From Selenomonas sp. oral taxon 892 str. F0426 (GTDB taxonomy: Bacteria > Bacillota > Negativicutes > Selenomonadales > Selenomonadaceae), in the NCBI RefSeq assembly GCF_000468035.1, contig NZ_KI260539.1:146718-210717 (forward strand): DNA of 64,000 bases, given 5' to 3'. The notes below the pieces were generated by a model. That model ran no database searches. It was not told where the DNA came from and saw nothing but the letters and a program-made list of their open reading frames with translations. Below are positions 1-64,000 of this stretch, one piece after another. How positions within the stretch are numbered: the first letter of the stretch is position 1; each line of letters begins with the position of its first letter. Both the position numbers and the translations under genes were made by a program.

Positions 1-124
1 GAAGCTGAAAGAGAAGCGCCTTGCGGAATACAAGGCAGAGGTTCTGCAGGAGGAGCAGAAGATGCTCGATGAGATCGGCCTGCAGCTGACCATGAGAAAT
101 AGGGAATTGGAGGATGCGGTATGA
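1..124 (+). CDS. fliJ: Flagellar export chaperone FliJ, C-terminal end (partial)
   Basis: The left edge cuts this gene; reading from base 2 gives about 40 residues ending in a TGA at 122-124. The tail is a highly charged helix containing EYKAEVLQEEQKMLDEIGLQ, which resembles the C-terminal coiled coil of FliJ, the soluble component of the flagellar type III export apparatus. Its stop overlaps the ATG of the following transglycosylase (ATGA at 121-124), so the two are translationally coupled. Assignment rests on the short coiled-coil tail plus the flagellar-type neighbours. Confidence 0.7.
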   Translation, partial: KLKEKRLAEYKAEVLQEEQKMLDEIGLQLTMRNRELEDAV

Positions 125-720
125 TGGATCTTTCCGGCATCAATCAAATACAGGCACGTATTGCCGAGATTGAGGGACAGTTTTCGCTGCCCACGCAGAC
201 GATGCCCGGCATGGAATTTGCCGAACGTCTGCAGCAGGAAATCGGTAAGCACTCTGTCTCTGCCGCGCATAAGGCACATGCTGTGCAGCGTGCAGAGGCG
301 ACATCTGCGGCGCAGCATGCGGCTGCATCGACGACGGCGAACTATGCCAATCCCGAGCTCGCGCGAACGATCCATGCAGCGGCTGCCAAGTATGCAGTCG
401 ATCCGAAGCTCGTCTCAGCGGTTGCGGAGGTTGAGTCCGGCGGCGATCAAAGTGCTGTCTCTCCCGCCGGTGCAGTTGGTGTGATGCAGCTGATGCCGGA
501 TACGGCAGCAGGTCTTGGCGCGAATCCATACAACATGGAGAGCAACATCGACGGCGGTACAAAATATCTGCGAGAGATGCTTGACACCTTTGACGGCGAC
601 GTAAAGAAGGCTGTTGCTGCGTACAACGCGGGGCCGAATGCCGTGAAGGCATATGGTGGAGTCCCGCCGTATGCGGAGACGCAAGACTATGTCAATCGTG
701 TTCTGGACATCTATCGCTGA
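121..720 (+). CDS. Lytic transglycosylase, SLT domain, flagellum-associated
   Basis: This 199-residue protein has a low-complexity, Ala-rich N-terminal half and a single SLT/GEWL-fold domain from about residue 78 to the end. The catalytic glutamate is E105 in VAEVESGG. The family signatures GVMQLMP and AAYNAGPNAV follow, so it should cleave the MurNAc-GlcNAc bond of peptidoglycan. There is no obvious signal peptide. Overlap with the fliJ end and the following MotE-like gene suggests it opens the wall for the flagellar rod, perhaps exported by the flagellar apparatus; that role is inferred from position. The start is fixed by the ATGA overlap; ATG codons occur at 121 and 124. Confidence 0.9.
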   Translation: MMDLSGINQIQARIAEIEGQFSLPTQTMPGMEFAERLQQEIGKHSVSAAHKAHAVQRAEATSAAQHAAASTTANYANPELARTIHAAAAKYAVDPKLVSAVAEVESGGDQSAVSPAGAVGVMQLMPDTAAGLGANPYNMESNIDGGTKYLREMLDTFDGDVKKAVAAYNAGPNAVKAYGGVPPYAETQDYVNRVLDIYR

Positions 721-769
721 GCCAGTGTAGGTTATATAATTCTTTTTGGGGAAGAGGGAAGGGAATTCC

Positions 770-1327
770 ATGCGGAAGATATTGAAGACCCTATTCGGAC
801 TTGTCTTACTCCTCGTATTGGTCGCGGGAGGTTTTGCACTCGGGGTCTATCTCCGACTCTTTGACACGCAAGAGCTCAATGAAGAATACGCGCTTCATGA
901 GCTTCCGATTGTTGGGGAATACTTTGTACCGCCGACGGAGGAGGAGACGACGACTGTCTCTGCACCTTCCTCAACATCTGCAGCGGCACCTGCGGCTGCA
1001 GCTTCGAGAAAGGCTCCAGAGACGGTGAAAATTACACCGGAGGAGATTGCAAAGCAGCAGGCAGAACGCGAAGCGGCAGAGAAAAAACGTGTGACGAAGC
1101 TCGCACGCCTTTACAATGACATGAAAGCGGCGGATGCGGCAAAGGTCATGGAAGCGCTGGACGTCGACCTCTGCATCGCCATTTTGCAGCGCATGGATGA
1201 GGGGAATGCTGCGAAGATCATGGCGGCATTCGAACCCGATCGTGCGGCAGAGATCACACAGATCATCTATGAGGGCGTACCGCAGCGGGCCGCAAAGGCA
1301 CGAAATGCAGCAGCGGACAATAAATAA
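770..1327 (+). CDS. MotE-like flagellar protein (MgtE N-terminal-like domain)
   Basis: The 185-residue protein starts at ATG 770, with GGGAAGGG just upstream; an in-frame TTG at 746 lacks a site. It has one N-terminal membrane segment (about residues 5-24), a Pro/Ala/Thr-rich linker, a charged helix and a C-terminal domain. That domain repeats the motif KAADAAKVMEAL / MDEGNAAKIMAAF, typical of the MgtE intracellular N domain as found in FliG-like and MotE proteins. MotE proteins chaperone the stator MotC in other bacteria. Position after fliJ and the transglycosylase supports a flagellar role. It is followed by a strong terminator, so it probably ends the flagellar transcript. Confidence 0.75.
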   Translation: MRKILKTLFGLVLLLVLVAGGFALGVYLRLFDTQELNEEYALHELPIVGEYFVPPTEEETTTVSAPSSTSAAAPAAAASRKAPETVKITPEEIAKQQAEREAAEKKRVTKLARLYNDMKAADAAKVMEALDVDLCIAILQRMDEGNAAKIMAAFEPDRAAEITQIIYEGVPQRAAKARNAAADNK

Positions 1328-1355
1328 GGGAATCGTAACATAGCGACGGAGAGAG

Positions 1356-1393
1356 CCTGCGAAGCAGCTGAAAAGCATACTTCGCAGGTTTTT
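1356..1393 (+). terminator. Rho-independent terminator after the flagellar cluster
   Basis: A perfect 9-bp stem, CCTGCGAAG (1356-1364) pairing with CTTCGCAGG (1380-1388), is followed by TTTTT. Confidence 0.85.
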
Positions 1394-1427
1394 AGGAATC
1401 ACTGATAAAATTTTATCAGTGATTCCT
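1394..1427. repeat. 34-bp perfect palindrome without a loop
   Basis: Bases 1394-1427 are fully self-complementary (17-bp arms meeting at AAAATTTT, core ACTGATAAAATTTTATCAGT). It lies directly behind the terminator at 1356-1393 and 18 bases before the ribosome site of the amidase gene. It could be an operator for the amidase, or part of a bidirectional terminator. No T-run follows on either side. Confidence 0.6.
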
Positions 1428-1458
1428 TTCTCCGTCTGTTCTTTGGGAGGGCAGGCTC

Positions 1459-2610
1459 TTGGGCCGTACATATTTTCTGCTGACCATGTTTCTGGTCGCG
1501 CTGCTCGGGGCGTCTTTTGCCGTGCACCCCGTGGAAGCGGCATTCAGTGATCACGCAAAAGAGCTGACGAAGGTCACAGGGGTGCGCATCGGCAAGGCGG
1601 ATGGGAGTGTTCGCATTGTCGTGGACTCGGATCGCCCCATATCGTATAAGCAGAGTGTCCTGTCAAATCCGACACGGATTGTACTGGATTTGCAGAATGC
1701 GTGGATTGCTCCGGAGGCAAAGAAGAATACTGCTGTGGACTCGCCGCTCGTCTCAGCTGTGCGCGTTGCTCAGTTTGATGCAACGACGGTTCGCATCGTG
1801 GTGGAGACCTCTGTGGGCAAAGGAGGCTGGCGCCTCTTTTCCCTCACTGGGGAAAAGCCGCGCATCGTCATGGACTTTGGCAAGCCGCCCGCCGGTGGAA
1901 AACCGGCAAAGCCTGTGCAGGAGGCAAAGAAGCCGGTACCAGTGCAGCCACCCGCATCAGAAAAGGATAACGAGGTCGAAGAGGAAGAACATGACTCCGA
2001 GCGACTCGAGCGTGACTTGTCGGCGATCACGGGGATGAAGGGCCGCCTGATCGCCATTGATCCGGGGCACGGAGGAAGTGATTCAGGCGCGATTGGGCCG
2101 ACGGGCATTATGGAGAAGTCGGTGACGCTGCGCGTTAGCCGTGAACTCAAGCGGCTGCTCGAGGCAGAGGGCGCCAAGGTCGTTCTCACGCGTACAGGAG
2201 ATACGGAGGTCTCATCAAAGGGCTCGGGTGCGACTGCAGTCGAGGAACTGGAGGCACGCTGTGAGGTCGCCAATCGTGCCAATGCAGACATCTTTCTCTC
2301 GATTCATGCAGATGCCTTTACGAATCGTGAGGTGAAGGGGACGACGGCGTATTACTACACCAAGGGGACAAAGCAGTCTAAACGCCTTGCTGACAGTGTG
2401 CGCATGGCACTTATCGACGCCATTGGGACACTCGACCGCGGCACGCAGACGAGCAATTTCTACGTCGTGAAGCATACAGATATGCCTGCAATCCTCGTGG
2501 AGATCTCCTTTATTTCGAATCCAGATGAGGAAAAGATGATGAACAGCGAGGCTGGCATCAAGAAGATCGCACAGGGGATTGCGGACGGCATTGCTGATTT
2601 CTTTGGGTGA
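1459..2610 (+). CDS. Secreted N-acetylmuramoyl-L-alanine amidase (AMIN + Amidase_3)
   Basis: The protein (383 residues) starts at TTG 1459, eight bases after GGGAGG. It has a signal peptide ending near VEA-A (about residue 28), an AMIN domain (about 36-130), an acidic Pro/Lys linker with a run of glutamates, and a C-terminal zinc amidase domain (about 195-383). Zinc ligands are visible in IDPGHGGSD, in the Glu of GIMEKSVT and in FLSIHADAF; the catalytic Glu is in LVEISFISN. It should cut the amide bond between MurNAc and the stem peptide, as in AmiC/CwlD-type enzymes, probably during cell separation. It appears monocistronic or grouped with the MATE gene 23 bases downstream. Confidence 0.93.
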   Translation: MGRTYFLLTMFLVALLGASFAVHPVEAAFSDHAKELTKVTGVRIGKADGSVRIVVDSDRPISYKQSVLSNPTRIVLDLQNAWIAPEAKKNTAVDSPLVSAVRVAQFDATTVRIVVETSVGKGGWRLFSLTGEKPRIVMDFGKPPAGGKPAKPVQEAKKPVPVQPPASEKDNEVEEEEHDSERLERDLSAITGMKGRLIAIDPGHGGSDSGAIGPTGIMEKSVTLRVSRELKRLLEAEGAKVVLTRTGDTEVSSKGSGATAVEELEARCEVANRANADIFLSIHADAFTNREVKGTTAYYYTKGTKQSKRLADSVRMALIDAIGTLDRGTQTSNFYVVKHTDMPAILVEISFISNPDEEKMMNSEAGIKKIAQGIADGIADFFG

Positions 2611-2633
2611 TATTTTAGAGAGGGAGTGAGAAA

Positions 2634-4001
2634 GTGCAGGAGGTTCATGGCTATCCGGCGCGTGCACGCCAGTTCTTCATTGTGCTCCTCCCGATCCTTG
2701 TTACGCAAGTCTCTCTTATGGCTCCGGGATTCTTCAACACTGTTATGGCGGGGCATATCAGCAAGGAAGATCTTGCGGGTATTGCCGTCGGGGCAAGCAT
2801 CTTCTTTCCTGTGTTCGGAGCTTTTATGGGGTTGGTCTCGGGACTGACTCCCATCATTGCACAGCATTATGGCGCACGCCGCATACGGGAGATTCGGAGC
2901 GTTGTTCAGCAGAGTTTCTACTGGGCGACGCTTCTTGCCGTACTCATGCTGCTCGTCGGTGTGCTTACCGTTCCGCATCTCGTGCGTGCGCTCGCGCTCG
3001 AACCTGTGGTGGAGCGGATTACGATGGAGTACCTCTCCTATATTGCGCTTGGACTCATCCCCGTTGCGCCCGCGATCGTTCTGCGCAACTTCATCGATGC
3101 GCATGGGCGGACGCGCCTCACGATGTATATCACAATGACAACGATCCCGATCAACATTGTTCTCAACTATATCTTTATGTACGGCGTATGCGGGATCCAG
3201 CCCCTCGGCGGACCGGGCGCGGGGCTGGGGGCGGCATTGAGCTACGGTGTGTTTCTCGTGCTGAACAGCATTGTTGTCCTGCGGATGAAACAGTTTGCAC
3301 GGTATCATGTCTTTGCGCGTCCGCCGCGGCCGATCCCGCGCGACTGGTGGAAAATGCTCGCCATCTGTGTGCCCATCGGACTCACGGTATTCTGCGAACA
3401 GAGCATCTTCGGCGCCGTGGGACTCCTCATGGCATCGTACGGGACTACTGTGGTCGCGGCACACCAGGCAGCGATGAACTTCACCACCATTGTCTATATG
3501 CTGCCGCTCTCCGTTTCCATGGCGATCACGATCCTCGTGGGGTACGAGGTCGGCGGCGGTCGTGAGAATGGAGCGCGCGCCTACATTCGTCTCAGCCGCG
3601 TGCTGACCCTCGTCGTCGTCGGCGTGATCGCTCTCGTACTTGCGGCGATGCGCGACTCTGTTGCGGCGCTCTACACGACGAATCCGGAGGTGCAGGAACT
3701 CCTGCGCGTATTCCTGCTCTATGCGCTCGTCATGCAGTTCAGCGACTGCGTCAATGCGCCGCTGCAGGGAGCGCTGCGTGGGTACAAGGATGTCACGGTC
3801 ACGTTCTGGCTTGCCGTGCTCTCATTCTGGGGGATCGGACTGCCGAGCGGCTACGTGCTCGCGGGTTGGACGGAACTCGGCCCCTATGGTTACTGGGCGG
3901 GGCTGAATGGCGGTATCATCGTCGGCGCGGTTTTGCTCATGGTTCGTCTGCGCGTCATCGAGAACCGTATGCGTCATGCAAAGCTTGCGGGCAGTTCGTG
4001 A
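2634..4001 (+). CDS. MATE-family multidrug/cation antiporter
   Basis: The product (455 residues) starts at GTG 2634, seven bases after AGGGAG. About twelve hydrophobic segments form two MatE repeats. N-terminal hallmarks are QVSLMAPGFFNTVMAGHISKE-like and a conserved GxxxGLTPIIAQHYGA segment; the second repeat contains SIFGAVGLLMASYGTTVVAAHQ-like sequence. The family exports cationic drugs in exchange for Na+ or H+; the substrate here cannot be read from sequence. It resembles the NorM branch more than DinF. It follows the amidase closely, but nothing else indicates functional linkage. Confidence 0.9.
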   Translation: MQEVHGYPARARQFFIVLLPILVTQVSLMAPGFFNTVMAGHISKEDLAGIAVGASIFFPVFGAFMGLVSGLTPIIAQHYGARRIREIRSVVQQSFYWATLLAVLMLLVGVLTVPHLVRALALEPVVERITMEYLSYIALGLIPVAPAIVLRNFIDAHGRTRLTMYITMTTIPINIVLNYIFMYGVCGIQPLGGPGAGLGAALSYGVFLVLNSIVVLRMKQFARYHVFARPPRPIPRDWWKMLAICVPIGLTVFCEQSIFGAVGLLMASYGTTVVAAHQAAMNFTTIVYMLPLSVSMAITILVGYEVGGGRENGARAYIRLSRVLTLVVVGVIALVLAAMRDSVAALYTTNPEVQELLRVFLLYALVMQFSDCVNAPLQGALRGYKDVTVTFWLAVLSFWGIGLPSGYVLAGWTELGPYGYWAGLNGGIIVGAVLLMVRLRVIENRMRHAKLAGSS

Positions 4002-4193
4002 TCGTTTTCTTCTATGAACAGATAGATAATGGAGATTCTTTATCGTGCAGCATCCGAAATAACCTATTGAATTTCTTGTAAAACATGCTATTATGTACGA
4101 CATGGGGAGAATGTACTCACGATAATTTTTCATGGGGGAAAATACATAGATATGTGATTTTTTTCACTATCGAGACAAGGAGTGGGGTTAAAT

Positions 4194-5480
4194 ATGGCAG
4201 ATCAGAAACACATTGTCATCGTCGGAGCTGGTTTTGGAGGCGTGACCCTCGCCAAAGAGCTTGCCAAGGAAAATGTGCGTGTTACTCTTGTGGATCGGCA
4301 TAACTATCATCTGTTTCAGCCGCTGCTCTATCAGGTGAGTACGGCAGTACTTTCAGCCTCGGAGATTGCGTACCCAACACGCCAATTCTTCAAGAACAAC
4401 CCGAATGTAAATTTCTATATGTCCAAAGCACTGGACATCGATCAGGATCGCCGTGTACTCATCACGAAGCACGGCGAGATCTCCTATGACTATCTAGTGC
4501 TCGCGGCCGGTGCGACAACAAACTTCTTCGGCAACAAGAGCGTTGAGCGCAATTCCTATGCGATGAAGACGCTGCAGGAGGCGATTGCACTGCGCGGTCA
4601 TTTCATCCATGAGTTCGAGCGTGCCGCGCGCAAGTCAGGGCCAGATCAGCGCGAGGCGCGTCAGCGTCATCTGAACTTTGTCATTGTCGGCGGCGGAGCG
4701 ACGGGCATCGAGATGGCGGGGGCATTGATGGAGCTCATTGAGGTCTTCAAAAAGGAGTTCCATACGATTGACTTCAATGAGGTTCACGTTATGCTTCTTG
4801 AGGCGATGGGGACGGTTCTCCCCATGGTGCCGCCAGATCTGCAGCAGCATACGATCGATGTTCTGCGCAAACGAGGCGTGGATGTCCGTCTTAACACAGC
4901 CGTCACGGAGTACGACGGCAACGATCTAACACTTGGAAATGGCGAGATCATTCCGACCAAGACGGTGATCTGGGCGGCAGGTGTGCGTGCACAGGGCTTT
5001 ATCAAGAATTGCGGCAGCGAGGTGGATCGTGCGGGGCGCGTGATTGTCGAGGAGAATCTGCTTGTCAAGGGCAGTGACCGCGTGTTTGCCATCGGCGACT
5101 GTGCAAACTTCCAGCATGGCGGCTTGGAGCGCCCGCTTCCAACCGTTGCACCTGTGGCGACCCAACAGGCTGTGCTGGCTAAAAAGAATATCATGGCACT
5201 GATTGCAGGCAAAACGCCCGATCAGCTTTCAAAGTTTACGTATCATGATGTGGGGGCGATGGCGACGATCGGAAAAGGCGAGGCCGTCATGGAGGGGCCG
5301 ATCCCTGGGCTTGGGATTGTGATGAAGGCAAAGGGCTTCATCGCATGGTTTGCCTGGATGGTCGTTCACCTCATCCGCCTCGCAGGAAAGTATGCGGATT
5401 TCACAGTCTCCATCAAGTGGATCTGGAATTTCTTCTTCGGCACCCGTCTCGCACGCATCATTCACAGTAAATTGGAGTAA
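4194..5480 (+). CDS. ndh: Type II NADH dehydrogenase (NDH-2)
   Basis: The protein (428 residues) starts at ATG 4194, with AAGGAG at 4177-4182; an in-frame GTG at 4182 overlaps that site and is less likely. There are two Rossmann dinucleotide motifs: VGAGFGG near the N-terminus (FAD) and IVGGGATGIEMAG around residue 165 (NADH). The quinone-site segment FQPLLYQVSTAVLS and the FAD-binding VFAIGDCA with PTVAPVATQQA complete the family set. Amphipathic C-terminal helices (AWFAWMVVHLIRLAG) anchor it to the membrane. It oxidises NADH with menaquinone without pumping protons. The upstream region (4002-4193) is AT-rich and probably holds its promoter. Confidence 0.92.
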   Translation: MADQKHIVIVGAGFGGVTLAKELAKENVRVTLVDRHNYHLFQPLLYQVSTAVLSASEIAYPTRQFFKNNPNVNFYMSKALDIDQDRRVLITKHGEISYDYLVLAAGATTNFFGNKSVERNSYAMKTLQEAIALRGHFIHEFERAARKSGPDQREARQRHLNFVIVGGGATGIEMAGALMELIEVFKKEFHTIDFNEVHVMLLEAMGTVLPMVPPDLQQHTIDVLRKRGVDVRLNTAVTEYDGNDLTLGNGEIIPTKTVIWAAGVRAQGFIKNCGSEVDRAGRVIVEENLLVKGSDRVFAIGDCANFQHGGLERPLPTVAPVATQQAVLAKKNIMALIAGKTPDQLSKFTYHDVGAMATIGKGEAVMEGPIPGLGIVMKAKGFIAWFAWMVVHLIRLAGKYADFTVSIKWIWNFFFGTRLARIIHSKLE

Positions 5481-5483
5481 TAC

Positions 5484-5512
5484 TTGCACCCTGTGCTGTT
5501 TTATGCTATACT
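5484..5512 (+). promoter_or_regulatory. Sigma-A type promoter for rpmE
   Basis: TTGCAC (5484-5489) and TATACT (5507-5512) are separated by exactly 17 bases. Transcription would start near 5519, giving a leader of about 110 bases before rpmE. Confidence 0.75.
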
Positions 5513-5519
5513 TGCGCGG

Positions 5520-5616
5520 TAATGAACGCAGGGCGTTTGTTTCCATGACTCGTTCTCGGCAAGACAGCCGAGTTCAACCAAGCGTGCACAAGCGTGCTTG
5601 TATCCGGCAAAAGAAA
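5520..5616 (+). ncRNA. Structured 5' leader of rpmE (candidate ribosomal-protein leader)
   Basis: The leader between the promoter and the rpmE ribosome site can form AACGC/GCGTT (5525-5529 with 5533-5537) and CTCGGC/GCCGAG (5555-5560 with 5567-5572), and carries a direct repeat AAGCGTGC near 5580-5600. Leaders of L31 genes are autoregulatory in several bacterial groups. That this is such an element is inference only. Confidence 0.3.
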
Positions 5617-5630
5617 CGAGGTGTATTTAC

Positions 5631-5831
5631 ATGAAAGAAGGCATTCATCCCGAGTTCTTCGAGGCGACGGTGACGTGTGGCTGCGGCAATACGTTCACGA
5701 CCGGCTCGACGAAGCAGGATCTGCGTATCGACGTCTGCTCGAAGTGCCATCCGTTCTTCACGGGGCGTCAGCGCGACGTTCAGGCGGGCGGACGCATCGA
5801 GAAGTTCCAGAAGCGTTACGCGCGAAAATAG
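5631..5831 (+). CDS. rpmE: Ribosomal protein L31 (zinc-binding, C+ form)
   Basis: This 66-residue protein starts at ATG 5631 after an ACGAGGTG site; upstream in-frame starts would add a non-homologous extension. Full-length L31 is recognisable from [37 protein letters not shown] and a basic end (FQKRYARK). The four zinc cysteines are present (C16, C18, C36, C39), so it is the zinc-containing form rather than the zinc-starvation paralogue. Its own promoter lies upstream and a terminator follows, so it is probably transcribed alone. Confidence 0.95.
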
Positions 5832-5884
5832 CAGCGTAGGTGAGGCGCACTGCGCCTTGCCTCTTCGCCGCACGACAACAGGGA

Positions 5885-5924
5885 GAGGCTATTGTACGAG
5901 AGATCGTGCAATAGCCTCTTTTTT
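5885..5924 (+). terminator. Rho-independent terminator after rpmE
   Basis: A 15-bp stem with one G-T pair (5885-5899 with 5904-5918) and a GAGA loop is followed by TTTTTT. Confidence 0.9.
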
Positions 5925-5943
5925 GATATAGTAAGGAAATCCT

Positions 5944-6858
5944 ATGCCAAAGAAAATAACTGACCTTGCGGTCGGCGGGCAGGCGGTCATTGAGGGGGTC
6001 ATGATGCGCGATGCTGCAAAGACCGCGACCGCCGTGCGCCTTCCGAATGGAGAGATCGAGGTGGAGACGCATTCCGTCACCTCCATTCGCGACCGCTATC
6101 CCGTGCTGAACTTGCCGCTCATCCGTGGTTCCGTCATCATGGTGGAGTCCCTCGTTATCGGCATGCGTGCCCTCTCGTTCTCTGCACAGGCGGCGGGCGA
6201 GGAGGATGAGCAGATGACAAAGAAGGAGATTGCGATGACAATCATCTTCGCGCTCGTTCTCGCAAGTGTACTCTTCATTATCATTCCGACGGGAGCAGCA
6301 CATCTCGCGGCGGCGTATACGGATGATCCCATCGTTTTCAATCTGATCGAGGGCGGCATTCGTCTCGCGGTGTTTCTCCTCTACATCTGGGGGATCTCGT
6401 TCATGGACGGTATTCGCCGTGTTTTCCAGTATCATGGCGCGGAGCACAAGACCATCCACTGCTATGAGGCGGGGCAGGCGCTGACGGTGGAGAATGTGCA
6501 GGCATTTCCACGCCTGCATCCGCGCTGCGGTACAAATTTTTTACTGATCGTTATGGTCGTCGCTATTGTTTTTCATGTGTTCTTCGGCTGGCCCGACCTC
6601 TGGCTGCGCATCCTCTCCCGACTCGCCGTGCTGCCGATCGTTGCGGGCGTTTCCTACGAGATCATTCGGTTTGCAGGACGCAGCGAGAACCGCCTCATCC
6701 ACATCTTGATTGCGCCGGGGCTGTGGCTGCAGTATCTGACGACGCGCCCGCCCGCCGATGAGATGGTTGAGGTCGCGATTGAAAGCCTCAAGGCAGTACT
6801 CCCGCCTGAGGATATCCCAGAAGGCAGTGGAAACTATCGAAAGGAAGTAACGTGTTAA
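5944..6858 (+). CDS. DUF1385 (YqhQ-like) membrane protein
   Basis: The protein (304 residues) starts at ATG 5944. The DUF1385 signature is clear: [12 protein letters not shown] near the start, then [15 protein letters not shown], a conserved [10 protein letters not shown], and VAGVSYEI with several membrane segments. The family has no established biochemical function. Here, as in many Firmicutes, it lies directly before prfA and prmC. Its stop overlaps the prfA GTG by 7 bases (6852-6858), indicating translational coupling within one operon. Confidence 0.9.
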
Positions 6859-7916
6859 GCAAACTGAATGCCGTTGCGGATAAATATCATGAGCTAGAGG
6901 CACTTCTCAGCGATCCCTCTGTGATGGCGGATATGGAAAAGTGGCAGCGCTATACGCGCGAGCATGCGGCGCTTACACCGATCATCGAGGCGTACGACGC
7001 CTATCGACAGGCGCTCGCGACCATCGAAGAGGATAAGGAGATGCTCGCTGAGGCGGATGCCGAGATGAAGGAAATGCTCGCCGAGGAGATTGCAGAGGCA
7101 GAGGCAGAGCGTGATCGTCTCGCGGAACAGATGCCGATCCTTCTCCTTCCGCGCGACCCGAACGATGATAAGAATGTCATCGTCGAGATACGCGGCGGCG
7201 TGGGCGGGGAGGAGGCGGCGCTCTTTGCTGCGAGCCTTTTTCGGATGTATGCGCGTTATGCCGAGCGGCAGGGCTGGCGGACGGAGATTCTCAGCAGCAA
7301 TCCAACCGAGATCGGCGGCTTTAAGGAGGTTTCCTTTCTTGTCAATGGTGCAGGCGCATACAGCCGTCTGAAATACGAGAGCGGGACGCACCGCGTGCAG
7401 CGCATCCCCGTCACGGAGTCGGGGGGGCGTATCCATACATCCGCTGTCACAGTCGCAGTGCTCCCCGAGGCGGAGGAGGTCGAGGTCACGGTCGATCCGA
7501 ATGATCTGCGCATCGACACCTACTGTGCCTCAGGCGCCGGCGGACAGTATGTCAACCGTACGGAGACGGCGATCCGCATCACGCATATCCCGACGGGCAT
7601 TGTTGTGCAGTGCCAGGATGAAAAGTCCCAGCTCAAGAATCGTGAGAAGGCGATGAAGGTACTCCGTGCACGACTCTATGACCGTGCACAGCAGGAGCAG
7701 GCGGATGCTGTTGCTGCCGATCGGCGCAGCCAGGTCGGTTCGGGTGACCGCAGTGAGCGCATCCGCACGTATAATTTTCCGCAGGGGCGCGTGACCGATC
7801 ACCGCATTGGGCTGACACTTTACAAGATCGATGCGGTTCTCGATGGTGAACTCGATGAAATCCTTGCGGGACTCATCACAGCGGATCAGGCAGAGCGTCT
7901 GAAACAGGTGAACTGA
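6852..7916 (+). CDS. prfA: Peptide chain release factor 1
   Basis: This 354-residue protein starts at GTG 6852, after AAGGAAG and overlapping the previous gene. It has an N-terminal acidic coiled domain (to about residue 95), a stop-codon recognition loop [14 protein letters not shown] (PxT at 186-188, the RF1 type reading UAG/UAA) and the peptidyl-tRNA hydrolysis motif GGQ at 230-232. It terminates translation on the ribosome. The TGA overlaps the ATG of prmC, whose product methylates the GGQ glutamine, a classic functional pairing. Confidence 0.97.
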
Positions 7917-8794
7917 TGGCGGATGTTGTTTGGACGATTCAGCGGCTCCTTACGTGGACGACGGATTTCTTCGGAGAGCGTGGCATCGAAAACCCGCGCC
8001 TTGACGCGGAGGTTTTGCTCTCTGCTGTCCTTGGCAGAGATCGGATGTATCTCTACGTGCATTTTGATGAGCCGCTCGAGGCTGAGGAGCTTGCGCGCTT
8101 TCGTGCATATGTCAAGGACCGGGCGGCGCATATGCCGCTTGCCTATGTGCTTGGCACGCGTGAGTTTATGGGGTTGGATTTTCGTGTGACGCGCGATACT
8201 CTCATCCCACGTCCGGATACCGAGGTGCTCGTGGAGTGTGCCGTGGACTTTCTGCGCACGCGCGCATCAGCAGGAGCAGGTGATCTCTGCATCGCCGATA
8301 TCGGTACGGGGACAGGCGCAATTGCACTCTCTGTCCTTCACTATACGGAGGGGGCGCATGCAGATGCCGTGGATATCTCATCTGCTGCCGCCGCGGTTGC
8401 ACGTGAGAATGCAGAGCGCCTGGGCCTTGCGGAGCGTATTGATGTTCATGTGGGGGATCTCGCTGCGCCGCTCATGGGTCGTATGTATGATATGATTTTG
8501 TCGAATCCGCCCTATATTCCAACGGCGGATATTGGAACTCTTATGCCGGAGGTACGAGGCTACGAACCTCATCTTGCGCTCGACGGTGGTGCCGACGGTC
8601 TGGACTTTTACCGTCGCCTGATGGTGAACATTCCTGCGATGCTGAGGGATGGTGGTGCAATCGCCGTTGAGGTCGGAATCGGCGAGGCGCATGATGTTGC
8701 GGCATTGATGGAGACACATCCGCGCATTGTGCGGACGGAGACGATGAGGGATCTCGGCGGGATTGAGCGCGTGGTGATGGGCCATACGGAGTGA
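7916..8794 (+). CDS. prmC: Release factor glutamine methyltransferase PrmC
   Basis: The 292-residue protein starts at ATG 7916, overlapping the prfA stop by one base. The SAM-binding motif is IADIGTGTGAIAL (near residues 126-138), and NPPY at 197-200 is the catalytic motif that positions the target glutamine. The N-terminal helical substrate domain contains PLAYVLGTREFMGLDF. It methylates the GGQ glutamine of RF1 and RF2. It is followed after a short gap by the Sua5-type gene, a common arrangement. Confidence 0.96.
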   Translation: MADVVWTIQRLLTWTTDFFGERGIENPRLDAEVLLSAVLGRDRMYLYVHFDEPLEAEELARFRAYVKDRAAHMPLAYVLGTREFMGLDFRVTRDTLIPRPDTEVLVECAVDFLRTRASAGAGDLCIADIGTGTGAIALSVLHYTEGAHADAVDISSAAAAVARENAERLGLAERIDVHVGDLAAPLMGRMYDMILSNPPYIPTADIGTLMPEVRGYEPHLALDGGADGLDFYRRLMVNIPAMLRDGGAIAVEVGIGEAHDVAALMETHPRIVRTETMRDLGGIERVVMGHTE

Positions 8795-8805
8795 GGAGGG
8801 AAAGC

Positions 8806-9858
8806 ATGGATACGGAGATACTTCGCCCAACATCCCAGGCAGATTTCGCGCGTGCCGCTGATCTCATTCGGAGCGGTGCACTCGTTGCGTTTCCGACGGA
8901 GACGGTCTACGGACTCGGTGCGAACGGACTGGATGCGGCGGCATGCGCGCGTATCTACGAGGCGAAGGGCCGTCCCTCCGACAATCCGCTCATCCTCCAT
9001 GTCTCAGATCTTGCGATGGCGAACCAAGTTACATCGTATATGCCGCCTTTTGCGGCGCATCTTCTTACGGCATTTGCGCCCGGACCTCTTACCGTTATCC
9101 TGCCGAAGGCTGCGCATATCCCAGACATCGTGACGGGGGGACTGCCAACCGTCGGTGTGCGCTGTCCCGATCACACTGCTGCACGTCGTTTCATTCGCAC
9201 GGCGGGGGTTCCGATTGCTGCGCCGTCCGCAAACACCTCAGGGCGTCCGAGTCCGACGACAGCAGCAATGGTTCATGCGGATATGGCGGGACGCATTCCC
9301 CTCATCCTCGATGGCGGCAGCTGCCGCCTAGGGGTGGAGTCCACGATCGTCGACTGCACGGAGGAGGGAATCGTCACAATCCTGCGCCCCGGTGCAATCA
9401 CATGCGAGATGATTGCGGCAGAATTTCCCACGATCGAGGTACGCATGGATGCGGCACTCACAGAGGCAGACGAAACACCGCGTGCACCCGGCATGAAGTA
9501 CACGCACTACGCACCGCGCGTGCCGCTCACTGTCTACGCAGGGGTAGGGGATGCCGTCACGGCGGCACTGCGCGCAGAGTTCATGCGGCGCACAGCAGCA
9601 GGGGAGCGGCCTGCCGTTATTGCGAGCAACGAGACACTTACGGATCTCGGTGAAATTATTCCCTCAGAGCATATGTACAACTGCGGAGCGCGTGGTAATC
9701 ACAGTGCTTTTGCTGCCTCCCTCTACGACGCGCTTCGCCATTTTGACGAAAGTGACATCACCTCTCTTCTCGCCGAGGGAACGGGGCCTGATGGTCTTGG
9801 ACTTGCGATCATGAACCGCCTGCGCAAGGCAAGCGGCGGAGATGTTCGGTTTGTGTAG
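8806..9858 (+). CDS. L-threonylcarbamoyladenylate synthase, Sua5 type
   Basis: The 350-residue product starts at ATG 8806, five bases after GAGGAGGG; an in-frame GTG at 8791 lies on the site itself. It has a YrdC/TsaC domain (about residues 8-200) with FPTETVYGLGAN, KGRPSDNPLI and PSANTSGRPSPT, then an SxxxLGVEST segment and a C-terminal Sua5 domain with PGMKYTHYAPR. The length fits Sua5 rather than short TsaC. It makes threonylcarbamoyl-AMP from Thr, bicarbonate and ATP for the tRNA t6A modification. It sits at the end of the yqhQ-prfA-prmC operon. Confidence 0.95.
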   Translation: MDTEILRPTSQADFARAADLIRSGALVAFPTETVYGLGANGLDAAACARIYEAKGRPSDNPLILHVSDLAMANQVTSYMPPFAAHLLTAFAPGPLTVILPKAAHIPDIVTGGLPTVGVRCPDHTAARRFIRTAGVPIAAPSANTSGRPSPTTAAMVHADMAGRIPLILDGGSCRLGVESTIVDCTEEGIVTILRPGAITCEMIAAEFPTIEVRMDAALTEADETPRAPGMKYTHYAPRVPLTVYAGVGDAVTAALRAEFMRRTAAGERPAVIASNETLTDLGEIIPSEHMYNCGARGNHSAFAASLYDALRHFDESDITSLLAEGTGPDGLGLAIMNRLRKASGGDVRFV

Positions 9859-9880
9859 TCTGCATGCTTCGCGCAAATAA

Positions 9881-9918
9881 AAACCGACAGCCGCTCTGTT
9901 TCGAGCAAGCTGCCGGTT
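9881..9918 (-). terminator. Rho-independent terminator on the minus strand
   Basis: Read on the minus strand, AACCGGCAG pairs with CTGTCGGTT (one G-T pair) around a 19-base loop, followed by TTTTATTTG. On the + strand the same hairpin has no T-run. It may end a minus-strand transcript coming from the interval to its right, or act bidirectionally behind the Sua5-type gene. Confidence 0.6.
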
Positions 9919-9984
9919 AGATCGCAATTACCATAAAAGTTAAACACGTCCTTATTCAGTTGTTGGTATCGGGCAGAGCACCGT

Positions 9985-10252
9985 GTGCGGCTGCTCGATC
10001 ATGTATTGTACGTTCAGCTGAAACCGTTTTGGAGATCTCTAATATCATCCAATTTGCGCGCTAGGTTTTCGAAAAACGAATCGTACAGAGAAGATTGTCA
10101 CTCGCCCGGCGTTCCGGGGACGACGGCGCTGCAGCCATTCCTTGCTGACACAATGCCATATGAGACCTGCTCTCTCAGCAGCCTCGTGATTTCTTCAAAG
10201 ATGCATTCCCATCAGGGGGCATGGTCACCGCGCTGAAGATTTTGTGTCAATA
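9985..10252 (-). pseudogene. Possible decayed minus-strand gene, unrecognised
   Basis: The 518-base gap between the Sua5-type gene and comF holds no intact gene. On the minus strand AAAGGAG (about 10258-10264) precedes TTG near 10248. Downstream are stretches that look protein-like but are broken by stops and shifts: CIFEEITRLLREQVSYGIVSAR, and after an in-frame TGA, SLYDSFFENLARKLDDIRDL. A minus-strand terminator at 9881-9918 would match the end of such a gene. No family was recognised; it may equally be non-coding. Confidence 0.3.
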
Positions 10253-10376
10253 GACATTCTCCTTTCTTTCCTAATCAGATGTTTACAGGAGATATATCTC
10301 TTTTCTTGTGTTTATCATACCATAAATGAGCGTTTGGTGCAATAGTTTTTTGATGATATGAATAGGAGGAATGGTT

Positions 10377-11027
10377 TTGCTTTCCATATTCCTCGACTTT
10401 CTCTTTCCTCCGCGCTGTCCAAACTGCCGCGCCTACGTGGAGCAGCGTGGGCAATTTTGTCCTCTGTGTATTGGACGCCTAATCGGTCTGCATGCGCTCG
10501 TGCGAACGGGGGATACACGCGTGTATCTCGATGGGATTTGGGCGTTTGCGCACTATCAGGAGGGCGTGCGTGATCTTTTGCGCAGATTGAAGTACCAGTG
10601 CGATCGGTCGATGCTGTCCGCACTGCATGGAATTCTGGCAGAGGGGGCGGCAGTGATACCTATGCTGCCCCATCCTTTGTCTGCTGTTCCCGTACCTCTT
10701 GCACCAGAACGCCTACGTGCGCGTGGGTTCAATCAAACAGAGGAGATCTTTGCATCGTGGCTTTCCGAACATGGCATTCGGCTGTCTCCGCTGCTCACGC
10801 GCACACGCCATACGGCACCGCTTTATGAACGTACGCGCGCAGAGCGGAGGCATGAGCTGAGAGGCGCCTTCGCAGTGACGGAGGACAGTGATGTCAGAGG
10901 GAAGGATTTCCTGCTTGTAGACGACATCATGACGACGGGAGCAACACTTACGGAGTGTGCACGCGTATTGAAGACGGCAGGTGCCGCGCGGATCTATGCA
11001 TTTGTCCTAGCCAGCGAGCACATTTGA
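10377..11027 (+). CDS. comF: ComF family phosphoribosyltransferase-like protein
   Basis: This 216-residue protein probably starts at TTG 10377, seven bases after AGGAGGA; an ATG at 10371 abuts that site and is too close. It has an N-terminal zinc-finger segment (CPNC and CPLC), a middle region AFAHYQEGVRDLLRRLKY and a C-terminal PRTase fold with VPVPLAPERLRARGFNQ and the PRPP loop LLVDDIMTTGAT. The family is needed for DNA uptake in naturally competent species. Other competence genes are not seen in this window, so the role is by homology only. Confidence 0.9.
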   Translation: MLSIFLDFLFPPRCPNCRAYVEQRGQFCPLCIGRLIGLHALVRTGDTRVYLDGIWAFAHYQEGVRDLLRRLKYQCDRSMLSALHGILAEGAAVIPMLPHPLSAVPVPLAPERLRARGFNQTEEIFASWLSEHGIRLSPLLTRTRHTAPLYERTRAERRHELRGAFAVTEDSDVRGKDFLLVDDIMTTGATLTECARVLKTAGAARIYAFVLASEHI

Positions 11028-11092
11028 GTCCGTACGCCAATGAGCCTTGAGCTCATACGTGCATATCTTATGGGGCGTGGTGCCCGATCTTC

Positions 11093-11121
11093 TTGTAAAA
11101 AACAAAGGAAAGCCCTATAAT
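11093..11121 (+). promoter_or_regulatory. Promoter for ilvBN
   Basis: TTGTAA (11093-11098) and TATAAT (11116-11121) have a 17-base spacer. The transcript would begin near 11128, about 40 bases before the ilvB start, leaving no room for a leader-peptide attenuator or T-box. Confidence 0.65.
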
Positions 11122-11167
11122 AGAGATGTATTATAATGGGGATTTTCCACACTTAGGAGGGGTTCTA

Positions 11168-12859
11168 TTGCAGATGAATGGTGCACGCGCTCTCTTGGAG
11201 AGCCTGAAGGCAGAGGGCGTCGAGGTTGTCTTTGGCTATCCGGGCGGAGCGGTTCTCACGCTCTATGATGAACTATATAAGATGAAATTTCCGCATATCC
11301 TGACGCGCCATGAACAGGGGGCGTCTCATGCCGCTGATGGATATGCCAGAGCATCGGGCAAGGTCGGCGTTGTCTTTGCGACCTCGGGGCCGGGCGCGAC
11401 AAACCTCGTGACAGGTATCGCAACGGCACATATGGATTCCGTGCCGATGGTCTGCATCACGGGGCAGGTAGCGAATCCCTACATAGGAAAGGACTCGTTC
11501 CAGGAGGCGGATATCGTCGGTATTACGACACCGATCACAAAGCACAACTATCTCGTCAAGGATGCTGCCGACCTGCCGCGCGTTGTGAAAGAGGCATTCT
11601 ACATTGCACGCACGGGACGTCCTGGGGTGGTCGTCATCGACGTGGCAAAGGATGTATTCGATACGCAGATCGACTACGAATATCCTACGAGCGTTGAGCT
11701 GCGGGGCTATACGGAGGATACATCCTATGAGGTCCCCGCCGTATGGGAGGCGGCAGAAGCTCTTTTTGCTGCGCAGCGCCCGCTGCTCTTTGTCGGAGGC
11801 GGCGTTGTGCTCTCGGATACGGCGAACTATGTGCGTGAAATTCTTGCGCTGACAGGCGTGCCATCCGTTGCTACGTTGATGGGGCTTGGCGGTGTGGCTG
11901 CTGAGACCGAGGGCTTTACCGGCATGGCTGGGATGCATGGTGCCTATGCGTCCAACATGGCGATTCAGGAATGTGACCTGCTGTTGGCTGTCGGTACGCG
12001 CTTCAGCGACCGCGTGACTGGAAATACCGCGGGGTTTGCGCCGAAGGCCCGGATCGTGCATTTTGATATTGATCCAGCAGAGCTGAATAAAAATGTGCGT
12101 GCAGATATTCCCGTCATCGGCGATCTCAGGCAGACGCTTCCCGCGTTCGTTGACATCATAAAGAACAGTGCCCAAGAGGAGCTGCCCTCGCGGTTTCGCT
12201 CGTGGATGGGGGAGGTCCTCCTCATGGAGCGTGCCCACCCGCTCGGATGGAAAGCGTCAGCAGATATTCGTCCAGAGGAGCTGATCAGCTGTGTGCGCGA
12301 GGTCTTACCCGCCGACGCGATCTGTGTTACGGATGTGGGACAGCATCAGATGTGGGCAGCACAGTTCTTTAGCTGCCATGAGCCGCGCCATTTTCTCACC
12401 TCGGGCGGCCTCGGGACAATGGGCTATGGCTTGCCGGCGGCAATCGGTGCGAAGCTCGCCTGTCCGGACAAGGAGGTCGTTCTCATTACGGGCGACGGCA
12501 GTATCATGATGAACTGTCAGGAATTCGCGACGATGGCGGACAACGATATCGATGTCAAGATTGTCATTGTGCACAACTCCATCCTCGGCATGGTCGGACA
12601 GTGGCAGCGACTCTTCTACAGCCATCATTACTCCGCCTCGGAGCTGAAGGGAAAGACCGATTTTGTAAAGCTTGCTGAGGCAATGGGCGTTGCAGCCTGC
12701 CGCATCGGGACGCGAGAGGAGTTTGCGGAGATTCTGCCGCGTGTCCTGCGTGAAAAGGGGGCACGTCTGATTGATGTCATCGTGCCCGAGGAGGCAGACG
12801 TTGTGCCGATGGTGCCGGGCGGAAAGCGGCTCGATCAAATGGTGCTGGGAGGGAGATAA
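11168..12859 (+). CDS. ilvB: Acetolactate synthase, large (catalytic) subunit
   Basis: The 563-residue protein starts at TTG 11168, six bases after AGGAGG; an ATG two codons on is a poorer fit. It is a thiamine-diphosphate enzyme with GYPGGAVL and HEQGASHAADGYARASG at the N-terminus (catalytic Glu in HEQGA), a central FAD/Rossmann-like domain and the ThDP motif GDGSIMMNCQE through VHN. It condenses two pyruvates, or pyruvate and 2-oxobutyrate, in branched-chain amino acid synthesis. The ilvN regulatory subunit follows one base after its stop, so the pair is one operon. No other ilv genes lie nearby. Confidence 0.96.
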   Translation: MQMNGARALLESLKAEGVEVVFGYPGGAVLTLYDELYKMKFPHILTRHEQGASHAADGYARASGKVGVVFATSGPGATNLVTGIATAHMDSVPMVCITGQVANPYIGKDSFQEADIVGITTPITKHNYLVKDAADLPRVVKEAFYIARTGRPGVVVIDVAKDVFDTQIDYEYPTSVELRGYTEDTSYEVPAVWEAAEALFAAQRPLLFVGGGVVLSDTANYVREILALTGVPSVATLMGLGGVAAETEGFTGMAGMHGAYASNMAIQECDLLLAVGTRFSDRVTGNTAGFAPKARIVHFDIDPAELNKNVRADIPVIGDLRQTLPAFVDIIKNSAQEELPSRFRSWMGEVLLMERAHPLGWKASADIRPEELISCVREVLPADAICVTDVGQHQMWAAQFFSCHEPRHFLTSGGLGTMGYGLPAAIGAKLACPDKEVVLITGDGSIMMNCQEFATMADNDIDVKIVIVHNSILGMVGQWQRLFYSHHYSASELKGKTDFVKLAEAMGVAACRIGTREEFAEILPRVLREKGARLIDVIVPEEADVVPMVPGGKRLDQMVLGGR

Positions 12860-12860
12860 G

Positions 12861-13361
12861 ATGGATAAGTACTTGCTTGCCGTGCTCGTTGACAACAAAC
12901 CGGGCGTACTCACCCATATCGCAGGTCTCATCAGCCGCCGCGCGTTCAACATTGAGAGCATCTCCGCCGGTTACACGGAGGAGCCTGATGTTACACGCAT
13001 CAATATCGTCGTTTCCGTCGCGTCGGAGAACGAGCTGCGGCAGGTCGTGACGCAGCTCTCGAAGCTGATCGATGTCGTGAAGATCGTCAACCTCACGCAG
13101 TTTGAGTCCATCACGCGTGAACTCGTTCTCATCAAGGTACGGGCGACAAAGGAGAACCGTGCCGAGATTATCGATGTGGTGAACATCTTCCGCGCACGCA
13201 TCGTAGATGTCGGCGCAGAGAATGTCGTCATCGAACTGACGGGTGACGCAAAGAAGATTGATGCACTCTCGGAGCTCCTGTCTGACTATGGCATCATCGA
13301 GATTGCGCGTACGGGCGCGATTGCGCTTTCGCGCGGGCCGGTGCCAGTAAAACGTATGTAA
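12861..13361 (+). CDS. ilvN: Acetolactate synthase, small (regulatory) subunit
   Basis: The protein (166 residues) starts at ATG 12861, after GGGAGGGAG inside the ilvB end. It has an N-terminal ACT domain with VLVDNKPGVLTHIAGLISRR and FNIESISAG, and a C-terminal domain with ELVLIKV and GDAKKIDAL. This is the full-length IlvN/IlvH form that confers valine feedback on the catalytic subunit. It follows ilvB by a single base. Confidence 0.96.
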   Translation: MDKYLLAVLVDNKPGVLTHIAGLISRRAFNIESISAGYTEEPDVTRINIVVSVASENELRQVVTQLSKLIDVVKIVNLTQFESITRELVLIKVRATKENRAEIIDVVNIFRARIVDVGAENVVIELTGDAKKIDALSELLSDYGIIEIARTGAIALSRGPVPVKRM

Positions 13362-13461
13362 ATCGTATGAGCGTGTGAGGAGCACACGTTGTCTGCCGCA
13401 TGATATGCGAGGCAGACCCAAACAAAGAGTCTAAAACTTTTGAAATCAAGGAGTGTTTGCC

Positions 13462-14382
13462 ATGAATCTGAGAAAATGGGGGCTTTTGCTCCTGCCGGCT
13501 GCATGCTTTGGTCTTGCCGGCTGTGGCCTCACCGGCGGCAGCTCGGATCGCGTTATCTATGCGAACTACGATGACCGTGACGGCTTCTGCGCACAGATCA
13601 AGGATGCCTTTGCCGTGAAGGCAAAGGCAGACGGCATCGAGGTTGAGTTCCTTGATGCCAAGAATGACGGCAACATGCAGATCGACCAGCTGAACGAGGC
13701 AATCGGTAAGGGGGCTGGAGCGATCATACTCCTCGCCGTCGACGGCTCGAGCATTGTAAAGACAATCGAAAAGGCCAATGATGCGGGAATTCCGATCATT
13801 ACAGTCAACCGCAGTGTGGGGGGGGGCAAGGTGCTGCGTGCTTACTCTGACGATGTGGAGGCGGGACGCATGCAGGGCGAATATATGGCGGCGAATCTGC
13901 CGCCGAACGCGAAGATCGTCTATCTCCAGGGTGATGGTACGCAGGACAGCGCTGTGGGACGCTGGGAGGGATTCAAGGCAGCCTGCCTCGACAAACGTCC
14001 CGATATTCAGCTTCTCTCCTTTGTGGATGCCGGCTGGAGCAAGGCTGAGGCCTTGAAGACCATGATGCTCTGGATGAATATGTTCCCCGAGATCAACGGC
14101 GTTGTTGCGGGCAACGATGAGATGGCACTCGGTGCAGTTGCTGCACTCAAAGGAGCTGGACGTCTCGAGGGCTGCCTTATCTCCGGTGTCGATGCGACGT
14201 CTGCAGGGCTTGCTGCCGTTGAGGCTGGCGAGATGTCGCAGACCATCAAACAGGATGCCAAGGCACAGGGCGAGAGTGCACTGACGCTTGCGGAGGGATT
14301 CCTCAAGGGAAATCCCCCGTCCGGCGATCTCGCGATTCCTTTTACGTCCATAACGGCGGAAAATCTCGCGCAGGCGAAGTGA
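13462..14382 (+). CDS. Sugar-binding lipoprotein, periplasmic-binding type I (LacI/RbsB-like)
   Basis: The 306-residue protein starts at ATG 13462, with AAGGAG at 13448-13453. A lipoprotein signal ends in LAGC (Cys about residue 22). The mature part is a type I periplasmic-binding fold with [47 protein letters not shown]-like sequence and a [14 protein letters not shown] hinge segment, as in ribose/galactose-binding proteins. No ABC permease or ATPase accompanies it. The next gene, 13 bases later, is a chemoreceptor. It therefore probably serves as a sensory ligand-binding partner for that receptor rather than in transport, although a distant transporter is possible. Confidence 0.85.
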
Positions 14383-14395
14383 GGAGGAGAGCACA

Positions 14396-16120
14396 ATGAA
14401 CATTCCATTCATTTCGGCAGACGCAATGAAGGATTATGCAGTGCGGACGAAGATTTTTGTCCTCTCTGTTTTCCTGCTCGCGGCCATGATCGTTGTCGCC
14501 GTGGTCGGCATCTACTCGAACTATCAGGCGAAGCAGTCGCTGGATGACATGTATAACCACAACCTGATGTCGACGCAGTATCTCAACGATGCGAACACGC
14601 GCCTGCGCAAGATCAGCGTCAACGTCCCCTATATCCTGCAGGAGGGATTTACTGCTGACAACCGCAAGATCCTCGTCGATGATGTCCTTGGCAACCTTGA
14701 TGGCATCCGTCACGACATGGAGGAGCTCAAGAAGATTGACACGAGTGAGCGGGCACAGGCGACGATCACGGAACTCGAAAAGAATTTGAACATCGCTGCG
14801 GACAAGGTCAGCGCGATCAACAACATGGGGACAGCACCTGAGGATCGTACCGTGATCTTCGACAACCTTGCTTCGCTCACCGTCATCTCGAGCAATATGG
14901 GGGTGCTCACGCCCGACAATGTGTTTCAGGGGAAGCAGGTCTTTGAGGCGAACAACGCACGCTACGACCGGACGGTTTACAGTTTTGCTGTCATCATCAT
15001 CATTGCCGTGGGATTCGGCATGCTTGTCTCGCGGCGCATCGCGGATAACATCTCGGATCCATTGGCGGCATCCATCGACCATTTGAGTGCGGTTGCATCG
15101 GGTGATCTGTCTCGCTCGATTCCGGCAGAGCTCTCGGAGCGTGCGGATGAGATCGGTACGGTGGTCAAGGCGCTCGGCAAGATGCAGGGCTTTATGAAGC
15201 AGGTGCACGAGGAGGCGGAACAGACCGACATGATGGTTGCCGAACTCGAGCAGATGCTGCAGGGGCTGAACAACGATACGCAAGATATGTCCGCCGTGAC
15301 CGAGGAGATGTCTGCGGGCATGGAGGAGACAGCTGCGTCTACCTCGAGCGTCCAACACCTCAGCGGTGAGCTGAGCGACGGAATCCAGGGGGCGGCAACG
15401 GCGGCACACGAGAGTGAGGACTATACGCGTGAGGTCGCGCAGCGCGCTGCCGATCTACAGACGAGCATGGAGCAGTCACGCCTCAATACGCGAAAGATCT
15501 ACGGAGGAACGAAGTCCTCCGTGGCAGAGGCGATCGAGTCAGCGAAGGTCGTCGAGCAGATCGAGCAGCTCACGCTTGACATTGGGGAGATCGCCGAACA
15601 GACGAACCTCCTCGCGCTCAACGCGAGCATCGAGGCGGCGCGTGCGGGCGAGGCAGGACGCGGATTCGCCGTGGTTGCAGGCGAGGTTGGAAAGCTCGCC
15701 GAGCAGTCGCGCGGCACGGCGGAGAAGATCAAGGGGCTCACGGGACAGGTCACGGGATCCGTGCAGGCACTCTCGAACGGCACGTTTAAGCTGCTCAGCT
15801 TCATCGATGATAATATTCGCGGCGACTACGATCTGATGGACAAGACGGCGGTGCAGTACAAGGAAGACGCGGAGTATTTCCGCAAGAACGCTGCCGCGAC
15901 TACTGCGCGTTCGCAGCATCTGCTGGACGCCGTCAGCGAGATGAATGCGGCGATGGAGGGCATCCGCAACGCGACTCACGAGGGCGCGGAGGGCAATACG
16001 CGTATTGCAGAGAAGGTCGTCTCCATGGCAGCGGAGTATGAGGACATCCTCGCGAAGATTCAGTCGTTTAAGGAAGGGACAGCACGTCTCAAGAACCTTG
16101 TCGCGGCGTTCAAAGAATAA
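14396..16120 (+). CDS. Methyl-accepting chemotaxis protein
   Basis: This 574-residue receptor starts at ATG 14396 (GAGGAGAG upstream), 13 bases after the binding lipoprotein. It has TM1 (about 20-40), an extracytoplasmic four-helix-bundle-type sensor (about 41-190), TM2 (about 192-212), a HAMP domain (about 215-265) and a long signalling helix hairpin. The conserved tip [21 protein letters not shown] lies at about 397-417. It relays ligand state to CheA/CheW. A four-helix sensor next to a binding protein suggests indirect sensing of a sugar-loaded lipoprotein, as Tsr/Trg-type receptors do. Confidence 0.93.
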
Positions 16121-16129
16121 CTAAATCCC

Positions 16130-16211
16130 CACTCTTCCCCGCCGCAGCGGGGAAGAGTGCCTTGAACGGGAGCATGAAGCATTTCGTCTTCATGCTCTTT
16201 GTTGTTTTTTT
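16130..16211 (+). terminator. Double hairpin terminator after the chemoreceptor
   Basis: A 13-bp perfect stem (16130-16142 with 16147-16159, loop CGCA) is followed by a second 10-bp stem, GAGCATGAAG (16170-16179) with CTTCATGCTC (16188-16197), and a T-rich run TTTGTTGTTTTTTT. Confidence 0.9.
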
Positions 16212-16232
16212 GACTTTTTTACAAAATACCTA

Positions 16233-16300
16233 TTGACTTTTTGACTTAAAACGATTAGTATAGACATCGTAAGTTAGCACTCAGGAAATGAGAGTGCTAA
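16233..16300 (+). promoter_or_regulatory. groESL promoter with CIRCE operator
   Basis: TTGACT (16233-16238) and TAGTAT (16256-16261) have a 17-base spacer. The perfect CIRCE element TTAGCACTC-N9-GAGTGCTAA covers 16274-16300. CIRCE is the binding site of the heat-shock repressor HrcA, so this operon should be HrcA-controlled; hrcA itself is outside the window. Confidence 0.95.
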
Positions 16301-16342
16301 CACTATGAGTAAGATTGATTTGGACACTAGGAGGAAGATACC

Positions 16343-16624
16343 ATGATTAAGCCACTGGGCGAACGTGTTGTCATTGAAGTCGCAGAGAGCGATGTCACGA
16401 CGGCGAGCGGCATTGTGCTCCCCGATACGGCGAAGGAAAAGCCGCAGAAGGGCAAGGTCGTTGCCGTTGGCACGGGCAAGCTGCTCGATAACGGACAGCG
16501 CGCCGAGATGGAGGTCAAGGTCGGTGACGGCGTTGTCTTCTCCAAGTACTCGGGCTCCGAGATCAAGGTGGATGACAAGGATTACCTCATCGTTCGTGAG
16601 AGCGATATTCTGGCAATTCTGTGA
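16343..16624 (+). CDS. groES: Co-chaperonin GroES
   Basis: This 93-residue protein starts at ATG 16343 after AGGAGGA. Typical GroES sequence includes [12 protein letters not shown], the mobile loop around [24 protein letters not shown], and [28 protein letters not shown]-type ending. It forms the heptameric lid of GroEL. It is the first gene of the CIRCE-regulated operon, 26 bases before groEL. Confidence 0.98.
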
Positions 16625-16650
16625 TAGATAGCATACTGGAGGCAATATAA

Positions 16651-18279
<1,629 letters not shown>

Positions 18280-18310
18280 GCGTTCCGCGCACGAGATAAA
18301 CGATAAATAC

Positions 18311-18352
18311 AAAGAGGTATGTTTCTTTACCGATGGAAACATACCTCTTTTT
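18311..18352 (+). terminator. Rho-independent terminator after groEL
   Basis: A 15-bp perfect stem (18311-18325 with 18336-18350) runs into TTTTT. Confidence 0.92.
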
Positions 18353-18388
18353 GCTATAATGTTTACGCAAATTCAGGCGAGATGATAT

Positions 18389-18416
18389 TGTACGAATGGA
18401 AATGCGGTGTTATACT
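18389..18416 (+). promoter_or_regulatory. Candidate promoter of the COG4091 dehydrogenase gene
   Basis: TTGTAC (18389-18394) and TATACT (18411-18416) have a 16-base spacer. The GntR-type palindrome seen at 21.5 and 22.3 kb is not found here. Confidence 0.5.
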
Positions 18417-18471
18417 AAGTTCAGAACAGTGATGTATAGGTTCACCTATGGGTGAGCGAAAGGAGTTTCGC

Positions 18472-19794
18472 ATGCTGAATATGGACAAGAAACTTGAGAA
18501 GCGCGAGGAAGAGGGCAAAATCATTCGCGCAGGCATCGTCGGTGCGGGGCAGATGGGGCGCGGAATGGTGACCCAGATGGCGCTCATGAAAGGCATTATG
18601 CCGGCAATCGTCTCGGATATCAAGTTTGAGAATGTCATAAACGCCTTCCATTATGCGGGCATCAGTGACGAGGATATTGCTGTTGCAAAGACGCTCGAAG
18701 AGGCGAACCGCTTCATGGAGCAGGGAAAATACGTTGCAACGGAGAACTCAGACCTCATCTCTCAGGCGAACCTCGTCGAAGTCGCAATTGACGTGACAGG
18801 CGTACCTGAAGTCGGCGTTAAGATCGCGATCGATGCGATGAACAACAAGAAGCATGTTGTCATGATGGATGTGGAGACCGATGTCGTCATCGGCAGCTAC
18901 CTCAAGAAACTCGGCGACGAGAATGGTGTCATCTATACGGGCTCTGCGGGCGATGAGCCGGGCGCCGTCATGGAACTCTACTCCTTCGCACGTGCGATGG
19001 GCATGGAAGTTGTCGTCATGGGCAAGGGCAAGAACAACAAGCTCGACTATGACTGCAACCCCGATACCGTACTTGAGGAGGCGACGCGCCGCAAGATGAG
19101 TCCGCGCATGCTCACCTCCTTCAAGGACGGTACGAAGACCATGGTCGAAATGACCGCGATGTCGAACGCGACGGGATTCATCCCCGATGTGATTGGCGGA
19201 CATGGGCCGTCTGCATCGCCGAAGGATCGCTGCGCTGACCTCAACGAAATCTTCAGGCTCAAGAAGGATGGAGGCATCCTCAACAAGCACCATGTCGTCG
19301 AATATGTTAATGGCATCGCGCCCGGTGTCTTTGTCACCGTTACGACACAGAATGAAGAGATTGCGTATCAGATGGGCTACCACAGTATGGGCCCCGGCCC
19401 CCTCTGGACGCTCTATCGTCCGTATCACCTCTGCAACCTCGAGACGCCGCTCACCGTTGCAAAGATCGTCATTGACCATGAGCCGACCATCATCCCCTTG
19501 GATGGTCCTGTCAGTGAGTGCATTGCCGTTGCCAAGCGTGATCTCAAGGCGGGAGAGACCATCGACGGAATCGGAGGCTACACCACCTACGGCTCGATTG
19601 CAACCGCCGAGGAGACCTATGAAAAAGGCTACGTCGTCTACGCTCTCGTCAACAAGAACACGCGCATGAAGTGCGACGTCAAAAAGGGCACGCTCCTTAC
19701 CCTCGACATGGTTGAACTCGACACATCGACGCAGCTCTATCAGGTGCGCAAAGAGCAGGACAAGATGTATAACAACGGCTATGCGCTGAAGTAA
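18472..19794 (+). CDS. Homoserine-dehydrogenase-like oxidoreductase with SAF domain (COG4091)
   Basis: The protein (440 residues) starts at ATG 18472, six bases after AGGAG; an upstream in-frame ATG at 18448 has no site. It has a Rossmann NAD(P) motif AGIVGAGQMGRG near residue 20, a segment MMDVETDVVIGSYLKKL and GSAGDEPGAVMELY resembling the homoserine dehydrogenase fold, and a C-terminal SAF domain (about 345-435) with ECIAVAKRDLKAGETIDGIGG. The family is annotated as predicted homoserine dehydrogenases but is generally found with carbohydrate genes, not threonine genes. Here it faces yjbQ and an archaeal-type TIM, so it may oxidise a polyol phosphate or reduce a ketose phosphate. Substrate is unknown. 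Confidence 0.8.
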   Translation: MLNMDKKLEKREEEGKIIRAGIVGAGQMGRGMVTQMALMKGIMPAIVSDIKFENVINAFHYAGISDEDIAVAKTLEEANRFMEQGKYVATENSDLISQANLVEVAIDVTGVPEVGVKIAIDAMNNKKHVVMMDVETDVVIGSYLKKLGDENGVIYTGSAGDEPGAVMELYSFARAMGMEVVVMGKGKNNKLDYDCNPDTVLEEATRRKMSPRMLTSFKDGTKTMVEMTAMSNATGFIPDVIGGHGPSASPKDRCADLNEIFRLKKDGGILNKHHVVEYVNGIAPGVFVTVTTQNEEIAYQMGYHSMGPGPLWTLYRPYHLCNLETPLTVAKIVIDHEPTIIPLDGPVSECIAVAKRDLKAGETIDGIGGYTTYGSIATAEETYEKGYVVYALVNKNTRMKCDVKKGTLLTLDMVELDTSTQLYQVRKEQDKMYNNGYALK

Positions 19795-19810
19795 GCATCG
19801 AAAACAAGAA

Positions 19811-20144
19811 AAGGGACTGTTGCACGAAGCTAGAAAACTTCATGCAACAGTCCCTTGTTATTATGTCAGCGGTATCGCTACAAGCGCCCCTTCCACCGCT
19901 ACGCGGTCCCCCTCCCCCGTGACGCACGGGGGAGGCTGGAATTATGGCATCTTAGCTTCCCCCGTCAGAGCGGGGGAGCGGTCAACCTCTTCCAATCACA
20001 CTTCGCCTTTCGGCTTGTGTTCTTGGGAGGTTTTCCCATACGACCTGTTACCCGCTCAGCTGCGCCCTTCAGGCTTGCTTCTCGGACAGGTCAGTAAGTG
20101 GCGAGCGCAGCGAGCCGATAGGGGCGTTCATGCAACAGTCCCTT
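19811..20144. mobile_element. Palindrome-rich intergenic element (MITE-like candidate)
   Basis: The 390-base gap between two convergent genes has no gene. An 18-bp direct repeat, TTCATGCAACAGTCCCTT, occurs at 19839-19856 and 20127-20144. The left copy is also the 3' arm of a terminator-like hairpin with 19811-19824. Between the copies lie several G/C hairpins, including CCTCCCCCGTG/CACGGGGGAGG and GCTTCCCCCG/CGGGGGAGC, and GCGCCCCT near the left end faces AGGGGCG at the right end. No transposase is present. It resembles dispersed non-autonomous palindromic repeats. Confidence 0.55.
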
Positions 20145-20184
20145 TTGCTGCAGTGAGAGAATAACAACAAATCGCTGACCGTTC

Positions 20185-20706
20185 TTACTCACCCATCACG
20201 ACGATGGAGCACTTGCGCGTGCGTGCGCGCGTGCGGTCGAAGTCGACGAAGTAGCAGTAGCCCGTTGTCCCCACGGCAAGCTTGCCGCCAGCGACTTCAA
20301 AGGTCTCCGAGGAGCCGATGAGGGTTGCCTTAAGGTGAGCGTCACAGTTCCAGAGTGCTGTGCGGTCACCGCCCGGAAGGTATGCCTCGGCATCCGGCCA
20401 GCTCTCGACGGCACGGTAGTGCTCCTCACCCGGGTACTGGTATTGGTTCCAGCCCGTCTGGTTCGGGATCAGCTTCTCGAGGACGGCGTTCAGATCGTTC
20501 TGCAGGAACTCTGTGCCCGTCTCGTCCACATCGTGCACGAACTCCTCGAAGAAGATCCCGCAGGTCGTATGCGGTGAGATGACAGTTGCAATGCCCTCGT
20601 TGATCTTGCTCTCCTCAATAGCGGCGCTCAGCTCCTCTGTGATGTTGATAAAGGTAGGCGTGCCTCCGTGTGAGGTGAGGGTCAGCTTCTTCTTGAATAC
20701 GGCCAT
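20185..20706 (-). CDS. yjbQ: YjbQ / UPF0047 family protein
   Basis: The 173-residue protein starts at ATG 20706 on the minus strand after AAGGAGATATACAC. Family signatures are ISPHTTCGIFFEEF, the acidic DETGTEFLQNDLNAVLEKLIP, a YPGEEHYRAVE segment, HLKATLIGSSE, and LAVGTTGYCYFVDFDRTR with a C-terminal VVMGE. It is longer than the usual 130-140 residues because of an insert around residues 83-110. Proteins of this family have been reported with weak thiamine-phosphate synthase activity, but their main role is unclear. It lies 18 bases behind an archaeal-type TIM gene and is probably co-transcribed with it under the GntR operator. Confidence 0.85.
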   Translation of the reverse strand: MAVFKKKLTLTSHGGTPTFINITEELSAAIEESKINEGIATVISPHTTCGIFFEEFVHDVDETGTEFLQNDLNAVLEKLIPNQTGWNQYQYPGEEHYRAVESWPDAEAYLPGGDRTALWNCDAHLKATLIGSSETFEVAGGKLAVGTTGYCYFVDFDRTRARTRKCSIVVMGE

Positions 20707-20724
20707 GTGTATATCTCCTTTGCA

Positions 20725-21432
20725 CTATGCCGCGTTTCCCTGTGCCTCACGCACTTCGGCGGCTCGCACGATTGCTGCGGCCATCTCCATGATGCGCTTC
20801 GCCGGATCGGGAGCGTTCAGAATTCCGCTCGTTGCACCGCTGCCGTCTGCACCGAGTCGTACGACGCGGTAGACATCATCTGCCGTCGTGATGCCGGAGG
20901 CGATCATGATGCCTATGGATGGATCGATGCTGCGGATCTTCGCAACGATTGAGGTCGTGTAGCTGTCATCTGCGGTTTTGCCTGTACCGATGAGATCGGT
21001 TGGCTCGCAGAGCAGAATATTGGGGCGGAATGCCGCGATGGCAGTGCCCTCGGCAAGTGAATCTGCGCACGCAATCGTCTCGATGCCCAGTTCGCGCGCG
21101 CGGACAATCGTCTTTGCAAGCTCGGCCATTGTCATGGGGTTCTCTGCGTGGTTGAGGAAGGTTGCGCGCGCTCCTGCCTCATAGAGTGCCTCGGGCAGGA
21201 GATGTCCCATGCCGCGGCCGGGGCGCAGGCTCTCCATCGCCTGTGCCGTGACAATAATCGCCTCGGTGTTTTCTCTCACGCAGCGAATATCAGAGAAGGG
21301 ACAGGTGAAATAGATCTTGAGCCCTGTCTCCTTGGCCGCATGATCAGCAGCCTGTGCGAGTGCAAGTGACTCCTTGCCATAGAGATAGGATTTTGGATTG
21401 ACAACAAGGAATGGGGCAAGACTGCTCTTCAT
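20725..21432 (-). CDS. Archaeal-type triosephosphate isomerase-like protein
   Basis: The 235-residue product starts at ATG 21432 on the minus strand after AGGAGGTCAT. The catalytic triad is readable: K14 in NPKSY, H95 in FLNHAEN and E143 in LCEPTDLIGTG. The phosphate loop is ASGITTADDV followed by GADGSGATSGI. The short length and the LPEALYEAGARATFLNHAEN style match the archaeal TIM class, not the roughly 250-residue bacterial glycolytic enzyme. In erythritol degraders a TIM paralogue isomerises tetrulose phosphates. Here it is the first gene of a divergent operon with yjbQ, with GntR-type operators in its promoter, so a catabolic rather than glycolytic role is likely. Confidence 0.82.
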   Translation of the reverse strand: MKSSLAPFLVVNPKSYLYGKESLALAQAADHAAKETGLKIYFTCPFSDIRCVRENTEAIIVTAQAMESLRPGRGMGHLLPEALYEAGARATFLNHAENPMTMAELAKTIVRARELGIETIACADSLAEGTAIAAFRPNILLCEPTDLIGTGKTADDSYTTSIVAKIRSIDPSIGIMIASGITTADDVYRVVRLGADGSGATSGILNAPDPAKRIMEMAAAIVRAAEVREAQGNAA

Positions 21433-21460
21433 GATATGACCTCCTGTATAGAATGAGTTG

Positions 21461-21507
21461 TTACCAATGGTTAGTTTAATATTACCATAGGTAAAATACA
21501 CATGCAA
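21461..21507 (-). promoter_or_regulatory. Promoter of the TIM-yjbQ operon with two GntR-type operators
   Basis: On the minus strand TTGCAT (21507-21502) and TAATAT (21484-21479) have a 17-base spacer. A perfect palindrome TTACCATAGGTAA (21482-21494) overlaps the -10 and spacer. A second near-palindrome TTACCAATGGTTA (21461-21473) lies just downstream, centre-to-centre 21 bp (two helical turns). Binding would block this promoter. Confidence 0.75.
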
Positions 21508-21519
21508 GGCGGTTTCCTG

Positions 21520-21549
21520 TTGACAACGGCATAAGTAATCACATACTAT
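21520..21549 (+). promoter_or_regulatory. Promoter of the GntR regulator gene
   Basis: TTGACA (21520-21525) and TACTAT (21544-21549) are 18 bases apart. It diverges from the TIM-yjbQ promoter and shares its operators. Confidence 0.55.
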
Positions 21550-21580
21550 AACAAAAGTAAAAGAGGAGGAAGGCGTACGC

Positions 21581-22306
21581 ATGACGAGTAAAAAACGACC
21601 ACTGCACGAGAAGATCCGCGATGCGATGGAGCGGCAATTCGCAGACCTTGCCTATTTCTCGCCAATTCCGGGGGAGCGGGAACTCTGCCAGACGCTCGGC
21701 GTGAGCCGCCCAACGGTGCGCAAGGCACTTGAGCTTCTCGAGGCAGAGAACAAGATTGTACGCATGCAGGGGCGTGGTTCGTTCTACACGGGAGAGAAGA
21801 TCCCTGTGGACTACTCCGAGGCAGCACAGCGCGGATTCGGTCTTGCGCAGATGTTCTCTGCAGAGGGGCGTGTCACGCGCAGTACAGTTCTCCAGCAAGT
21901 GGTAGAGCCTGCGCGCGGCAACCTCGCCGCAATGCTCGGACTTGCTGAGGAGACGCTTGTCTTTCATCTCAAACGACTGCGCTATGTGGATGATCGTATC
22001 TATGCTGTCACAGACGACTATATCCCACTTGCACTTTGCCCAGAGCTTGTACACATCGACTTTACAAAGAACGGGCTTTTGCGTACGCTCGAGGCACATG
22101 ACGTTCAGCCTCATGCAGAGGACAAAACTATCGAGGTCATCCGAGCGACACCTGAGATTGCGCTCTATCTCGAGGTGGGAGAAGAGGCTCCTGTCTTTGT
22201 CACACGGATTCTGACGACGGATCGCGAGGGACGGATCATACAGTATGCGACATCCAAGGCAGATGCGTTCCGCAGTCGATTCCGCGTGCGTTCAACTAAA
22301 AAATAA
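21581..22306 (+). CDS. GntR-family (HutC/UTRA) transcriptional regulator
   Basis: This 241-residue protein starts at ATG 21581 after AGAGGAGGAAGG. The N-terminal winged helix (about 8-72) reads IPGERELCQTLGVSRPTVRKAL, the canonical GntR recognition helix, followed by MQGRGSFY. The remainder is a UTRA ligand domain with VFHLKRLRYVDDRIYAVTDDYIP and a final TRILTTDREGRIIQYATSKADAFRSRF-like strand. UTRA domains usually bind phosphorylated sugars. Three copies of a TWACC-N3-GGTWA palindrome flank the gene (two upstream, one at its 3' end before the aldolase promoter), which are the likely targets. Confidence 0.93.
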   Translation: MTSKKRPLHEKIRDAMERQFADLAYFSPIPGERELCQTLGVSRPTVRKALELLEAENKIVRMQGRGSFYTGEKIPVDYSEAAQRGFGLAQMFSAEGRVTRSTVLQQVVEPARGNLAAMLGLAEETLVFHLKRLRYVDDRIYAVTDDYIPLALCPELVHIDFTKNGLLRTLEAHDVQPHAEDKTIEVIRATPEIALYLEVGEEAPVFVTRILTTDREGRIIQYATSKADAFRSRFRVRSTKK

Positions 22307-22352
22307 CCACTGGTAAATAAATATTGACAAATGGATTTCTCTGAAATATGAT
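22304..22352 (+). promoter_or_regulatory. Aldolase-gene promoter with GntR-type operator
   Basis: TTGACA (22324-22329) and TATGAT (22347-22352) have a 17-base spacer, a near-consensus promoter. The palindrome TAACCACTGGTAA (22304-22316), third copy of the motif at 21.46-21.49 kb, sits just upstream of the -35 and overlaps the GntR stop codon. Confidence 0.78.
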
Positions 22353-22393
22353 ACCCACAACATCAACATGCTTTCAGAGAAGGAGGAATCTCT

Positions 22394-23230
22394 ATGCTGG
22401 TCGATGGAAAATCTGTGCTGGATGCCGCAAAGGCAGGGCATTACGGCATTGTCGCTCCTGATTTTCTCACGCTGAACGCCGCACGCGTTTTTGTGCAGAC
22501 GGCGGATGCACTCAAAACGCCGATTCTGCTCTCCTTTGCACAGGGGCACGCAGGATTGATCTCTCTCGAGGAGGCTGCGCTCGTCGGCAAATACTGGACA
22601 GAAAAAGTGGATACGCCGATTGTGCTGCATCTCGACCACGGGCAGGACTTTGATTTTCTCCGACATGCTATAGAGCTTGGTTTTACCTCCGTTATGCTGG
22701 ATGCCTCAATGAAGGATATGGATGAGAACATCCGGCTGACGCAGGAGGTAGTCACCTACGCACATGCGAAGAGCGTGAGTGTCGAGGCGGAGATCGGTCA
22801 TGTCGGCGGTGCCTCTGAGGGCGTCGAGGGGGCGACCTCGGACAGCGTCTATACGACGGTCGAGGAGGCTACGGCCTTCGTTCAGGCAACGGGTGTGGAT
22901 TCACTTGCCGTTTCTATCGGTACGTCGCATGGTGTCTATGCGAGCAATCAGACACCGGAGCTGAACTTCACACGGCTGCATGAACTCGCTGCCGCCGTTC
23001 CTGTACCGCTTGTCCTGCACGGTGGTTCCGGCACGGGGGATGAAAACTTGCGCCGTGCTGTACGCGAGGGGATTGCAAAACTCAACGTCTATACGGACTT
23101 CCTTGTGGGGGCGATGGCAGAGATCAAGGCGGCGCAGACGGACTCCCTGATTGAGACACAGAAGGCGGCGGACGAGGGGATGCGAAAGGTCTTGACGCAC
23201 TATATCCAGCTGATTTCCAAAACATCATGA
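22394..23230 (+). CDS. Class II (zinc) aldolase, fructose/tagatose-bisphosphate type
   Basis: The 278-residue protein starts at ATG 22394 after AAGGAGGAA. It has the FbaA/GatY/KbaY fold: VLHLDHGQDFDFLRHAIELGFTSVMLD-like segment, VEAEIGHVGG, SIGTSHGVY and LHGGSGTGDENL supply the zinc histidines and the catalytic Asp. The family cleaves ketose 1,6-bisphosphates to dihydroxyacetone phosphate plus an aldehyde. Substrate stereochemistry cannot be told from sequence. It precedes a glucitol-type PTS and follows the GntR gene, so it probably performs the cleavage step of the imported polyol. A terminator-like hairpin separates it from the PTS genes. Confidence 0.88.
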   Translation: MLVDGKSVLDAAKAGHYGIVAPDFLTLNAARVFVQTADALKTPILLSFAQGHAGLISLEEAALVGKYWTEKVDTPIVLHLDHGQDFDFLRHAIELGFTSVMLDASMKDMDENIRLTQEVVTYAHAKSVSVEAEIGHVGGASEGVEGATSDSVYTTVEEATAFVQATGVDSLAVSIGTSHGVYASNQTPELNFTRLHELAAAVPVPLVLHGGSGTGDENLRRAVREGIAKLNVYTDFLVGAMAEIKAAQTDSLIETQKAADEGMRKVLTHYIQLISKTS

Positions 23231-23244
23231 TCATCTAAGAGCAG

Positions 23245-23268
23245 ACTGCCGTATTCCGGCAGTTTTTC
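23245..23268 (+). terminator. Terminator or attenuator between aldolase and PTS genes
   Basis: ACTGCCG (23245-23251) pairs with CGGCAGT (23257-23263) and TTTTT follows. With the promoter at 23352-23380 it makes the PTS genes a separate transcription unit. Confidence 0.75.
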
Positions 23269-23337
23269 TTTTGAGCATGCTGCATAGGAACAAATGACAA
23301 AAGCGTGTATGTGCGGCGAGATACATTGACAAAAATT

Positions 23338-23380
23338 CAACAAACCGTTTGTTGTGAAAAATGTAATCCAATGATATAAT
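23338..23380 (+). promoter_or_regulatory. Promoter of the glucitol-type PTS operon with 17-bp palindromic operator
   Basis: TTGTGA (23352-23357) and TATAAT (23375-23380) have a 17-base spacer. The perfect palindrome CAACAAAC-C-GTTTGTTG (23338-23354) runs into the -35. It differs from the GntR motif, so another regulator (for example the SorC-type protein at 25984) may act here. Confidence 0.7.
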
Positions 23381-23421
23381 TCCTATCAGTATACGAGAGA
23401 AAATGAGGGGGAGGTCATTCG

Positions 23422-23862
23422 TTGCAGACAGAGGCACTTTTGGGGGGATTGTTTCTGCTCTTTGTCATCCAGGTCATTGGGACGCATTTGCAGGTCAAGG
23501 AGTACAAACGTGCCGTACGTGAGATGCACAGGCTCGGCAACGTGGGCATTGGCTCACGCAGGCGGAAGCTGGGGCCGTCGAACATTGTCGTCATTGCGTG
23601 CAATTCGGACGGCGAGATCCTGGACGGGCGCATCATGCAGGGGATGACCATTCTCAGCAGGTTCGGGCCAATAAAGGAGATCGTCGGACGTACGATCTAT
23701 GATCTGCATGAGGAGTATGCAGCACTGCCGGAGAAACGGCGTGTGCACTACAAGGGACATTTGCAGGCACTCGAGGCACTCATCATACGGCTGTCACAGA
23801 CAACAGAACGTGCAGAGGAACCTGTACCTGAGCAACAGAAAGATCTGCATCATCATAACTAA
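23422..23862 (+). CDS. gutM: Glucitol operon activator-like protein GutM
   Basis: This 146-residue protein starts at TTG 23422, seven bases after GGGGGAGGT. One N-terminal membrane segment (LLGGLFLLFVIQVIGT) is followed by QVKEYKRAVREMHRLGNVGIGSRR and a small domain containing VVIACNSDGEILDGRIMQGMTI, typical of GutM/SrlM. In enterobacteria GutM activates the srl operon. It sits first in the PTS operon, 12 bases before the EIIBC gene. Confidence 0.9.
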   Translation: MQTEALLGGLFLLFVIQVIGTHLQVKEYKRAVREMHRLGNVGIGSRRRKLGPSNIVVIACNSDGEILDGRIMQGMTILSRFGPIKEIVGRTIYDLHEEYAALPEKRRVHYKGHLQALEALIIRLSQTTERAEEPVPEQQKDLHHHN

Positions 23863-23874
23863 GGAGGAAAATGA

Positions 23875-24861
23875 ATGTATCAGTCATTGAAAATTGTCGC
23901 CGGCAACGGAGGCTGGGGCGGGCCGCTCGTTCTCGTTCCCACCGAGACGCGCAATAAGATCGTCAGTGTGACGGGCGGCGGCATTCACCCGCTTGCGGCA
24001 AAAATCGCTGAGATGACGGGCTGTACACCCGTGGATGGGTTCTCGACAGGGGTGCCGGATGAGGAGATCCTGCTTGCTGTTGTGGACTGCGGCGGAACGG
24101 CGCGCTGCGGGGTTTATCCGAAAAAGGGCATTCTGACTGCAAACGTGCTGCCGGTCGGAAAGACAGGCCCCCTCGCTCAGTTCATTACAAAGGAACTCTA
24201 TGTCTCAGCGGTCGACTTCTCCTGTCTTTCACTGGCGGATGCGAGTGAGAGCATGGCAGCAGCGACACCTGTGCATACCCCGAAGAGCAAGGAGCAGGCA
24301 AAGGCAGAGATCGCAGAGATGCAGGCTGGGAAGAAAAAGAATTTCGTCACGCGTCTCGGCATTGCCATCGGCGGTGTTGTCAATAAGTTTTATGCCGCAG
24401 GCCGTGAGACTATCGATATCACGATCAAGAGCATCCTGCCGTTCATGGCATTCGTCTCCATGATCCTCGGCATTATCTCCATCTCCGGACTTGGCAATGT
24501 CATTGCGACCACGATCTCGCCGCTCGCGAGCACCTTGCCTGGCATGCTCGTCATCTCCCTCGTGTGTGCGATTCCATTTATCTCTCCTGTGCTTGGTCCC
24601 GGCGCGGTCATTGCGCAGGTGGTGGGAACGCTCCTCGGCGCACAGATCGGCATGGGCAATATCCCTCCGCAGTATGCACTGCCCGCACTCTTTGCGATCA
24701 ATGCGCAGGTTGGTGCGGACTTCGTCCCAGTCGGCCTCAGTCTTGGCGAGGCGGATCCTGAGACGATTGAGCTCGGCGTACCTGCCGTTCTCTATTCACG
24801 CATGATTACAGGCCCTTTGGCGGTTCTGATCGCCTACGCGGCAAGCATTGGCCTTTACTAA
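23875..24861 (+). CDS. srlE: PTS glucitol/sorbitol family EIIB-C component
   Basis: The 328-residue protein starts at ATG 23875 after AAGGAGG. The N-terminal cytosolic EIIB domain (about 1-125) contains IVAGNGGWGGPLVLVPTE and a candidate phosphorylated Cys in VDCGGTARCGVYP. A charged linker leads to membrane segments from about 180 onward, with ILPFMAFVSMILGII and GPGAVIAQVVGTLLG. The organisation matches SrlE/GutE of the glucitol family. With the next two genes it forms a full PTS permease that imports and phosphorylates a hexitol or similar polyol. Confidence 0.93.
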   Translation: MYQSLKIVAGNGGWGGPLVLVPTETRNKIVSVTGGGIHPLAAKIAEMTGCTPVDGFSTGVPDEEILLAVVDCGGTARCGVYPKKGILTANVLPVGKTGPLAQFITKELYVSAVDFSCLSLADASESMAAATPVHTPKSKEQAKAEIAEMQAGKKKNFVTRLGIAIGGVVNKFYAAGRETIDITIKSILPFMAFVSMILGIISISGLGNVIATTISPLASTLPGMLVISLVCAIPFISPVLGPGAVIAQVVGTLLGAQIGMGNIPPQYALPALFAINAQVGADFVPVGLSLGEADPETIELGVPAVLYSRMITGPLAVLIAYAASIGLY

Positions 24862-24880
24862 TTGGGAGGGATATAGTATT

Positions 24881-25408
24881 ATGGAACTGATAGCAACAGC
24901 AGCAAACGGCTTTATGGATCTTTTTCGTGCGGGCGCAGCGATCTTTGTATCTTGGGTCACGGGGATTATCCCTCTGCTCGTCATCATGATGACAGCGGTC
25001 AACTCGATGATCAAGCTCATTGGTGAGGATCGCGTGAATGGTGTAGCGCAGCGGGCAACGCAGAACATTGTCACACGCTATACTGTGCTTCCCGTTCTTG
25101 CCGTGCTCTTTCTCGGCAACCCCATGTGCTACACGTTCGGCAACTTCGTCGATCAAAAGTACAAGCCTGCGTACTATGACGCGGCGGTCAGCTTTGTACA
25201 TCCCGTGACGGGGCTCTTCCCGCATGCGAACGGCGGTGAGCTCTTCGTCTATATGGGCATCGCAGCCGGTATTACAACGCTTGGGCTGCCGCTCGGGGAT
25301 CTCGCCGTCCGCTATTTCCTCGTCGGCATCGTCGTCATCCTCATTCGCGGCATTGTCACGGAGAAGATCTATCTCTATATGAAGCGCCGTGAGGCGAACC
25401 AGGCATAA
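24881..25408 (+). CDS. srlA: PTS glucitol/sorbitol family EIIC component
   Basis: The product (175 residues) starts at ATG 24881, ten bases after GGGAGGG. It is an integral membrane protein with FRAGAAIFVSWVTGIIPLLVIMM, the family segment NPMCYTFGNFVDQKYKPAYYDAA and HPVTGLFPHANGGELFVYMGIAAG. It corresponds to SrlA/GutA (EIIC2). It lies 19 bases after the EIIBC gene. Confidence 0.93.
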   Translation: MELIATAANGFMDLFRAGAAIFVSWVTGIIPLLVIMMTAVNSMIKLIGEDRVNGVAQRATQNIVTRYTVLPVLAVLFLGNPMCYTFGNFVDQKYKPAYYDAAVSFVHPVTGLFPHANGGELFVYMGIAAGITTLGLPLGDLAVRYFLVGIVVILIRGIVTEKIYLYMKRREANQA

Positions 25409-25470
25409 GGAAGTGCCTCACACAGACCCATCCAGGACCAGGGCTTTTTTATGAGACAGGAGGGTGCAGT

Positions 25471-25842
25471 ATGAAATACTATTGTGAGATTACGAGTTGG
25501 GGAGAGGAGTCTCTGCTCTTCCTTGATGATCCGAATGCGAACTTTATCATCATATTCAACAACAATGCGCCGGCCGAACTGGCCGAGTTCTCCGTGCTTC
25601 ATACGCCTGCAAACTACAACGCAGATCCGGCTGTCGGTGATACGATGATCATCTGCGACAAGGCGTTTACGATCACGGCGATTGGTGAGGAGGCTCTGCA
25701 CACACTGCGGGAGCTTGGACACTGTACCCTCTCCTTTAAGGGGGGCGAGACACCGGAGCGTCCCGGCTGCATCATGCTCCAGGGTGATGTGGCGCTTACG
25801 AAGGACGATGTCAGAATGGGTGCCACCATCGAAGTGCATTGA
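25471..25842 (+). CDS. srlB: PTS glucitol/sorbitol family EIIA component
   Basis: The 123-residue soluble protein starts at ATG 25471 after AGGAGGG. It matches SrlB/GutB: YYCEITSWGEES, an FSVLHTPANYN segment holding the probable phosphorylated His (residue 43), and GDTMIICDKAFTITAIGEEA near the middle. It transfers phosphate from HPr to EIIB. It closes the operon, being followed by a strong terminator. Confidence 0.93.
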   Translation: MKYYCEITSWGEESLLFLDDPNANFIIIFNNNAPAELAEFSVLHTPANYNADPAVGDTMIICDKAFTITAIGEEALHTLRELGHCTLSFKGGETPERPGCIMLQGDVALTKDDVRMGATIEVH

Positions 25843-25851
25843 TGGCGGCTA

Positions 25852-25885
25852 GGGAGCTGCCGCAGCAGCGGCAGCTCCCTTTTTT
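25852..25885 (+). terminator. Rho-independent terminator after the PTS operon
   Basis: A perfect 12-bp stem (25852-25863 with 25868-25879, loop AGCA) is followed by TTTTTT. Confidence 0.95.
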
Positions 25886-25983
25886 GGCAATATGATAGAA
25901 AATATGTCAATATCAGCTGCAAAAGACAGAATGTGTTCCGCATAGAGTTCCAACAGTGACGGATCGCTGCGAGGGAGTTCACA

Positions 25984-26943
25984 ATGAAGAAAATTGTTGA
26001 TGATGTGCGCCTCATTTTCAAATGCTGCAGTCTCTATTATCAAGATGGTCTGGGGCAGAAGGAGATCTGTGAGGTGCTGGGCATCTCGCGTCCGACGGTT
26101 TCGCGCATGCTTACGATAGGTAAGGAGCGCGGCATTGTCCGTATCGAGATCCAGAATCCTGACAACATCGCATATGGGAAGATGGAGCGTGAGCTGGAGA
26201 AGAAATACAATCTGCAGGAGGTTATCATCGTTCCGTCCAGTCCCATATCGGGCGGGCAGTACCCGATCAATTCAGAGATCGGCAGTGCGACGCTTGAGTA
26301 TTTGTCGCGGGTACTGATGGACGGCTACCTCGTCGGCATTACGATGGGATTGGCAATTCAAAATGTCGTGCGCTCGGATTATTTTATCCGAAATCCGATC
26401 AAGGCGACCTTTGTGCCGCTCGTTGGCGGTGTAGCAGAGAGTCGTCTCGACATTCACTCCAACTACCTCGCGCAGGAATTTGCCGATCGCTTTGTCGGAG
26501 ACTGTGTCCAGTTCTTTTCCCCCGCGGTATTTTCACGCCGTGAGGTGCTCGAGGGCTTCCTAGAGGAGAAGACGATCCGCAATGTGATTCGTCTCTACAC
26601 ACGTCTCGACCTCGTCCTGATGGGGATTGGGATCCCCTCGACGGAGCACTCGACAATTCTGCAGACGGGCTATGTCGACCACACGATCCTCGAGGAGTTT
26701 GCGGCACGCGGCGCAGTTGGCGATATTGCGCTTCGATACTTCGATGCCAATGGAGATACAAGTCCGTTCCAGGAATTCAACGAGCGCGTGGCCGGCATCT
26801 CCCTTGATACGCTGAAGAAGATCGTGCGGCGCGTCGGTGTTGCGGGTGGACGGGCGAAGAAGGACGCGGTTCTCGGCGCCATCCGCGGCGGGTTCATCAA
26901 TGTGCTCATCACGGACATTGATTGCGCGGAACATCTGATTTAG
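25984..26943 (+). CDS. SorC/DeoR-family sugar-binding transcriptional regulator
   Basis: This 319-residue protein starts at ATG 25984 after GAGGGAG. The N-terminal helix-turn-helix (about 8-55) reads YYQDGLGQKEICEVLGISRPTVSRML. The rest is the sugar-binding domain with a GYLVGITMGLAIQ segment, FVPLVGG, LVLMGIGIPS, and a C-terminal VGVAGGRAKKDAVLGAIRGGFINVLITD. SorC regulators respond to phosphorylated sugars. Its place right after the PTS terminator suggests it controls that operon, possibly through the palindrome at 23338-23354. Confidence 0.9.
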   Translation: MKKIVDDVRLIFKCCSLYYQDGLGQKEICEVLGISRPTVSRMLTIGKERGIVRIEIQNPDNIAYGKMERELEKKYNLQEVIIVPSSPISGGQYPINSEIGSATLEYLSRVLMDGYLVGITMGLAIQNVVRSDYFIRNPIKATFVPLVGGVAESRLDIHSNYLAQEFADRFVGDCVQFFSPAVFSRREVLEGFLEEKTIRNVIRLYTRLDLVLMGIGIPSTEHSTILQTGYVDHTILEEFAARGAVGDIALRYFDANGDTSPFQEFNERVAGISLDTLKKIVRRVGVAGGRAKKDAVLGAIRGGFINVLITDIDCAEHLI

Positions 26944-26976
26944 CATGGATTTCATACATGTGAGGTGCGTATCTGC

Positions 26977-28563
26977 ATGAATGACGAAAAAAATCTTGCG
27001 TGGCCGGTTTATCTTGTGCTGCTCGTTATCATTTCCTTCCAGATTCTCTTTGGCATCGGCGGAACGGCACTGCTTGACCCGGATGAGCCGGTTTATGCCG
27101 AGACAGCTAAGGAAATGATTCGATTTGGTGACTATTTGTCGCCGCGCATTTATAATGAGTTCTGGTACGATAAACCGCCGATATTCTACTGGCTTGTCGT
27201 CTTGTCCCTCAAAATCTTTGGGGGATTCAGCGAGCTTGCAGCACGTCTTCCAGCTTCTCTCATGGCGATTGGCTCCATTCTCATGACGGCACTCGCCTCC
27301 GCACGTCTTTTCGGTGCACGCACGGGATTTTGGTCGGGGATCGTCATGGGGACAAGCATCATCCTCATGTATATGGGCAAGGCATCTGTGACGGATTCAA
27401 CACTGCTGTTCTTCATGACGGCGGCGCTCTTCTCCTTCATCCATCGGCAGTATTGGCTGATGTACCTAGCTTGCGGCTTGGCAGTGATGACGAAGGGCCC
27501 CATCGGTGTCGTTTTCCCGGGTGGCATCGTTTTCTTTTATCTGCTTGCGACGCGTCAGCTCGAGCAGCTCTTTCGTATGCATATTGTGCGTGGATTGCTT
27601 CTCGTTGTTGCCGTTGGACTGCCCTGGTACCTCTATATGTATGAGGTACACGGCATGGCGTTTATCTACGAATTCATCGGCTTTCATAATATCAGCCGCT
27701 TTACGGCACCGCTGCATCCCGTACGTGCGCATTGGTGGTTCTATCTGCCCGTTCTCATCCTCGGATTCTTTCCTTGGACGGGGCTTCTCATCCAGTCAGT
27801 CAAGAATGCCTTTCGCAGGAGTTTTGGTGAGGAGGCACAGCTGCTGGCTTTTTTCCAGACATGGTGGATTTTCGTTCTCGTGTTCTTCTCGATCGCACAG
27901 ACGAAACAGGTTTCCTACATGCTCCTTCTGACGCCTGCGCTTTCGACCATCATTGGGTGGAACCTTGCACGTATGTTGGATGACTGGCGTCAGACGCATT
28001 TTGCATGGGCGGGCGGCAGTGCGCTCATGTTCCTCCTGCTCGGTCTTGGATGGCTGATGAGCGGGGACAGTCTCGCGGGCCTCGCTGAGGGTGGTCTCTG
28101 GCTCGGTGCGATCACCCTCGTCTTTGGGGCGGCGATTGTATACAGCATTACGGCATCGCACAACCTCATCATGGCTGCATGGCTGCATGTCGGTGCCGGT
28201 GTCATGACGATGGTGATTGCCTTCGGTTTTATGATGCCTGCCGTCGAGGGGAGTTTCAGCGTCAAGCAGATTGCACTTCAGTATGCATCCACATACCATG
28301 CTGCAGCAGAGGCGGAGGGGCGGGCGCTCTATATCGACAAGCAGCTGCGTCCCGGCGTTATGCTCTATACGGATATTCCCGGCATTGAGGCAGACACGAA
28401 CCGTGCGGAGTCCCTTGCAGCCCTGCGCGAAGATGCGCGTCCGAAATACATCATCATGCGTGCATTCATGCACAAAAAGATGATGAAGGATCTTGGCGCA
28501 GAGAACTGGCAGCTCGTCGAGGAGCGCGATGGCCTCTGCATCTATAAGGATGATAAAGAATGA
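26977..28563 (+). CDS. ArnT/PMT-type GT-C membrane glycosyltransferase
   Basis: The 528-residue protein starts at ATG 26977, nine bases after GAGGTG; a GTG at 26965 is less likely. It has about 11-12 membrane segments in the N-terminal two thirds, with the first-loop catalytic motif LDPDEPVYAETAKEMI and WYDKPPIFYW, diagnostic of the ArnT/GT83 group. A soluble C-terminal part follows from about residue 430. Such enzymes transfer a sugar from undecaprenyl phosphate to lipid A or another envelope acceptor on the outer face of the inner membrane. The next gene, overlapping by 4 bases, would make the lipid-linked donor. Confidence 0.9.
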   Translation: MNDEKNLAWPVYLVLLVIISFQILFGIGGTALLDPDEPVYAETAKEMIRFGDYLSPRIYNEFWYDKPPIFYWLVVLSLKIFGGFSELAARLPASLMAIGSILMTALASARLFGARTGFWSGIVMGTSIILMYMGKASVTDSTLLFFMTAALFSFIHRQYWLMYLACGLAVMTKGPIGVVFPGGIVFFYLLATRQLEQLFRMHIVRGLLLVVAVGLPWYLYMYEVHGMAFIYEFIGFHNISRFTAPLHPVRAHWWFYLPVLILGFFPWTGLLIQSVKNAFRRSFGEEAQLLAFFQTWWIFVLVFFSIAQTKQVSYMLLLTPALSTIIGWNLARMLDDWRQTHFAWAGGSALMFLLLGLGWLMSGDSLAGLAEGGLWLGAITLVFGAAIVYSITASHNLIMAAWLHVGAGVMTMVIAFGFMMPAVEGSFSVKQIALQYASTYHAAAEAEGRALYIDKQLRPGVMLYTDIPGIEADTNRAESLAALREDARPKYIIMRAFMHKKMMKDLGAENWQLVEERDGLCIYKDDKE

Positions 28564-29528
28564 CCCCACCCGTTCTCTATTTTGTCGTTCCTTGCTATAA
28601 CGAGCAGGAAGTGCTGGATGATACGGCGGATAAACTGCAGGAAAAACTAGAGGCTCTGATCGCCTCCAGCGTGGTGGATGAACGCAGTCGGATTGCCTTT
28701 GTCAATGACGGCAGCCGTGACCGGACATGGGAGCTAATCGTGCACTGTACAGGGCGGAGCGCCCTTTTTTCCGGGATCAACCTCGCGCACAACGAGGGAC
28801 ATCAGAATGCACTGCTCGCAGGGCTTATGACGGTGCTCCCCCATGCGGATGTGACGATCAGCCTCGATGCAGATCTGCAGGATGACATCAATGCGGTCGA
28901 TGCGATGCTGGAAAAGTATGTGGCGGGGGCGAATATCGTCTATGGTGTGCGCGAGAACCGCGCGACGGATACCTTCCTCAAGCGCTTTACGGCGGAGACG
29001 TTCTACCGGGCGATGCGCGCACTTGGCGCGGATATCGTGTTCAACCATGCTGATTTCCGTTTGATGGATCGGCGGGCGCTCATGGCGCTTGCAGAGTATC
29101 CCGAGGTCAACCTGTTCCTGCGCGGAATCGTGCCCATGATCGGCCTCACGCATGATGTCGTCTACTATACACGGAAGCAGCGTCTCGCCGGTGACTCGAA
29201 GTACCCATGGAGACGGATGGCTTCGTTTGCCTGGGAGGGAGTGACCTCGCTCTCCGCACGCCCCATACGCCTCATCTCACAGATGGGAATGTGCATTTCC
29301 TTTATCAGCGGACTGATGCTCGTGTGGTCGATCGTGCGGCACTTCATTGGTGAGACCATTGTTGGCTGGACAAGTCTTGTCGTCTCCCTTTGGTTTCTCG
29401 GAGGTTTGATTCTCCTTTCCATCGGTGTGATCGGGGAGTATGTCGCGAAGATCTACCTCGAGGTCAAACATAGGCCGCGCTATCTTGTGCAGGAGTTCAT
29501 TGACACAAATGCGGCAGAAAAAAAATAA
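28560..29528 (+). CDS. Polyprenyl-phosphate glycosyltransferase (GtrB/ArnC/DPM1-like)
   Basis: The 322-residue product starts at ATG 28560, overlapping the previous gene by ATGA. It has a GT2 domain (about 1-225) with VVPCYNEQEVLDD, FVNDGSRDRTWE, a SLDADLQDD donor motif and GDSKYPWRRM, then two C-terminal membrane helices (about 240-300) as in GtrB. It loads a sugar onto undecaprenyl phosphate on the cytosolic side. The pair forms a donor-making and donor-using module for envelope glycan modification. The sugar is not identifiable. Confidence 0.92.
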   Translation: MTPPVLYFVVPCYNEQEVLDDTADKLQEKLEALIASSVVDERSRIAFVNDGSRDRTWELIVHCTGRSALFSGINLAHNEGHQNALLAGLMTVLPHADVTISLDADLQDDINAVDAMLEKYVAGANIVYGVRENRATDTFLKRFTAETFYRAMRALGADIVFNHADFRLMDRRALMALAEYPEVNLFLRGIVPMIGLTHDVVYYTRKQRLAGDSKYPWRRMASFAWEGVTSLSARPIRLISQMGMCISFISGLMLVWSIVRHFIGETIVGWTSLVVSLWFLGGLILLSIGVIGEYVAKIYLEVKHRPRYLVQEFIDTNAAEKK

Positions 29529-29744
29529 TTTTTCTCGAAAATTTTTGAGAGAAAAGAAGGATAATCTTATTTTATGGAGAATTATTATTTGTGAAAGGCG
29601 GAATAGACGATATCTATTGTGCTGATCACACTCCACATTTTGAAACACAGATCAAGTGTATGTGCTTGACGGTGTTTCGCATACTTTACTTTGCTGTGTA
29701 TTTACGGATAGGAAGCTGCGGCTTCCACAATAGGAGGGTTACCT

Positions 29745-30125
29745 ATGTCAGTTTTTTATGTTGCAGACAAGAAGCACATCATTGAGTCTTATGGTGATGA
29801 GGAATTGAATCTCGCGCTTGACGGGCAGGCGCTCAAAGTACTCAAGCCAAACACAGTCGATGCAGCGCAGGAGAAGCATGTCCCTGTTGCGACCTATGAT
29901 AAGGAAAAGAATGAGGTGCATGTGAAGGTCGGCTCTGTTGCCCATCCGATGACGGAGGAGCATCTCATTGAGTGCATCGTCCTCGTGACAAAGAAGGGTG
30001 TACAGCGCGCCAATCTCACGGCGGCGGACGCGCCTGAGTTCACGTTCCGTCTTGCAGACGGCGATACGCCCGTGAAGGTCCTCGAGTACTGCAATCTGCA
30101 CGGTCTTTGGCAGGCAGATCTCTGA
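29745..30125 (+). CDS. Superoxide reductase (class III-like, neelaredoxin/desulfoferrodoxin family)
   Basis: This 126-residue protein starts at ATG 29745 after TAGGAGGG. The catalytic iron site is complete: E43 and H45 in EKHVP, H67 in VAHPM, H73 in EEHLI, C116 and H119 in EYCNLHGLW. The N-terminal part aligns in position with the desulfoferrodoxin rubredoxin-like centre I but has none of its four cysteines, the pattern known from Treponema pallidum. It reduces superoxide to peroxide without making oxygen, as expected in an anaerobe. It appears monocistronic; a GGAAGC/GCTTCC hairpin lies just before its ribosome site at 29711-29726. Confidence 0.9.
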   Translation: MSVFYVADKKHIIESYGDEELNLALDGQALKVLKPNTVDAAQEKHVPVATYDKEKNEVHVKVGSVAHPMTEEHLIECIVLVTKKGVQRANLTAADAPEFTFRLADGDTPVKVLEYCNLHGLWQADL

Positions 30126-30296
30126 GGAAGAACCGCTGGTTCAGCTGAACGAAGCTGCTGTACACATGTGCGGCAGCTTTTTTTATCCTATTATCAAGCG
30201 ACGGCAGTGAAAAATCTATCGCTTTTCCAATCTTTTTCCTGTATACTGCATCTCAGTAGGTATGGGGCACTTGAATGAAATCATGGGGGCGATGGA

Positions 30297-31244
30297 ATGC
30301 GCTGGGCACGGGTGAGCGTGGTGACGACGCACGAAGGAGCAGATCTCATTGGCAATATTCTGATGGAGCTTGGGGCTGCCGGGACGGAGATTGACGATCC
30401 GTCCCTCGTGAACGAGTACATTGACGCGGGTCTCTGGGACTATACGGATCTTCCGCGAGCAGAGGATACGGATACCGTGACGGTACGTGCCTACCTGCCC
30501 GAAGATGAACGCTTGGAGGGGAGCCTGCTGACACTTGCCGAACGCGTCGAGAATCTGCGCCGTGCTGCTGCCATTGGGGCAGCAGCAATCTCGCATACGT
30601 TCGTCGCAGATGAGGACTGGGCAGAGACGTGGAAGGCCTACATTCACACAGAGAAGATCGGGGAGCACATTGTCGTGCGTCCTACGTGGGAGGAGTATAG
30701 CCCGGCAGCGGATGAGATCGTCATCGACCTCGATCCCGGTGCGGCATTTGGCACGGGGGCGCATGCGACGACAGCGATGTGCCTGCGCTGGCTCGAACGC
30801 ATTGTATCTCCATCGCTGCGTGTCTACGATGTGGGGTGCGGCTCGGGCATCCTCTCCATCGCTGCGTCCAAGCTAGGTGCCGACGACGTTGTTGCGATGG
30901 ACTACGATCCCGTCGCCGTCGCCGTCGCAGAGGAGAATATCCGGCAGAACGCTGTCTCAAATGTGCGTGTACTCCAGAGCGATCTCCTCACTGCGTGCAC
31001 GGGAATGCCTCCTGCCCAAATCATCATTGCGAACATCATTGCAGACATCATCATTCGACTCTTTGGACAGCTCGATCGTCATCTCGCGCCGGGCGGGACC
31101 CTTCTCGCCTCAGGGATTATCGACGATCGCATTGTTGATGTTGAGCGTGCTGCTGCAGAGCATGGATTTGTCGTGCTGGACATCACACGCGAAAAGGAAT
31201 GGGCTGCGATGATTATACGGCGCAGCGCGGATCTGGCAGACTGA
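30297..31244 (+). CDS. prmA: Ribosomal protein L11 methyltransferase
   Basis: The 315-residue protein starts at ATG 30297 with a weak GGGGGCGATGG region upstream. The N-terminal L11-binding domain ends near DEDWAETWKAYIHTEKIG. The SAM domain reads DPGAAFGTGAHATTAMCLRWLE-like, VYDVGCGSGILSIAASKLGA and IIANIIADII. It trimethylates ribosomal protein L11. Its stop TGA overlaps the ATG of rsmE by one base, a frequent pairing. Confidence 0.95.
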   Translation: MRWARVSVVTTHEGADLIGNILMELGAAGTEIDDPSLVNEYIDAGLWDYTDLPRAEDTDTVTVRAYLPEDERLEGSLLTLAERVENLRRAAAIGAAAISHTFVADEDWAETWKAYIHTEKIGEHIVVRPTWEEYSPAADEIVIDLDPGAAFGTGAHATTAMCLRWLERIVSPSLRVYDVGCGSGILSIAASKLGADDVVAMDYDPVAVAVAEENIRQNAVSNVRVLQSDLLTACTGMPPAQIIIANIIADIIIRLFGQLDRHLAPGGTLLASGIIDDRIVDVERAAAEHGFVVLDITREKEWAAMIIRRSADLAD

Positions 31245-31990
31245 TGCGGCGCCTATTCTATCCGGGGGAGCTCGCGGAGGAAATCGAGATCACAGGCGGC
31301 GATGCACATCATCTCACGCGTGTCATGCGTGCACGCATCGGCGACGAGGTTGTTATTGCGGCGGCTGACGGGCGTATCGCCCGCATGCAGGTACGTGAGG
31401 TCGTTCATGATGTCGTCCGTCTCTGTCTTGCAGAGGAACTCCCAAAGGAGGGAGAGGGGGCAGCCGAAGTCTTCCTTGTGCAGGCACTTCTCAAGGGCGA
31501 GAAGATGGAGCTTGTCGTTCAAAAGGCCGTGGAGCTTGGCGCGGCGGCCGTTTGCCCCATAGAGACGGAAAATGTTGTCGTGCGCTATGATGCAAAGAAG
31601 GCCGCAGCCAAAACGGCGCGCTGGCAAAAGATCGCAGATGAGGCCGCAAAGCAGTGCGGCCGTAATGCGCTGATGCGGGTGGAGGACATTGCTCCGCTTC
31701 CATCTCTTTTGCAGGACACAGAGCTTTTCAATGCCTCCGGGACGGCAATCCTTTTTTGCTATGAAGCAGAGGAGAAACAGAGTATGCGCATGGTTTTGCG
31801 CACGCTTCAGGCACGGCGTATCGTGCTCATCGTTGGGGCAGAGGGGGGCTTTTCTCCCGCCGAGGCAGAGCGCATCCGTGCGATGGGCGGACAGCCCGTG
31901 TCGCTTGGCCGGCGTATTCTGCGTGCAGAGACTGCAGCCATTACAGCACTTGCGGTGACACAGTACGAACTTGGTAATTTGGATCTATAG
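31244..31990 (+). CDS. rsmE: 16S rRNA m3U1498 methyltransferase
   Basis: The 248-residue product starts at ATG 31244, overlapping the prmA stop. It has an N-terminal PUA-like part with GGDAHHLTRVMRARIGDEVVI and a SPOUT domain with KMELVVQKAVELGAAAVCPIET, KIADEAAKQCGRNALM, a GAEGGFSPAEAE knot segment and LGRRILRAETAAITAL. It methylates U1498 of 16S rRNA. It ends the prmA-rsmE pair. Confidence 0.95.
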   Translation: MRRLFYPGELAEEIEITGGDAHHLTRVMRARIGDEVVIAAADGRIARMQVREVVHDVVRLCLAEELPKEGEGAAEVFLVQALLKGEKMELVVQKAVELGAAAVCPIETENVVVRYDAKKAAAKTARWQKIADEAAKQCGRNALMRVEDIAPLPSLLQDTELFNASGTAILFCYEAEEKQSMRMVLRTLQARRIVLIVGAEGGFSPAEAERIRAMGGQPVSLGRRILRAETAAITALAVTQYELGNLDL

Positions 31991-32009
31991 TGATCAGAAA
32001 GGAAACAAT

Positions 32010-32552
32010 ATGAAAAAGACATATACGGCACTTTTTGCGGCGGCCTTCGCAGTCTCCATGATTGCTGGCTGCGGCGGCAATGAGAAGGCTGATACGGGGG
32101 GGACTGCGAGCGCACAGTCTGCACAAGAGCAGGGCAAGGGGAGCGGCCTTCGCGGGGAGGCGGCGCCGACGTTTGCACTCAAGGATCTCGCAGGCAAGGA
32201 TGTCGCCATCGAGGCGAAAGGGAAACCCTACATCATCAACTTCTGGGCGACGTGGTGTCCGCCCTGCCAAGCGGAGATCCCCGACCTCGCGGCCTTCCAT
32301 GCGGCGCACAAGGACACGGTCGATTTCTATGCCGTGAACCTGCAGGAGGATGCCGCGGCCGTACAGAAATTCATGACAGAGCGAAAGGCAGATCTGCCCG
32401 TCGTACTTGATGCAAAGGGGACGGCAGCTACCCTCTACGGTGTGCGCGCGATCCCGACAACCGTTGTTGCGGATAAAGAAGGAAAGGTCGTCTACCGCAA
32501 GACGGGCGGTGTGACGAAAGAGGAACTCGAAGATGTCGTCAGCAAACTCTAA
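32010..32552 (+). CDS. TlpA/ResA-type thioredoxin-like lipoprotein
   Basis: The 180-residue protein starts at ATG 32010 after AAAGGA. A lipoprotein signal ends in IAGC (Cys about residue 18), followed by a Ser/Gln/Gly-rich linker and a thioredoxin fold with NFWATWCPPCQAEIPDLAAF (active site CPPC) and a cis-Pro segment AIPTTVVADKEGKVVYRKTGG. It should act as an extracytoplasmic thiol reductase. The CcdA-type electron carrier encoded 27 bases later would supply its reducing power across the membrane. Confidence 0.92.
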   Translation: MKKTYTALFAAAFAVSMIAGCGGNEKADTGGTASAQSAQEQGKGSGLRGEAAPTFALKDLAGKDVAIEAKGKPYIINFWATWCPPCQAEIPDLAAFHAAHKDTVDFYAVNLQEDAAAVQKFMTERKADLPVVLDAKGTAATLYGVRAIPTTVVADKEGKVVYRKTGGVTKEELEDVVSKL

Positions 32553-32579
32553 GAGCATCTGGAGGGGAGGCCGTTCCAT

Positions 32580-33263
32580 ATGGAACTAACCCTTCTTGGC
32601 GGTGCATTCCTCGCGGGCTTTCTTTCATTCATTTCGCCCTGCGTCTTGCCGCTCCTGCCAACGTTTTCGCTGATTCTTGCAAAGAACAGTCAGCAGGATG
32701 GGCGGGAGACCCAGCGCCTCTATGCGAATACGACTGCATTTCTCGCAGGATTTACGCTCATCTTCGTTTTGCTCGGAGCGACGGCATCGTTCATCGGATC
32801 ATGGCTTTTCTCCTATCAGGAACTTCTGCGGCAGGGGGCGGCTGTTCTCATCATCGTCATGGGACTCTTCATGACGGGGTGGATCAAGATACCGCTGCTC
32901 CTGCGTGAGTATCGTCCATTCCAACGGCAGGGCTTTGGCGGTGTTGGAGGCGCGTTCCTCCTTGGCTGCGGCTTTACGCTCGGCTGGACACCGTGTACCG
33001 GGCCGATGCTCGCAACGATTCTTCTCTATGCGGGTGATACGGCGACCGTCGGCGCGGGTGCACTGCTCCTCCTTGTCTATAGTCTTGGATTTGCCGTACC
33101 GTTCTTTCTGCTCGCTGTCATCTGGCGGAGACATATCATGAAGCTGCGCACATTCTATCAGTATCTGCCGCGCATTCAGCAGGCCGCTGGAATCGTGCTC
33201 GTCCTTCTCGGCGTGCTGCTTTGGTCGGACTCGCTGACCTATCTCGTGCGCATCCTGTCGTAA
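32580..33263 (+). CDS. ccdA: CcdA/DsbD-like thiol-electron transporter
   Basis: The 227-residue protein starts at ATG 32580 after GGAGGGGAGG. It has six membrane segments with conserved SFISPCVLPLLPTF and TLGWTPCTGPML motifs; the two intramembrane cysteines carry electrons from cytosolic thioredoxin outward. It is paired with the TlpA-like lipoprotein. No cytochrome c maturation genes are in the window, so the partner pathway is open. Confidence 0.93.
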   Translation: MELTLLGGAFLAGFLSFISPCVLPLLPTFSLILAKNSQQDGRETQRLYANTTAFLAGFTLIFVLLGATASFIGSWLFSYQELLRQGAAVLIIVMGLFMTGWIKIPLLLREYRPFQRQGFGGVGGAFLLGCGFTLGWTPCTGPMLATILLYAGDTATVGAGALLLLVYSLGFAVPFFLLAVIWRRHIMKLRTFYQYLPRIQQAAGIVLVLLGVLLWSDSLTYLVRILS

Positions 33264-33275
33264 CTCAACAGACAG

Positions 33276-33320
33276 CGACCTCCCAAGCGTCTTACCGGCG
33301 TGAGGGAGGTCGTTTTGGTT
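33276..33320 (+). terminator. Rho-independent terminator after ccdA
   Basis: CGACCTCCC (33276-33284) pairs with GGGAGGTCG (33304-33312), followed by TTTTGGTTT. Confidence 0.82.
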
Positions 33321-33329
33321 TGAGAATCA

Positions 33330-33358
33330 TTGAATTTTGGTACGGCGTGTGATATGGT
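33330..33358 (+). promoter_or_regulatory. Promoter upstream of the ECF gene and surface-glycan locus
   Basis: TTGAAT (33330-33335) and TATGGT (33353-33358) have a 17-base spacer. No terminator was noticed between here and the end of the second TagB-like gene, so one long transcript is possible. Confidence 0.55.
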
Positions 33359-33375
33359 ATAGAAGGACATTAGGA

Positions 33376-33915
33376 ATGGATTTGGAGACGACCATGGAAT
33401 ATCAACACAGAGGGAGAAATTCGTTTACAACACAGGAACTCGTCTTTACCGCACTCATGACAGCGCTTGTCTTTGTGGCGACGTATCTGCCGCATATCCC
33501 AATCCCGCTCGGCTATGCCCATCTGGGAGATGCAGTGATCTTTTTGCTTGCTCTTCTTGTGCCGCGCCGCACAGTGCTCTTTGCCTCCTGTATCGGCTCA
33601 GCGCTCGCCGACCTTCTGGGGGGCTTTGCCCTTTGGATCGTGCCGACGCTTATCATCAAATTTGTGATGGCCGAGATCGTCTATCACATTGGACGACGGG
33701 GGCGCGAGCTTGCACCCCGGCCCAGGGTCATCTCTGCGCTCCTTCTCTCGAGCCTTTGGATGGCGGCGGGGTATACCATTGCAGGAGGGATTCTCTACGC
33801 GAGTTTTGCCGCTGCACTCACTTCCTCTCCGGGCCTTTTGATGGAGGGGGCCGTGAACTCTGTGATTGCACTGTTCCTTTTACCTCTGCTGCGGGATCGT
33901 TTTCCGAGGTTTTGA
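33376..33915 (+). CDS. ECF transporter S component (substrate unknown)
   Basis: The 179-residue protein is given from ATG 33376 (AAGGA eight bases upstream); ATG 33394 with GGAG six bases upstream is equally possible. It has five to six membrane segments with FTALMTALVFVATYLPHIPIPLGYAHLGDAVIFLLAL, a common S-component N-terminal pattern, and VNSVIALFLLPLL near the end. S components bind a vitamin or small nutrient and share an energising module encoded elsewhere. Substrate is not evident. It lies 16 bases before the FdtA-like gene and may be co-transcribed by chance. Confidence 0.75.
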   Translation: MDLETTMEYQHRGRNSFTTQELVFTALMTALVFVATYLPHIPIPLGYAHLGDAVIFLLALLVPRRTVLFASCIGSALADLLGGFALWIVPTLIIKFVMAEIVYHIGRRGRELAPRPRVISALLLSSLWMAAGYTIAGGILYASFAAALTSSPGLLMEGAVNSVIALFLLPLLRDRFPRF

Positions 33916-33931
33916 TTGTTCGAGGTGTTTT

Positions 33932-34351
33932 ATGCAGATCATAAAATATATGTTTCAGCCGCATGGAGACGACCGCGGGATGCTCGTCGCACTCGAGGAG
34001 TTCAATGATATTCCGTTTCGCATCAAGCGTGTCTACTATATGTATGATACCATACCGGGCGTTGTACGCGGACATCATGCACATAGGAAGCTCGAGCAGA
34101 TCTTGATCTGCATCCATGGAACGTGCAAAATACGTCTCGATAATGGGCGGGAAAAGAAGGTTGTTCCGCTCGAAAAACCCTATGAGGGTCTTTATATATC
34201 AAATGCAATGTGGCGGGAGATGTATGACTTTTCCCCGGATGCCGTCCTGATGGTGCTGGCATCTGAGGTCTATGATGAGGCGGATTACATCCGTGATTAC
34301 GATGAATTCCTGAAGATGGTGCATGGAGAGGAGCAGTCTCATGAAGATTGA
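33932..34351 (+). CDS. dTDP-4-oxo-6-deoxyglucose 3,4-ketoisomerase-like (FdtA/QdtA/WxcM family)
   Basis: The 139-residue cupin starts at ATG 33932 after GAGGTG. Family marks are [21 protein letters not shown] (metal-free cupin with catalytic histidines), [34 protein letters not shown] near the C-terminus. Such enzymes move the keto group of dTDP-4-keto-6-deoxyglucose to C3. The next gene, overlapping by 11 bases, encodes an FdtB-like aminotransferase, so together they should yield a dTDP-3-amino-3,6-dideoxyhexose. The rml genes making the precursor are outside the window. Confidence 0.87.
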
Positions 34352-36362
34352 TCTTGCTGTGCTTGGCCGCCAGTATGACCTTCATGCTGCAGAGTATGAG
34401 GAGACGGCTCTGCGTGTACTGCGTTCCGGCTGGTACATTTTGGGACCGGAACTCGAGGCGTTTGAGCAGGAATTTGCCGCATATATGGGGGCAAGATATG
34501 CGGTCGGGCTAAACTCTGGTCTCGATGCGCTTATCCTTTCCGTTCGTGCACTTGGGATTGGCGTGGGGGATGAGGTCATTGTTCCTGCAAACACCTATAT
34601 CGCGACGGTACTTGCCGTCACGGAAAATCACGCAACGCCCATCTTTGTTGAGCCGGATGCATACTATAACCTGGACACTGCGCTGCTTGAAGCGGCAATT
34701 ACACCGCGTACACGTGCCATCCTGCCTGTCCATCTCTACGGGCAGGCGGTCAATATGGCGGCGGTCATGGAGATTGCAGAGCGTCACCAACTCGCTGTGA
34801 TCGAGGACTGTGCCCAGTCACATGGTGCGCATTTCAGCGACACCATGACAGGGAGATTCGGACATATTGGCTGCTTTAGCTTCTATCCGACGAAAAACCT
34901 CGGAGCATTCGGCGATGCGGGAGCAATCGTGACAGATGACGCAGCGCTCGCTGAGAACATTCGTATGCTCCGCAACTACGGGAGCAAGGAGAAATATCAC
35001 AACGAGCTATGCGGTGTGAACTCCCGTCTCGATGAGATACAGTCGGCATTGCTGCGTGTGAAGCTTAGACATCTGCCGGCCTTGATTGAGGAGCGTAAGC
35101 GGATTGCGGAACAGTATCTTGCGGGGATACGGAACCCGTATGTCATCCTGCCGGAAACCAGAGAAGGGGCAGAGCACGTTTACCATCAGTTCGTCGTTCG
35201 GACGCCTGCCCGCGACCATTTTAAGGCATACCTTTCAGAACATGGCATCGAGACCGTCATTCACTATCCAATTCCTCCGCATCTCGCAGAGTGCTACACA
35301 GACCTTGGACATAAGCGCGGCAGCTGTCCCCTGGCGGAGCAGTATGCGAATGAGGTGCTGAGCCTGCCGATATTCAATGGGATGCGAGAGGATGAGATCG
35401 CTTACGTCATCGAGACGGTCAATGCCTATCCAGGTGACGAGCAGCATTATGATGTCTCTCTTTGCGTTCTCACTTATCGTCCAAATTATGAAAAGCTCTT
35501 CACCACGCTGACCTCCATTATTCGCCAGCGTGGATGTTCCTATGAGATCGTTATTGCAGACGATGGCACGCCGGACTTCCGTCAGGAGGAGATCGAGCAA
35601 TGGATGGACGCGCACCATGTTCAGGACTATTGCATCGTGCGTAGTGCGAAGAATCAGGGAACGGTTCGCAATGTGATGAACGCATACACGGTTGCCCGCG
35701 GCACGTATGTAAAGCCCATCTCACCAGGGGACTATCTGTATAGCGATACAGCGCTCGCAGGAATCGTTCACTTCATGAAGAGTGAGGGATACCACATTGC
35801 TTTTGGACGGAGCTGCTACTACAGCAGAGATGGAGAACAGTTCCACATATACAATGGAATGCAGCCATATCAGCTGCGCCCCTATCTGGAGAGAGATGCT
35901 TCAGCAGCCAAAGAGGCATATCTCCTGTGTCAGGACTATGCTGTCGGTGCCTCGTTCATGGGCGAGCGCACACTCATGGCCTCCTATACTGCGCTGATTC
36001 TTGGACGGGTTGTATATGCAGAGGATTCAGCTTATGTTGTTATGGTTTCTGACGATATTCTCCTCGGGTTTTGGAATCAAAACTTCGTATGGTATGAATC
36101 TGACAGCGGTATATCCAATGGGCGTTCGATAGAGTGGAGAGCCCGGTTGGTGGCTGACAATCATGCGACACTGACAATTATTGCAGAGAGACACGCAGAA
36201 TTTGCAGATCTTTATCGTTGGCATATGGAGCAGCGGGAGGATGAGAATTCTCCCTATACGAAAACTTTACGTGCCTACTATGCTGAGGTAGAGAAGATCG
36301 TGCATACAGGCTCTTATTTGCAAGATGTCGATCCGAATGAGCTCAAAAAATTGATTGAGTGA
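34341..36362 (+). CDS. DegT/DnrJ/EryC1 sugar aminotransferase fused to GT2-like glycosyltransferase
   Basis: This 673-residue protein starts at ATG 34341, within the end of the ketoisomerase gene (GAGAGGAG upstream). Residues 1 to about 365 are a PLP sugar aminotransferase with [18 protein letters not shown] and the PLP lysine K185 in [14 protein letters not shown], resembling FdtB/QdtB. From about residue 370 a GT2 fold begins: [19 protein letters not shown] and [12 protein letters not shown], with a weak donor region SPGDYLYSD. The open frame across the junction ([22 protein letters not shown] then [10 protein letters not shown]) is continuous. The fusion would couple synthesis of an aminosugar to its transfer or to glycan assembly. 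Confidence 0.85.
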
Positions 36363-36395
36363 GACACCATACGATGAGGATGACTGAGGGAGACC

Positions 36396-36986
36396 ATGAT
36401 GCAGGGAATTCATATCGAAGGGACTGCGATAAGGCTAGAGGAAGTGGAGGAGAAGCATTTTCGCTATATCATCGACTGGCGCAACGATCCTGAGAACAAT
36501 CGTTATCTGAACCAACCCTTTCACCTCACGATGGAAAAACAGCGTGCGTGGTATGAGCACTATCTTGCCGATCCAACGCAGGGCCTTCTTCTTGTTGTAG
36601 AACGGGACACAAACACGCCCTTTGCTACGATGGGGTGGACGGATCACGATCCTGTACAGCGCATCTCCATTACGGGGCGACTGCTTGTCGGTGACCGCCG
36701 CTATCGTGGAAGCGCGCTCTTTGCAGAGGCCAGCATGCTTTTTGCGGACTATATGTACAATGCATTGGAGCTGGAGATGTGCTATGCGCATATCGTGATC
36801 GAGAATACTGCCTCCATCCGGTATCATGAGAAATATGGTTTCTATCGAAATGAGGAATCCGTACGCTTTCCAAATGAGCTGGTTGTCAACGGCATGAAAC
36901 AGGTGGAGTACATGCGCGCCAAAGACGACTGGGTGCGCGTACGCAAGAGGCTGGAACAGCGATTGACAGGAACGGAAAAGGTGTAG
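36396..36986 (+). CDS. GNAT-family acetyltransferase, sugar-modifying candidate
   Basis: The 196-residue protein starts at ATG 36396 (second ATG at 36399) after GAGGGAGA. It resembles the RimJ/PseH branch: VEEKHFRYIIDWRNDPENNRY at the N-terminus, LLVGDRRYRGSALFAEASMLF in the acetyl-CoA region and IVIENTASIRYHEKYGFYR near the C-terminus. Beside the FdtA/FdtB-like pair it is a natural candidate for N-acetylation of the dTDP-3-amino sugar, although the known FdtC is a different (hexapeptide) fold. Confidence 0.8.
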   Translation: MMQGIHIEGTAIRLEEVEEKHFRYIIDWRNDPENNRYLNQPFHLTMEKQRAWYEHYLADPTQGLLLVVERDTNTPFATMGWTDHDPVQRISITGRLLVGDRRYRGSALFAEASMLFADYMYNALELEMCYAHIVIENTASIRYHEKYGFYRNEESVRFPNELVVNGMKQVEYMRAKDDWVRVRKRLEQRLTGTEKV

Positions 36987-36991
36987 TCATT

Positions 36992-38599
36992 ATGAAGGAT
37001 CACGCGTATTTTAACCCTTTTATAGCGGCATACAACCTTGCAGAACATCACAATCGCCCGCATCCTGAGGGAAGAATGCGGGTGGTTTTCCTTGTGCAGA
37101 ATGTGCTTATTTGGGACAAACAGGCTCCCGTATATGATGTGCTCGCGGAAGATGAGACAGTGGAAACAATCATTGTGCTTCTCCCAAGTTACAGCTCCAC
37201 AGATAATGAAGCGGAGAAGCCCGTGGGAACATACGAAGAGGAATACTGGCATTTCTTTCATGATCACTACGCGAATGTCTATGATTTTACCAATGTACTC
37301 GACCTACGTATCTTTCAGCCCGATTATATCTTTATGGCGCTCCCGTACGAAGGGCTTCGTCCGCTCCGCGGAACCCATACAGCAGAGCTTGCCAAGATCG
37401 CAAAACTTTGCTACATCGCATATGGAACACAAGGAACAAAATCCTTTATTCAAATTGAAGCGGGTTTGTCAGACTTCTTTTCTCATATGACATTTCACTT
37501 TTGCGACTCTGCCGAGGAAAAAGCCGCGATGGAGATTGTCTATCCTGTGACGGCAGCGGCAGGCGTGCAGCACTTCGAGGATCTCGGCTATCCCGGATTT
37601 GAATCGTATTTGGAAGCACAAAATGAGAGGCGCGTAATACGAAGAGTTTTATGGACCCCTCGTTGGAATACGGAGAAGAGAATTGGAGGAAGCCATTTCT
37701 TTGACTATAAGGATGACTTTCTTGCCTTTGCGGGTAAATATGGCGGCGCAGGAATACAATTTGCGATCCGCCCGCATCCGCTCATGTTCGATCATTTTGT
37801 TCAAAAGGGACAGATGACGGAGCAGGAGGTTGCAGACTATAAAGAGCAGTTGGCAGCGTGTGGTGTCGAGCTGGATGAGGGGCGATATGACGCTTTTGAA
37901 GCGCTCGGTTTGGCAGATATTCTGCTTACGGACTTTTCGTCGCTCAATATGCCGTTTTTTCTGCTCAATCGACCGCTTGTCTATTGCCCGAATGACAGCG
38001 AGCTGACGGATGATTATAAGCAGATGCTGGAGGGCAGCTATGTCGCCCAGAACTGGGAAGAGGCGTCATTCCATTTGGAGCGCCTGCTGCGCGGCGAGGA
38101 TCCTGCGGCGCACCGTCGGCGGGAAATTGTTGCAGCGTTTTGTGAGAAACATCGTGGGGCTGCAAGACGTATTGCCAATCGACTTAAAAAGGATTATGCA
38201 GACAGCCGGAATCCCGAGGCCGTACACATGCCAGAATTGGATCGATGGATATTCGATCAAAAGAAAGGCCTCGTTTCCCTTTTGGCGGGACGAAGGACGG
38301 ACCTGCTTGCGCGTTTTTGTGAACAAGAATGGTATGAGGGGTATTTGGCACTTCTTTCGGTGCATGTTCAGAGCGAAAATCTCATCTGGGGAGAGCAGCA
38401 GCTCCTTGCAAAACTGCAGGAGATGTATATCTCTGCTGAGACTGATGAGCGCCGTGCATGCCTTACCCTGGCGATGCTCCTCTTTGCTGACCCGTTGACA
38501 TTACCCCTTCCGCTCGCAGTTGATCTTTGGCCGAAGGGGCTGTATCAGGACATATGGGAGGTCTTTGACCAGCAGCGCAGAGCCGTTGGTCTTATATAA
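36992..38599 (+). CDS. CDP-glycerol glycerophosphotransferase-like (TagB/TagF) protein, copy 1
   Basis: The 535-residue protein starts at ATG 36992, six bases after the acetyltransferase. The region from about 205 to 390 has TagB/TagF-family marks: RVLWTPRWNTEKRIGGSHFFDY, IRPHPLMFDHF (catalytic His-Pro-His-like), ADILLTDFSSLNMPFFLLNRPLVYC. N- and C-terminal parts are shared only with the second copy at 41373. Known members polymerise or prime glycerol phosphate using CDP-glycerol. Here no CDP-glycerol synthesis gene is present, but licABC beside it would make CDP-choline, another CDP-alcohol donor. Lower GC and looser codon use than flanking genes suggest transfer. Confidence 0.82.
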   Translation: MKDHAYFNPFIAAYNLAEHHNRPHPEGRMRVVFLVQNVLIWDKQAPVYDVLAEDETVETIIVLLPSYSSTDNEAEKPVGTYEEEYWHFFHDHYANVYDFTNVLDLRIFQPDYIFMALPYEGLRPLRGTHTAELAKIAKLCYIAYGTQGTKSFIQIEAGLSDFFSHMTFHFCDSAEEKAAMEIVYPVTAAAGVQHFEDLGYPGFESYLEAQNERRVIRRVLWTPRWNTEKRIGGSHFFDYKDDFLAFAGKYGGAGIQFAIRPHPLMFDHFVQKGQMTEQEVADYKEQLAACGVELDEGRYDAFEALGLADILLTDFSSLNMPFFLLNRPLVYCPNDSELTDDYKQMLEGSYVAQNWEEASFHLERLLRGEDPAAHRRREIVAAFCEKHRGAARRIANRLKKDYADSRNPEAVHMPELDRWIFDQKKGLVSLLAGRRTDLLARFCEQEWYEGYLALLSVHVQSENLIWGEQQLLAKLQEMYISAETDERRACLTLAMLLFADPLTLPLPLAVDLWPKGLYQDIWEVFDQQRRAVGLI

Positions 38600-38616
38600 A
38601 AGGAGTAGGAGCTGCA

Positions 38617-39546
38617 ATGGTGCAGGACAAGAAGTGTGATTTGGTTCCTCCACTCCATGAGGAAGCCTTTATTCGTCGTATCATTCAGCATCACTTTGGG
38701 GAAGCTGCAGCAGATACGCCTCTTTTTCCCCTCAAGGAAGGAATGACGAACGATTCTTTCCTGTTTACTGTACATGGGCAGAGGTATATTTTTCGATGCA
38801 ATGGCAAGGGAACAGAATTGCTTATTGATCGTGCGCATGAGAAGGCTGTCTATGAGATGCTCAGTGCCATTGATATTACAGAGCGTGTCGTTGTACTCAG
38901 CACCGATCCCGGATATAAAATCTCATGTTACTATGAGGGGGCGCATGTCTGTGACCCCCACAATATGGATGAGGTGGGGCGCTGCATGAGGGCCTTGCGA
39001 TCCTTTCATGAACGCAGACTGACGGCGGAGAAAATATTTAATCCATTTGATGCTGTATGTCATTATGAAAATATGCTTCAGGGAAGGACAAATCTCCCTC
39101 CTGAATATCGAGAGGTGCGACGTGCCGTCTTTGGTCTGCAGACATTTGTTTCTCCTTTTTTGGAAAGCAGTCAAACGCTGTGTCATATTGACTCTGTCGC
39201 TGATAATTTTCTATTTGTTGAAGGGCGTGAGTCGCCCTATCTCATTGACTGGGAATATGCGGGGCGCTGTGATCCGCTGATTGACGTAGCTATGTTTGCC
39301 CTCTATGCAAACTATACCGAGGAGGAAACGGAGCGCCTGATTGCAGAATATTTTCCAGAAGGATTCGATCGGGCAATCAAGGTAAGGGTCTATGCTTATA
39401 TGGCGGTGGGTGGTCTTCTATGGAGCTGCTGGTGCGCCTATAAGAGTTCCTTTGGTGTCACATTTGGTTTGTATGCAGACAATCAGTTTCGCTTTGCAAA
39501 GACATATCCGGCAAAGGTGCAGACGCTGCTGGGAGGCATAGGATGA
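38617..39546 (+). CDS. licA: Choline kinase (LicA-like)
   Basis: The 309-residue protein starts at ATG 38617 after AAGGAGTAGGAG. Kinase marks are PLKEGMTNDSFLFTV (nucleotide loop), the catalytic HIDSVADNFLF (Brenner-type HxDxxxxN) and YLIDWEYAGRCDPLIDVAMF (metal-binding DWEYAG). This matches LicA, which phosphorylates choline imported by LicB. Its stop overlaps the licB start (ATGA at 39543-39546). Confidence 0.88.
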   Translation: MVQDKKCDLVPPLHEEAFIRRIIQHHFGEAAADTPLFPLKEGMTNDSFLFTVHGQRYIFRCNGKGTELLIDRAHEKAVYEMLSAIDITERVVVLSTDPGYKISCYYEGAHVCDPHNMDEVGRCMRALRSFHERRLTAEKIFNPFDAVCHYENMLQGRTNLPPEYREVRRAVFGLQTFVSPFLESSQTLCHIDSVADNFLFVEGRESPYLIDWEYAGRCDPLIDVAMFALYANYTEEETERLIAEYFPEGFDRAIKVRVYAYMAVGGLLWSCWCAYKSSFGVTFGLYADNQFRFAKTYPAKVQTLLGGIG

Positions 39547-40484
39547 GACGCTACTCTCTGTGGCTGATGCTGGGCGTTCTGAGTGGCTTTCTTTGGGGCT
39601 GCAATAACTATCTGTACGATGTGGGGGCACGCGGTGCCATCACGGACAGCCTTTCTGCAGGCATTATTTTCCCGCTTGCTTGTACAGCAGTCAATGATAT
39701 GAGTGCTGCCATATTTTTGCTTTTTGTCAATGGTTTGCGCGGTGTTCTGCGGTCTGTTCATACACTGCTCAACAGATCGGGGGCGTTTTTGTGCTTGGCC
39801 GCACTGTTGGGCGGCCCGCTTGGACAGCTATCCTATTGTCTCGGCATCCTCTGGGCAGGGCCTACCTATGCGCTTGCGCTCTCAGCGCTCTATCCCGTTA
39901 TTGGGTGTGTTTTGGCACGGTTTTTTCTGCATCAGCAGATCAATGTGCGTATGGCATGTGGTATTGCCCTCGCTGTTGCAGGGGCAATCATTACGGGATT
40001 TACGACACTCGAGACTGCAGCACCTCTGATCTTGCCGGGGATGATATGTGCATTCATTGCGGCACTTTGCTGGGGCAGTGAGATTGTGCTGGCCGTGCAT
40101 GGAATGTCCAACATCGAACCCGATCTGGCGATCACACTGCGTGAGAGCATCTCAGGGACAGTCTTGCTCCTTATGACGGTCGCGTTTTTCTCCGGCGGTG
40201 GAGCCATTCATGCCCTTTTTGCCGTACCTGCCGCGCTGGGCACACTCATGATTGCGGGGGTCATTGCCGGGATCTCCTATTTCCTCTGGTACGCAGTGAA
40301 TCGTGCGATCGGCTGTGCACGTGGGATGGCGACGAATGCGACCTATATCATCTGGGGTGTTGTCCTGCAATGGGGGATGGGGGGCTCCGAGGTGTCCGGG
40401 CAGATCTTACTGGGGTGTGCGCTTGTATTCGTCGGTGTTCTTCTCGTTTCTCTCTATCCTCAGGAAGGGAGTATGGCATCATGA
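39543..40484 (+). CDS. licB: DMT-family choline permease (LicB-like)
   Basis: This 313-residue protein starts at ATG 39543, overlapping licA. It has ten predicted membrane segments of the EamA/DMT type, beginning LMLGVLSGFLWGCNNYLYD and including GGPLGQLSYCLGILWAGPTYALALSALYP-like sequence. Located between licA and licC, it fits LicB, the high-affinity choline uptake protein. The stop overlaps the licC start by ATGA (40481-40484). Confidence 0.87.
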   Translation: MRRYSLWLMLGVLSGFLWGCNNYLYDVGARGAITDSLSAGIIFPLACTAVNDMSAAIFLLFVNGLRGVLRSVHTLLNRSGAFLCLAALLGGPLGQLSYCLGILWAGPTYALALSALYPVIGCVLARFFLHQQINVRMACGIALAVAGAIITGFTTLETAAPLILPGMICAFIAALCWGSEIVLAVHGMSNIEPDLAITLRESISGTVLLLMTVAFFSGGGAIHALFAVPAALGTLMIAGVIAGISYFLWYAVNRAIGCARGMATNATYIIWGVVLQWGMGGSEVSGQILLGCALVFVGVLLVSLYPQEGSMAS

Positions 40485-41305
40485 CGCATGAAGACTTCAT
40501 AGGCCTTTGTGCCAGGCGACAAACGGGGAGCAGAGATGAGCAGGCCTTTACGCAAGAGGTGCTTGAACCCTATCGTGTGAAAAATGCTGTGCTGATGGCG
40601 GCAGGATACGGCAGTCGACTTGCACCGATTACGGATAAAACCCCAAAGGGGCTGCTGTGGATACGCGGTGAGGTGCTTGTTGAGCGGCAGATCGCACAGC
40701 TCCTTGCAGCGAAGGTTGAGGAGGTATTTCTCGTTGTCGGGTATCGAAAAGAGCAGTTTGCCTATCTCGCATCGAATCCCCATATACATCTCGTTGAGAA
40801 CCCAGATTACGATCGCTGTAACAACACATCCTCGCTCTATCGTGTGCTGGATATACTCGATAACACCTACATCTGTTCGGCAGATAATTATTTCACAGAG
40901 AATGTCTTTGAACCCTATGTTTATCGTTCATACTATGCAGCGGTTTATGGCGAGGAGCCGACGGGAGAATATTACCTCTCAACAGATGCGGATGAGCGCA
41001 TCATAGGAGTGCAGATTGGCGGGCAAAGCGGCTGGTATATGATGGGACATGTGTATTTCTCACGATCATTCAGCGAGAAGTTTCGGATACTGCTGGGGAG
41101 GGCATACGAGCAAGACCTGGCTGTTCGACATCTGCTCTGGGAGCAGTTCTATATGCGACATTTGGATGAGCTTGCACTTTATCGGAAATGCTATCCAGAT
41201 GGTGTGATCCATGAATTTGATACATTGCAGGATATTCTTGCATTTGATCCGAATTTTATAGGGGAATTTTGCTATAACAATACCCCCAAAAGTCAGTTCT
41301 CCTAA
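40481..41305 (+). CDS. licC: CTP:phosphocholine cytidylyltransferase (LicC-like)
   Basis: The 274-residue product starts at ATG 40481, overlapping licB. After an extension of about 34 residues comes a nucleotidyltransferase fold: NAVLMAAGYGSRLAPITDKTPKGLL, VERQIAQLLAAKVEEVFLVVGY, YDRCNNTSSLY and a metal site CSADNYF. It should make CDP-choline from CTP and phosphocholine. Together with LicA and LicB this gives a complete choline activation route. The acceptor transferase LicD is not encoded in the window. Confidence 0.88.
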   Translation: MTHEDFIGLCARRQTGSRDEQAFTQEVLEPYRVKNAVLMAAGYGSRLAPITDKTPKGLLWIRGEVLVERQIAQLLAAKVEEVFLVVGYRKEQFAYLASNPHIHLVENPDYDRCNNTSSLYRVLDILDNTYICSADNYFTENVFEPYVYRSYYAAVYGEEPTGEYYLSTDADERIIGVQIGGQSGWYMMGHVYFSRSFSEKFRILLGRAYEQDLAVRHLLWEQFYMRHLDELALYRKCYPDGVIHEFDTLQDILAFDPNFIGEFCYNNTPKSQFS

Positions 41306-41372
41306 GTCTAACTTTGGGGGGCAGGGTAATTTTCGGCGCTTTTGCTGGGACTTTCGTTGTTGGAGCGATACT

Positions 41373-42983
41373 ATGCAGGAAAACTCACTTTCAAATTTGC
41401 AGCTTGCCGCGTACTATATGCAGGAGCATCATAATCGTCGGGCTGCAAACCATCGGATGCGCGTCGTTTTTGTCGTCCAAAATGAAGTTGTTTGGGATAA
41501 ACAGGCGCCTATTTATGATGCGTTTGTGAAAGATGGCGACGTCGATGTGTTCCTCGTGCTGCTGCCGAGTTATACAGGGCTGGATGCTCAGGAAAAACAC
41601 CCTGCTGGGCGTTATGAGGAGAAGTATTGGAAGTACTTTCACGATCGCTATGCGGATGTCTATGACTTTACCAACATCATGGATCTGTGTTCTCTTGCAC
41701 CGGATTATATCTTTCTCGCACTGCCTTATGAGGAGCTTCGTCCGCTGCGCGGAAGTCGTACACGAGAACTGGCCCAGGCGGCAAAGCTATGCTATCTGGA
41801 TTATGGGGTACCGTGTTCACAGTTCTTCCTTCATGCTTGGAGTAAGGAATTTCCGTTTTTTTCCTATCTGAGTTTTGGATTCTGCGACTCTGCAGAGGAG
41901 AAGAATGCGATGGATGCCGGGCATCCATGTGCGGTCCATGGTGGATTGCAGCATTTCGAGGTTCTGGGGTATCCAGCCTATGAACGTTATCTGACATATG
42001 CGGGCGGAGCGCCTCTTGAACAGTGCAGAATTCTATGGACACCTCGTTGGACGACAGATGCTCTCATCGGTGGAAGTCATTTCTTTGCGTACAAGGATCA
42101 TTTTGTAGAGTTTGCCGCACGCTATGGAAGTGACACTCTGAGATTCGGCATCCGACCGCATCCGCTCATGTTCTCCCATTTTATTCAGCAGGGAATGATG
42201 ACAGAGGAAGAGGTCTTGCGCTATAAAAGATCTCTTGCCAAGCATGACATTGAACTTGATGAGGAGAAGTACACGCTGTTTGAGGCACTTACGTCGACGG
42301 ATATTTTGCTGACAGATTTTTCTTCAATCAACATGTTTTTCTTCCTTCTTGATCGACCGATGATCTATTGCCCGCAGGATGCTGCCCTAACAGATGACTA
42401 TACAAGGATGGTCGAGAGCAGCTATATTGCGGATACATGGGAACAGGTTGAGACGTATTTGCTGCATTTAATCCGTGGAGAAGATCCCCTCGCCGAGCAG
42501 CGTCGACATACGGTTGCCAAATTTCACAGCCTGCACGTTGGGGCTGCTGCACGCATTGTCCATCGACTGAAAACAGATCATGCAGAAAGCACACACCGCG
42601 AACCGATACATCTGCTGGAGGTGGATCGATGGATCTTTGAGCAGAAGAAATTTTTCGTTCCGTACCTGTTAAATCAGCCAGCTGGTACATTCGCATACAT
42701 ATGTGAACAGTCATGGTATGACAACTATCTTACGCTTATACCGCTTCAGATTCATGATAAAAATCTGCAATGGGGGCTGGATGAGATCTTGTCCATCCTG
42801 CAGGCACAATATCACGACTCTGCCGATAGGGAGAAACGAGCATATATTCTGCTGGCCATGCTGCTCTTTGCGGATCCACTAACCCTTCCGATGCCGCTTG
42901 AAATTGACCTCTGGCCGAAGGAGTTATATTGGGATATACAGGAAGTTTTTGAGAAGAAGCGAAGAGCTTATGGAATCGGATAG
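41373..42983 (+). CDS. CDP-glycerol glycerophosphotransferase-like (TagB/TagF) protein, copy 2
   Basis: The 536-residue protein starts at ATG 41373 (TGGAG upstream). It is a paralogue of the 36992 gene over its whole length: MRVVFVVQNEVVWDKQAPIYDAF, RYADVYDFTNIMDL, LALPYEELRPLRGSRT, IRPHPLMFSHF and DILLTDFSSINMFFFLLDRPMIYC, and an almost equal C-terminus LLFADPLTLPMPLEIDLWPKEL. The two copies bracket licABC. It may transfer phosphocholine, glycerol phosphate or another CDP-linked alcohol to the glycan. Sequence does not decide which. Confidence 0.82.
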   Translation: MQENSLSNLQLAAYYMQEHHNRRAANHRMRVVFVVQNEVVWDKQAPIYDAFVKDGDVDVFLVLLPSYTGLDAQEKHPAGRYEEKYWKYFHDRYADVYDFTNIMDLCSLAPDYIFLALPYEELRPLRGSRTRELAQAAKLCYLDYGVPCSQFFLHAWSKEFPFFSYLSFGFCDSAEEKNAMDAGHPCAVHGGLQHFEVLGYPAYERYLTYAGGAPLEQCRILWTPRWTTDALIGGSHFFAYKDHFVEFAARYGSDTLRFGIRPHPLMFSHFIQQGMMTEEEVLRYKRSLAKHDIELDEEKYTLFEALTSTDILLTDFSSINMFFFLLDRPMIYCPQDAALTDDYTRMVESSYIADTWEQVETYLLHLIRGEDPLAEQRRHTVAKFHSLHVGAAARIVHRLKTDHAESTHREPIHLLEVDRWIFEQKKFFVPYLLNQPAGTFAYICEQSWYDNYLTLIPLQIHDKNLQWGLDEILSILQAQYHDSADREKRAYILLAMLLFADPLTLPMPLEIDLWPKELYWDIQEVFEKKRRAYGIG

Positions 42984-43162
42984 AAAATGCCAGTACAGTA
43001 TTATGCGGCCATTCATCACGGGGGAAAGAGCAGCCTCTCATCCAAAAACGCAATGGAAGGAAAGAAGAATGTGCCTTCCTCCACAGATCACAGCTGAATG
43101 TAAAAAACGATCTTCGCGTGCATTATGTCATCGGAGATCATACCGATGAGGAGGTTTCGGAT

Positions 43163-44764
43163 ATGGATTTCAAACAGAATGCTGCGACAATTGAGAGCGG
43201 TACAGCTGTCCTCGGAATTGAGCTCGGCTCGACACGTATCAAGGCAGTGCTCATCAATGCGGATTTTGAGACGATTGCCTCTGGGAGCTATACGTGGGAA
43301 AATGCTCTGAAAGACGGGGTGTGGACATACGCACTTGCAGATGTCTGGACAGGGGTGCAGGCTTGCTATGCAGCCCTTGCCGACGATGTTCAGAGATGTT
43401 ATCATATGCCGCTCGAAAAGATTGGCGCTATAGGAATCAGTGCCATGATGCATGGGTATCTTCCGTTTGATCGGAATGGCACCCAGTTGGCAGAGTTTCG
43501 TACCTGGCGGAATAACACAACGGGTCAGGCAGCAGACATCCTCACGGAGAAATTGCGGTTCAATATCCCGCAGCGCTGGAGCATTGCACATCTCTATCAG
43601 GCAATCCTAAACGGGGAGAAACATGTTCAGGACATTGATTTTCTCACCACACTTGCAGGCTATGTGCACTGGCGGCTCTCAGGGGAGAAGGTGCTCGGCA
43701 TCGGCGATGCCTCTGGAATGTTCCCCATTGATGAGAAAACGGGGGCCTACGATGCAGATATGCTCGCCGTATTTGCTGCATTGGATGAGGTGAAGCCGTA
43801 TTCATGGTCGATTGCAGACATTCTGCCGCGTGTCCTGCGTGCGGGAGAGCATGCAGGGTTCCTTACGACAGAGGGCGCACGCCTTCTCGATCGGAGCGGA
43901 ACGCTTGCTCCTGGGGGCCTCATGGCACCGCCTGAAGGCGATGCCGGAACTGGTATGGTGAGTACCAATGCCGTGCGCAAACGGACGGGGAACATCTCGG
44001 TCGGGACGTCCGCGTTCTCGATGAATGTGCTTGAGGATCCGCTGCGCCGTGTTCATCGAAATATCGACATTGTGACGACCCCTGCAGGAGCGCCTGTTGC
44101 CATGGTGCACACGAACAACTGCTCGTCAGATATCAATGCATGGGTTGGTCTATTTGGGAATTTTGCGGCGTGTCTCGGACAGGAGGTACCGCCGGATCGT
44201 CTCTACCGTCTGCTCTTTGAGAGTACGCTGCAGGCGGATCCGGATGCGGGAGGTCTACTGAACTACAACTGCCTCTCGGGGGAAAATATCACGGCGGTGG
44301 AGCGCGGGCGCCCGCTCTTTATGCGGACGCCGCACAGCCGCATGAACCTGGAAAACTTCATGCTTGCACAACTCTATTCTGCCTTTGCTCCGCTCAAGAT
44401 TGGAATGGATATTCTCGTACGAGAGGAGGGCATTCGAACGGAGGTCATGATCGCACACGGAGGGCTCTTCAAAACACCGCGCATCGCACAGCGGGTTTTG
44501 GCGAATGCGCTCAACATGCCGATCACTGTGATGCATACGGCGAGCGAAGGCGGTGCATGGGGGATGGCGGTCCTGGCTTGCTACGCAGCGCAGGAGAAGA
44601 ATATGCCGCTTCCGGATTTCCTCGACGCGCAGGTATTCCGTGCGGACGAGAGCACAACACTCGCGCCGGAGCCGCATGGCGTGGAGGGCTATGATAAATT
44701 TATTGCACGCTACAGGATGGCACTGCCCGTCGAGCAGGCAGCAGGGATTCTGGAGGATGAATAG
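43163..44764 (+). CDS. FGGY-family carbohydrate kinase
   Basis: The 533-residue protein starts at ATG 43163, seven bases after GAGGAGGT; an in-frame ATG at 43118 has no site. The FGGY kinase fold is shown by LGIELGSTRIKAVLI (phosphate 1), GISAMMHGYLPFDRNG, the sugar site FRTWRNN and the adenosine region AHGGLFKTPRIAQRVLANALNMPI with GGAWGMAVLA. It resembles pentulokinases (xylulokinase/ribulokinase) but the substrate cannot be named. No isomerase or transporter adjoins it, and the upstream neighbours belong to the surface-glycan locus. A strong terminator follows about 125 bases on. Confidence 0.85.
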   Translation: MDFKQNAATIESGTAVLGIELGSTRIKAVLINADFETIASGSYTWENALKDGVWTYALADVWTGVQACYAALADDVQRCYHMPLEKIGAIGISAMMHGYLPFDRNGTQLAEFRTWRNNTTGQAADILTEKLRFNIPQRWSIAHLYQAILNGEKHVQDIDFLTTLAGYVHWRLSGEKVLGIGDASGMFPIDEKTGAYDADMLAVFAALDEVKPYSWSIADILPRVLRAGEHAGFLTTEGARLLDRSGTLAPGGLMAPPEGDAGTGMVSTNAVRKRTGNISVGTSAFSMNVLEDPLRRVHRNIDIVTTPAGAPVAMVHTNNCSSDINAWVGLFGNFAACLGQEVPPDRLYRLLFESTLQADPDAGGLLNYNCLSGENITAVERGRPLFMRTPHSRMNLENFMLAQLYSAFAPLKIGMDILVREEGIRTEVMIAHGGLFKTPRIAQRVLANALNMPITVMHTASEGGAWGMAVLACYAAQEKNMPLPDFLDAQVFRADESTTLAPEPHGVEGYDKFIARYRMALPVEQAAGILEDE

Positions 44765-44889
44765 GGGGAGGCTTCATATACACATGTGAGGAGGGAGATC
44801 GAGGCGATGGGGACGACCCGCGCGGATAATTGCTGCGGTACGATTCCCGTTACAGGGGTGCTCACGCACGCAGGATCGATGAATTGGGG

Positions 44890-44927
44890 TGCGGTACGAA
44901 GGTGCTTTCTTCGTACCGCATTTTTTT
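44890..44927 (+). terminator. Rho-independent terminator after the FGGY kinase gene
   Basis: TGCGGTACGAA (44890-44900) pairs with TTCGTACCGCA (44910-44920), then TTTTTTT. Confidence 0.9.
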
Positions 44928-44941
44928 GATGAGAATTTTTA

Positions 44942-44997
44942 TTGATTATCATCGGGTAACATATGTTACATCTATTGCGATTGCCCTTTGCTATAAT
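44942..44997 (+). promoter_or_regulatory. hcp promoter with CRP/FNR-like dyad
   Basis: TATAAT lies at 44992-44997 without a recognisable -35. A perfect 14-bp palindrome GTAACATATGTTAC (44956-44969) is centred about 41.5 bases before the expected start site (near 45004), the classic position for a class II activator. A partial FNR-like TTGAT-N4-ATCGG (44942-44955) adjoins it. Activation by an HcpR/FNR-type regulator is inferred. Confidence 0.6.
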
Positions 44998-45037
44998 TAA
45001 CGCATCAAATGTGTATTGCGTATAAGGAGAGATTCCA

Positions 45038-46699
45038 ATGGATGCTAAAATGTTTTGCTATCAGTGTCAGGAGACGGCCGGCGGCAAGGGCTGCACGGTG
45101 CAGGGTGTCTGCGGAAAGAAGCCGGATGTCGCAGAGATGCAGGATCTGCTCGTCTATGTGACGAAGGGGCTCGGCGCGGTAACGACGGCACTGCGCGCAG
45201 AGGGCAAGAAGGTTGCGATCGAGGTAAATCATCGCGTGACGATGAACCTCTTCATTACAATCACGAACGCGAACTTCGACCGCGAGGCGATCATGGATGT
45301 GATCGAGGAGAGTCTTGCGCTGAAGGCGGATCTCCTTAGCCAGCTTGCCGATGCATCGCATCTGCCGGAGGCCGCGCATTGGACGGCGCCCCGCGCAGAT
45401 TTTGCAGCAAAGGCGAAGACGGTCGGCATTCTCGCAACGGAGAACGAGGATGTCCGCAGCCTGCGCGAGCTGACGACCTACGGCCTGAAGGGACTCTCTG
45501 CCTACGTTGAGCATGCGAACGCGCTCGGGCACGAGAACGAGGAGATTGACGCATTCATGCAGCGTGCACTCGCGCAGCTCCTCGACGATACGCTGGACGG
45601 CAATGCGCTGACGGCGCTTGTGCTTGAGACGGGGAAGTGGGGCGTCGACGGCATGGCACTCCTCGATGGTGCGAATACGGGCACCTACGGACACCCCGAG
45701 ATCACGAAGGTGAAGCTTGGTGTCCGCAATCGTCCTGGCATCCTCATCTCCGGTCATGATCTCAAGGATCTCGAACGACTCTTGGAGCAGACGAAGGGTA
45801 CGGGCGTTGATGTCTATACGCACGGTGAGATGATTCCCGCGCACTACTATCCTGCGTTCAAGAAATACGACAACCTCGTAGGCAACTACGGCAATGCATG
45901 GTGGCTCCAGAAAGAGGAGTTCGAGAAGTTCAACGGTGCAATCCTTATGACGACGAACTGCGTCGTGCCGCCGAAGGACAGCTACAAGGATCGCCTCTTC
46001 ACGACGGCAGCGGTCGGTGTCGAGGGCTGCACGCACATTCCGCTTGTGAATGGCGAGAAGGACTTTACGCCCGTTATCGAGTGCGCGAAGAAGTGTGCGC
46101 CTCCGACGGAACTCGAGACGGGAGAGATTGTCGGCGGGTTTGCTCACGAGCAGGTCTTTGCCGTGGCGGACAAGGTCGTAGAGGCGGTAAAGAGCGGTGC
46201 GATCAAGAAGTTCGTTGTCATGGCAGGCTGCGACGGCCGCATGAAGTCGCGTGAGTACTACGGTGAGTTTGCGGAAGCGCTTCCGCACGACACGGTCATC
46301 CTCACGGCGGGCTGTGCGAAGTACAAGTACATCAAGAAGGATCTCGGCGACATCGGCGGTATCCCGCGCGTCCTCGACGCCGGTCAGTGCAACGACTCCT
46401 ACTCGCTCGCACTGATCGCACTGAAGCTCAAAGAGGTATTCGGTCTGGATGATGTGAACAAACTCCCCATCGCCTACAACATCGCGTGGTATGAGCAGAA
46501 GGCGGTCATCGTCCTCCTCGCGCTGCTCCACCTCGGCGTGAAGAACATTCACCTCGGCCCCACGCTCCCTGCGTTCCTCTCTCCGAACGTCGCAAAGGTA
46601 CTCGTTGAGACCTTCGGCATCGGCGGCATCACGAACGTCGCGGACGATATGGCGATGTTCGGCATCGAGGTAAACGCGCCCGAAGCTGCTGCTGTGTAA
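45038..46699 (+). CDS. hcp: Hydroxylamine reductase / hybrid cluster protein, class I
   Basis: The 553-residue protein starts at ATG 45038 after AAGGAGAG. The N-terminal cluster ligands are C7, C10, C19 and C25 (C-x2-C-x8-C-x5-C), the class I spacing of strict anaerobes. Hybrid-cluster residues appear in [34 protein letters not shown] and [10 protein letters not shown]. Hcp is implicated in NO/hydroxylamine detoxification. It stands alone, with a CRP/FNR-like site upstream and a bidirectional terminator downstream; no hcr reductase gene is adjacent. Confidence 0.96.
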
Positions 46700-46724
46700 A
46701 AGAATATCCATTCATAGATAAGTA

Positions 46725-46777
46725 AACGGGACTTCTGTACGAAGCAAAATGTTGTTTCGTACGGAAGTCCCGTTTTT
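46725..46777. terminator. Bidirectional terminator between hcp and the ABC operon
   Basis: The stem AACGGGACTTC-T-GTACGAA (46725-46743) pairs with TTCGTAC-GGAAGTCCCGTT (46756-46774). T-rich flanks exist on the + side (TTTTT) and, less strongly, on the - side. It can end hcp and the convergent transporter operon. Confidence 0.85.
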
Positions 46778-46785
46778 GCGTGAGT

Positions 46786-48408
46786 TTACAGTGCCGCCTG
46801 CAGGAGATTTCGCGTGTAGTCCTCGCCTGGTTCTCTGAGGACGCGGTTGGTCTCGCCCTGCTCGACGATGCGTCCATTCTGCATGATGAGGACGCGGTCG
46901 GCGATGGAGCTGACGAGCGGCAGATCGTGTGAGATGAAGAGAAGGCTCATGCCATGCTCTCGTTGCAAATGCAGGAGCAGAGCGATGATCTTTGCCTGTA
47001 CGGACACATCGAGTGCCGAGGTCGCCTCGTCGCAGACGAGGATTTCGGGATGGACGGCCATAGCGCGTGCAATTGCCGCCCGCTGGCACTCGCCGCCGCT
47101 CATCTCGTGCGGGTAGCGATTGGCATAGGAGGAGGGAAGCCCCACCTCGGTAAGGAGTTCGCCGACGCGCTGCGCTGTCGTACGCGCATCGGGGGTGCAG
47201 AGACGGCAGATGGTCTCGCCGATCATCGCGCCGATACTGCGGCGCGGGTTGAACGAGCCGGGCGCGTCCTGAAACACCATCTGCATACGTGTGTAGAGAG
47301 CACGTCGCTCTTTTCCACTTGTGTGCGTGATGTCCCTGCCGTTGAGGAGGATGCTGCCCCCCGTTGCCGTATGCAGTCCTGTGAGGAGTTTTGCAACGGT
47401 GGATTTGCCGCTGCCGCTTTCACCGACAATGCCAAGGAGTTCGCGCCGCCCGAGGGAAAAGGAGATGCCGTCGATTGCCTGGACGCGTCCCGCCGCATCG
47501 TCAAAGTGCATGGAGACGTTGTCAAAGCGCAGGAGTGTGTCCTCATCATCGCTTATTTTTTTTTCCTTCGTGATTGCGGAGAAATCCTGGGTGACGTGCA
47601 TATGCTCCATGCGGTCGCAGTCCGTATGTGTCGCGGACATCTTCGGTACGGCCGCAAGAAGTTCCTGCGTATAGGGATGCTGCGGATTTCCTAGCACCTC
47701 ATCCACGCTGCCCTGCTCGACGATCTTCCCCTTGCACATGACGGCGACGCGGTCGGCAATGTGCCGCACGACGCCGATGTTGTGTGTGATGAGGAGGATT
47801 GCAGTACCCGTGCGCTCCTTGAGCGCACGCAGCTCGTCGAGGACTTGCAGCTGGATCGTCGCGTCGAGTGCCGAGGTCGGTTCATCGGCGAGGAGGAGCT
47901 GCGGGCGCAGGATGACGGCGAGTGCGATCGCGGCGCGCTGTGCCATGCCGCCCGACAGCTCGAACGGATAAGCAGAGAGGATGCGGTGTGCATCGGCAAA
48001 GCCCATGCCGCCGAATACCTCTGCCGCGCGCGCGTCGATTTCCTCACGCGACAGATCGGTGTGTGCACGCATCGTTTCTGCGAGCTGCGTGCCAATCCGC
48101 CGCGTAGGGTTCAGTGATGCACCTGCGTACTGGAACACCATCGCAATCTCCTCACCGCGCAGCCTGCGCCGTTCTCCCTCGGAGAGTACAGCGAGGTTTT
48201 TCGTCTCAAAGGAGACCGTGCCTGTGTGAATCTCGGTGGAGAGTCCGCGGATCTGTGCGATTGCCTTAAGCAGGGTGGATTTGCCGCTGCCGCTCTCGCC
48301 GACGATGCCAAGTACCTCGCCCGCATGAAGGCTGATGCTGATGTCCTCGATCACGGCATTAGCGCCGTACCCCGCAGTCAGATGGTCAATTCGTAAGAGT
48401 TCCTGCAT
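46786..48408 (-). CDS. Double ABC ATPase of a dipeptide/nickel-type transporter (DppD-DppF fusion)
   Basis: The 540-residue protein starts at ATG 48408 on the minus strand. Two full ATPase domains lie in tandem: each has GESGSGKST (Walker A), a signature (LSGGMAQRAAIALAV in the first, MSGGECQRAAIARAMAV in the second) and a Walker B (LLLADEPTSALD, ILVCDEATSALD). A short Met/Glu-rich linker at about 255-285 joins them. Most Opp/Dpp/Nik systems have two separate ATPases; fusion occurs in the GsiA/YejF type. It is the last gene of the operon. Confidence 0.92.
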   Translation of the reverse strand: MQELLRIDHLTAGYGANAVIEDISISLHAGEVLGIVGESGSGKSTLLKAIAQIRGLSTEIHTGTVSFETKNLAVLSEGERRRLRGEEIAMVFQYAGASLNPTRRIGTQLAETMRAHTDLSREEIDARAAEVFGGMGFADAHRILSAYPFELSGGMAQRAAIALAVILRPQLLLADEPTSALDATIQLQVLDELRALKERTGTAILLITHNIGVVRHIADRVAVMCKGKIVEQGSVDEVLGNPQHPYTQELLAAVPKMSATHTDCDRMEHMHVTQDFSAITKEKKISDDEDTLLRFDNVSMHFDDAAGRVQAIDGISFSLGRRELLGIVGESGSGKSTVAKLLTGLHTATGGSILLNGRDITHTSGKERRALYTRMQMVFQDAPGSFNPRRSIGAMIGETICRLCTPDARTTAQRVGELLTEVGLPSSYANRYPHEMSGGECQRAAIARAMAVHPEILVCDEATSALDVSVQAKIIALLLHLQREHGMSLLFISHDLPLVSSIADRVLIMQNGRIVEQGETNRVLREPGEDYTRNLLQAAL

Positions 48409-48439
48409 GACTCTGCTCCGCTGTGCGCTTTGTCTGCGC

Positions 48440-49963
48440 TCACTTCTTATCCAGATCCTTTGTCACATGATAGTAGTCGCTCGGCGTGGAGAGGAAACCA
48501 GTGACCTTCTTCGAGATACCGACCTGCATATTGTTGAACCCAATGAAGTCCATCGCAGCATCATCGATTACCTGCTGCTGAATGTGGTTGACGAGTGCGA
48601 TGCGCTTTGTCGGGTCAAATGTATTCGGCAGGTCGGACAGCAGCTGCTCCACGACGGGATTGTTGTAATGCCCAAAGTTTGCAACGCCCTTTGCGCTCAG
48701 CACATCACGCAGGAATGCATACGGGTCGCCCGTCGGCATGGTGATGACGGAGTAAAGACCGATTTCGTATTCGCCCGCCTTGTAGTAGGTTGATTTCTCA
48801 TGTGAAACGATGTTGACGTTAATGCCGATTTTCTTGAGCTGTGCCTGCATCTCCGTTGTGATGTTCTCGTTGAAGAGCCGCTTGTAGACACCCATCTCGA
48901 CGGTCAGCGGCTGTCCGTTCTTCTCGACAATGCCGTCGCCGTTCGTGTCCGTATATCCTGCCGCTGCAAGCACCTGCTTTGCCTTTTCAGGATCGTAGGA
49001 GCGTGCCTTGAGCGCGGGATCGCCATAGGGCGTGGAGGCGAGGAACGCACTGTTCGACGCTGTCATTGCGCCCTTGAGATACTGGTCGCCGATAGTCTTT
49101 TTGTCAACACCATACATGATCGCCTGACGGACGGCGGGATCGGTGAGCTTGTCGAGGTTCATGTAGAGCTGATAGGTGCGTGTCTGCGGTGTCTTGACAA
49201 GCGTAAACTTGTCATTCGCTGCAACTGTCTCTGCCGTCTCGGGGCTGAGATCCAGTGCTACGTCGAGCTCATCGCCCTGCAGTGCCATTGCGAGCGTGTT
49301 GAAGTCTGCGATCTTCGTGTACTCGACCTCGTCGACCTTCACTGCGCCGCCCCAATACTTCGCGTTCTTCGTCATGAGGGCGTGCTTGTCTGCTTCAAAG
49401 CTGCTCATGACAAAGGGGCCCGTACAGATGGGAGCGTTCTCAAAGTCCTTCGTGCCTGCAACATCGACGATTACAGCGTATGGGTCGCACAGATCGTTGA
49501 CGAGGGTCGCATACGGCTCTTTTGTACGAATTGTGAGCACATTGCCCTCTGCCGTGTACGCTGCATCCTTCAGCCATGCAGCGCGGTCATTTGTCTCCGC
49601 CGTGCGCTTGAGGGAGTCAATGACCTTCTCAGCCGTCATCTTCTCCCCGTTGGAGAATGTGACATTGTCCTTCAGCGTAATGCGCCAAACCGTTGGCTCA
49701 ACATTCTCTGCCTTTTCGGCGAGCCACGGCTGTGGATTCATACTGTCGTCGAGACGGAAGAGTGTTTCGCCGACACCGTAGCGCACAGCGTACCAGCCGA
49801 ACCACTCCTTCGCGGGATCCATCGTGCTCGTCACGGCGACTGTGCCGCCGACGCGCACGATTTTCTTGCTGTCTGCCGCCTGATCCGAGCCGCCGCAGCC
49901 GGTCACGGCAAGCGGAACGGCAAGCAGCAGTGCAGCGCAGAGACGTTTCAGTGTTTTGTTCAT
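48440..49963 (-). CDS. Family 5 solute-binding lipoprotein (peptide/nickel type)
   Basis: This 507-residue protein starts at ATG 49963 (minus) after AAGGAGGAAAC. The lipoprotein signal ends in VTGC (Cys about 23). SBP_bac_5 marks are WRITLKDNVTFSNGEKMTAEKVIDSLKR, GTGPFVM-like ICTGPFVMSSFE and DPAVRQAIMYGVDKKTIGDQ, then YDPEKAKQVLAAAGY. The ligand could be peptides, nickel or a metallophore; the fold does not decide. It lies between the permease and ATPase genes. Confidence 0.9.
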   Translation of the reverse strand: MNKTLKRLCAALLLAVPLAVTGCGGSDQAADSKKIVRVGGTVAVTSTMDPAKEWFGWYAVRYGVGETLFRLDDSMNPQPWLAEKAENVEPTVWRITLKDNVTFSNGEKMTAEKVIDSLKRTAETNDRAAWLKDAAYTAEGNVLTIRTKEPYATLVNDLCDPYAVIVDVAGTKDFENAPICTGPFVMSSFEADKHALMTKNAKYWGGAVKVDEVEYTKIADFNTLAMALQGDELDVALDLSPETAETVAANDKFTLVKTPQTRTYQLYMNLDKLTDPAVRQAIMYGVDKKTIGDQYLKGAMTASNSAFLASTPYGDPALKARSYDPEKAKQVLAAAGYTDTNGDGIVEKNGQPLTVEMGVYKRLFNENITTEMQAQLKKIGINVNIVSHEKSTYYKAGEYEIGLYSVITMPTGDPYAFLRDVLSAKGVANFGHYNNPVVEQLLSDLPNTFDPTKRIALVNHIQQQVIDDAAMDFIGFNNMQVGISKKVTGFLSTPSDYYHVTKDLDKK

Positions 49964-50011
49964 GTTTCCTCCTTAAATAAAACAATAATATTTCTATAGA
50001 AAAGCGTATTC

Positions 50012-50845
50012 CTATACGCGTTTTTCTCTTGTCTTAGGATCGAGCAGGTCACGCAGCTGATCGCCGAACATATTGAACACCATCATGACCGCAACCATCA
50101 CTGCGCTTGGCGCGAGTGCCGCCCACGGTGCCTGTTGGAGATATTTCTGTCCCTCGCTGATCATCGCGCCCCACTCAGCGGCGGGAATCTGAACGCCAAT
50201 GCCGAGGTAAGAGAGTCCCGCAAGGCCCATCATCATCGTGCTGACGTGGAGCACGGCGGTAACAACGAGCGGCCCCGCGATATTCGGCAGAATGTGTCCG
50301 AAGAGGATACGAGCGTCGCTGCATCCTGAGAGGCGTGCCGCCTGTATGTATGTCTCCTCCTTTGCCGCGACCGTCGCGCTCCGTGCAATGCGTGCGTACT
50401 GTGTCCATGTCGTCACGATGAGTGCGAGCATGGCGTTGACGAGTCCGCCGCCGAGCACACCGGCGACCGCGATCGCGAGCACGATATCGGGGAACGCCTG
50501 AAACACGTCCGTGATACGCATGAGCACCGCGTCCATCCGCCCGCGATAGTAGCCCGAGAGCAGTCCAATGAGACTGCCGAGCGAGCCAGCGACAAGGATG
50601 ATGAAGAGCACGGCAAAGATGCTCGTTTTCCCGCCCGCGAGAATGCGCGAGAGGATGTCTCTGCCGTAGTTGTCCGTGCCGAGGAGATGCTCTGCAGACG
50701 GGGCCTTTAGGATCAGCTGCGGATCGGTCGCATACGGATCGTAGGGGGCAAGCTGCGCGGAGAAGAGACTCACGATGAGGATAAGCGCCGCGAGAAGCGC
50801 GAATGTGCGAAAGAGGAGCGGCGCTTGCAGAAAGAAGTTCATCAT
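50012..50845 (-). CDS. ABC permease, DppC/NikC type
   Basis: The 277-residue membrane protein starts at ATG 50845 (second ATG at 50842) directly after the upstream permease stop. It carries the N-terminal YDPYATDPQLILKAPSAEHLLGTDNYGRDILSRI signature in part, and the EAA loop EETYIQAARLSGCSDARILFGHILPN. It forms the membrane channel with the DppB-type partner. Confidence 0.92.
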   Translation of the reverse strand: MMNFFLQAPLLFRTFALLAALILIVSLFSAQLAPYDPYATDPQLILKAPSAEHLLGTDNYGRDILSRILAGGKTSIFAVLFIILVAGSLGSLIGLLSGYYRGRMDAVLMRITDVFQAFPDIVLAIAVAGVLGGGLVNAMLALIVTTWTQYARIARSATVAAKEETYIQAARLSGCSDARILFGHILPNIAGPLVVTAVLHVSTMMMGLAGLSYLGIGVQIPAAEWGAMISEGQKYLQQAPWAALAPSAVMVAVMMVFNMFGDQLRDLLDPKTREKRV

Positions 50846-51778
50846 TTAGAGATCCTTGATCTTGGGATTGAAATAACGATACGAGAGGTCCGTGATGAGA
50901 TTCACGAGGAAGAATGCGAGTGCCATCCAGACGACAACCGCCTGAATGACAGGATAGTCGCGATTCCCAATTGCTCCCATGATGAGACTGCCGACGCCGG
51001 GCCAGTTAAAGATGGTCTCGATGATAACCGTACCGCCGAGGAGCGAGCCGATGGAGATGCCCGTGAGCGTGATGACAATGATCATGATGTTCTTGAGCAC
51101 ATTGCGGAACAGGATCACGCGCTCCGTAATGCCGCGTGCACGCAGCCCTATCACATAGTCCTTTGCCAGCTCATCGAGTGCCGCCGCGCGAATCTGACGA
51201 ATGTAGCGTGAGGACATGACGAGCCCAAGCGTCAGCGCGGGCAGGATCATGCCGATCGGCTTTGTCGTTGCGAGTACGGGAATCCAGCCAAGCCGATAGG
51301 AAAAGATGAACATGAGGACGATCCCGATGATAAACCCGGGCATCGCATTCAGGACGAATGTGAGAAAGCGAATGACATAGTCCATGCGGCTGTTGCGGCA
51401 CGCGGCAATGGCGATGCCGAGCGGCAGGGAGATGAGGAGTGTGAGCCCCATTGCCGTACCCGCCATACGAAGCGTGTAGGGGAGTGCTTTCCAAAACGTT
51501 GCAGCGACAGGCAGGTCGGTGATGTAGGATTTGCCCATATCGCCTTGGAGAAAATGGATGAGCCAGCGTCCGTACTGCACGAGAAAGGGCTGATCGAGAC
51601 CCATCTCTGCACGCATCCGCTCCACGAGCTGCGGATCAGCGGCGACTCCGCCTGCTGAGAGCCGGATGCCGACGGGATCGCCGGGGGCGATGTAGATGAG
51701 TCCGAAGGAAAGCAGGGTGATGCCGAAAAAGACGGGGATGAACTGCAGACATCGCCCGAGAAGTGTCTTGTATGTCAT
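50846..51778 (-). CDS. ABC permease, DppB/NikB type
   Basis: The 310-residue protein starts at ATG 51778 (minus; GGAGTACCT just upstream). It has FFGITLLSFGLIYIAPGDPVGIRL at the N-terminus and the EAA loop DYVIGLRARGITERVILFRNVLKN, as in DppB/NikB. It is the first gene of the minus-strand operon permease-permease-binding protein-ATPase. The upstream AT-rich region (51779-51860) must hold the promoter, but no convincing -35/-10 pair was found. Confidence 0.92.
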   Translation of the reverse strand: MTYKTLLGRCLQFIPVFFGITLLSFGLIYIAPGDPVGIRLSAGGVAADPQLVERMRAEMGLDQPFLVQYGRWLIHFLQGDMGKSYITDLPVAATFWKALPYTLRMAGTAMGLTLLISLPLGIAIAACRNSRMDYVIRFLTFVLNAMPGFIIGIVLMFIFSYRLGWIPVLATTKPIGMILPALTLGLVMSSRYIRQIRAAALDELAKDYVIGLRARGITERVILFRNVLKNIMIIVITLTGISIGSLLGGTVIIETIFNWPGVGSLIMGAIGNRDYPVIQAVVVWMALAFFLVNLITDLSYRYFNPKIKDL

Positions 51779-51930
51779 AGGTACTCCATTATATATTTAT
51801 TTGAAGTGAACTCTTATATTTCATTTATTTGTTAGATAATGTTTTTTAGTATATCGTCCATGAAAGAAGATTGTCAACCGAAGCGTAAAGATATGAATAC
51901 GCGTGAACTTGTCAGGGCTTCCTTAGGCAT

Positions 51931-51975
51931 TTGACACACATCGCCACTTTTGTCTATAATGAATCGTATTATACG
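51931..51975 (+). promoter_or_regulatory. Promoter of serA
   Basis: TTGACA (51931-51936) and TATAAT (51955-51960) are 18 bases apart, near consensus. A small palindrome CGTA-TTA-TACG (51965-51975) covers the expected start site and could be an operator. Confidence 0.75.
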
Positions 51976-52019
51976 GTGCAAATAGACAGCGGCACTGTGC
52001 CGCATGGGAGGGCTTACAG

Positions 52020-53615
52020 ATGAAGATTTTAGCTGCGGACGGGATTTCGCCCGAGGGAATCGGACTGCTGGCGGACTATGAGGTCGATGTACGCGATAAG
52101 ATCGCGCACGAGGAGCTGGTGGAGATCATCGGTGATTACGATGCACTCATGGTGCGCTCCGCGTCGAAGGTGTCGTCGGATGTACTTGCGCGCGCCGATA
52201 AACTTAAGATTATCGGACGTGCAGGCGTCGGCGTGGACAACATCGATGTGAAGGCGGCGACGGAGCGCGGCATCATCGTCATCAACTCGCCGGGCGGCAA
52301 TACAATCGCAGCGACGGAGCACACGATGGCGATGATGCTCTCGCTCGCACGTAAGATTCCCGAGGCAGATGCGACGATGCATGCGGGGGAGTGGAACCGC
52401 AAAGCCTACGTCGGAGTGGAGCTGCGCGGCAAGACGCTCGGCGTGATCGGCATGGGGCGCATCGGCAGCGGTGTTGCCAAGCGTGCGCTTGCCTTTGACA
52501 TGAATGTCATCGCCTATGACCCCTATATCAATGAGGAGAGAGCCAAGGCGCTCGGTGTGACCATTGGGACACTTGACGATATCTTTGCTGCGGCAGATTT
52601 TATTACCGTGCATATGCCGCTCACGAAGGAGACGCGCGGGATGATCTCCATGCGTGAGATGAAGAAGATGAAGCGGAGCGTGCGGCTCGTGAACTGCGCG
52701 CGCGGCGGAATCATCGACGAAAGTGATTTGGCGGCAGCGGTCAAGGATGGGGTCGTGGCAGGCGCGGCAATCGATGTGTTCGAGAGCGAACCGCTTGCGG
52801 AGAATCATCCGCTGCGCGGCCTTCCGGGCATTGTGCTCACACCGCACCTTGGTGCGTCCACGGTGGAGGCGCAGATTGGCGTGTCTGTAGATGTGGCGGA
52901 GGGAATCCGCGCGGCACTGCGCGGGGAACCCGTGACAGCGGCAGTCAATATGGCACCCGTATCAAAGGAAGTCATGCGCGTCATCCGCCCCTACATCACA
53001 CTCGCGGAGCAGCTCGGCTGCACCGTTTGCTCCCTCGCCGAAGGGCCCATCTCCCATGTGGAGGTCGTCTACAACGGCGAGATCACGGAGGTCAACACCA
53101 GTTTTCTTACGACGGCACTCCTCAAGGGAATGCTCAACCCCATCCTTGAAAGCGAGATCAACTACGTCAACGCTCCGAGCGTCGCGAAGTCGCGCGGCAT
53201 CAAGGTGACGGAGGTCAAGGAAAAGGAACCTTCGCACTATTCGACGCTCATTACCGTACGCGTCACGACGGCGGCGGGTACGGCAGAAGCGGGTACGGCA
53301 GAGGTGCAGGGCACACTCTTCGGTACAGAGGGGCGCATTGTACGGATCAATGGGTTCCGTGTGGACATCGACCCGCATGCACGTCTCCTCATCTGCCCGC
53401 ATATCAATCGCCCTGGTGTCATTGGCACAATCGGCTCCATTATGGGAGAGGCGGGCGTCAATATCTCCTCCATGCAGGTAGGTAAGTCTGACCGCGAGGG
53501 AATGAACATCATGGCGCTTACAATTGACCATGACATCCCTGATGAGACCCTCGCGCGCGTGCTCGCTGTCGATGGAATCTTTGATGCGAAGCTGGTAAAC
53601 TTCGAGACAATTTAA
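52020..53615 (+). CDS. serA: D-3-phosphoglycerate dehydrogenase
   Basis: The 531-residue enzyme starts at ATG 52020 (GGGAGGG upstream). The NAD motif is GVIGMGRIGSGVAKRAL. The catalytic Arg, Glu and His lie in NCARGGIIDESDL, VFESEPL and LTPHLGAST. A C-terminal extension contains the ASB intervening domain and an ACT domain (about 455-531, HINRPGVIGTIGSIMGEAGVNI), the long PGDH type that may be inhibited by serine. It starts serine synthesis. serC and serB are not nearby. Confidence 0.95.
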   Translation: MKILAADGISPEGIGLLADYEVDVRDKIAHEELVEIIGDYDALMVRSASKVSSDVLARADKLKIIGRAGVGVDNIDVKAATERGIIVINSPGGNTIAATEHTMAMMLSLARKIPEADATMHAGEWNRKAYVGVELRGKTLGVIGMGRIGSGVAKRALAFDMNVIAYDPYINEERAKALGVTIGTLDDIFAAADFITVHMPLTKETRGMISMREMKKMKRSVRLVNCARGGIIDESDLAAAVKDGVVAGAAIDVFESEPLAENHPLRGLPGIVLTPHLGASTVEAQIGVSVDVAEGIRAALRGEPVTAAVNMAPVSKEVMRVIRPYITLAEQLGCTVCSLAEGPISHVEVVYNGEITEVNTSFLTTALLKGMLNPILESEINYVNAPSVAKSRGIKVTEVKEKEPSHYSTLITVRVTTAAGTAEAGTAEVQGTLFGTEGRIVRINGFRVDIDPHARLLICPHINRPGVIGTIGSIMGEAGVNISSMQVGKSDREGMNIMALTIDHDIPDETLARVLAVDGIFDAKLVNFETI

Positions 53616-53708
53616 TTGTATCAAAGAGAATTTCAGCCTTTTTCCATAATCGCTCTGTATGATATAGTCAAAAGGACAAAGTTTAGATTTTAATGGAGGC
53701 AAAAGCCT

Positions 53709-54578
53709 ATGAACACAATCAAAACAACGATGCTCATGGCGCTCCTTATGGCGCTTATGGTTGCACTCGGCGGAGTTTTTGCCGGACAGACAGGTATGAC
53801 GGTCATGCTTGTCATTGCACTCGGCATGAACTTCTTCTCGTACTGGTTCTCCGACCGCATGGTGCTCAGCATGTATAATGCGCGTGAAGTGGATCGTACG
53901 AGTGCACCGGAGCTCTATGGCCTTGTTGAAAAACTTGCGGGGCGTGCGGGACTCCCCATGCCGCGTGTCTATATCATCAACGAGGATGCACCGAATGCGT
54001 TTGCGACGGGGCGCAACCCATCAAACGCGGCCGTTGCCGTGACGACGGGACTCATGCGCGTGCTCGACTACAACGAGATCTCGGGCGTACTCGGACATGA
54101 GCTCGCTCATGTCAAGCATCGTGACATCCTCATCTCGACGATTGCAGCGACAATGGCGACCGTCATCTCCTACGCCGCGAGCATCGCTCAGTGGGCAGCA
54201 ATCTTCGGCGGCGGACGTTCGAGCGATGATGACCGCGGCGGCATCATCGGCCTCATCGCGACAGCGATCATCGCACCCATTGCAGCAGCGCTCATCCAGA
54301 TGGCGATCTCGCGGTCGCGCGAATACGATGCGGACGAGGGCGGCGCTGAGATCTGCGGCAATCCGAACTACCTCGCCGCCGCACTCGAAAAGATCGAGTA
54401 CTATGCTGTGCACGGCGCGCCGCTGCCCGAGGCAACGCCCGCGACTGCGCACATGTGCATTATCAACCCGCTCACGGGACGCGATATCTCGTTTAAGAGC
54501 CTGTTTTCAACCCACCCTGACACGCAGGAGCGTATCGCGCGTCTGCGTGAGCAAGCACAGCGGATGAACATCCGCTGA
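53709..54578 (+). CDS. htpX: Membrane zinc metalloprotease HtpX
   Basis: This 289-residue protein starts at ATG 53709 after TGGAGGC. Two N-terminal membrane segments precede the M48 catalytic domain with HELAH at 130-134 (in [13 protein letters not shown]), a further hydrophobic stretch, and the third zinc ligand in [11 protein letters not shown]. It degrades misfolded membrane proteins. It is monocistronic, followed by a terminator. Confidence 0.96.
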
Positions 54579-54590
54579 ATCACAGATAAA

Positions 54591-54638
54591 GCCTCAAGAC
54601 CTCGTATTCCAAATGAGCTCTTGAGGCTTTTGGTTTGG
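54591..54638 (+). terminator. Rho-independent terminator after htpX
   Basis: GCCTCAAGA (54591-54599) pairs with TCTTGAGGC (54619-54627), followed by TTTTGGTTT. Confidence 0.82.
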
Positions 54639-54646
54639 GGCTTGTC

Positions 54647-54675
54647 TTGCGTTTGTTTATACATGGACATATAAT
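54647..54675 (+). promoter_or_regulatory. Promoter of the first deoD
   Basis: TTGCGT (54647-54652) and TATAAT (54670-54675) have a 17-base spacer. The transcript would start near 54682. Confidence 0.65.
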
Positions 54676-54715
54676 ATATCTATCTGGATTACATGATGAG
54701 AAGAGGAGAGAGACT

Positions 54716-55423
54716 ATGAGTACACCGCATATTGCTGCCGAAAAGGGCGAGATCGCCGAGCGCATCCTGCTGCCGGGGGATCCGCTCCGCGCGAAGTTCA
54801 TCGCGGAGAATTTCTTGGAGGGGGCGAAGGAGTATACCTCCATCCGCAACATTCTAGGCTACACAGGCACGTACAAGGGCGTTCCCGTCTCCGTGCAGGG
54901 TACGGGCATGGGCATGCCGTCCATCTCCATCTATGTGAATGAGCTGATGGACTGCTACGGTGTGCAGAAGCTCATCCGCGTCGGTACCTGCGGCGGCATG
55001 CACGAGAAGGTAAAGCTGCGCGACGTATTCATCGCACAGGGCGCGACGACGGACTCAGGCATGATTCGGAGCATCTTCGGCGGCTCGATCAACTATGCGC
55101 CGCTCGCGGACTACGAGCTGCTCTCCGCCGCTGTGGAGAATGCAAAGAAGCTGAACCTCCCCGTGCGCGTCGGCAATGTCATCTCCGTCGACCGCTTTTA
55201 TGATGAAGAGATCGACAACGCGAAGCTGCGTCAGTACGGCGTGCTCGCGGTTGAGATGGAGGCGGCGGCGCTCTATACGCTCGCAGCGAAGTACGGACGG
55301 CAGGCGCTGGCGCTCTTCACCGTCAGCGACCATCTCCTCACGGGCGAGAAGTGTACGGCAGAGGAGCGGCAGACCACATTCAACGACATGATCAAGATTG
55401 CACTCGAAACGGCGATCGAATAA
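54716..55423 (+). CDS. deoD: Purine-nucleoside phosphorylase DeoD, copy 1
   Basis: The 235-residue enzyme starts at ATG 54716, five bases after GAGGAGAG. It is the hexameric DeoD type: [49 protein letters not shown], and active-site [12 protein letters not shown] and SDHLLTGE. It splits purine (deoxy)nucleosides with phosphate. A second copy at 56869 differs at only about 16 positions (roughly 93% identity by eye). It has its own promoter; the broken galK and galE lie between the copies. Confidence 0.96.
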
Positions 55424-55466
55424 ACGACAACAGTACTAGTAACTGCCGTGCAAATGGATTTTTGTA

Positions 55467-55839
55467 ATGCAACGTGTGATTCTGAACGACGAACTTGCAC
55501 CGAGCATTGACATGATAGAGGTTGTAAAGCTTGCACAGAAGGCGGAGAATCAGTTTGTCGGCATGAATCTGGTATCATGGATCAGTTCGCCGTTGGCATG
55601 GGACAGAAGGACTGCGCGACGATTACGAGGTGACGGGGCCTGCGCTGGATACGCGCGCGGAGGGCAGGAGAGCGTGCTTGGTTTTCGCGTATGACGGGCG
55701 GCTTTGGGGCTGTACGGTCTGCATTGTGCGCGATGAGGCGATCCCTGCGTTTGAGAAGAACATTGGCCTATATGGAAAAGATCGGTTATGCGCCGAGCGT
55801 CTATGCGGCAAAGACGGTGCGCGCCGTCTCTAAGAGCAA
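55467..55839 (+). pseudogene. galK: Decayed galactokinase remnant (galK)
   Basis: Pieces of galactokinase are scattered over frames in this 429-base gap. Near 55470-55566 one frame reads LNDELAPSIDMIEVVKLAQ and KAENQFVGMN, and then another frame gives GIMDQFAVGMGQKDCA, the conserved GHMP substrate-site segment. It jumps directly to LRDDYEVTGPALDT, a C-terminal segment, so most of the middle is deleted. The end is split among frames: ESVLGFR, MTGGFG, GCTVCIVRDEAIPAFEKNI, AYMEKIGYAPSVYAAKT and DGARRL. At least four frameshifts and one internal deletion are needed. It lies just before galE, its usual partner. Confidence 0.85.
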
Positions 55840-55851
55840 AAGGAGTATGTT

Positions 55852-56841
55852 ATGGCAGTATTGGTATGCGGCGGGGCAGGGTACATCGGCTCTCATGCCG
55901 TGCACGCGCTCATCGAAAAAGGTGAAGCGGTCGTTGTTGTCGATAATCTTCAGACGGGGCATCGCGGTGCTCTGAACCCTGCGGCGAAGTTCTACGAGGG
56001 TGATATTCGCGACGCCTCCGTGCTCGACAAGATTTTCACAGAAAACAAGATTGAGGCGGTCATCCACTTTGCAGCGAATTCCCTCGTCGGCGAGAGCATG
56101 GAAAAGCCGCTGCTCTACTTCAACAACAATGTCTACGGAATGCAGGTGCTGCTTGAGGGCATGGTGCGTCATGGCGTGGACAAAATCGTCTTCTCCTCGA
56201 CAGCGGCAGTGTATGGCGAGCCGAAACGTGTGCCGATTCATGAGGATGACGAAACGAACCCGACGAACACCTACGGCGAGACAAAGCTCACGATGGAGAA
56301 GATGATGAAGTGGGTGAGCCGCGCAAATGGTGTGCACTATGTCTCTCTGCGCTACTTCAATGCAGCGGGGGCGTTGCCGGATGGCTCGATCGGCGAGGCG
56401 CATATGACGGAGACGCATCTCATTCCGCTCATCCTCCAGGTGCCGATAGGAAAGCGTGATCATATTACTATTTATGGGAATGACTATGAGACACCGGACG
56501 GAACATGTCTGCGCGACTATATCCATGTGGTAGACCTTGCGGATGCGCATGTGTGCGCACTTGAATATCTCCGAAAGGGCGGCACGAGTGACATCTTCAA
56601 CCTTGGCAACGGCCAGGGCTTCTCCGTGCGTGAGATGATCGCCGCGGCCGAGAAGGCGACGGGGCGTGCAATCAAGGCGGAGATCGGCGCGCGCCGCGCA
56701 GGAGATCCCGCGCAGCTCGTCGCCTCGAGTGAGAAGGCACGGGCTGTGCTTGGCTGGAACCCCGTGTATACGGATGTGGAGCAGGTCATCGGCACGGCAT
56801 GGAAATGGCACGAGAGCCATCCGAACGGCTATGGTGACTGA
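55852..56841 (+). CDS. galE: UDP-glucose 4-epimerase
   Basis: The 329-residue protein starts at ATG 55852 after AAAGGAG. The extended SDR fold shows GGAGYIGSH, VDNLQTGHRGAL, the catalytic Ser in SSTAAVYG and YxxxK in YGETKLTMEKM, followed by LRYFNAAGA and TPDGTCLRDYIHVVDLADAH. It interconverts UDP-glucose and UDP-galactose. It is intact although the galK in front of it is destroyed, so it probably now serves glycan synthesis rather than galactose catabolism. Confidence 0.95.
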   Translation: MAVLVCGGAGYIGSHAVHALIEKGEAVVVVDNLQTGHRGALNPAAKFYEGDIRDASVLDKIFTENKIEAVIHFAANSLVGESMEKPLLYFNNNVYGMQVLLEGMVRHGVDKIVFSSTAAVYGEPKRVPIHEDDETNPTNTYGETKLTMEKMMKWVSRANGVHYVSLRYFNAAGALPDGSIGEAHMTETHLIPLILQVPIGKRDHITIYGNDYETPDGTCLRDYIHVVDLADAHVCALEYLRKGGTSDIFNLGNGQGFSVREMIAAAEKATGRAIKAEIGARRAGDPAQLVASSEKARAVLGWNPVYTDVEQVIGTAWKWHESHPNGYGD

Positions 56842-56868
56842 TGTATCATTTGAGATAGGAGAATTATC

Positions 56869-57576
56869 ATGAGTTCACTGCATATTGCTGCCGAAAAGGG
56901 CGAGATCGCCGAGCGTATTCTGCTGCCGGGCGATCCGCTGCGCGCAAAGTTCATCGCAGAGAATTTCCTCGAGGGGGTGAAGGAATATACCTCCATTCGC
57001 AACATCCTCGGCTATACGGGCACCTATCACGGTGTTCCTGTCTCGGTACAGGGGACGGGCATGGGGATGCCTTCCATCTCCATCTATGCCAATGAGCTGA
57101 TGGACTACTACGGTGTACAGAAACTCATCCGCGTCGGCACCTGCGGCGGCATGCATGAGAAGGTGAAGCTGCGCGACGTATTCATTGCGCAGGGGGCAAC
57201 GACGGACTCCTCCATGATCCGCAACATCTTCGGCGGGGCAATCAACTATGCGCCGCTCGCCGACTATGAACTTCTCTCGGCTGCTGTGGAGCATGCAAAG
57301 AAGCTGAATCTCCCCGCGCGCGTCGGCAATGTCATCTCCGTCGACCGTTTCTATGACGAAGAGATCGATAATGCGAAACTCCGTCAGTACGGCGTGCTTG
57401 CCGTGGAGATGGAGGCGGCGGCACTCTATACGCTCGCAGCAAAATTCGGCCGTCAGGCGCTTGCCCTCTTCACCGTCAGCGACCATCTCCTCACAGGAGA
57501 GCGGTGCACGGCGGAGGAGCGGCAGACAACCTTCAGTGACATGATCAAGATCGCGCTTGAGACGGCGGTTTCCTAA
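56869..57576 (+). CDS. deoD: Purine-nucleoside phosphorylase DeoD, copy 2
   Basis: The 235-residue enzyme starts at ATG 56869 after ATAGGAGAA, 27 bases behind galE. Active-site segments equal copy 1: [46 protein letters not shown]. Differences are mostly conservative (for example K54H, V74A, C79Y). Both copies look functional. It is likely co-transcribed with galE and ends at a strong terminator. Confidence 0.96.
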
Positions 57577-57595
57577 CGGCCCGGCCAATATAGTG

Positions 57596-57625
57596 AAAAA
57601 GGACATCTGCAGAGATGTCCTTTTT
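57596..57625 (+). terminator. Rho-independent terminator after the second deoD
   Basis: A 13-bp perfect stem AAAAAGGACATCT / AGATGTCCTTTTT (57596-57608 with 57613-57625), loop GCAG; it is symmetrical and can work in both directions. Confidence 0.93.
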
Positions 57626-57693
57626 CTTATGGCGAAAACTCTATACAAATTACGGAAAGTGTACAGTAACGGATATATAAATGAGAATGTCTC

Positions 57694-57721
57694 TTGATTG
57701 ATGCTTCCTTCGTGCTAAAAT
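57694..57721 (+). promoter_or_regulatory. Promoter of the metal ATPase gene
   Basis: TTGATT (57694-57699) and TAAAAT (57716-57721) have a 16-base spacer. The -10 overlaps the ATG at 57720, so that ATG could not be the start codon of this transcript. Confidence 0.6.
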
Positions 57722-57803
57722 GAGATATATTTTATTGGGGGCTTCAACGCATGAAGCGAAAAGGGTGAAGTCATTTCGTCCGTGCAGGGAAGGGGGATTT
57801 ATA

Positions 57804-59696
57804 CTGAAAAAAATCAATGATTTTTTGGCAGGACTGCCAATGACAATTGTTGCGGGCATCTTTCTGCTCCTGGATTTTATTCCCCATGTGACGGGCGGTT
57901 TCGGTGGAACGCAGCCTCCGGTGCTCCTCCTGCCGTTTGATCCCGCGTGGGTAAGCATTGTGATCAGCGGGATCCCCCTGCTCTATCTTGCCGTTTGGCG
58001 CATGATTTATAACCCGGGCATCCGCAAAATATCCTCTGCGCTCCTGATCTGCATCGCCATGTTCGCAGCGATCGCCATCGGCGATCTGTTTGCCGCGGGC
58101 GAGGTCGTATTCATCATGGCGATCGGTGCGCTGCTCGAAGAGGCGACAGCGAACCGCGCGAAACAGGGACTGAAGAAGCTCATTCAGCTCGCTCCGACGC
58201 AGGGCCGCAGGATCCGCAGCGGTGCGGAAGAAATGATTGCGGCGGAGGAGATTCGGCAGGGGGATGTGCTGCGCATTCTCCCCGGCGAGATCATTCCGGT
58301 CGACGGGATCGTTTTGTGCGGAGAGACCTCGGTCGATCAGTCGATCATGACAGGGGAGTCCATTCCAATCGACAAGAGTACGGGGGAAGAAGTCTTCTGC
58401 GGGACGATCAACTGCTTTGGATCGATTGATATTTCCGCGACGAAGGTCGGCGCAGACAGTTCGCTGCAAAAGCTGATCCGCATGGTACAGGATGCCGAAA
58501 AAAAGCAGGCGCCGATGCAGCGCATTGCAGACCGCTGGGCAAGCTGGCTTGTTCCTGTGGCACTTCTGATCGCAGTAGGCGCATATGTCGCTACGGGCAA
58601 CATCATTACCGCCGTGACCATTCTGGTCGTTTTCTGCCCGTGTGCACTGATTCTCGCGACGCCGACGGCAGTTATGGCGGCCATCGGACAGGCGGCGAGA
58701 TACGGCGTGATCATCAAGTCCGGTGAAGCACTCGAGGCGATGGGCAGGGCGGATACCGTTGCATTTGACAAGACCGGGACACTGACCTATGGACGACTGG
58801 GCGTGAGCGATATAATTTCGTTCGATCCGCAGATTGACGCGGCAGAACTGCTGTCGCTGGCGGCCTCTGCCGAGTCGAAAAGTGAGCACCCCCTAGGCAG
58901 GGCGGTTGCTGCGCATGCAAAGGAACAGGGGATTCCCGCTGCTGCACCGGATATGTTTCAAATGTCGGTGGGGAAGGGCGTCTGCGCGGAGGTGAATCAG
59001 CGCAGAGTTCTCTGCGGGAATGAAAAGTTCCTTTCAGAGAACGGAATCTCCATTGGGACGCCGGAGCGTTCTGTCCTGGAGCGTCTGCGTATGCAGGGGA
59101 AGGTGTCGATTCTCGTGGCGGAGCAGGACGTCTGCATCGGAGTAATTGCTCTCTCTGACGTTGTGCGGCCGGAGGCGCAGGATGCAGTTGCCCGGCTGTT
59201 GGATATGAATACGCGTGTAGTCCTGCTCACCGGCGATCATCAGCAGACCGCACAGTATTTTGCACACCGGCTCGGCATCGCAGAAGTGCGGGCAGAGCTC
59301 CTGCCGGAGGAAAAGGTGCAGAGCATCGTGCAGCTGCAGGAGGAAAAACATACCGTCTGCATGATCGGCGACGGCGTGAATGATGCGCCGTCGCTGAAAA
59401 TGGCGGATGTCAGCGTCGCCATGGGGAGCATGGGCAGCGATATTGCCGTCGAGGCGGCAGATATTGCACTCATGAGCGACGACATTTCGAAGGTTGTGTA
59501 CTTAAAGCGGCTCTCCAACGCAGCCGTTCAAACGATTAAGCTGAGCATTGCTCTCTCGATGTGCATCAACTTTGCTGCGATTGTCCTTTCTCTGATGGAG
59601 CTGCTGACCCCGACCACGGGCGCATTGGTGCATAATGCCGGCTCGACCCTTGTGGTGATGATCGCCGCGCTGCTTTACAATCGAACATTTGAATAG
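57804..59696 (+). CDS. P1B-type heavy-metal transporting ATPase
   Basis: The open frame runs from ATG 57720, but the best ribosome site (AGGGGG, 57791-57796) points to CTG 57804, giving KKINDFLAGLPMTI after the start; GTG 57765 is a third option. From 57804 it has 630 residues. Motifs: TGES in the actuator domain, intramembrane CPCALILATPT (about 278), phosphorylated Asp in DKTGTLTYG (about 321), SEHPLGRAVAAH (about 359) and GDGVNDAPSLKMADVSVAMG. There is no N-terminal HMA or CXXC domain. CPC type with this core suggests Zn/Cd/Co or Cu export; the ion is undecided. Confidence 0.9.
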   Translation: MKKINDFLAGLPMTIVAGIFLLLDFIPHVTGGFGGTQPPVLLLPFDPAWVSIVISGIPLLYLAVWRMIYNPGIRKISSALLICIAMFAAIAIGDLFAAGEVVFIMAIGALLEEATANRAKQGLKKLIQLAPTQGRRIRSGAEEMIAAEEIRQGDVLRILPGEIIPVDGIVLCGETSVDQSIMTGESIPIDKSTGEEVFCGTINCFGSIDISATKVGADSSLQKLIRMVQDAEKKQAPMQRIADRWASWLVPVALLIAVGAYVATGNIITAVTILVVFCPCALILATPTAVMAAIGQAARYGVIIKSGEALEAMGRADTVAFDKTGTLTYGRLGVSDIISFDPQIDAAELLSLAASAESKSEHPLGRAVAAHAKEQGIPAAAPDMFQMSVGKGVCAEVNQRRVLCGNEKFLSENGISIGTPERSVLERLRMQGKVSILVAEQDVCIGVIALSDVVRPEAQDAVARLLDMNTRVVLLTGDHQQTAQYFAHRLGIAEVRAELLPEEKVQSIVQLQEEKHTVCMIGDGVNDAPSLKMADVSVAMGSMGSDIAVEAADIALMSDDISKVVYLKRLSNAAVQTIKLSIALSMCINFAAIVLSLMELLTPTTGALVHNAGSTLVVMIAALLYNRTFE

Positions 59697-59755
59697 CCGC
59701 AGGAGCGGTTCTCCTGCGGAGAGAAAATAGGGCAGCATTTTCTGAGAATCTTCCG

Positions 59756-59784
59756 TTGCATATTTTGTATGATTTCGCTAAAAT
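59756..59784 (+). promoter_or_regulatory. Promoter of purL
   Basis: TTGCAT (59756-59761) and TAAAAT (59779-59784) have a 17-base spacer; the leader of about 30 bases leaves no room for a purine riboswitch. A G/C hairpin CCGCAGGAG/CTCCTGCGG just after the ATPase stop may end that gene. Confidence 0.65.
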
Positions 59785-59820
59785 AGAAAGAAGAAATTGC
59801 GATAGAGGAAGGGGTTTCGT

Positions 59821-62800
59821 ATGGCTGTCAAACGAATCTTTGTAGAGAAGCGGCAGGGGTTCTTCGATATTCCTGCACAGCGGCTCTGCAGCGATCTGAT
59901 AGAGACGTTCCGCCTGACGGATCTGCGTGCTGTGCGTATCATCACGCGATATGACATTGAGGGGCTGAGCGACGATGAGTTCGCAAAGGTGCGGAATATC
60001 GTTTTTGCCGATCCACCGGTCGACACCGTATATGAGGATACGCTGCCGTTTTTTTCGGATGCACGTATATTTGCGATCGAACCTCTGCCAGGGCAGTTCG
60101 ACCCAACGGCCGCAGCGGCAGCAGAGTGTGTGCAGCTTGTGACACAGGGAGACCGTCCGGATGTGCGTACGGCACGCGTCATCGTGCTTATCGGCAAGGT
60201 GAGTGACCAGCTCTACGAACAGATCAAGGCATATCTGATCAATACGGTGGAGAGCCGCGAGGCATCCCTTGCAACACCTGCGACTCTCGAGAGTCTGATT
60301 ACACTGCCGCTCGATGTGGAGATTCTCACGCAGTTCAACCAGCTCTCGCGCGGAGAGCTGGAGATGTTTCATAGGGAACGCGGCTTTGCGATGAGCGTGG
60401 AGGATCTCGCGTTCGTACAGCAGTATTTCCGCGATACGGAGCGTCGTGCACCGACGATCACGGAACTGCGCGTCATTGATACCTATTGGTCGGATCACTG
60501 CCGCCATACGACGTTTACCACGGCGATCGATGCTGTGAATATCGAGAACGGATTCTTCTCCCTGCCAATATTTGAGGCCTATCAACGCTATACCGATGAC
60601 CGCAAGGCTCTCTACAAAAATGGAAAGCAGCGCGATATAACGCTGATGGATATTGCCGTAATGGGGATGAAAGCACTGCGTGCGGAGGGCAAACTCGAGG
60701 ATCTCGACGAGTCGGAAGAGGTTAATGCATGCAGTATTCGCATCACGGTCGATGTGAACGGCAAGGATGAGGAATGGCTCCTCATGTTCAAGAACGAAAC
60801 GCACAACCATCCGACGGAGATCGAGCCGTTCGGCGGTGCAGCGACCTGCCTCGGCGGTGCGATTCGTGACCCTCTTTCGGGGCGTTCGTATGTCTATCAG
60901 GCGATGCGTGTGACGGGGGCCTCCGACCCGCGCGTGCCGATCGAGGACACGCTGCCCGGCAAACTCCCGCAAAAAAAGATCACCCTTGGTGCAGCTGAGG
61001 GCTACAGCTCCTACGGCAACCAGATCGGCCTTGCGACAGGGCAGGTGCGTGAGATCTATCACAAGGGGTATCTTGCAAAGCGCATGGAGATCGGGGCGGT
61101 GATCGGTGCAGCTCCTGCTGAACAGGTACAGCGGGAACGTCCAGCGCCCGGGGATGTTATTGTCCTCCTGGGAGGACGTACCGGACGTGACGGAATCGGC
61201 GGTGCAACCGGCTCATCAAAGCAGCATACGGAATCGTCTCTGACAACATCGGGCGCTGAGGTGCAGAAGGGGAATCCGCCGACCGAGCGCAAGATCCAGC
61301 GCCTCTTCCGCAATCCAGAGGTCAGCCGCATGATCAAGCGCTGCAACGACTTTGGTGCAGGGGGCGTTGCGGTCGCCATTGGGGAGCTTGCAGATGGGCT
61401 GACGATTGATCTCGACGCTATTCCAAAGAAATACGAGGGTCTTGATGGAACTGAGCTTGCCATCTCCGAGTCGCAGGAACGCATGGCGGTGGTCCTTGCT
61501 GCGAAAGATGTTCCTGCATTCCTCTACCATGCGGATGTAGAAAACCTCGAAGCGACTGAGGTCGCCCATGTGACAGGAGAACCTCTCCTCGTCATGAAGT
61601 GGCGAGGGAAAGAGATTGTACGGATTGCGCGCAGCTTCCTCGCAACGAATGGCGTACGCCAACATGTGCGTGTTGTTGTCGAGCCGCCGAATGAGAAAAT
61701 GCCCTATCTTCAGCAGGTTCCGCCGCTTGTAAAGAGCGTAGGGCGTGCGCTCGAAGATATGTGGATTGCGAATCTGCGTGACCTCAATGTCTGCAGCCAG
61801 AAGGGGCTTGGGGAGCGCTTTGACTCAACTGTTGGTGCGGCGTCCGTTCTTATGCCGTTTGGCGGCAAATATCAGCTGACCCCCTCGGAGGCGATGGTGG
61901 CAAAACTGCCCGTGCTCCACGGACAGACGAACACGGCATCTGCGATGGCATTCGGCTTTGACCCCGATCTCTCTACGTGGAGTCCGTTCCATGGTGCCGT
62001 CTATGCCATTGTCGAAGCGGTGGCAAAGATCGTCGCCTCTGGCGGTGATGCGAGGAAGGTACGGCTGACGCTGCAGGAGTATTTCGAGCGCCTTGGCACC
62101 GACCCAAAGAAATGGGGCAAACCCTTCGCGGCACTCCTCGGTGCACTCTATGCACAGCATGAGATGGGGATTCCGGCCATCGGCGGCAAGGACTCTATGT
62201 CGGGGACATTTGAGAATCTGAATGTACCGCCGACACTCGTTGCGTTTGCTGTATCAACGGTTCGGTCAGATGATGTCATCTCGCCTGAGTTCAAATATCC
62301 GAACAACAAGGTTATCATGGTTCCCGTGCCGCACGATGCACAGGATCTCCCTGTCTTTGCACGTCTGAATACGAACTTTGAGAAGATCCACCACCTGATC
62401 GTGGAGAAGAAGGCGTTCTCTGCAATGAGTGTTGGACGCGGCGGTATTGCAGCGGCCATCTCAAAGATGTGCCTCGGCAACAATCTTGGCTTTAAGTTTA
62501 CCACATTCATTCCGCAGGACGAGCTCTTTAAACCGCTCTACGGAACCATACTGCTCGAGGTCTCTTCTTCGTTTGATCTGGCGGCCAATCTCGCCGGAAC
62601 GGGAGCGGTTGAGATTGGAAAGACGCGCGATGTGCCGAGCATTATCACGGATTTGGATACCATTGTTCTCGCTGATGTCAAAGAGGCATATACAGAGCCG
62701 CTCGAGAAGATCTTCCCGACCACGGTGCCGCAGACTGTGCGGCAGATTGACCGCCCAACCTACGCCCCGTATCATCAGGGGAAATTCGCCGGGAGCTCTG

Positions 62801-63612
62801 TGCGGATTGCCAAGCCACGCGTCTGTATCCCCGTATTTCCAGGGACGAACTGCGAGTATGACTCTGCACGTGCATGGGAACGCGTAGGAGCGATTCCCTC
62901 GATCCATGTTGTACGGAATCTAACACCAAAGGCGGTCGAAGAAACGGTGGAGGAGCTGGCAGCCACACTCCGGCAGTCACAGATCCTCATGCTGCCGGGC
63001 GGTTTCAGCGGCGGCGATGAGCCGGACGGTACAGGCAAATTCATCGCAGCGATGTTCCGTGCGCCGGCACTTGCCGAGGCAGTGCAGCGACTCCTGCGCG
63101 ATCAGGACGGCCTCATCCTCGGTATCTGCAATGGCTTCCAAGCGCTTCTGAAACTCGGTCTGCTGCCGTACGGCAAGATCACCGAACTGGATGAGAATAC
63201 ACCGACGCTTACCTACAACAACATCGGGCGCCACATCTCTCAGACCGTGCGTGTGCGCGTGGCGTCGAATCTCTCGCCGTGGCTTATGGGCGTGAGCGTT
63301 GGAGACACGCACACGATCGCTGTCTCGCACGGCGAGGGGCGTTTTTACGCCGATGCAAAGACCGTTGCAAATCTCCGTATCCGCGGACAGATTGCAACGC
63401 AGTATGTCAATGAGAAGGGAGAGCCTACGCTTGACCAGCCGTATAATCCGAACGGCTCCGTGAATGCCATCGAGGGCATCACGAGTCCCGACGGGCGCAT
63501 CTATGGGCGCATGGCGCACGCAGAGCGCATCGGTGAAAATATCTGCAAGAACGTACCGGGGGATATGAATCAGATGATCTTTGAATCCGGTGTGTCCTAC
63601 TTTATCCGATAA
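59821..63612 (+). CDS. purL: Phosphoribosylformylglycinamidine synthase (single-chain PurL)
   Basis: The 1263-residue enzyme starts at ATG 59821 after GAGGAAGGGG. It combines a PurS-like N-terminal region, two AIRS-type halves (TYWSDHCRHTTF, FKNETHNHPTEIEPFGGAATCLGG, GGKDSMSGTF) and a C-terminal glutaminase (from about 997) with PGTNCEYDSA, LPGGFSGGDEPDG, the nucleophile Cys at about 1103 in GICNGFQALLKLG and HGEGRF. It makes FGAM from FGAR, ATP and glutamine. The single long chain differs from the split PurS/PurQ/PurL of Bacilli. No other pur genes adjoin it. Confidence 0.96.
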   Translation: MAVKRIFVEKRQGFFDIPAQRLCSDLIETFRLTDLRAVRIITRYDIEGLSDDEFAKVRNIVFADPPVDTVYEDTLPFFSDARIFAIEPLPGQFDPTAAAAAECVQLVTQGDRPDVRTARVIVLIGKVSDQLYEQIKAYLINTVESREASLATPATLESLITLPLDVEILTQFNQLSRGELEMFHRERGFAMSVEDLAFVQQYFRDTERRAPTITELRVIDTYWSDHCRHTTFTTAIDAVNIENGFFSLPIFEAYQRYTDDRKALYKNGKQRDITLMDIAVMGMKALRAEGKLEDLDESEEVNACSIRITVDVNGKDEEWLLMFKNETHNHPTEIEPFGGAATCLGGAIRDPLSGRSYVYQAMRVTGASDPRVPIEDTLPGKLPQKKITLGAAEGYSSYGNQIGLATGQVREIYHKGYLAKRMEIGAVIGAAPAEQVQRERPAPGDVIVLLGGRTGRDGIGGATGSSKQHTESSLTTSGAEVQKGNPPTERKIQRLFRNPEVSRMIKRCNDFGAGGVAVAIGELADGLTIDLDAIPKKYEGLDGTELAISESQERMAVVLAAKDVPAFLYHADVENLEATEVAHVTGEPLLVMKWRGKEIVRIARSFLATNGVRQHVRVVVEPPNEKMPYLQQVPPLVKSVGRALEDMWIANLRDLNVCSQKGLGERFDSTVGAASVLMPFGGKYQLTPSEAMVAKLPVLHGQTNTASAMAFGFDPDLSTWSPFHGAVYAIVEAVAKIVASGGDARKVRLTLQEYFERLGTDPKKWGKPFAALLGALYAQHEMGIPAIGGKDSMSGTFENLNVPPTLVAFAVSTVRSDDVISPEFKYPNNKVIMVPVPHDAQDLPVFARLNTNFEKIHHLIVEKKAFSAMSVGRGGIAAAISKMCLGNNLGFKFTTFIPQDELFKPLYGTILLEVSSSFDLAANLAGTGAVEIGKTRDVPSIITDLDTIVLADVKEAYTEPLEKIFPTTVPQTVRQIDRPTYAPYHQGKFAGSSVRIAKPRVCIPVFPGTNCEYDSARAWERVGAIPSIHVVRNLTPKAVEETVEELAATLRQSQILMLPGGFSGGDEPDGTGKFIAAMFRAPALAEAVQRLLRDQDGLILGICNGFQALLKLGLLPYGKITELDENTPTLTYNNIGRHISQTVRVRVASNLSPWLMGVSVGDTHTIAVSHGEGRFYADAKTVANLRIRGQIATQYVNEKGEPTLDQPYNPNGSVNAIEGITSPDGRIYGRMAHAERIGENICKNVPGDMNQMIFESGVSYFIR

Positions 63613-63625
63613 TAGAGGAAAAACG

Positions 63626-63670
63626 AAAGCTGCTGTACGAACGATTTTGTTTCGTACAGCAGCTTTTTTT
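63626..63670. terminator. Terminator after purL (likely bidirectional)
   Basis: AAAGCTGCTGTACGAA (63626-63641) pairs with TTCGTACAGCAGCTTT (63651-63666), then T's to 63670. It also lies at the 3' end of the convergent minus-strand gene. Confidence 0.92.
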
Positions 63671-63989
63671 AGATGTAATATCTCCTGCAGAGCGCCGTAT
63701 ACGCCGCCGCGCCAGCGTCTGTCAGCAGATAGTAGCTGCCGTCCTGCCGCAGGAGATGACGCTCCATCAGCTCGCGGCTCACGCGCCGCACCTTGGACTC
63801 GTCCCATTTCAAATGGTCGCCGATCTCGTCCCTGTGGTTTTCGGCGCTTTGAGTGTGTTCCGCAGTATGTCTGCCGATGTGGAGGAGGAAGAGGTCGCGC
63901 TGCATCTGACGTATGCTTTGACAGCGGCGGATGTAAGATGTGATCGCGCCCTTCGGACTTATCAGGAGGGCGAGTATGTAGACAAGCAT
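63669..63989 (-). CDS. Winged-helix-like protein, possibly 5'-partial
   Basis: The minus-strand frame gives at least 106 residues from ATG 63989, and the frame stays open to the right window edge, so the true start may lie outside. The C-terminal half looks like a winged helix (LKWDESKVRRVSRELMERHLL, then GSYYLLTDAGAAAYTALC), as in small MarR/PadR-type or replication-associated proteins. The N-terminal part is not recognised. No function is assigned. Confidence 0.5.
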   Translation of the reverse strand: MLVYILALLISPKGAITSYIRRCQSIRQMQRDLFLLHIGRHTAEHTQSAENHRDEIGDHLKWDESKVRRVSRELMERHLLRQDGSYYLLTDAGAAAYTALCRRYYI

Positions 63990-64000
63990 ATTTATGACAG

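Follow-up and report, generated by a model that had tools for sequence, protein, structure and literature searches.

Decay of a Leloir pathway gene next to a retained galE has been described in Streptococcus infantarius, where a partial gal-lac operon carries a truncated galT adjoining galE, a second gal operon is intact and lactose use remains (PMC4051162). Within the Selenomonadaceae, clusters of galK, galE, galT and a regulator are found, to which lacZ, a GPH symporter and an alpha-galactosidase are added in oral Selenomonas and Centipeda species. We analyzed a 64,000-nucleotide stretch (the window) of the genome of Selenomonas sp. oral taxon 892 str. F0426. As in S. infantarius, a Leloir gene has decayed next to a retained galE, but the two lineages are distant, and S. 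infantarius has an intact second gal operon whereas F0426 has lost galK, galT and lacZ alike. The locus shares with the family clusters its position between htpX/deoD and purL, the galK-galE order and homologous pieces, yet its galK is a scar and every other island gene except galE is gone. Within the searchable literature, we found no paper that deals with galactose genes in these species. The locus appears to be a new case of a known process, ordinary gene decay, unusually well caught in the act.

Lactose and galactose genes across the genus

Genes for galK, galT, lacZ and an alpha-galactosidase-like glycoside hydrolase are all present in the same 10 of 14 genus genomes, and none of the four was found in the other four genomes (F0426, S. 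artemidis, S. noxia and strain F0473). The island order in the ten, read where the retrieved stretches reach far enough, is serA–htpX–deoD–cytidylate-kinase-like–GPH symporter–lacZ–galK–galE–galT–LacI-type regulator–alpha-galactosidase–purL; some genomes have additional genes behind htpX or deoD, and in C. periodontii deoD lies elsewhere. The names of the symporter, LacZ, galactokinase, GalT and the LacI-type regulator are those of NCBIfam; ‘alpha-galactosidase (GH36)’ and ‘cytidylate-kinase-like’ were assigned by reading the sequence, the NCBIfam match for alpha-galactosidase being weak. Because the galK–galE–galT–regulator order recurs widely across the family by synteny, we take the presence of these genes to be ancestral and their absence in F0426 to be a loss.

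S. artemidis, S. noxia and F0473 have the shorter order serA–htpX–galE–deoD–purL. F0473 has one more gene between htpX and galE (locus L128, oriented 4900-7212), which would encode a 770 aa protein that we named TonB-dependent-receptor-like from its sequence. Matches of 26 bp in S. noxia and F0473, with neither galE nor galK found within about 4 kb of them, were treated as chance. In one further genome (G006; loci L136, L233 and L234), galT and purL seem broken in searches. The breaks are runs of N at scaffold gaps, and we rejected these genes as pseudogenes; beside the gap in galT lies galT sequence in inverted copy, probably an assembly artefact.

A galK remnant between deoD1 and galE

Gene order in the F0426 genome is serA–htpX–deoD1–galK'–galE–deoD2–P-type ATPase–purL, and all features for which coordinates are given below lie on the + strand of the window. 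The intact purine-nucleoside phosphorylase gene deoD1 (54716-55423; NCBIfam DeoD), with 91% nucleotide identity to S. infelix deoD, corresponds to the copy that stands beside htpX in island-bearing relatives. It is followed by galK homology in broken frames across about 55458-55833, which close relatives match with their galK (E about 1e-15 in tblastn), by an intact galE (55852-56841) and, directly 3' of galE, by deoD2 (56869-57576), an intact second purine-nucleoside phosphorylase gene identified by NCBIfam DeoD and synteny. A gene for a heavy-metal P-type ATPase (57720-59696; TIGR01525) stands in place of galT, the regulator and alpha-galactosidase; none of the other genus members checked showed such a gene in the deoD–purL interval. 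The sequence-only reading had reported a frame-shattered galactokinase at 55467-55839, between deoD copies and ahead of an intact galE. Its placement is confirmed, both deoD genes and galE being intact, and the interval does contain the galK remnant, but its start falls a few codons inside the recognisable part. The galK peptide segments that it had named are present.

The tBLASTn search which that reading had suggested, with the intact galactokinase of S. massiliensis (391 aa) as query, returned four collinear pieces in three frames with E values of 1e-15 to 1e-14: aa 137-174 (55458-55571, frame 3), aa 175-192 (55571-55624, frame 2), aa 311-365 (55612-55764, frame 1) and aa 368-382 (55766-55810, frame 2). 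DNA identity to ten relatives is 77–80% across 55476-55619 and 74–76% across 55612-55848 in blastn, with E down to 1e-48; chance similarity to galK is ruled out by E values of about 1e-15 for protein and 1e-48 for DNA. Together with codon alignment, these searches divide the remnant in two. The first part (55458-55624) covers codons about 137-192 and is broken by a single-base frameshift; the second (55612-55833) begins near codon 311, reaches the old stop and carries several small indels. The two alignment blocks overlap at 55612-55619, on the short repeat CTGCGCGA, which in intact galK genes is present at both borders of a segment of about 367 bp, and we place the junction of an internal deletion there. 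The remnant lacks about 250 galactokinase codons, namely 1 to about 136 and 193-310. The segments in different frames and the large internal deletion, both noticed from the sequence alone, were thus borne out, the deletion measuring about 367 bp and having taken codons 193-310.

An uninterrupted frame of about 390 codons, as in galactokinases of the GHMP kinase type (TIGR00131, PRK05322, PF10509), was not found in the remnant, which starts near codon 137, and the N-terminal galactose-binding segment PF10509 has no match anywhere in the genome. At codon positions 1 and 2 the remnant differs from intact genes by about 0.11, compared with 0.02–0.06 among intact galK genes over the same columns; the excess of 0.048 (95% interval 0.010–0.089) across 95 strict, well-aligned codons indicates relaxed constraint. 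Collinear with intact galK and lying at the syntenic place, the interval 55458-55833 is, judged by its sequence, a genuine galK pseudogene. Decay without constraint would occupy roughly the last fifth of the F0426 lineage branch, about 18% (3–38%) by a rough estimate from raw distances, one slope and a short sequence (95 codons), and in this sense the loss is recent, as had been proposed.

Two other accounts of the broken frames carry very little weight. The assembly is a draft in 38 contigs, and an error of sequencing or assembly in an intact galK might be considered, but such an error does not explain the loss of about 250 codons together with several indels; other genes of the island have disappeared too, and codon positions 1 and 2 show raised divergence all along the remnant. 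We give this account practically no credence. Scarcely more probable is that the 75-aa open reading frame at 55467-55694 encodes a new small protein built from galK debris: the frame is open, but it crosses the frameshift and the deletion and departs from the galK frame.

Neither a second galK (PF10509 profile and galK protein search) nor galT (PF01087 profile and galT protein search) was found in the F0426 genome, whose 38-contig draft assembly is scored 99.99% complete and could in principle miss a gene. Searches of the genome for lacZ and alpha-galactosidase also gave no hit, and the symporter, galT and the regulator were not found at the locus. From the Leloir set of galK, galT and galE, galE alone is present. 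Galactose might still be used by a different path, for example the tagatose-6-phosphate route. The earlier suggestion to look for another galK and galT was followed, and its proposal that the Leloir route was lost while galE was retained is supported by this genome-wide result. It is correct but too narrow, in that the gene content supports a loss of the whole lactose/galactose island and not of galK alone.

Because the distribution of galK, galT, lacZ and alpha-galactosidase is all-or-none (10 of 14 genomes with them, and the four without galK lacking all four), we read the galK pseudogene as the relic of a lactose/galactose island (symporter, lacZ, galK, galE, galT, LacI-type regulator and alpha-galactosidase) between deoD and purL that was removed by deletions, with galE kept and read from deoD1; we put the probability of this reading at about 0.92. 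One deletion of about 6 kb would have brought mid-galK up against the 3' end of deoD1 and taken away the post-deoD terminator, its left junction lying at 55424-55457. The loss of another 367 bp or so between short repeats, plus small indels, would have worsened galK, the order of the deletions being the one we infer.

Number and mode of losses

Like F0426, the genomes of S. artemidis, S. noxia and F0473 have kept galE with deoD downstream and are without galK, galT, lacZ and alpha-galactosidase; unlike F0426, they have a single deoD at the locus instead of two, and a galK scar was not found in them. The galE-deoD order common to the four would suit one ancestral loss, and their grouping as a single clade is not rejected by the htpX tree (p 0.39) or the galE tree (p 0.35). 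It is, however, rejected by purL and serA together (p-AU 0.00085) and also by serA alone (p 0.011). The purL and serA tree places F0426 inside a nine-genome clade whose other members bear the island (100/100), and three changes of gal state are needed on it. We therefore consider a shared loss improbable.

A different mode of loss, compatible with the galK pseudogene, is that galE-deoD-purL DNA of an island-less relative recombined into an island-bearing chromosome, deoD2 replacing galT, the regulator and alpha-galactosidase, and that galK decayed afterwards in a pathway already broken. This is a real possibility, to which we would give somewhat less than even odds. The galE–deoD2 order is that of the island-less S. 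noxia, S. artemidis and F0473, and in gene order the locus is a mosaic of both arrangements; the galE-deoD spacer has a 12-base stretch, GATAGGAGAATT, in common with S. noxia at equal distance from the ATG. The two deoD genes are not joined as recent duplicates, the tree test allows deoD2 to group with S. noxia (p 0.44), and island genes appear mobile among species (galE dS 0.13 against purL 0.85 in one pair). Against this, sites in galE and deoD2 side mostly with island-bearing species, a clean mosaic breakpoint was not found, and the deoD tree does not resolve. The position of deoD2 after galE may instead be an ancestral order. deoD1 and deoD2 are 87% identical in nucleotides; an origin as a recent tandem duplicate is disfavoured (sister grouping lnL 28 worse, p-AU 0.059), and the galE dS of 1.30 gives no support to galE-deoD2 having come directly from S. 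noxia in recent time.

Divergence within the genus suggests that the island has been exchanged among oral Selenomonas and Centipeda species. Recombination seems common, galE and galK being far closer than purL or serA between some of the island-bearing species; in one pair (G012/G011), dS is 0.13–0.20 for galE and galK compared with 0.66–0.85 for purL and serA. The galE of F0426 shows species-level divergence from S. massiliensis (dS 0.95, with 0.97 for purL), as if the F0426 lineage had stood outside this exchange. Between S. flueggei and S. felix, purL has a dS of 0.75 although serA, htpX and deoD have 0.02–0.07, which suggests that purL or the purL region was replaced in one of the two.

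Retention and transcription of galE

GalE makes UDP-galactose, and galE may have been kept since the cell still needs this product for surface glycans. The gene passes the TIGR01179 cut-off of 262.3 in an intact frame with 441.7 bits, the nearest solved structure is 2c20, and purifying constraint is evident from a dN of about 0.06 against a dS of about 0.95 (compared with S. massiliensis). On profile match and conservation it is a UDP-glucose 4-epimerase, with predicted catalytic activity. Its C5-pocket residue, located by a conserved motif and with the position mapped via the E. coli enzyme, reads as Leu. In a published scheme, Leu at this place is the group 1 state, which predicts preference for UDP-Glc/UDP-Gal (PMC6668579), and the residue fits a role with these substrates. 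The lipid A of the former S. sputigena ATCC 33150 is reported to contain galactosamine, and the same paper mentions galactose as a lipid A sugar in Selenomonas (PMC13339959); these sugars give a hint only as to why galE is retained.

A terminator-like hairpin lies 3' of deoD in all nine island-bearing genomes tested. The stretch after deoD1 (55424-55457), unlike that in the island-bearing relatives checked, is without a terminator, with a hairpin z-score of +0.6 compared with −5.8 after S. massiliensis deoD. The terminator scan found none between deoD1 and galE, and the first strong intrinsic terminator after deoD1 follows deoD2 (57597-57626; hairpin z-score −5.5, T-rich tail). Any promoter that stood upstream of galK is gone from F0426. 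For deoD1, a presumed promoter (TTGCGT–17 nt–TATAAT) lies immediately before position 54716; it falls under the promoter-scan threshold and is by inspection common to S. infelix. Because the deletion would have taken the post-deoD terminator away, the deoD1 promoter probably drives galE today, within a putative deoD1-galK'-galE-deoD2 transcript.

More tentatively, and with considerable doubt on our part, the locus may be a preserved intermediate between the island-bearing and island-less states, in which galE was rescued by a deletion-driven fusion to a housekeeping transcript of nucleoside salvage, deoD1-galE-deoD2, oral Selenomonas having arrived at the same galE–deoD end state, or exchanged it, more than once. 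If this is true, the supply of UDP-galactose would have been decoupled from sugar induction. With galK read as the relic of a lost island, the case shows a biosynthetic gene, galE, outliving the catabolic operon that housed it. F0426 is predicted to be unable to live on either lactose or galactose via the Leloir route, unlike its close relatives, which would make for a testable niche difference in dental plaque.
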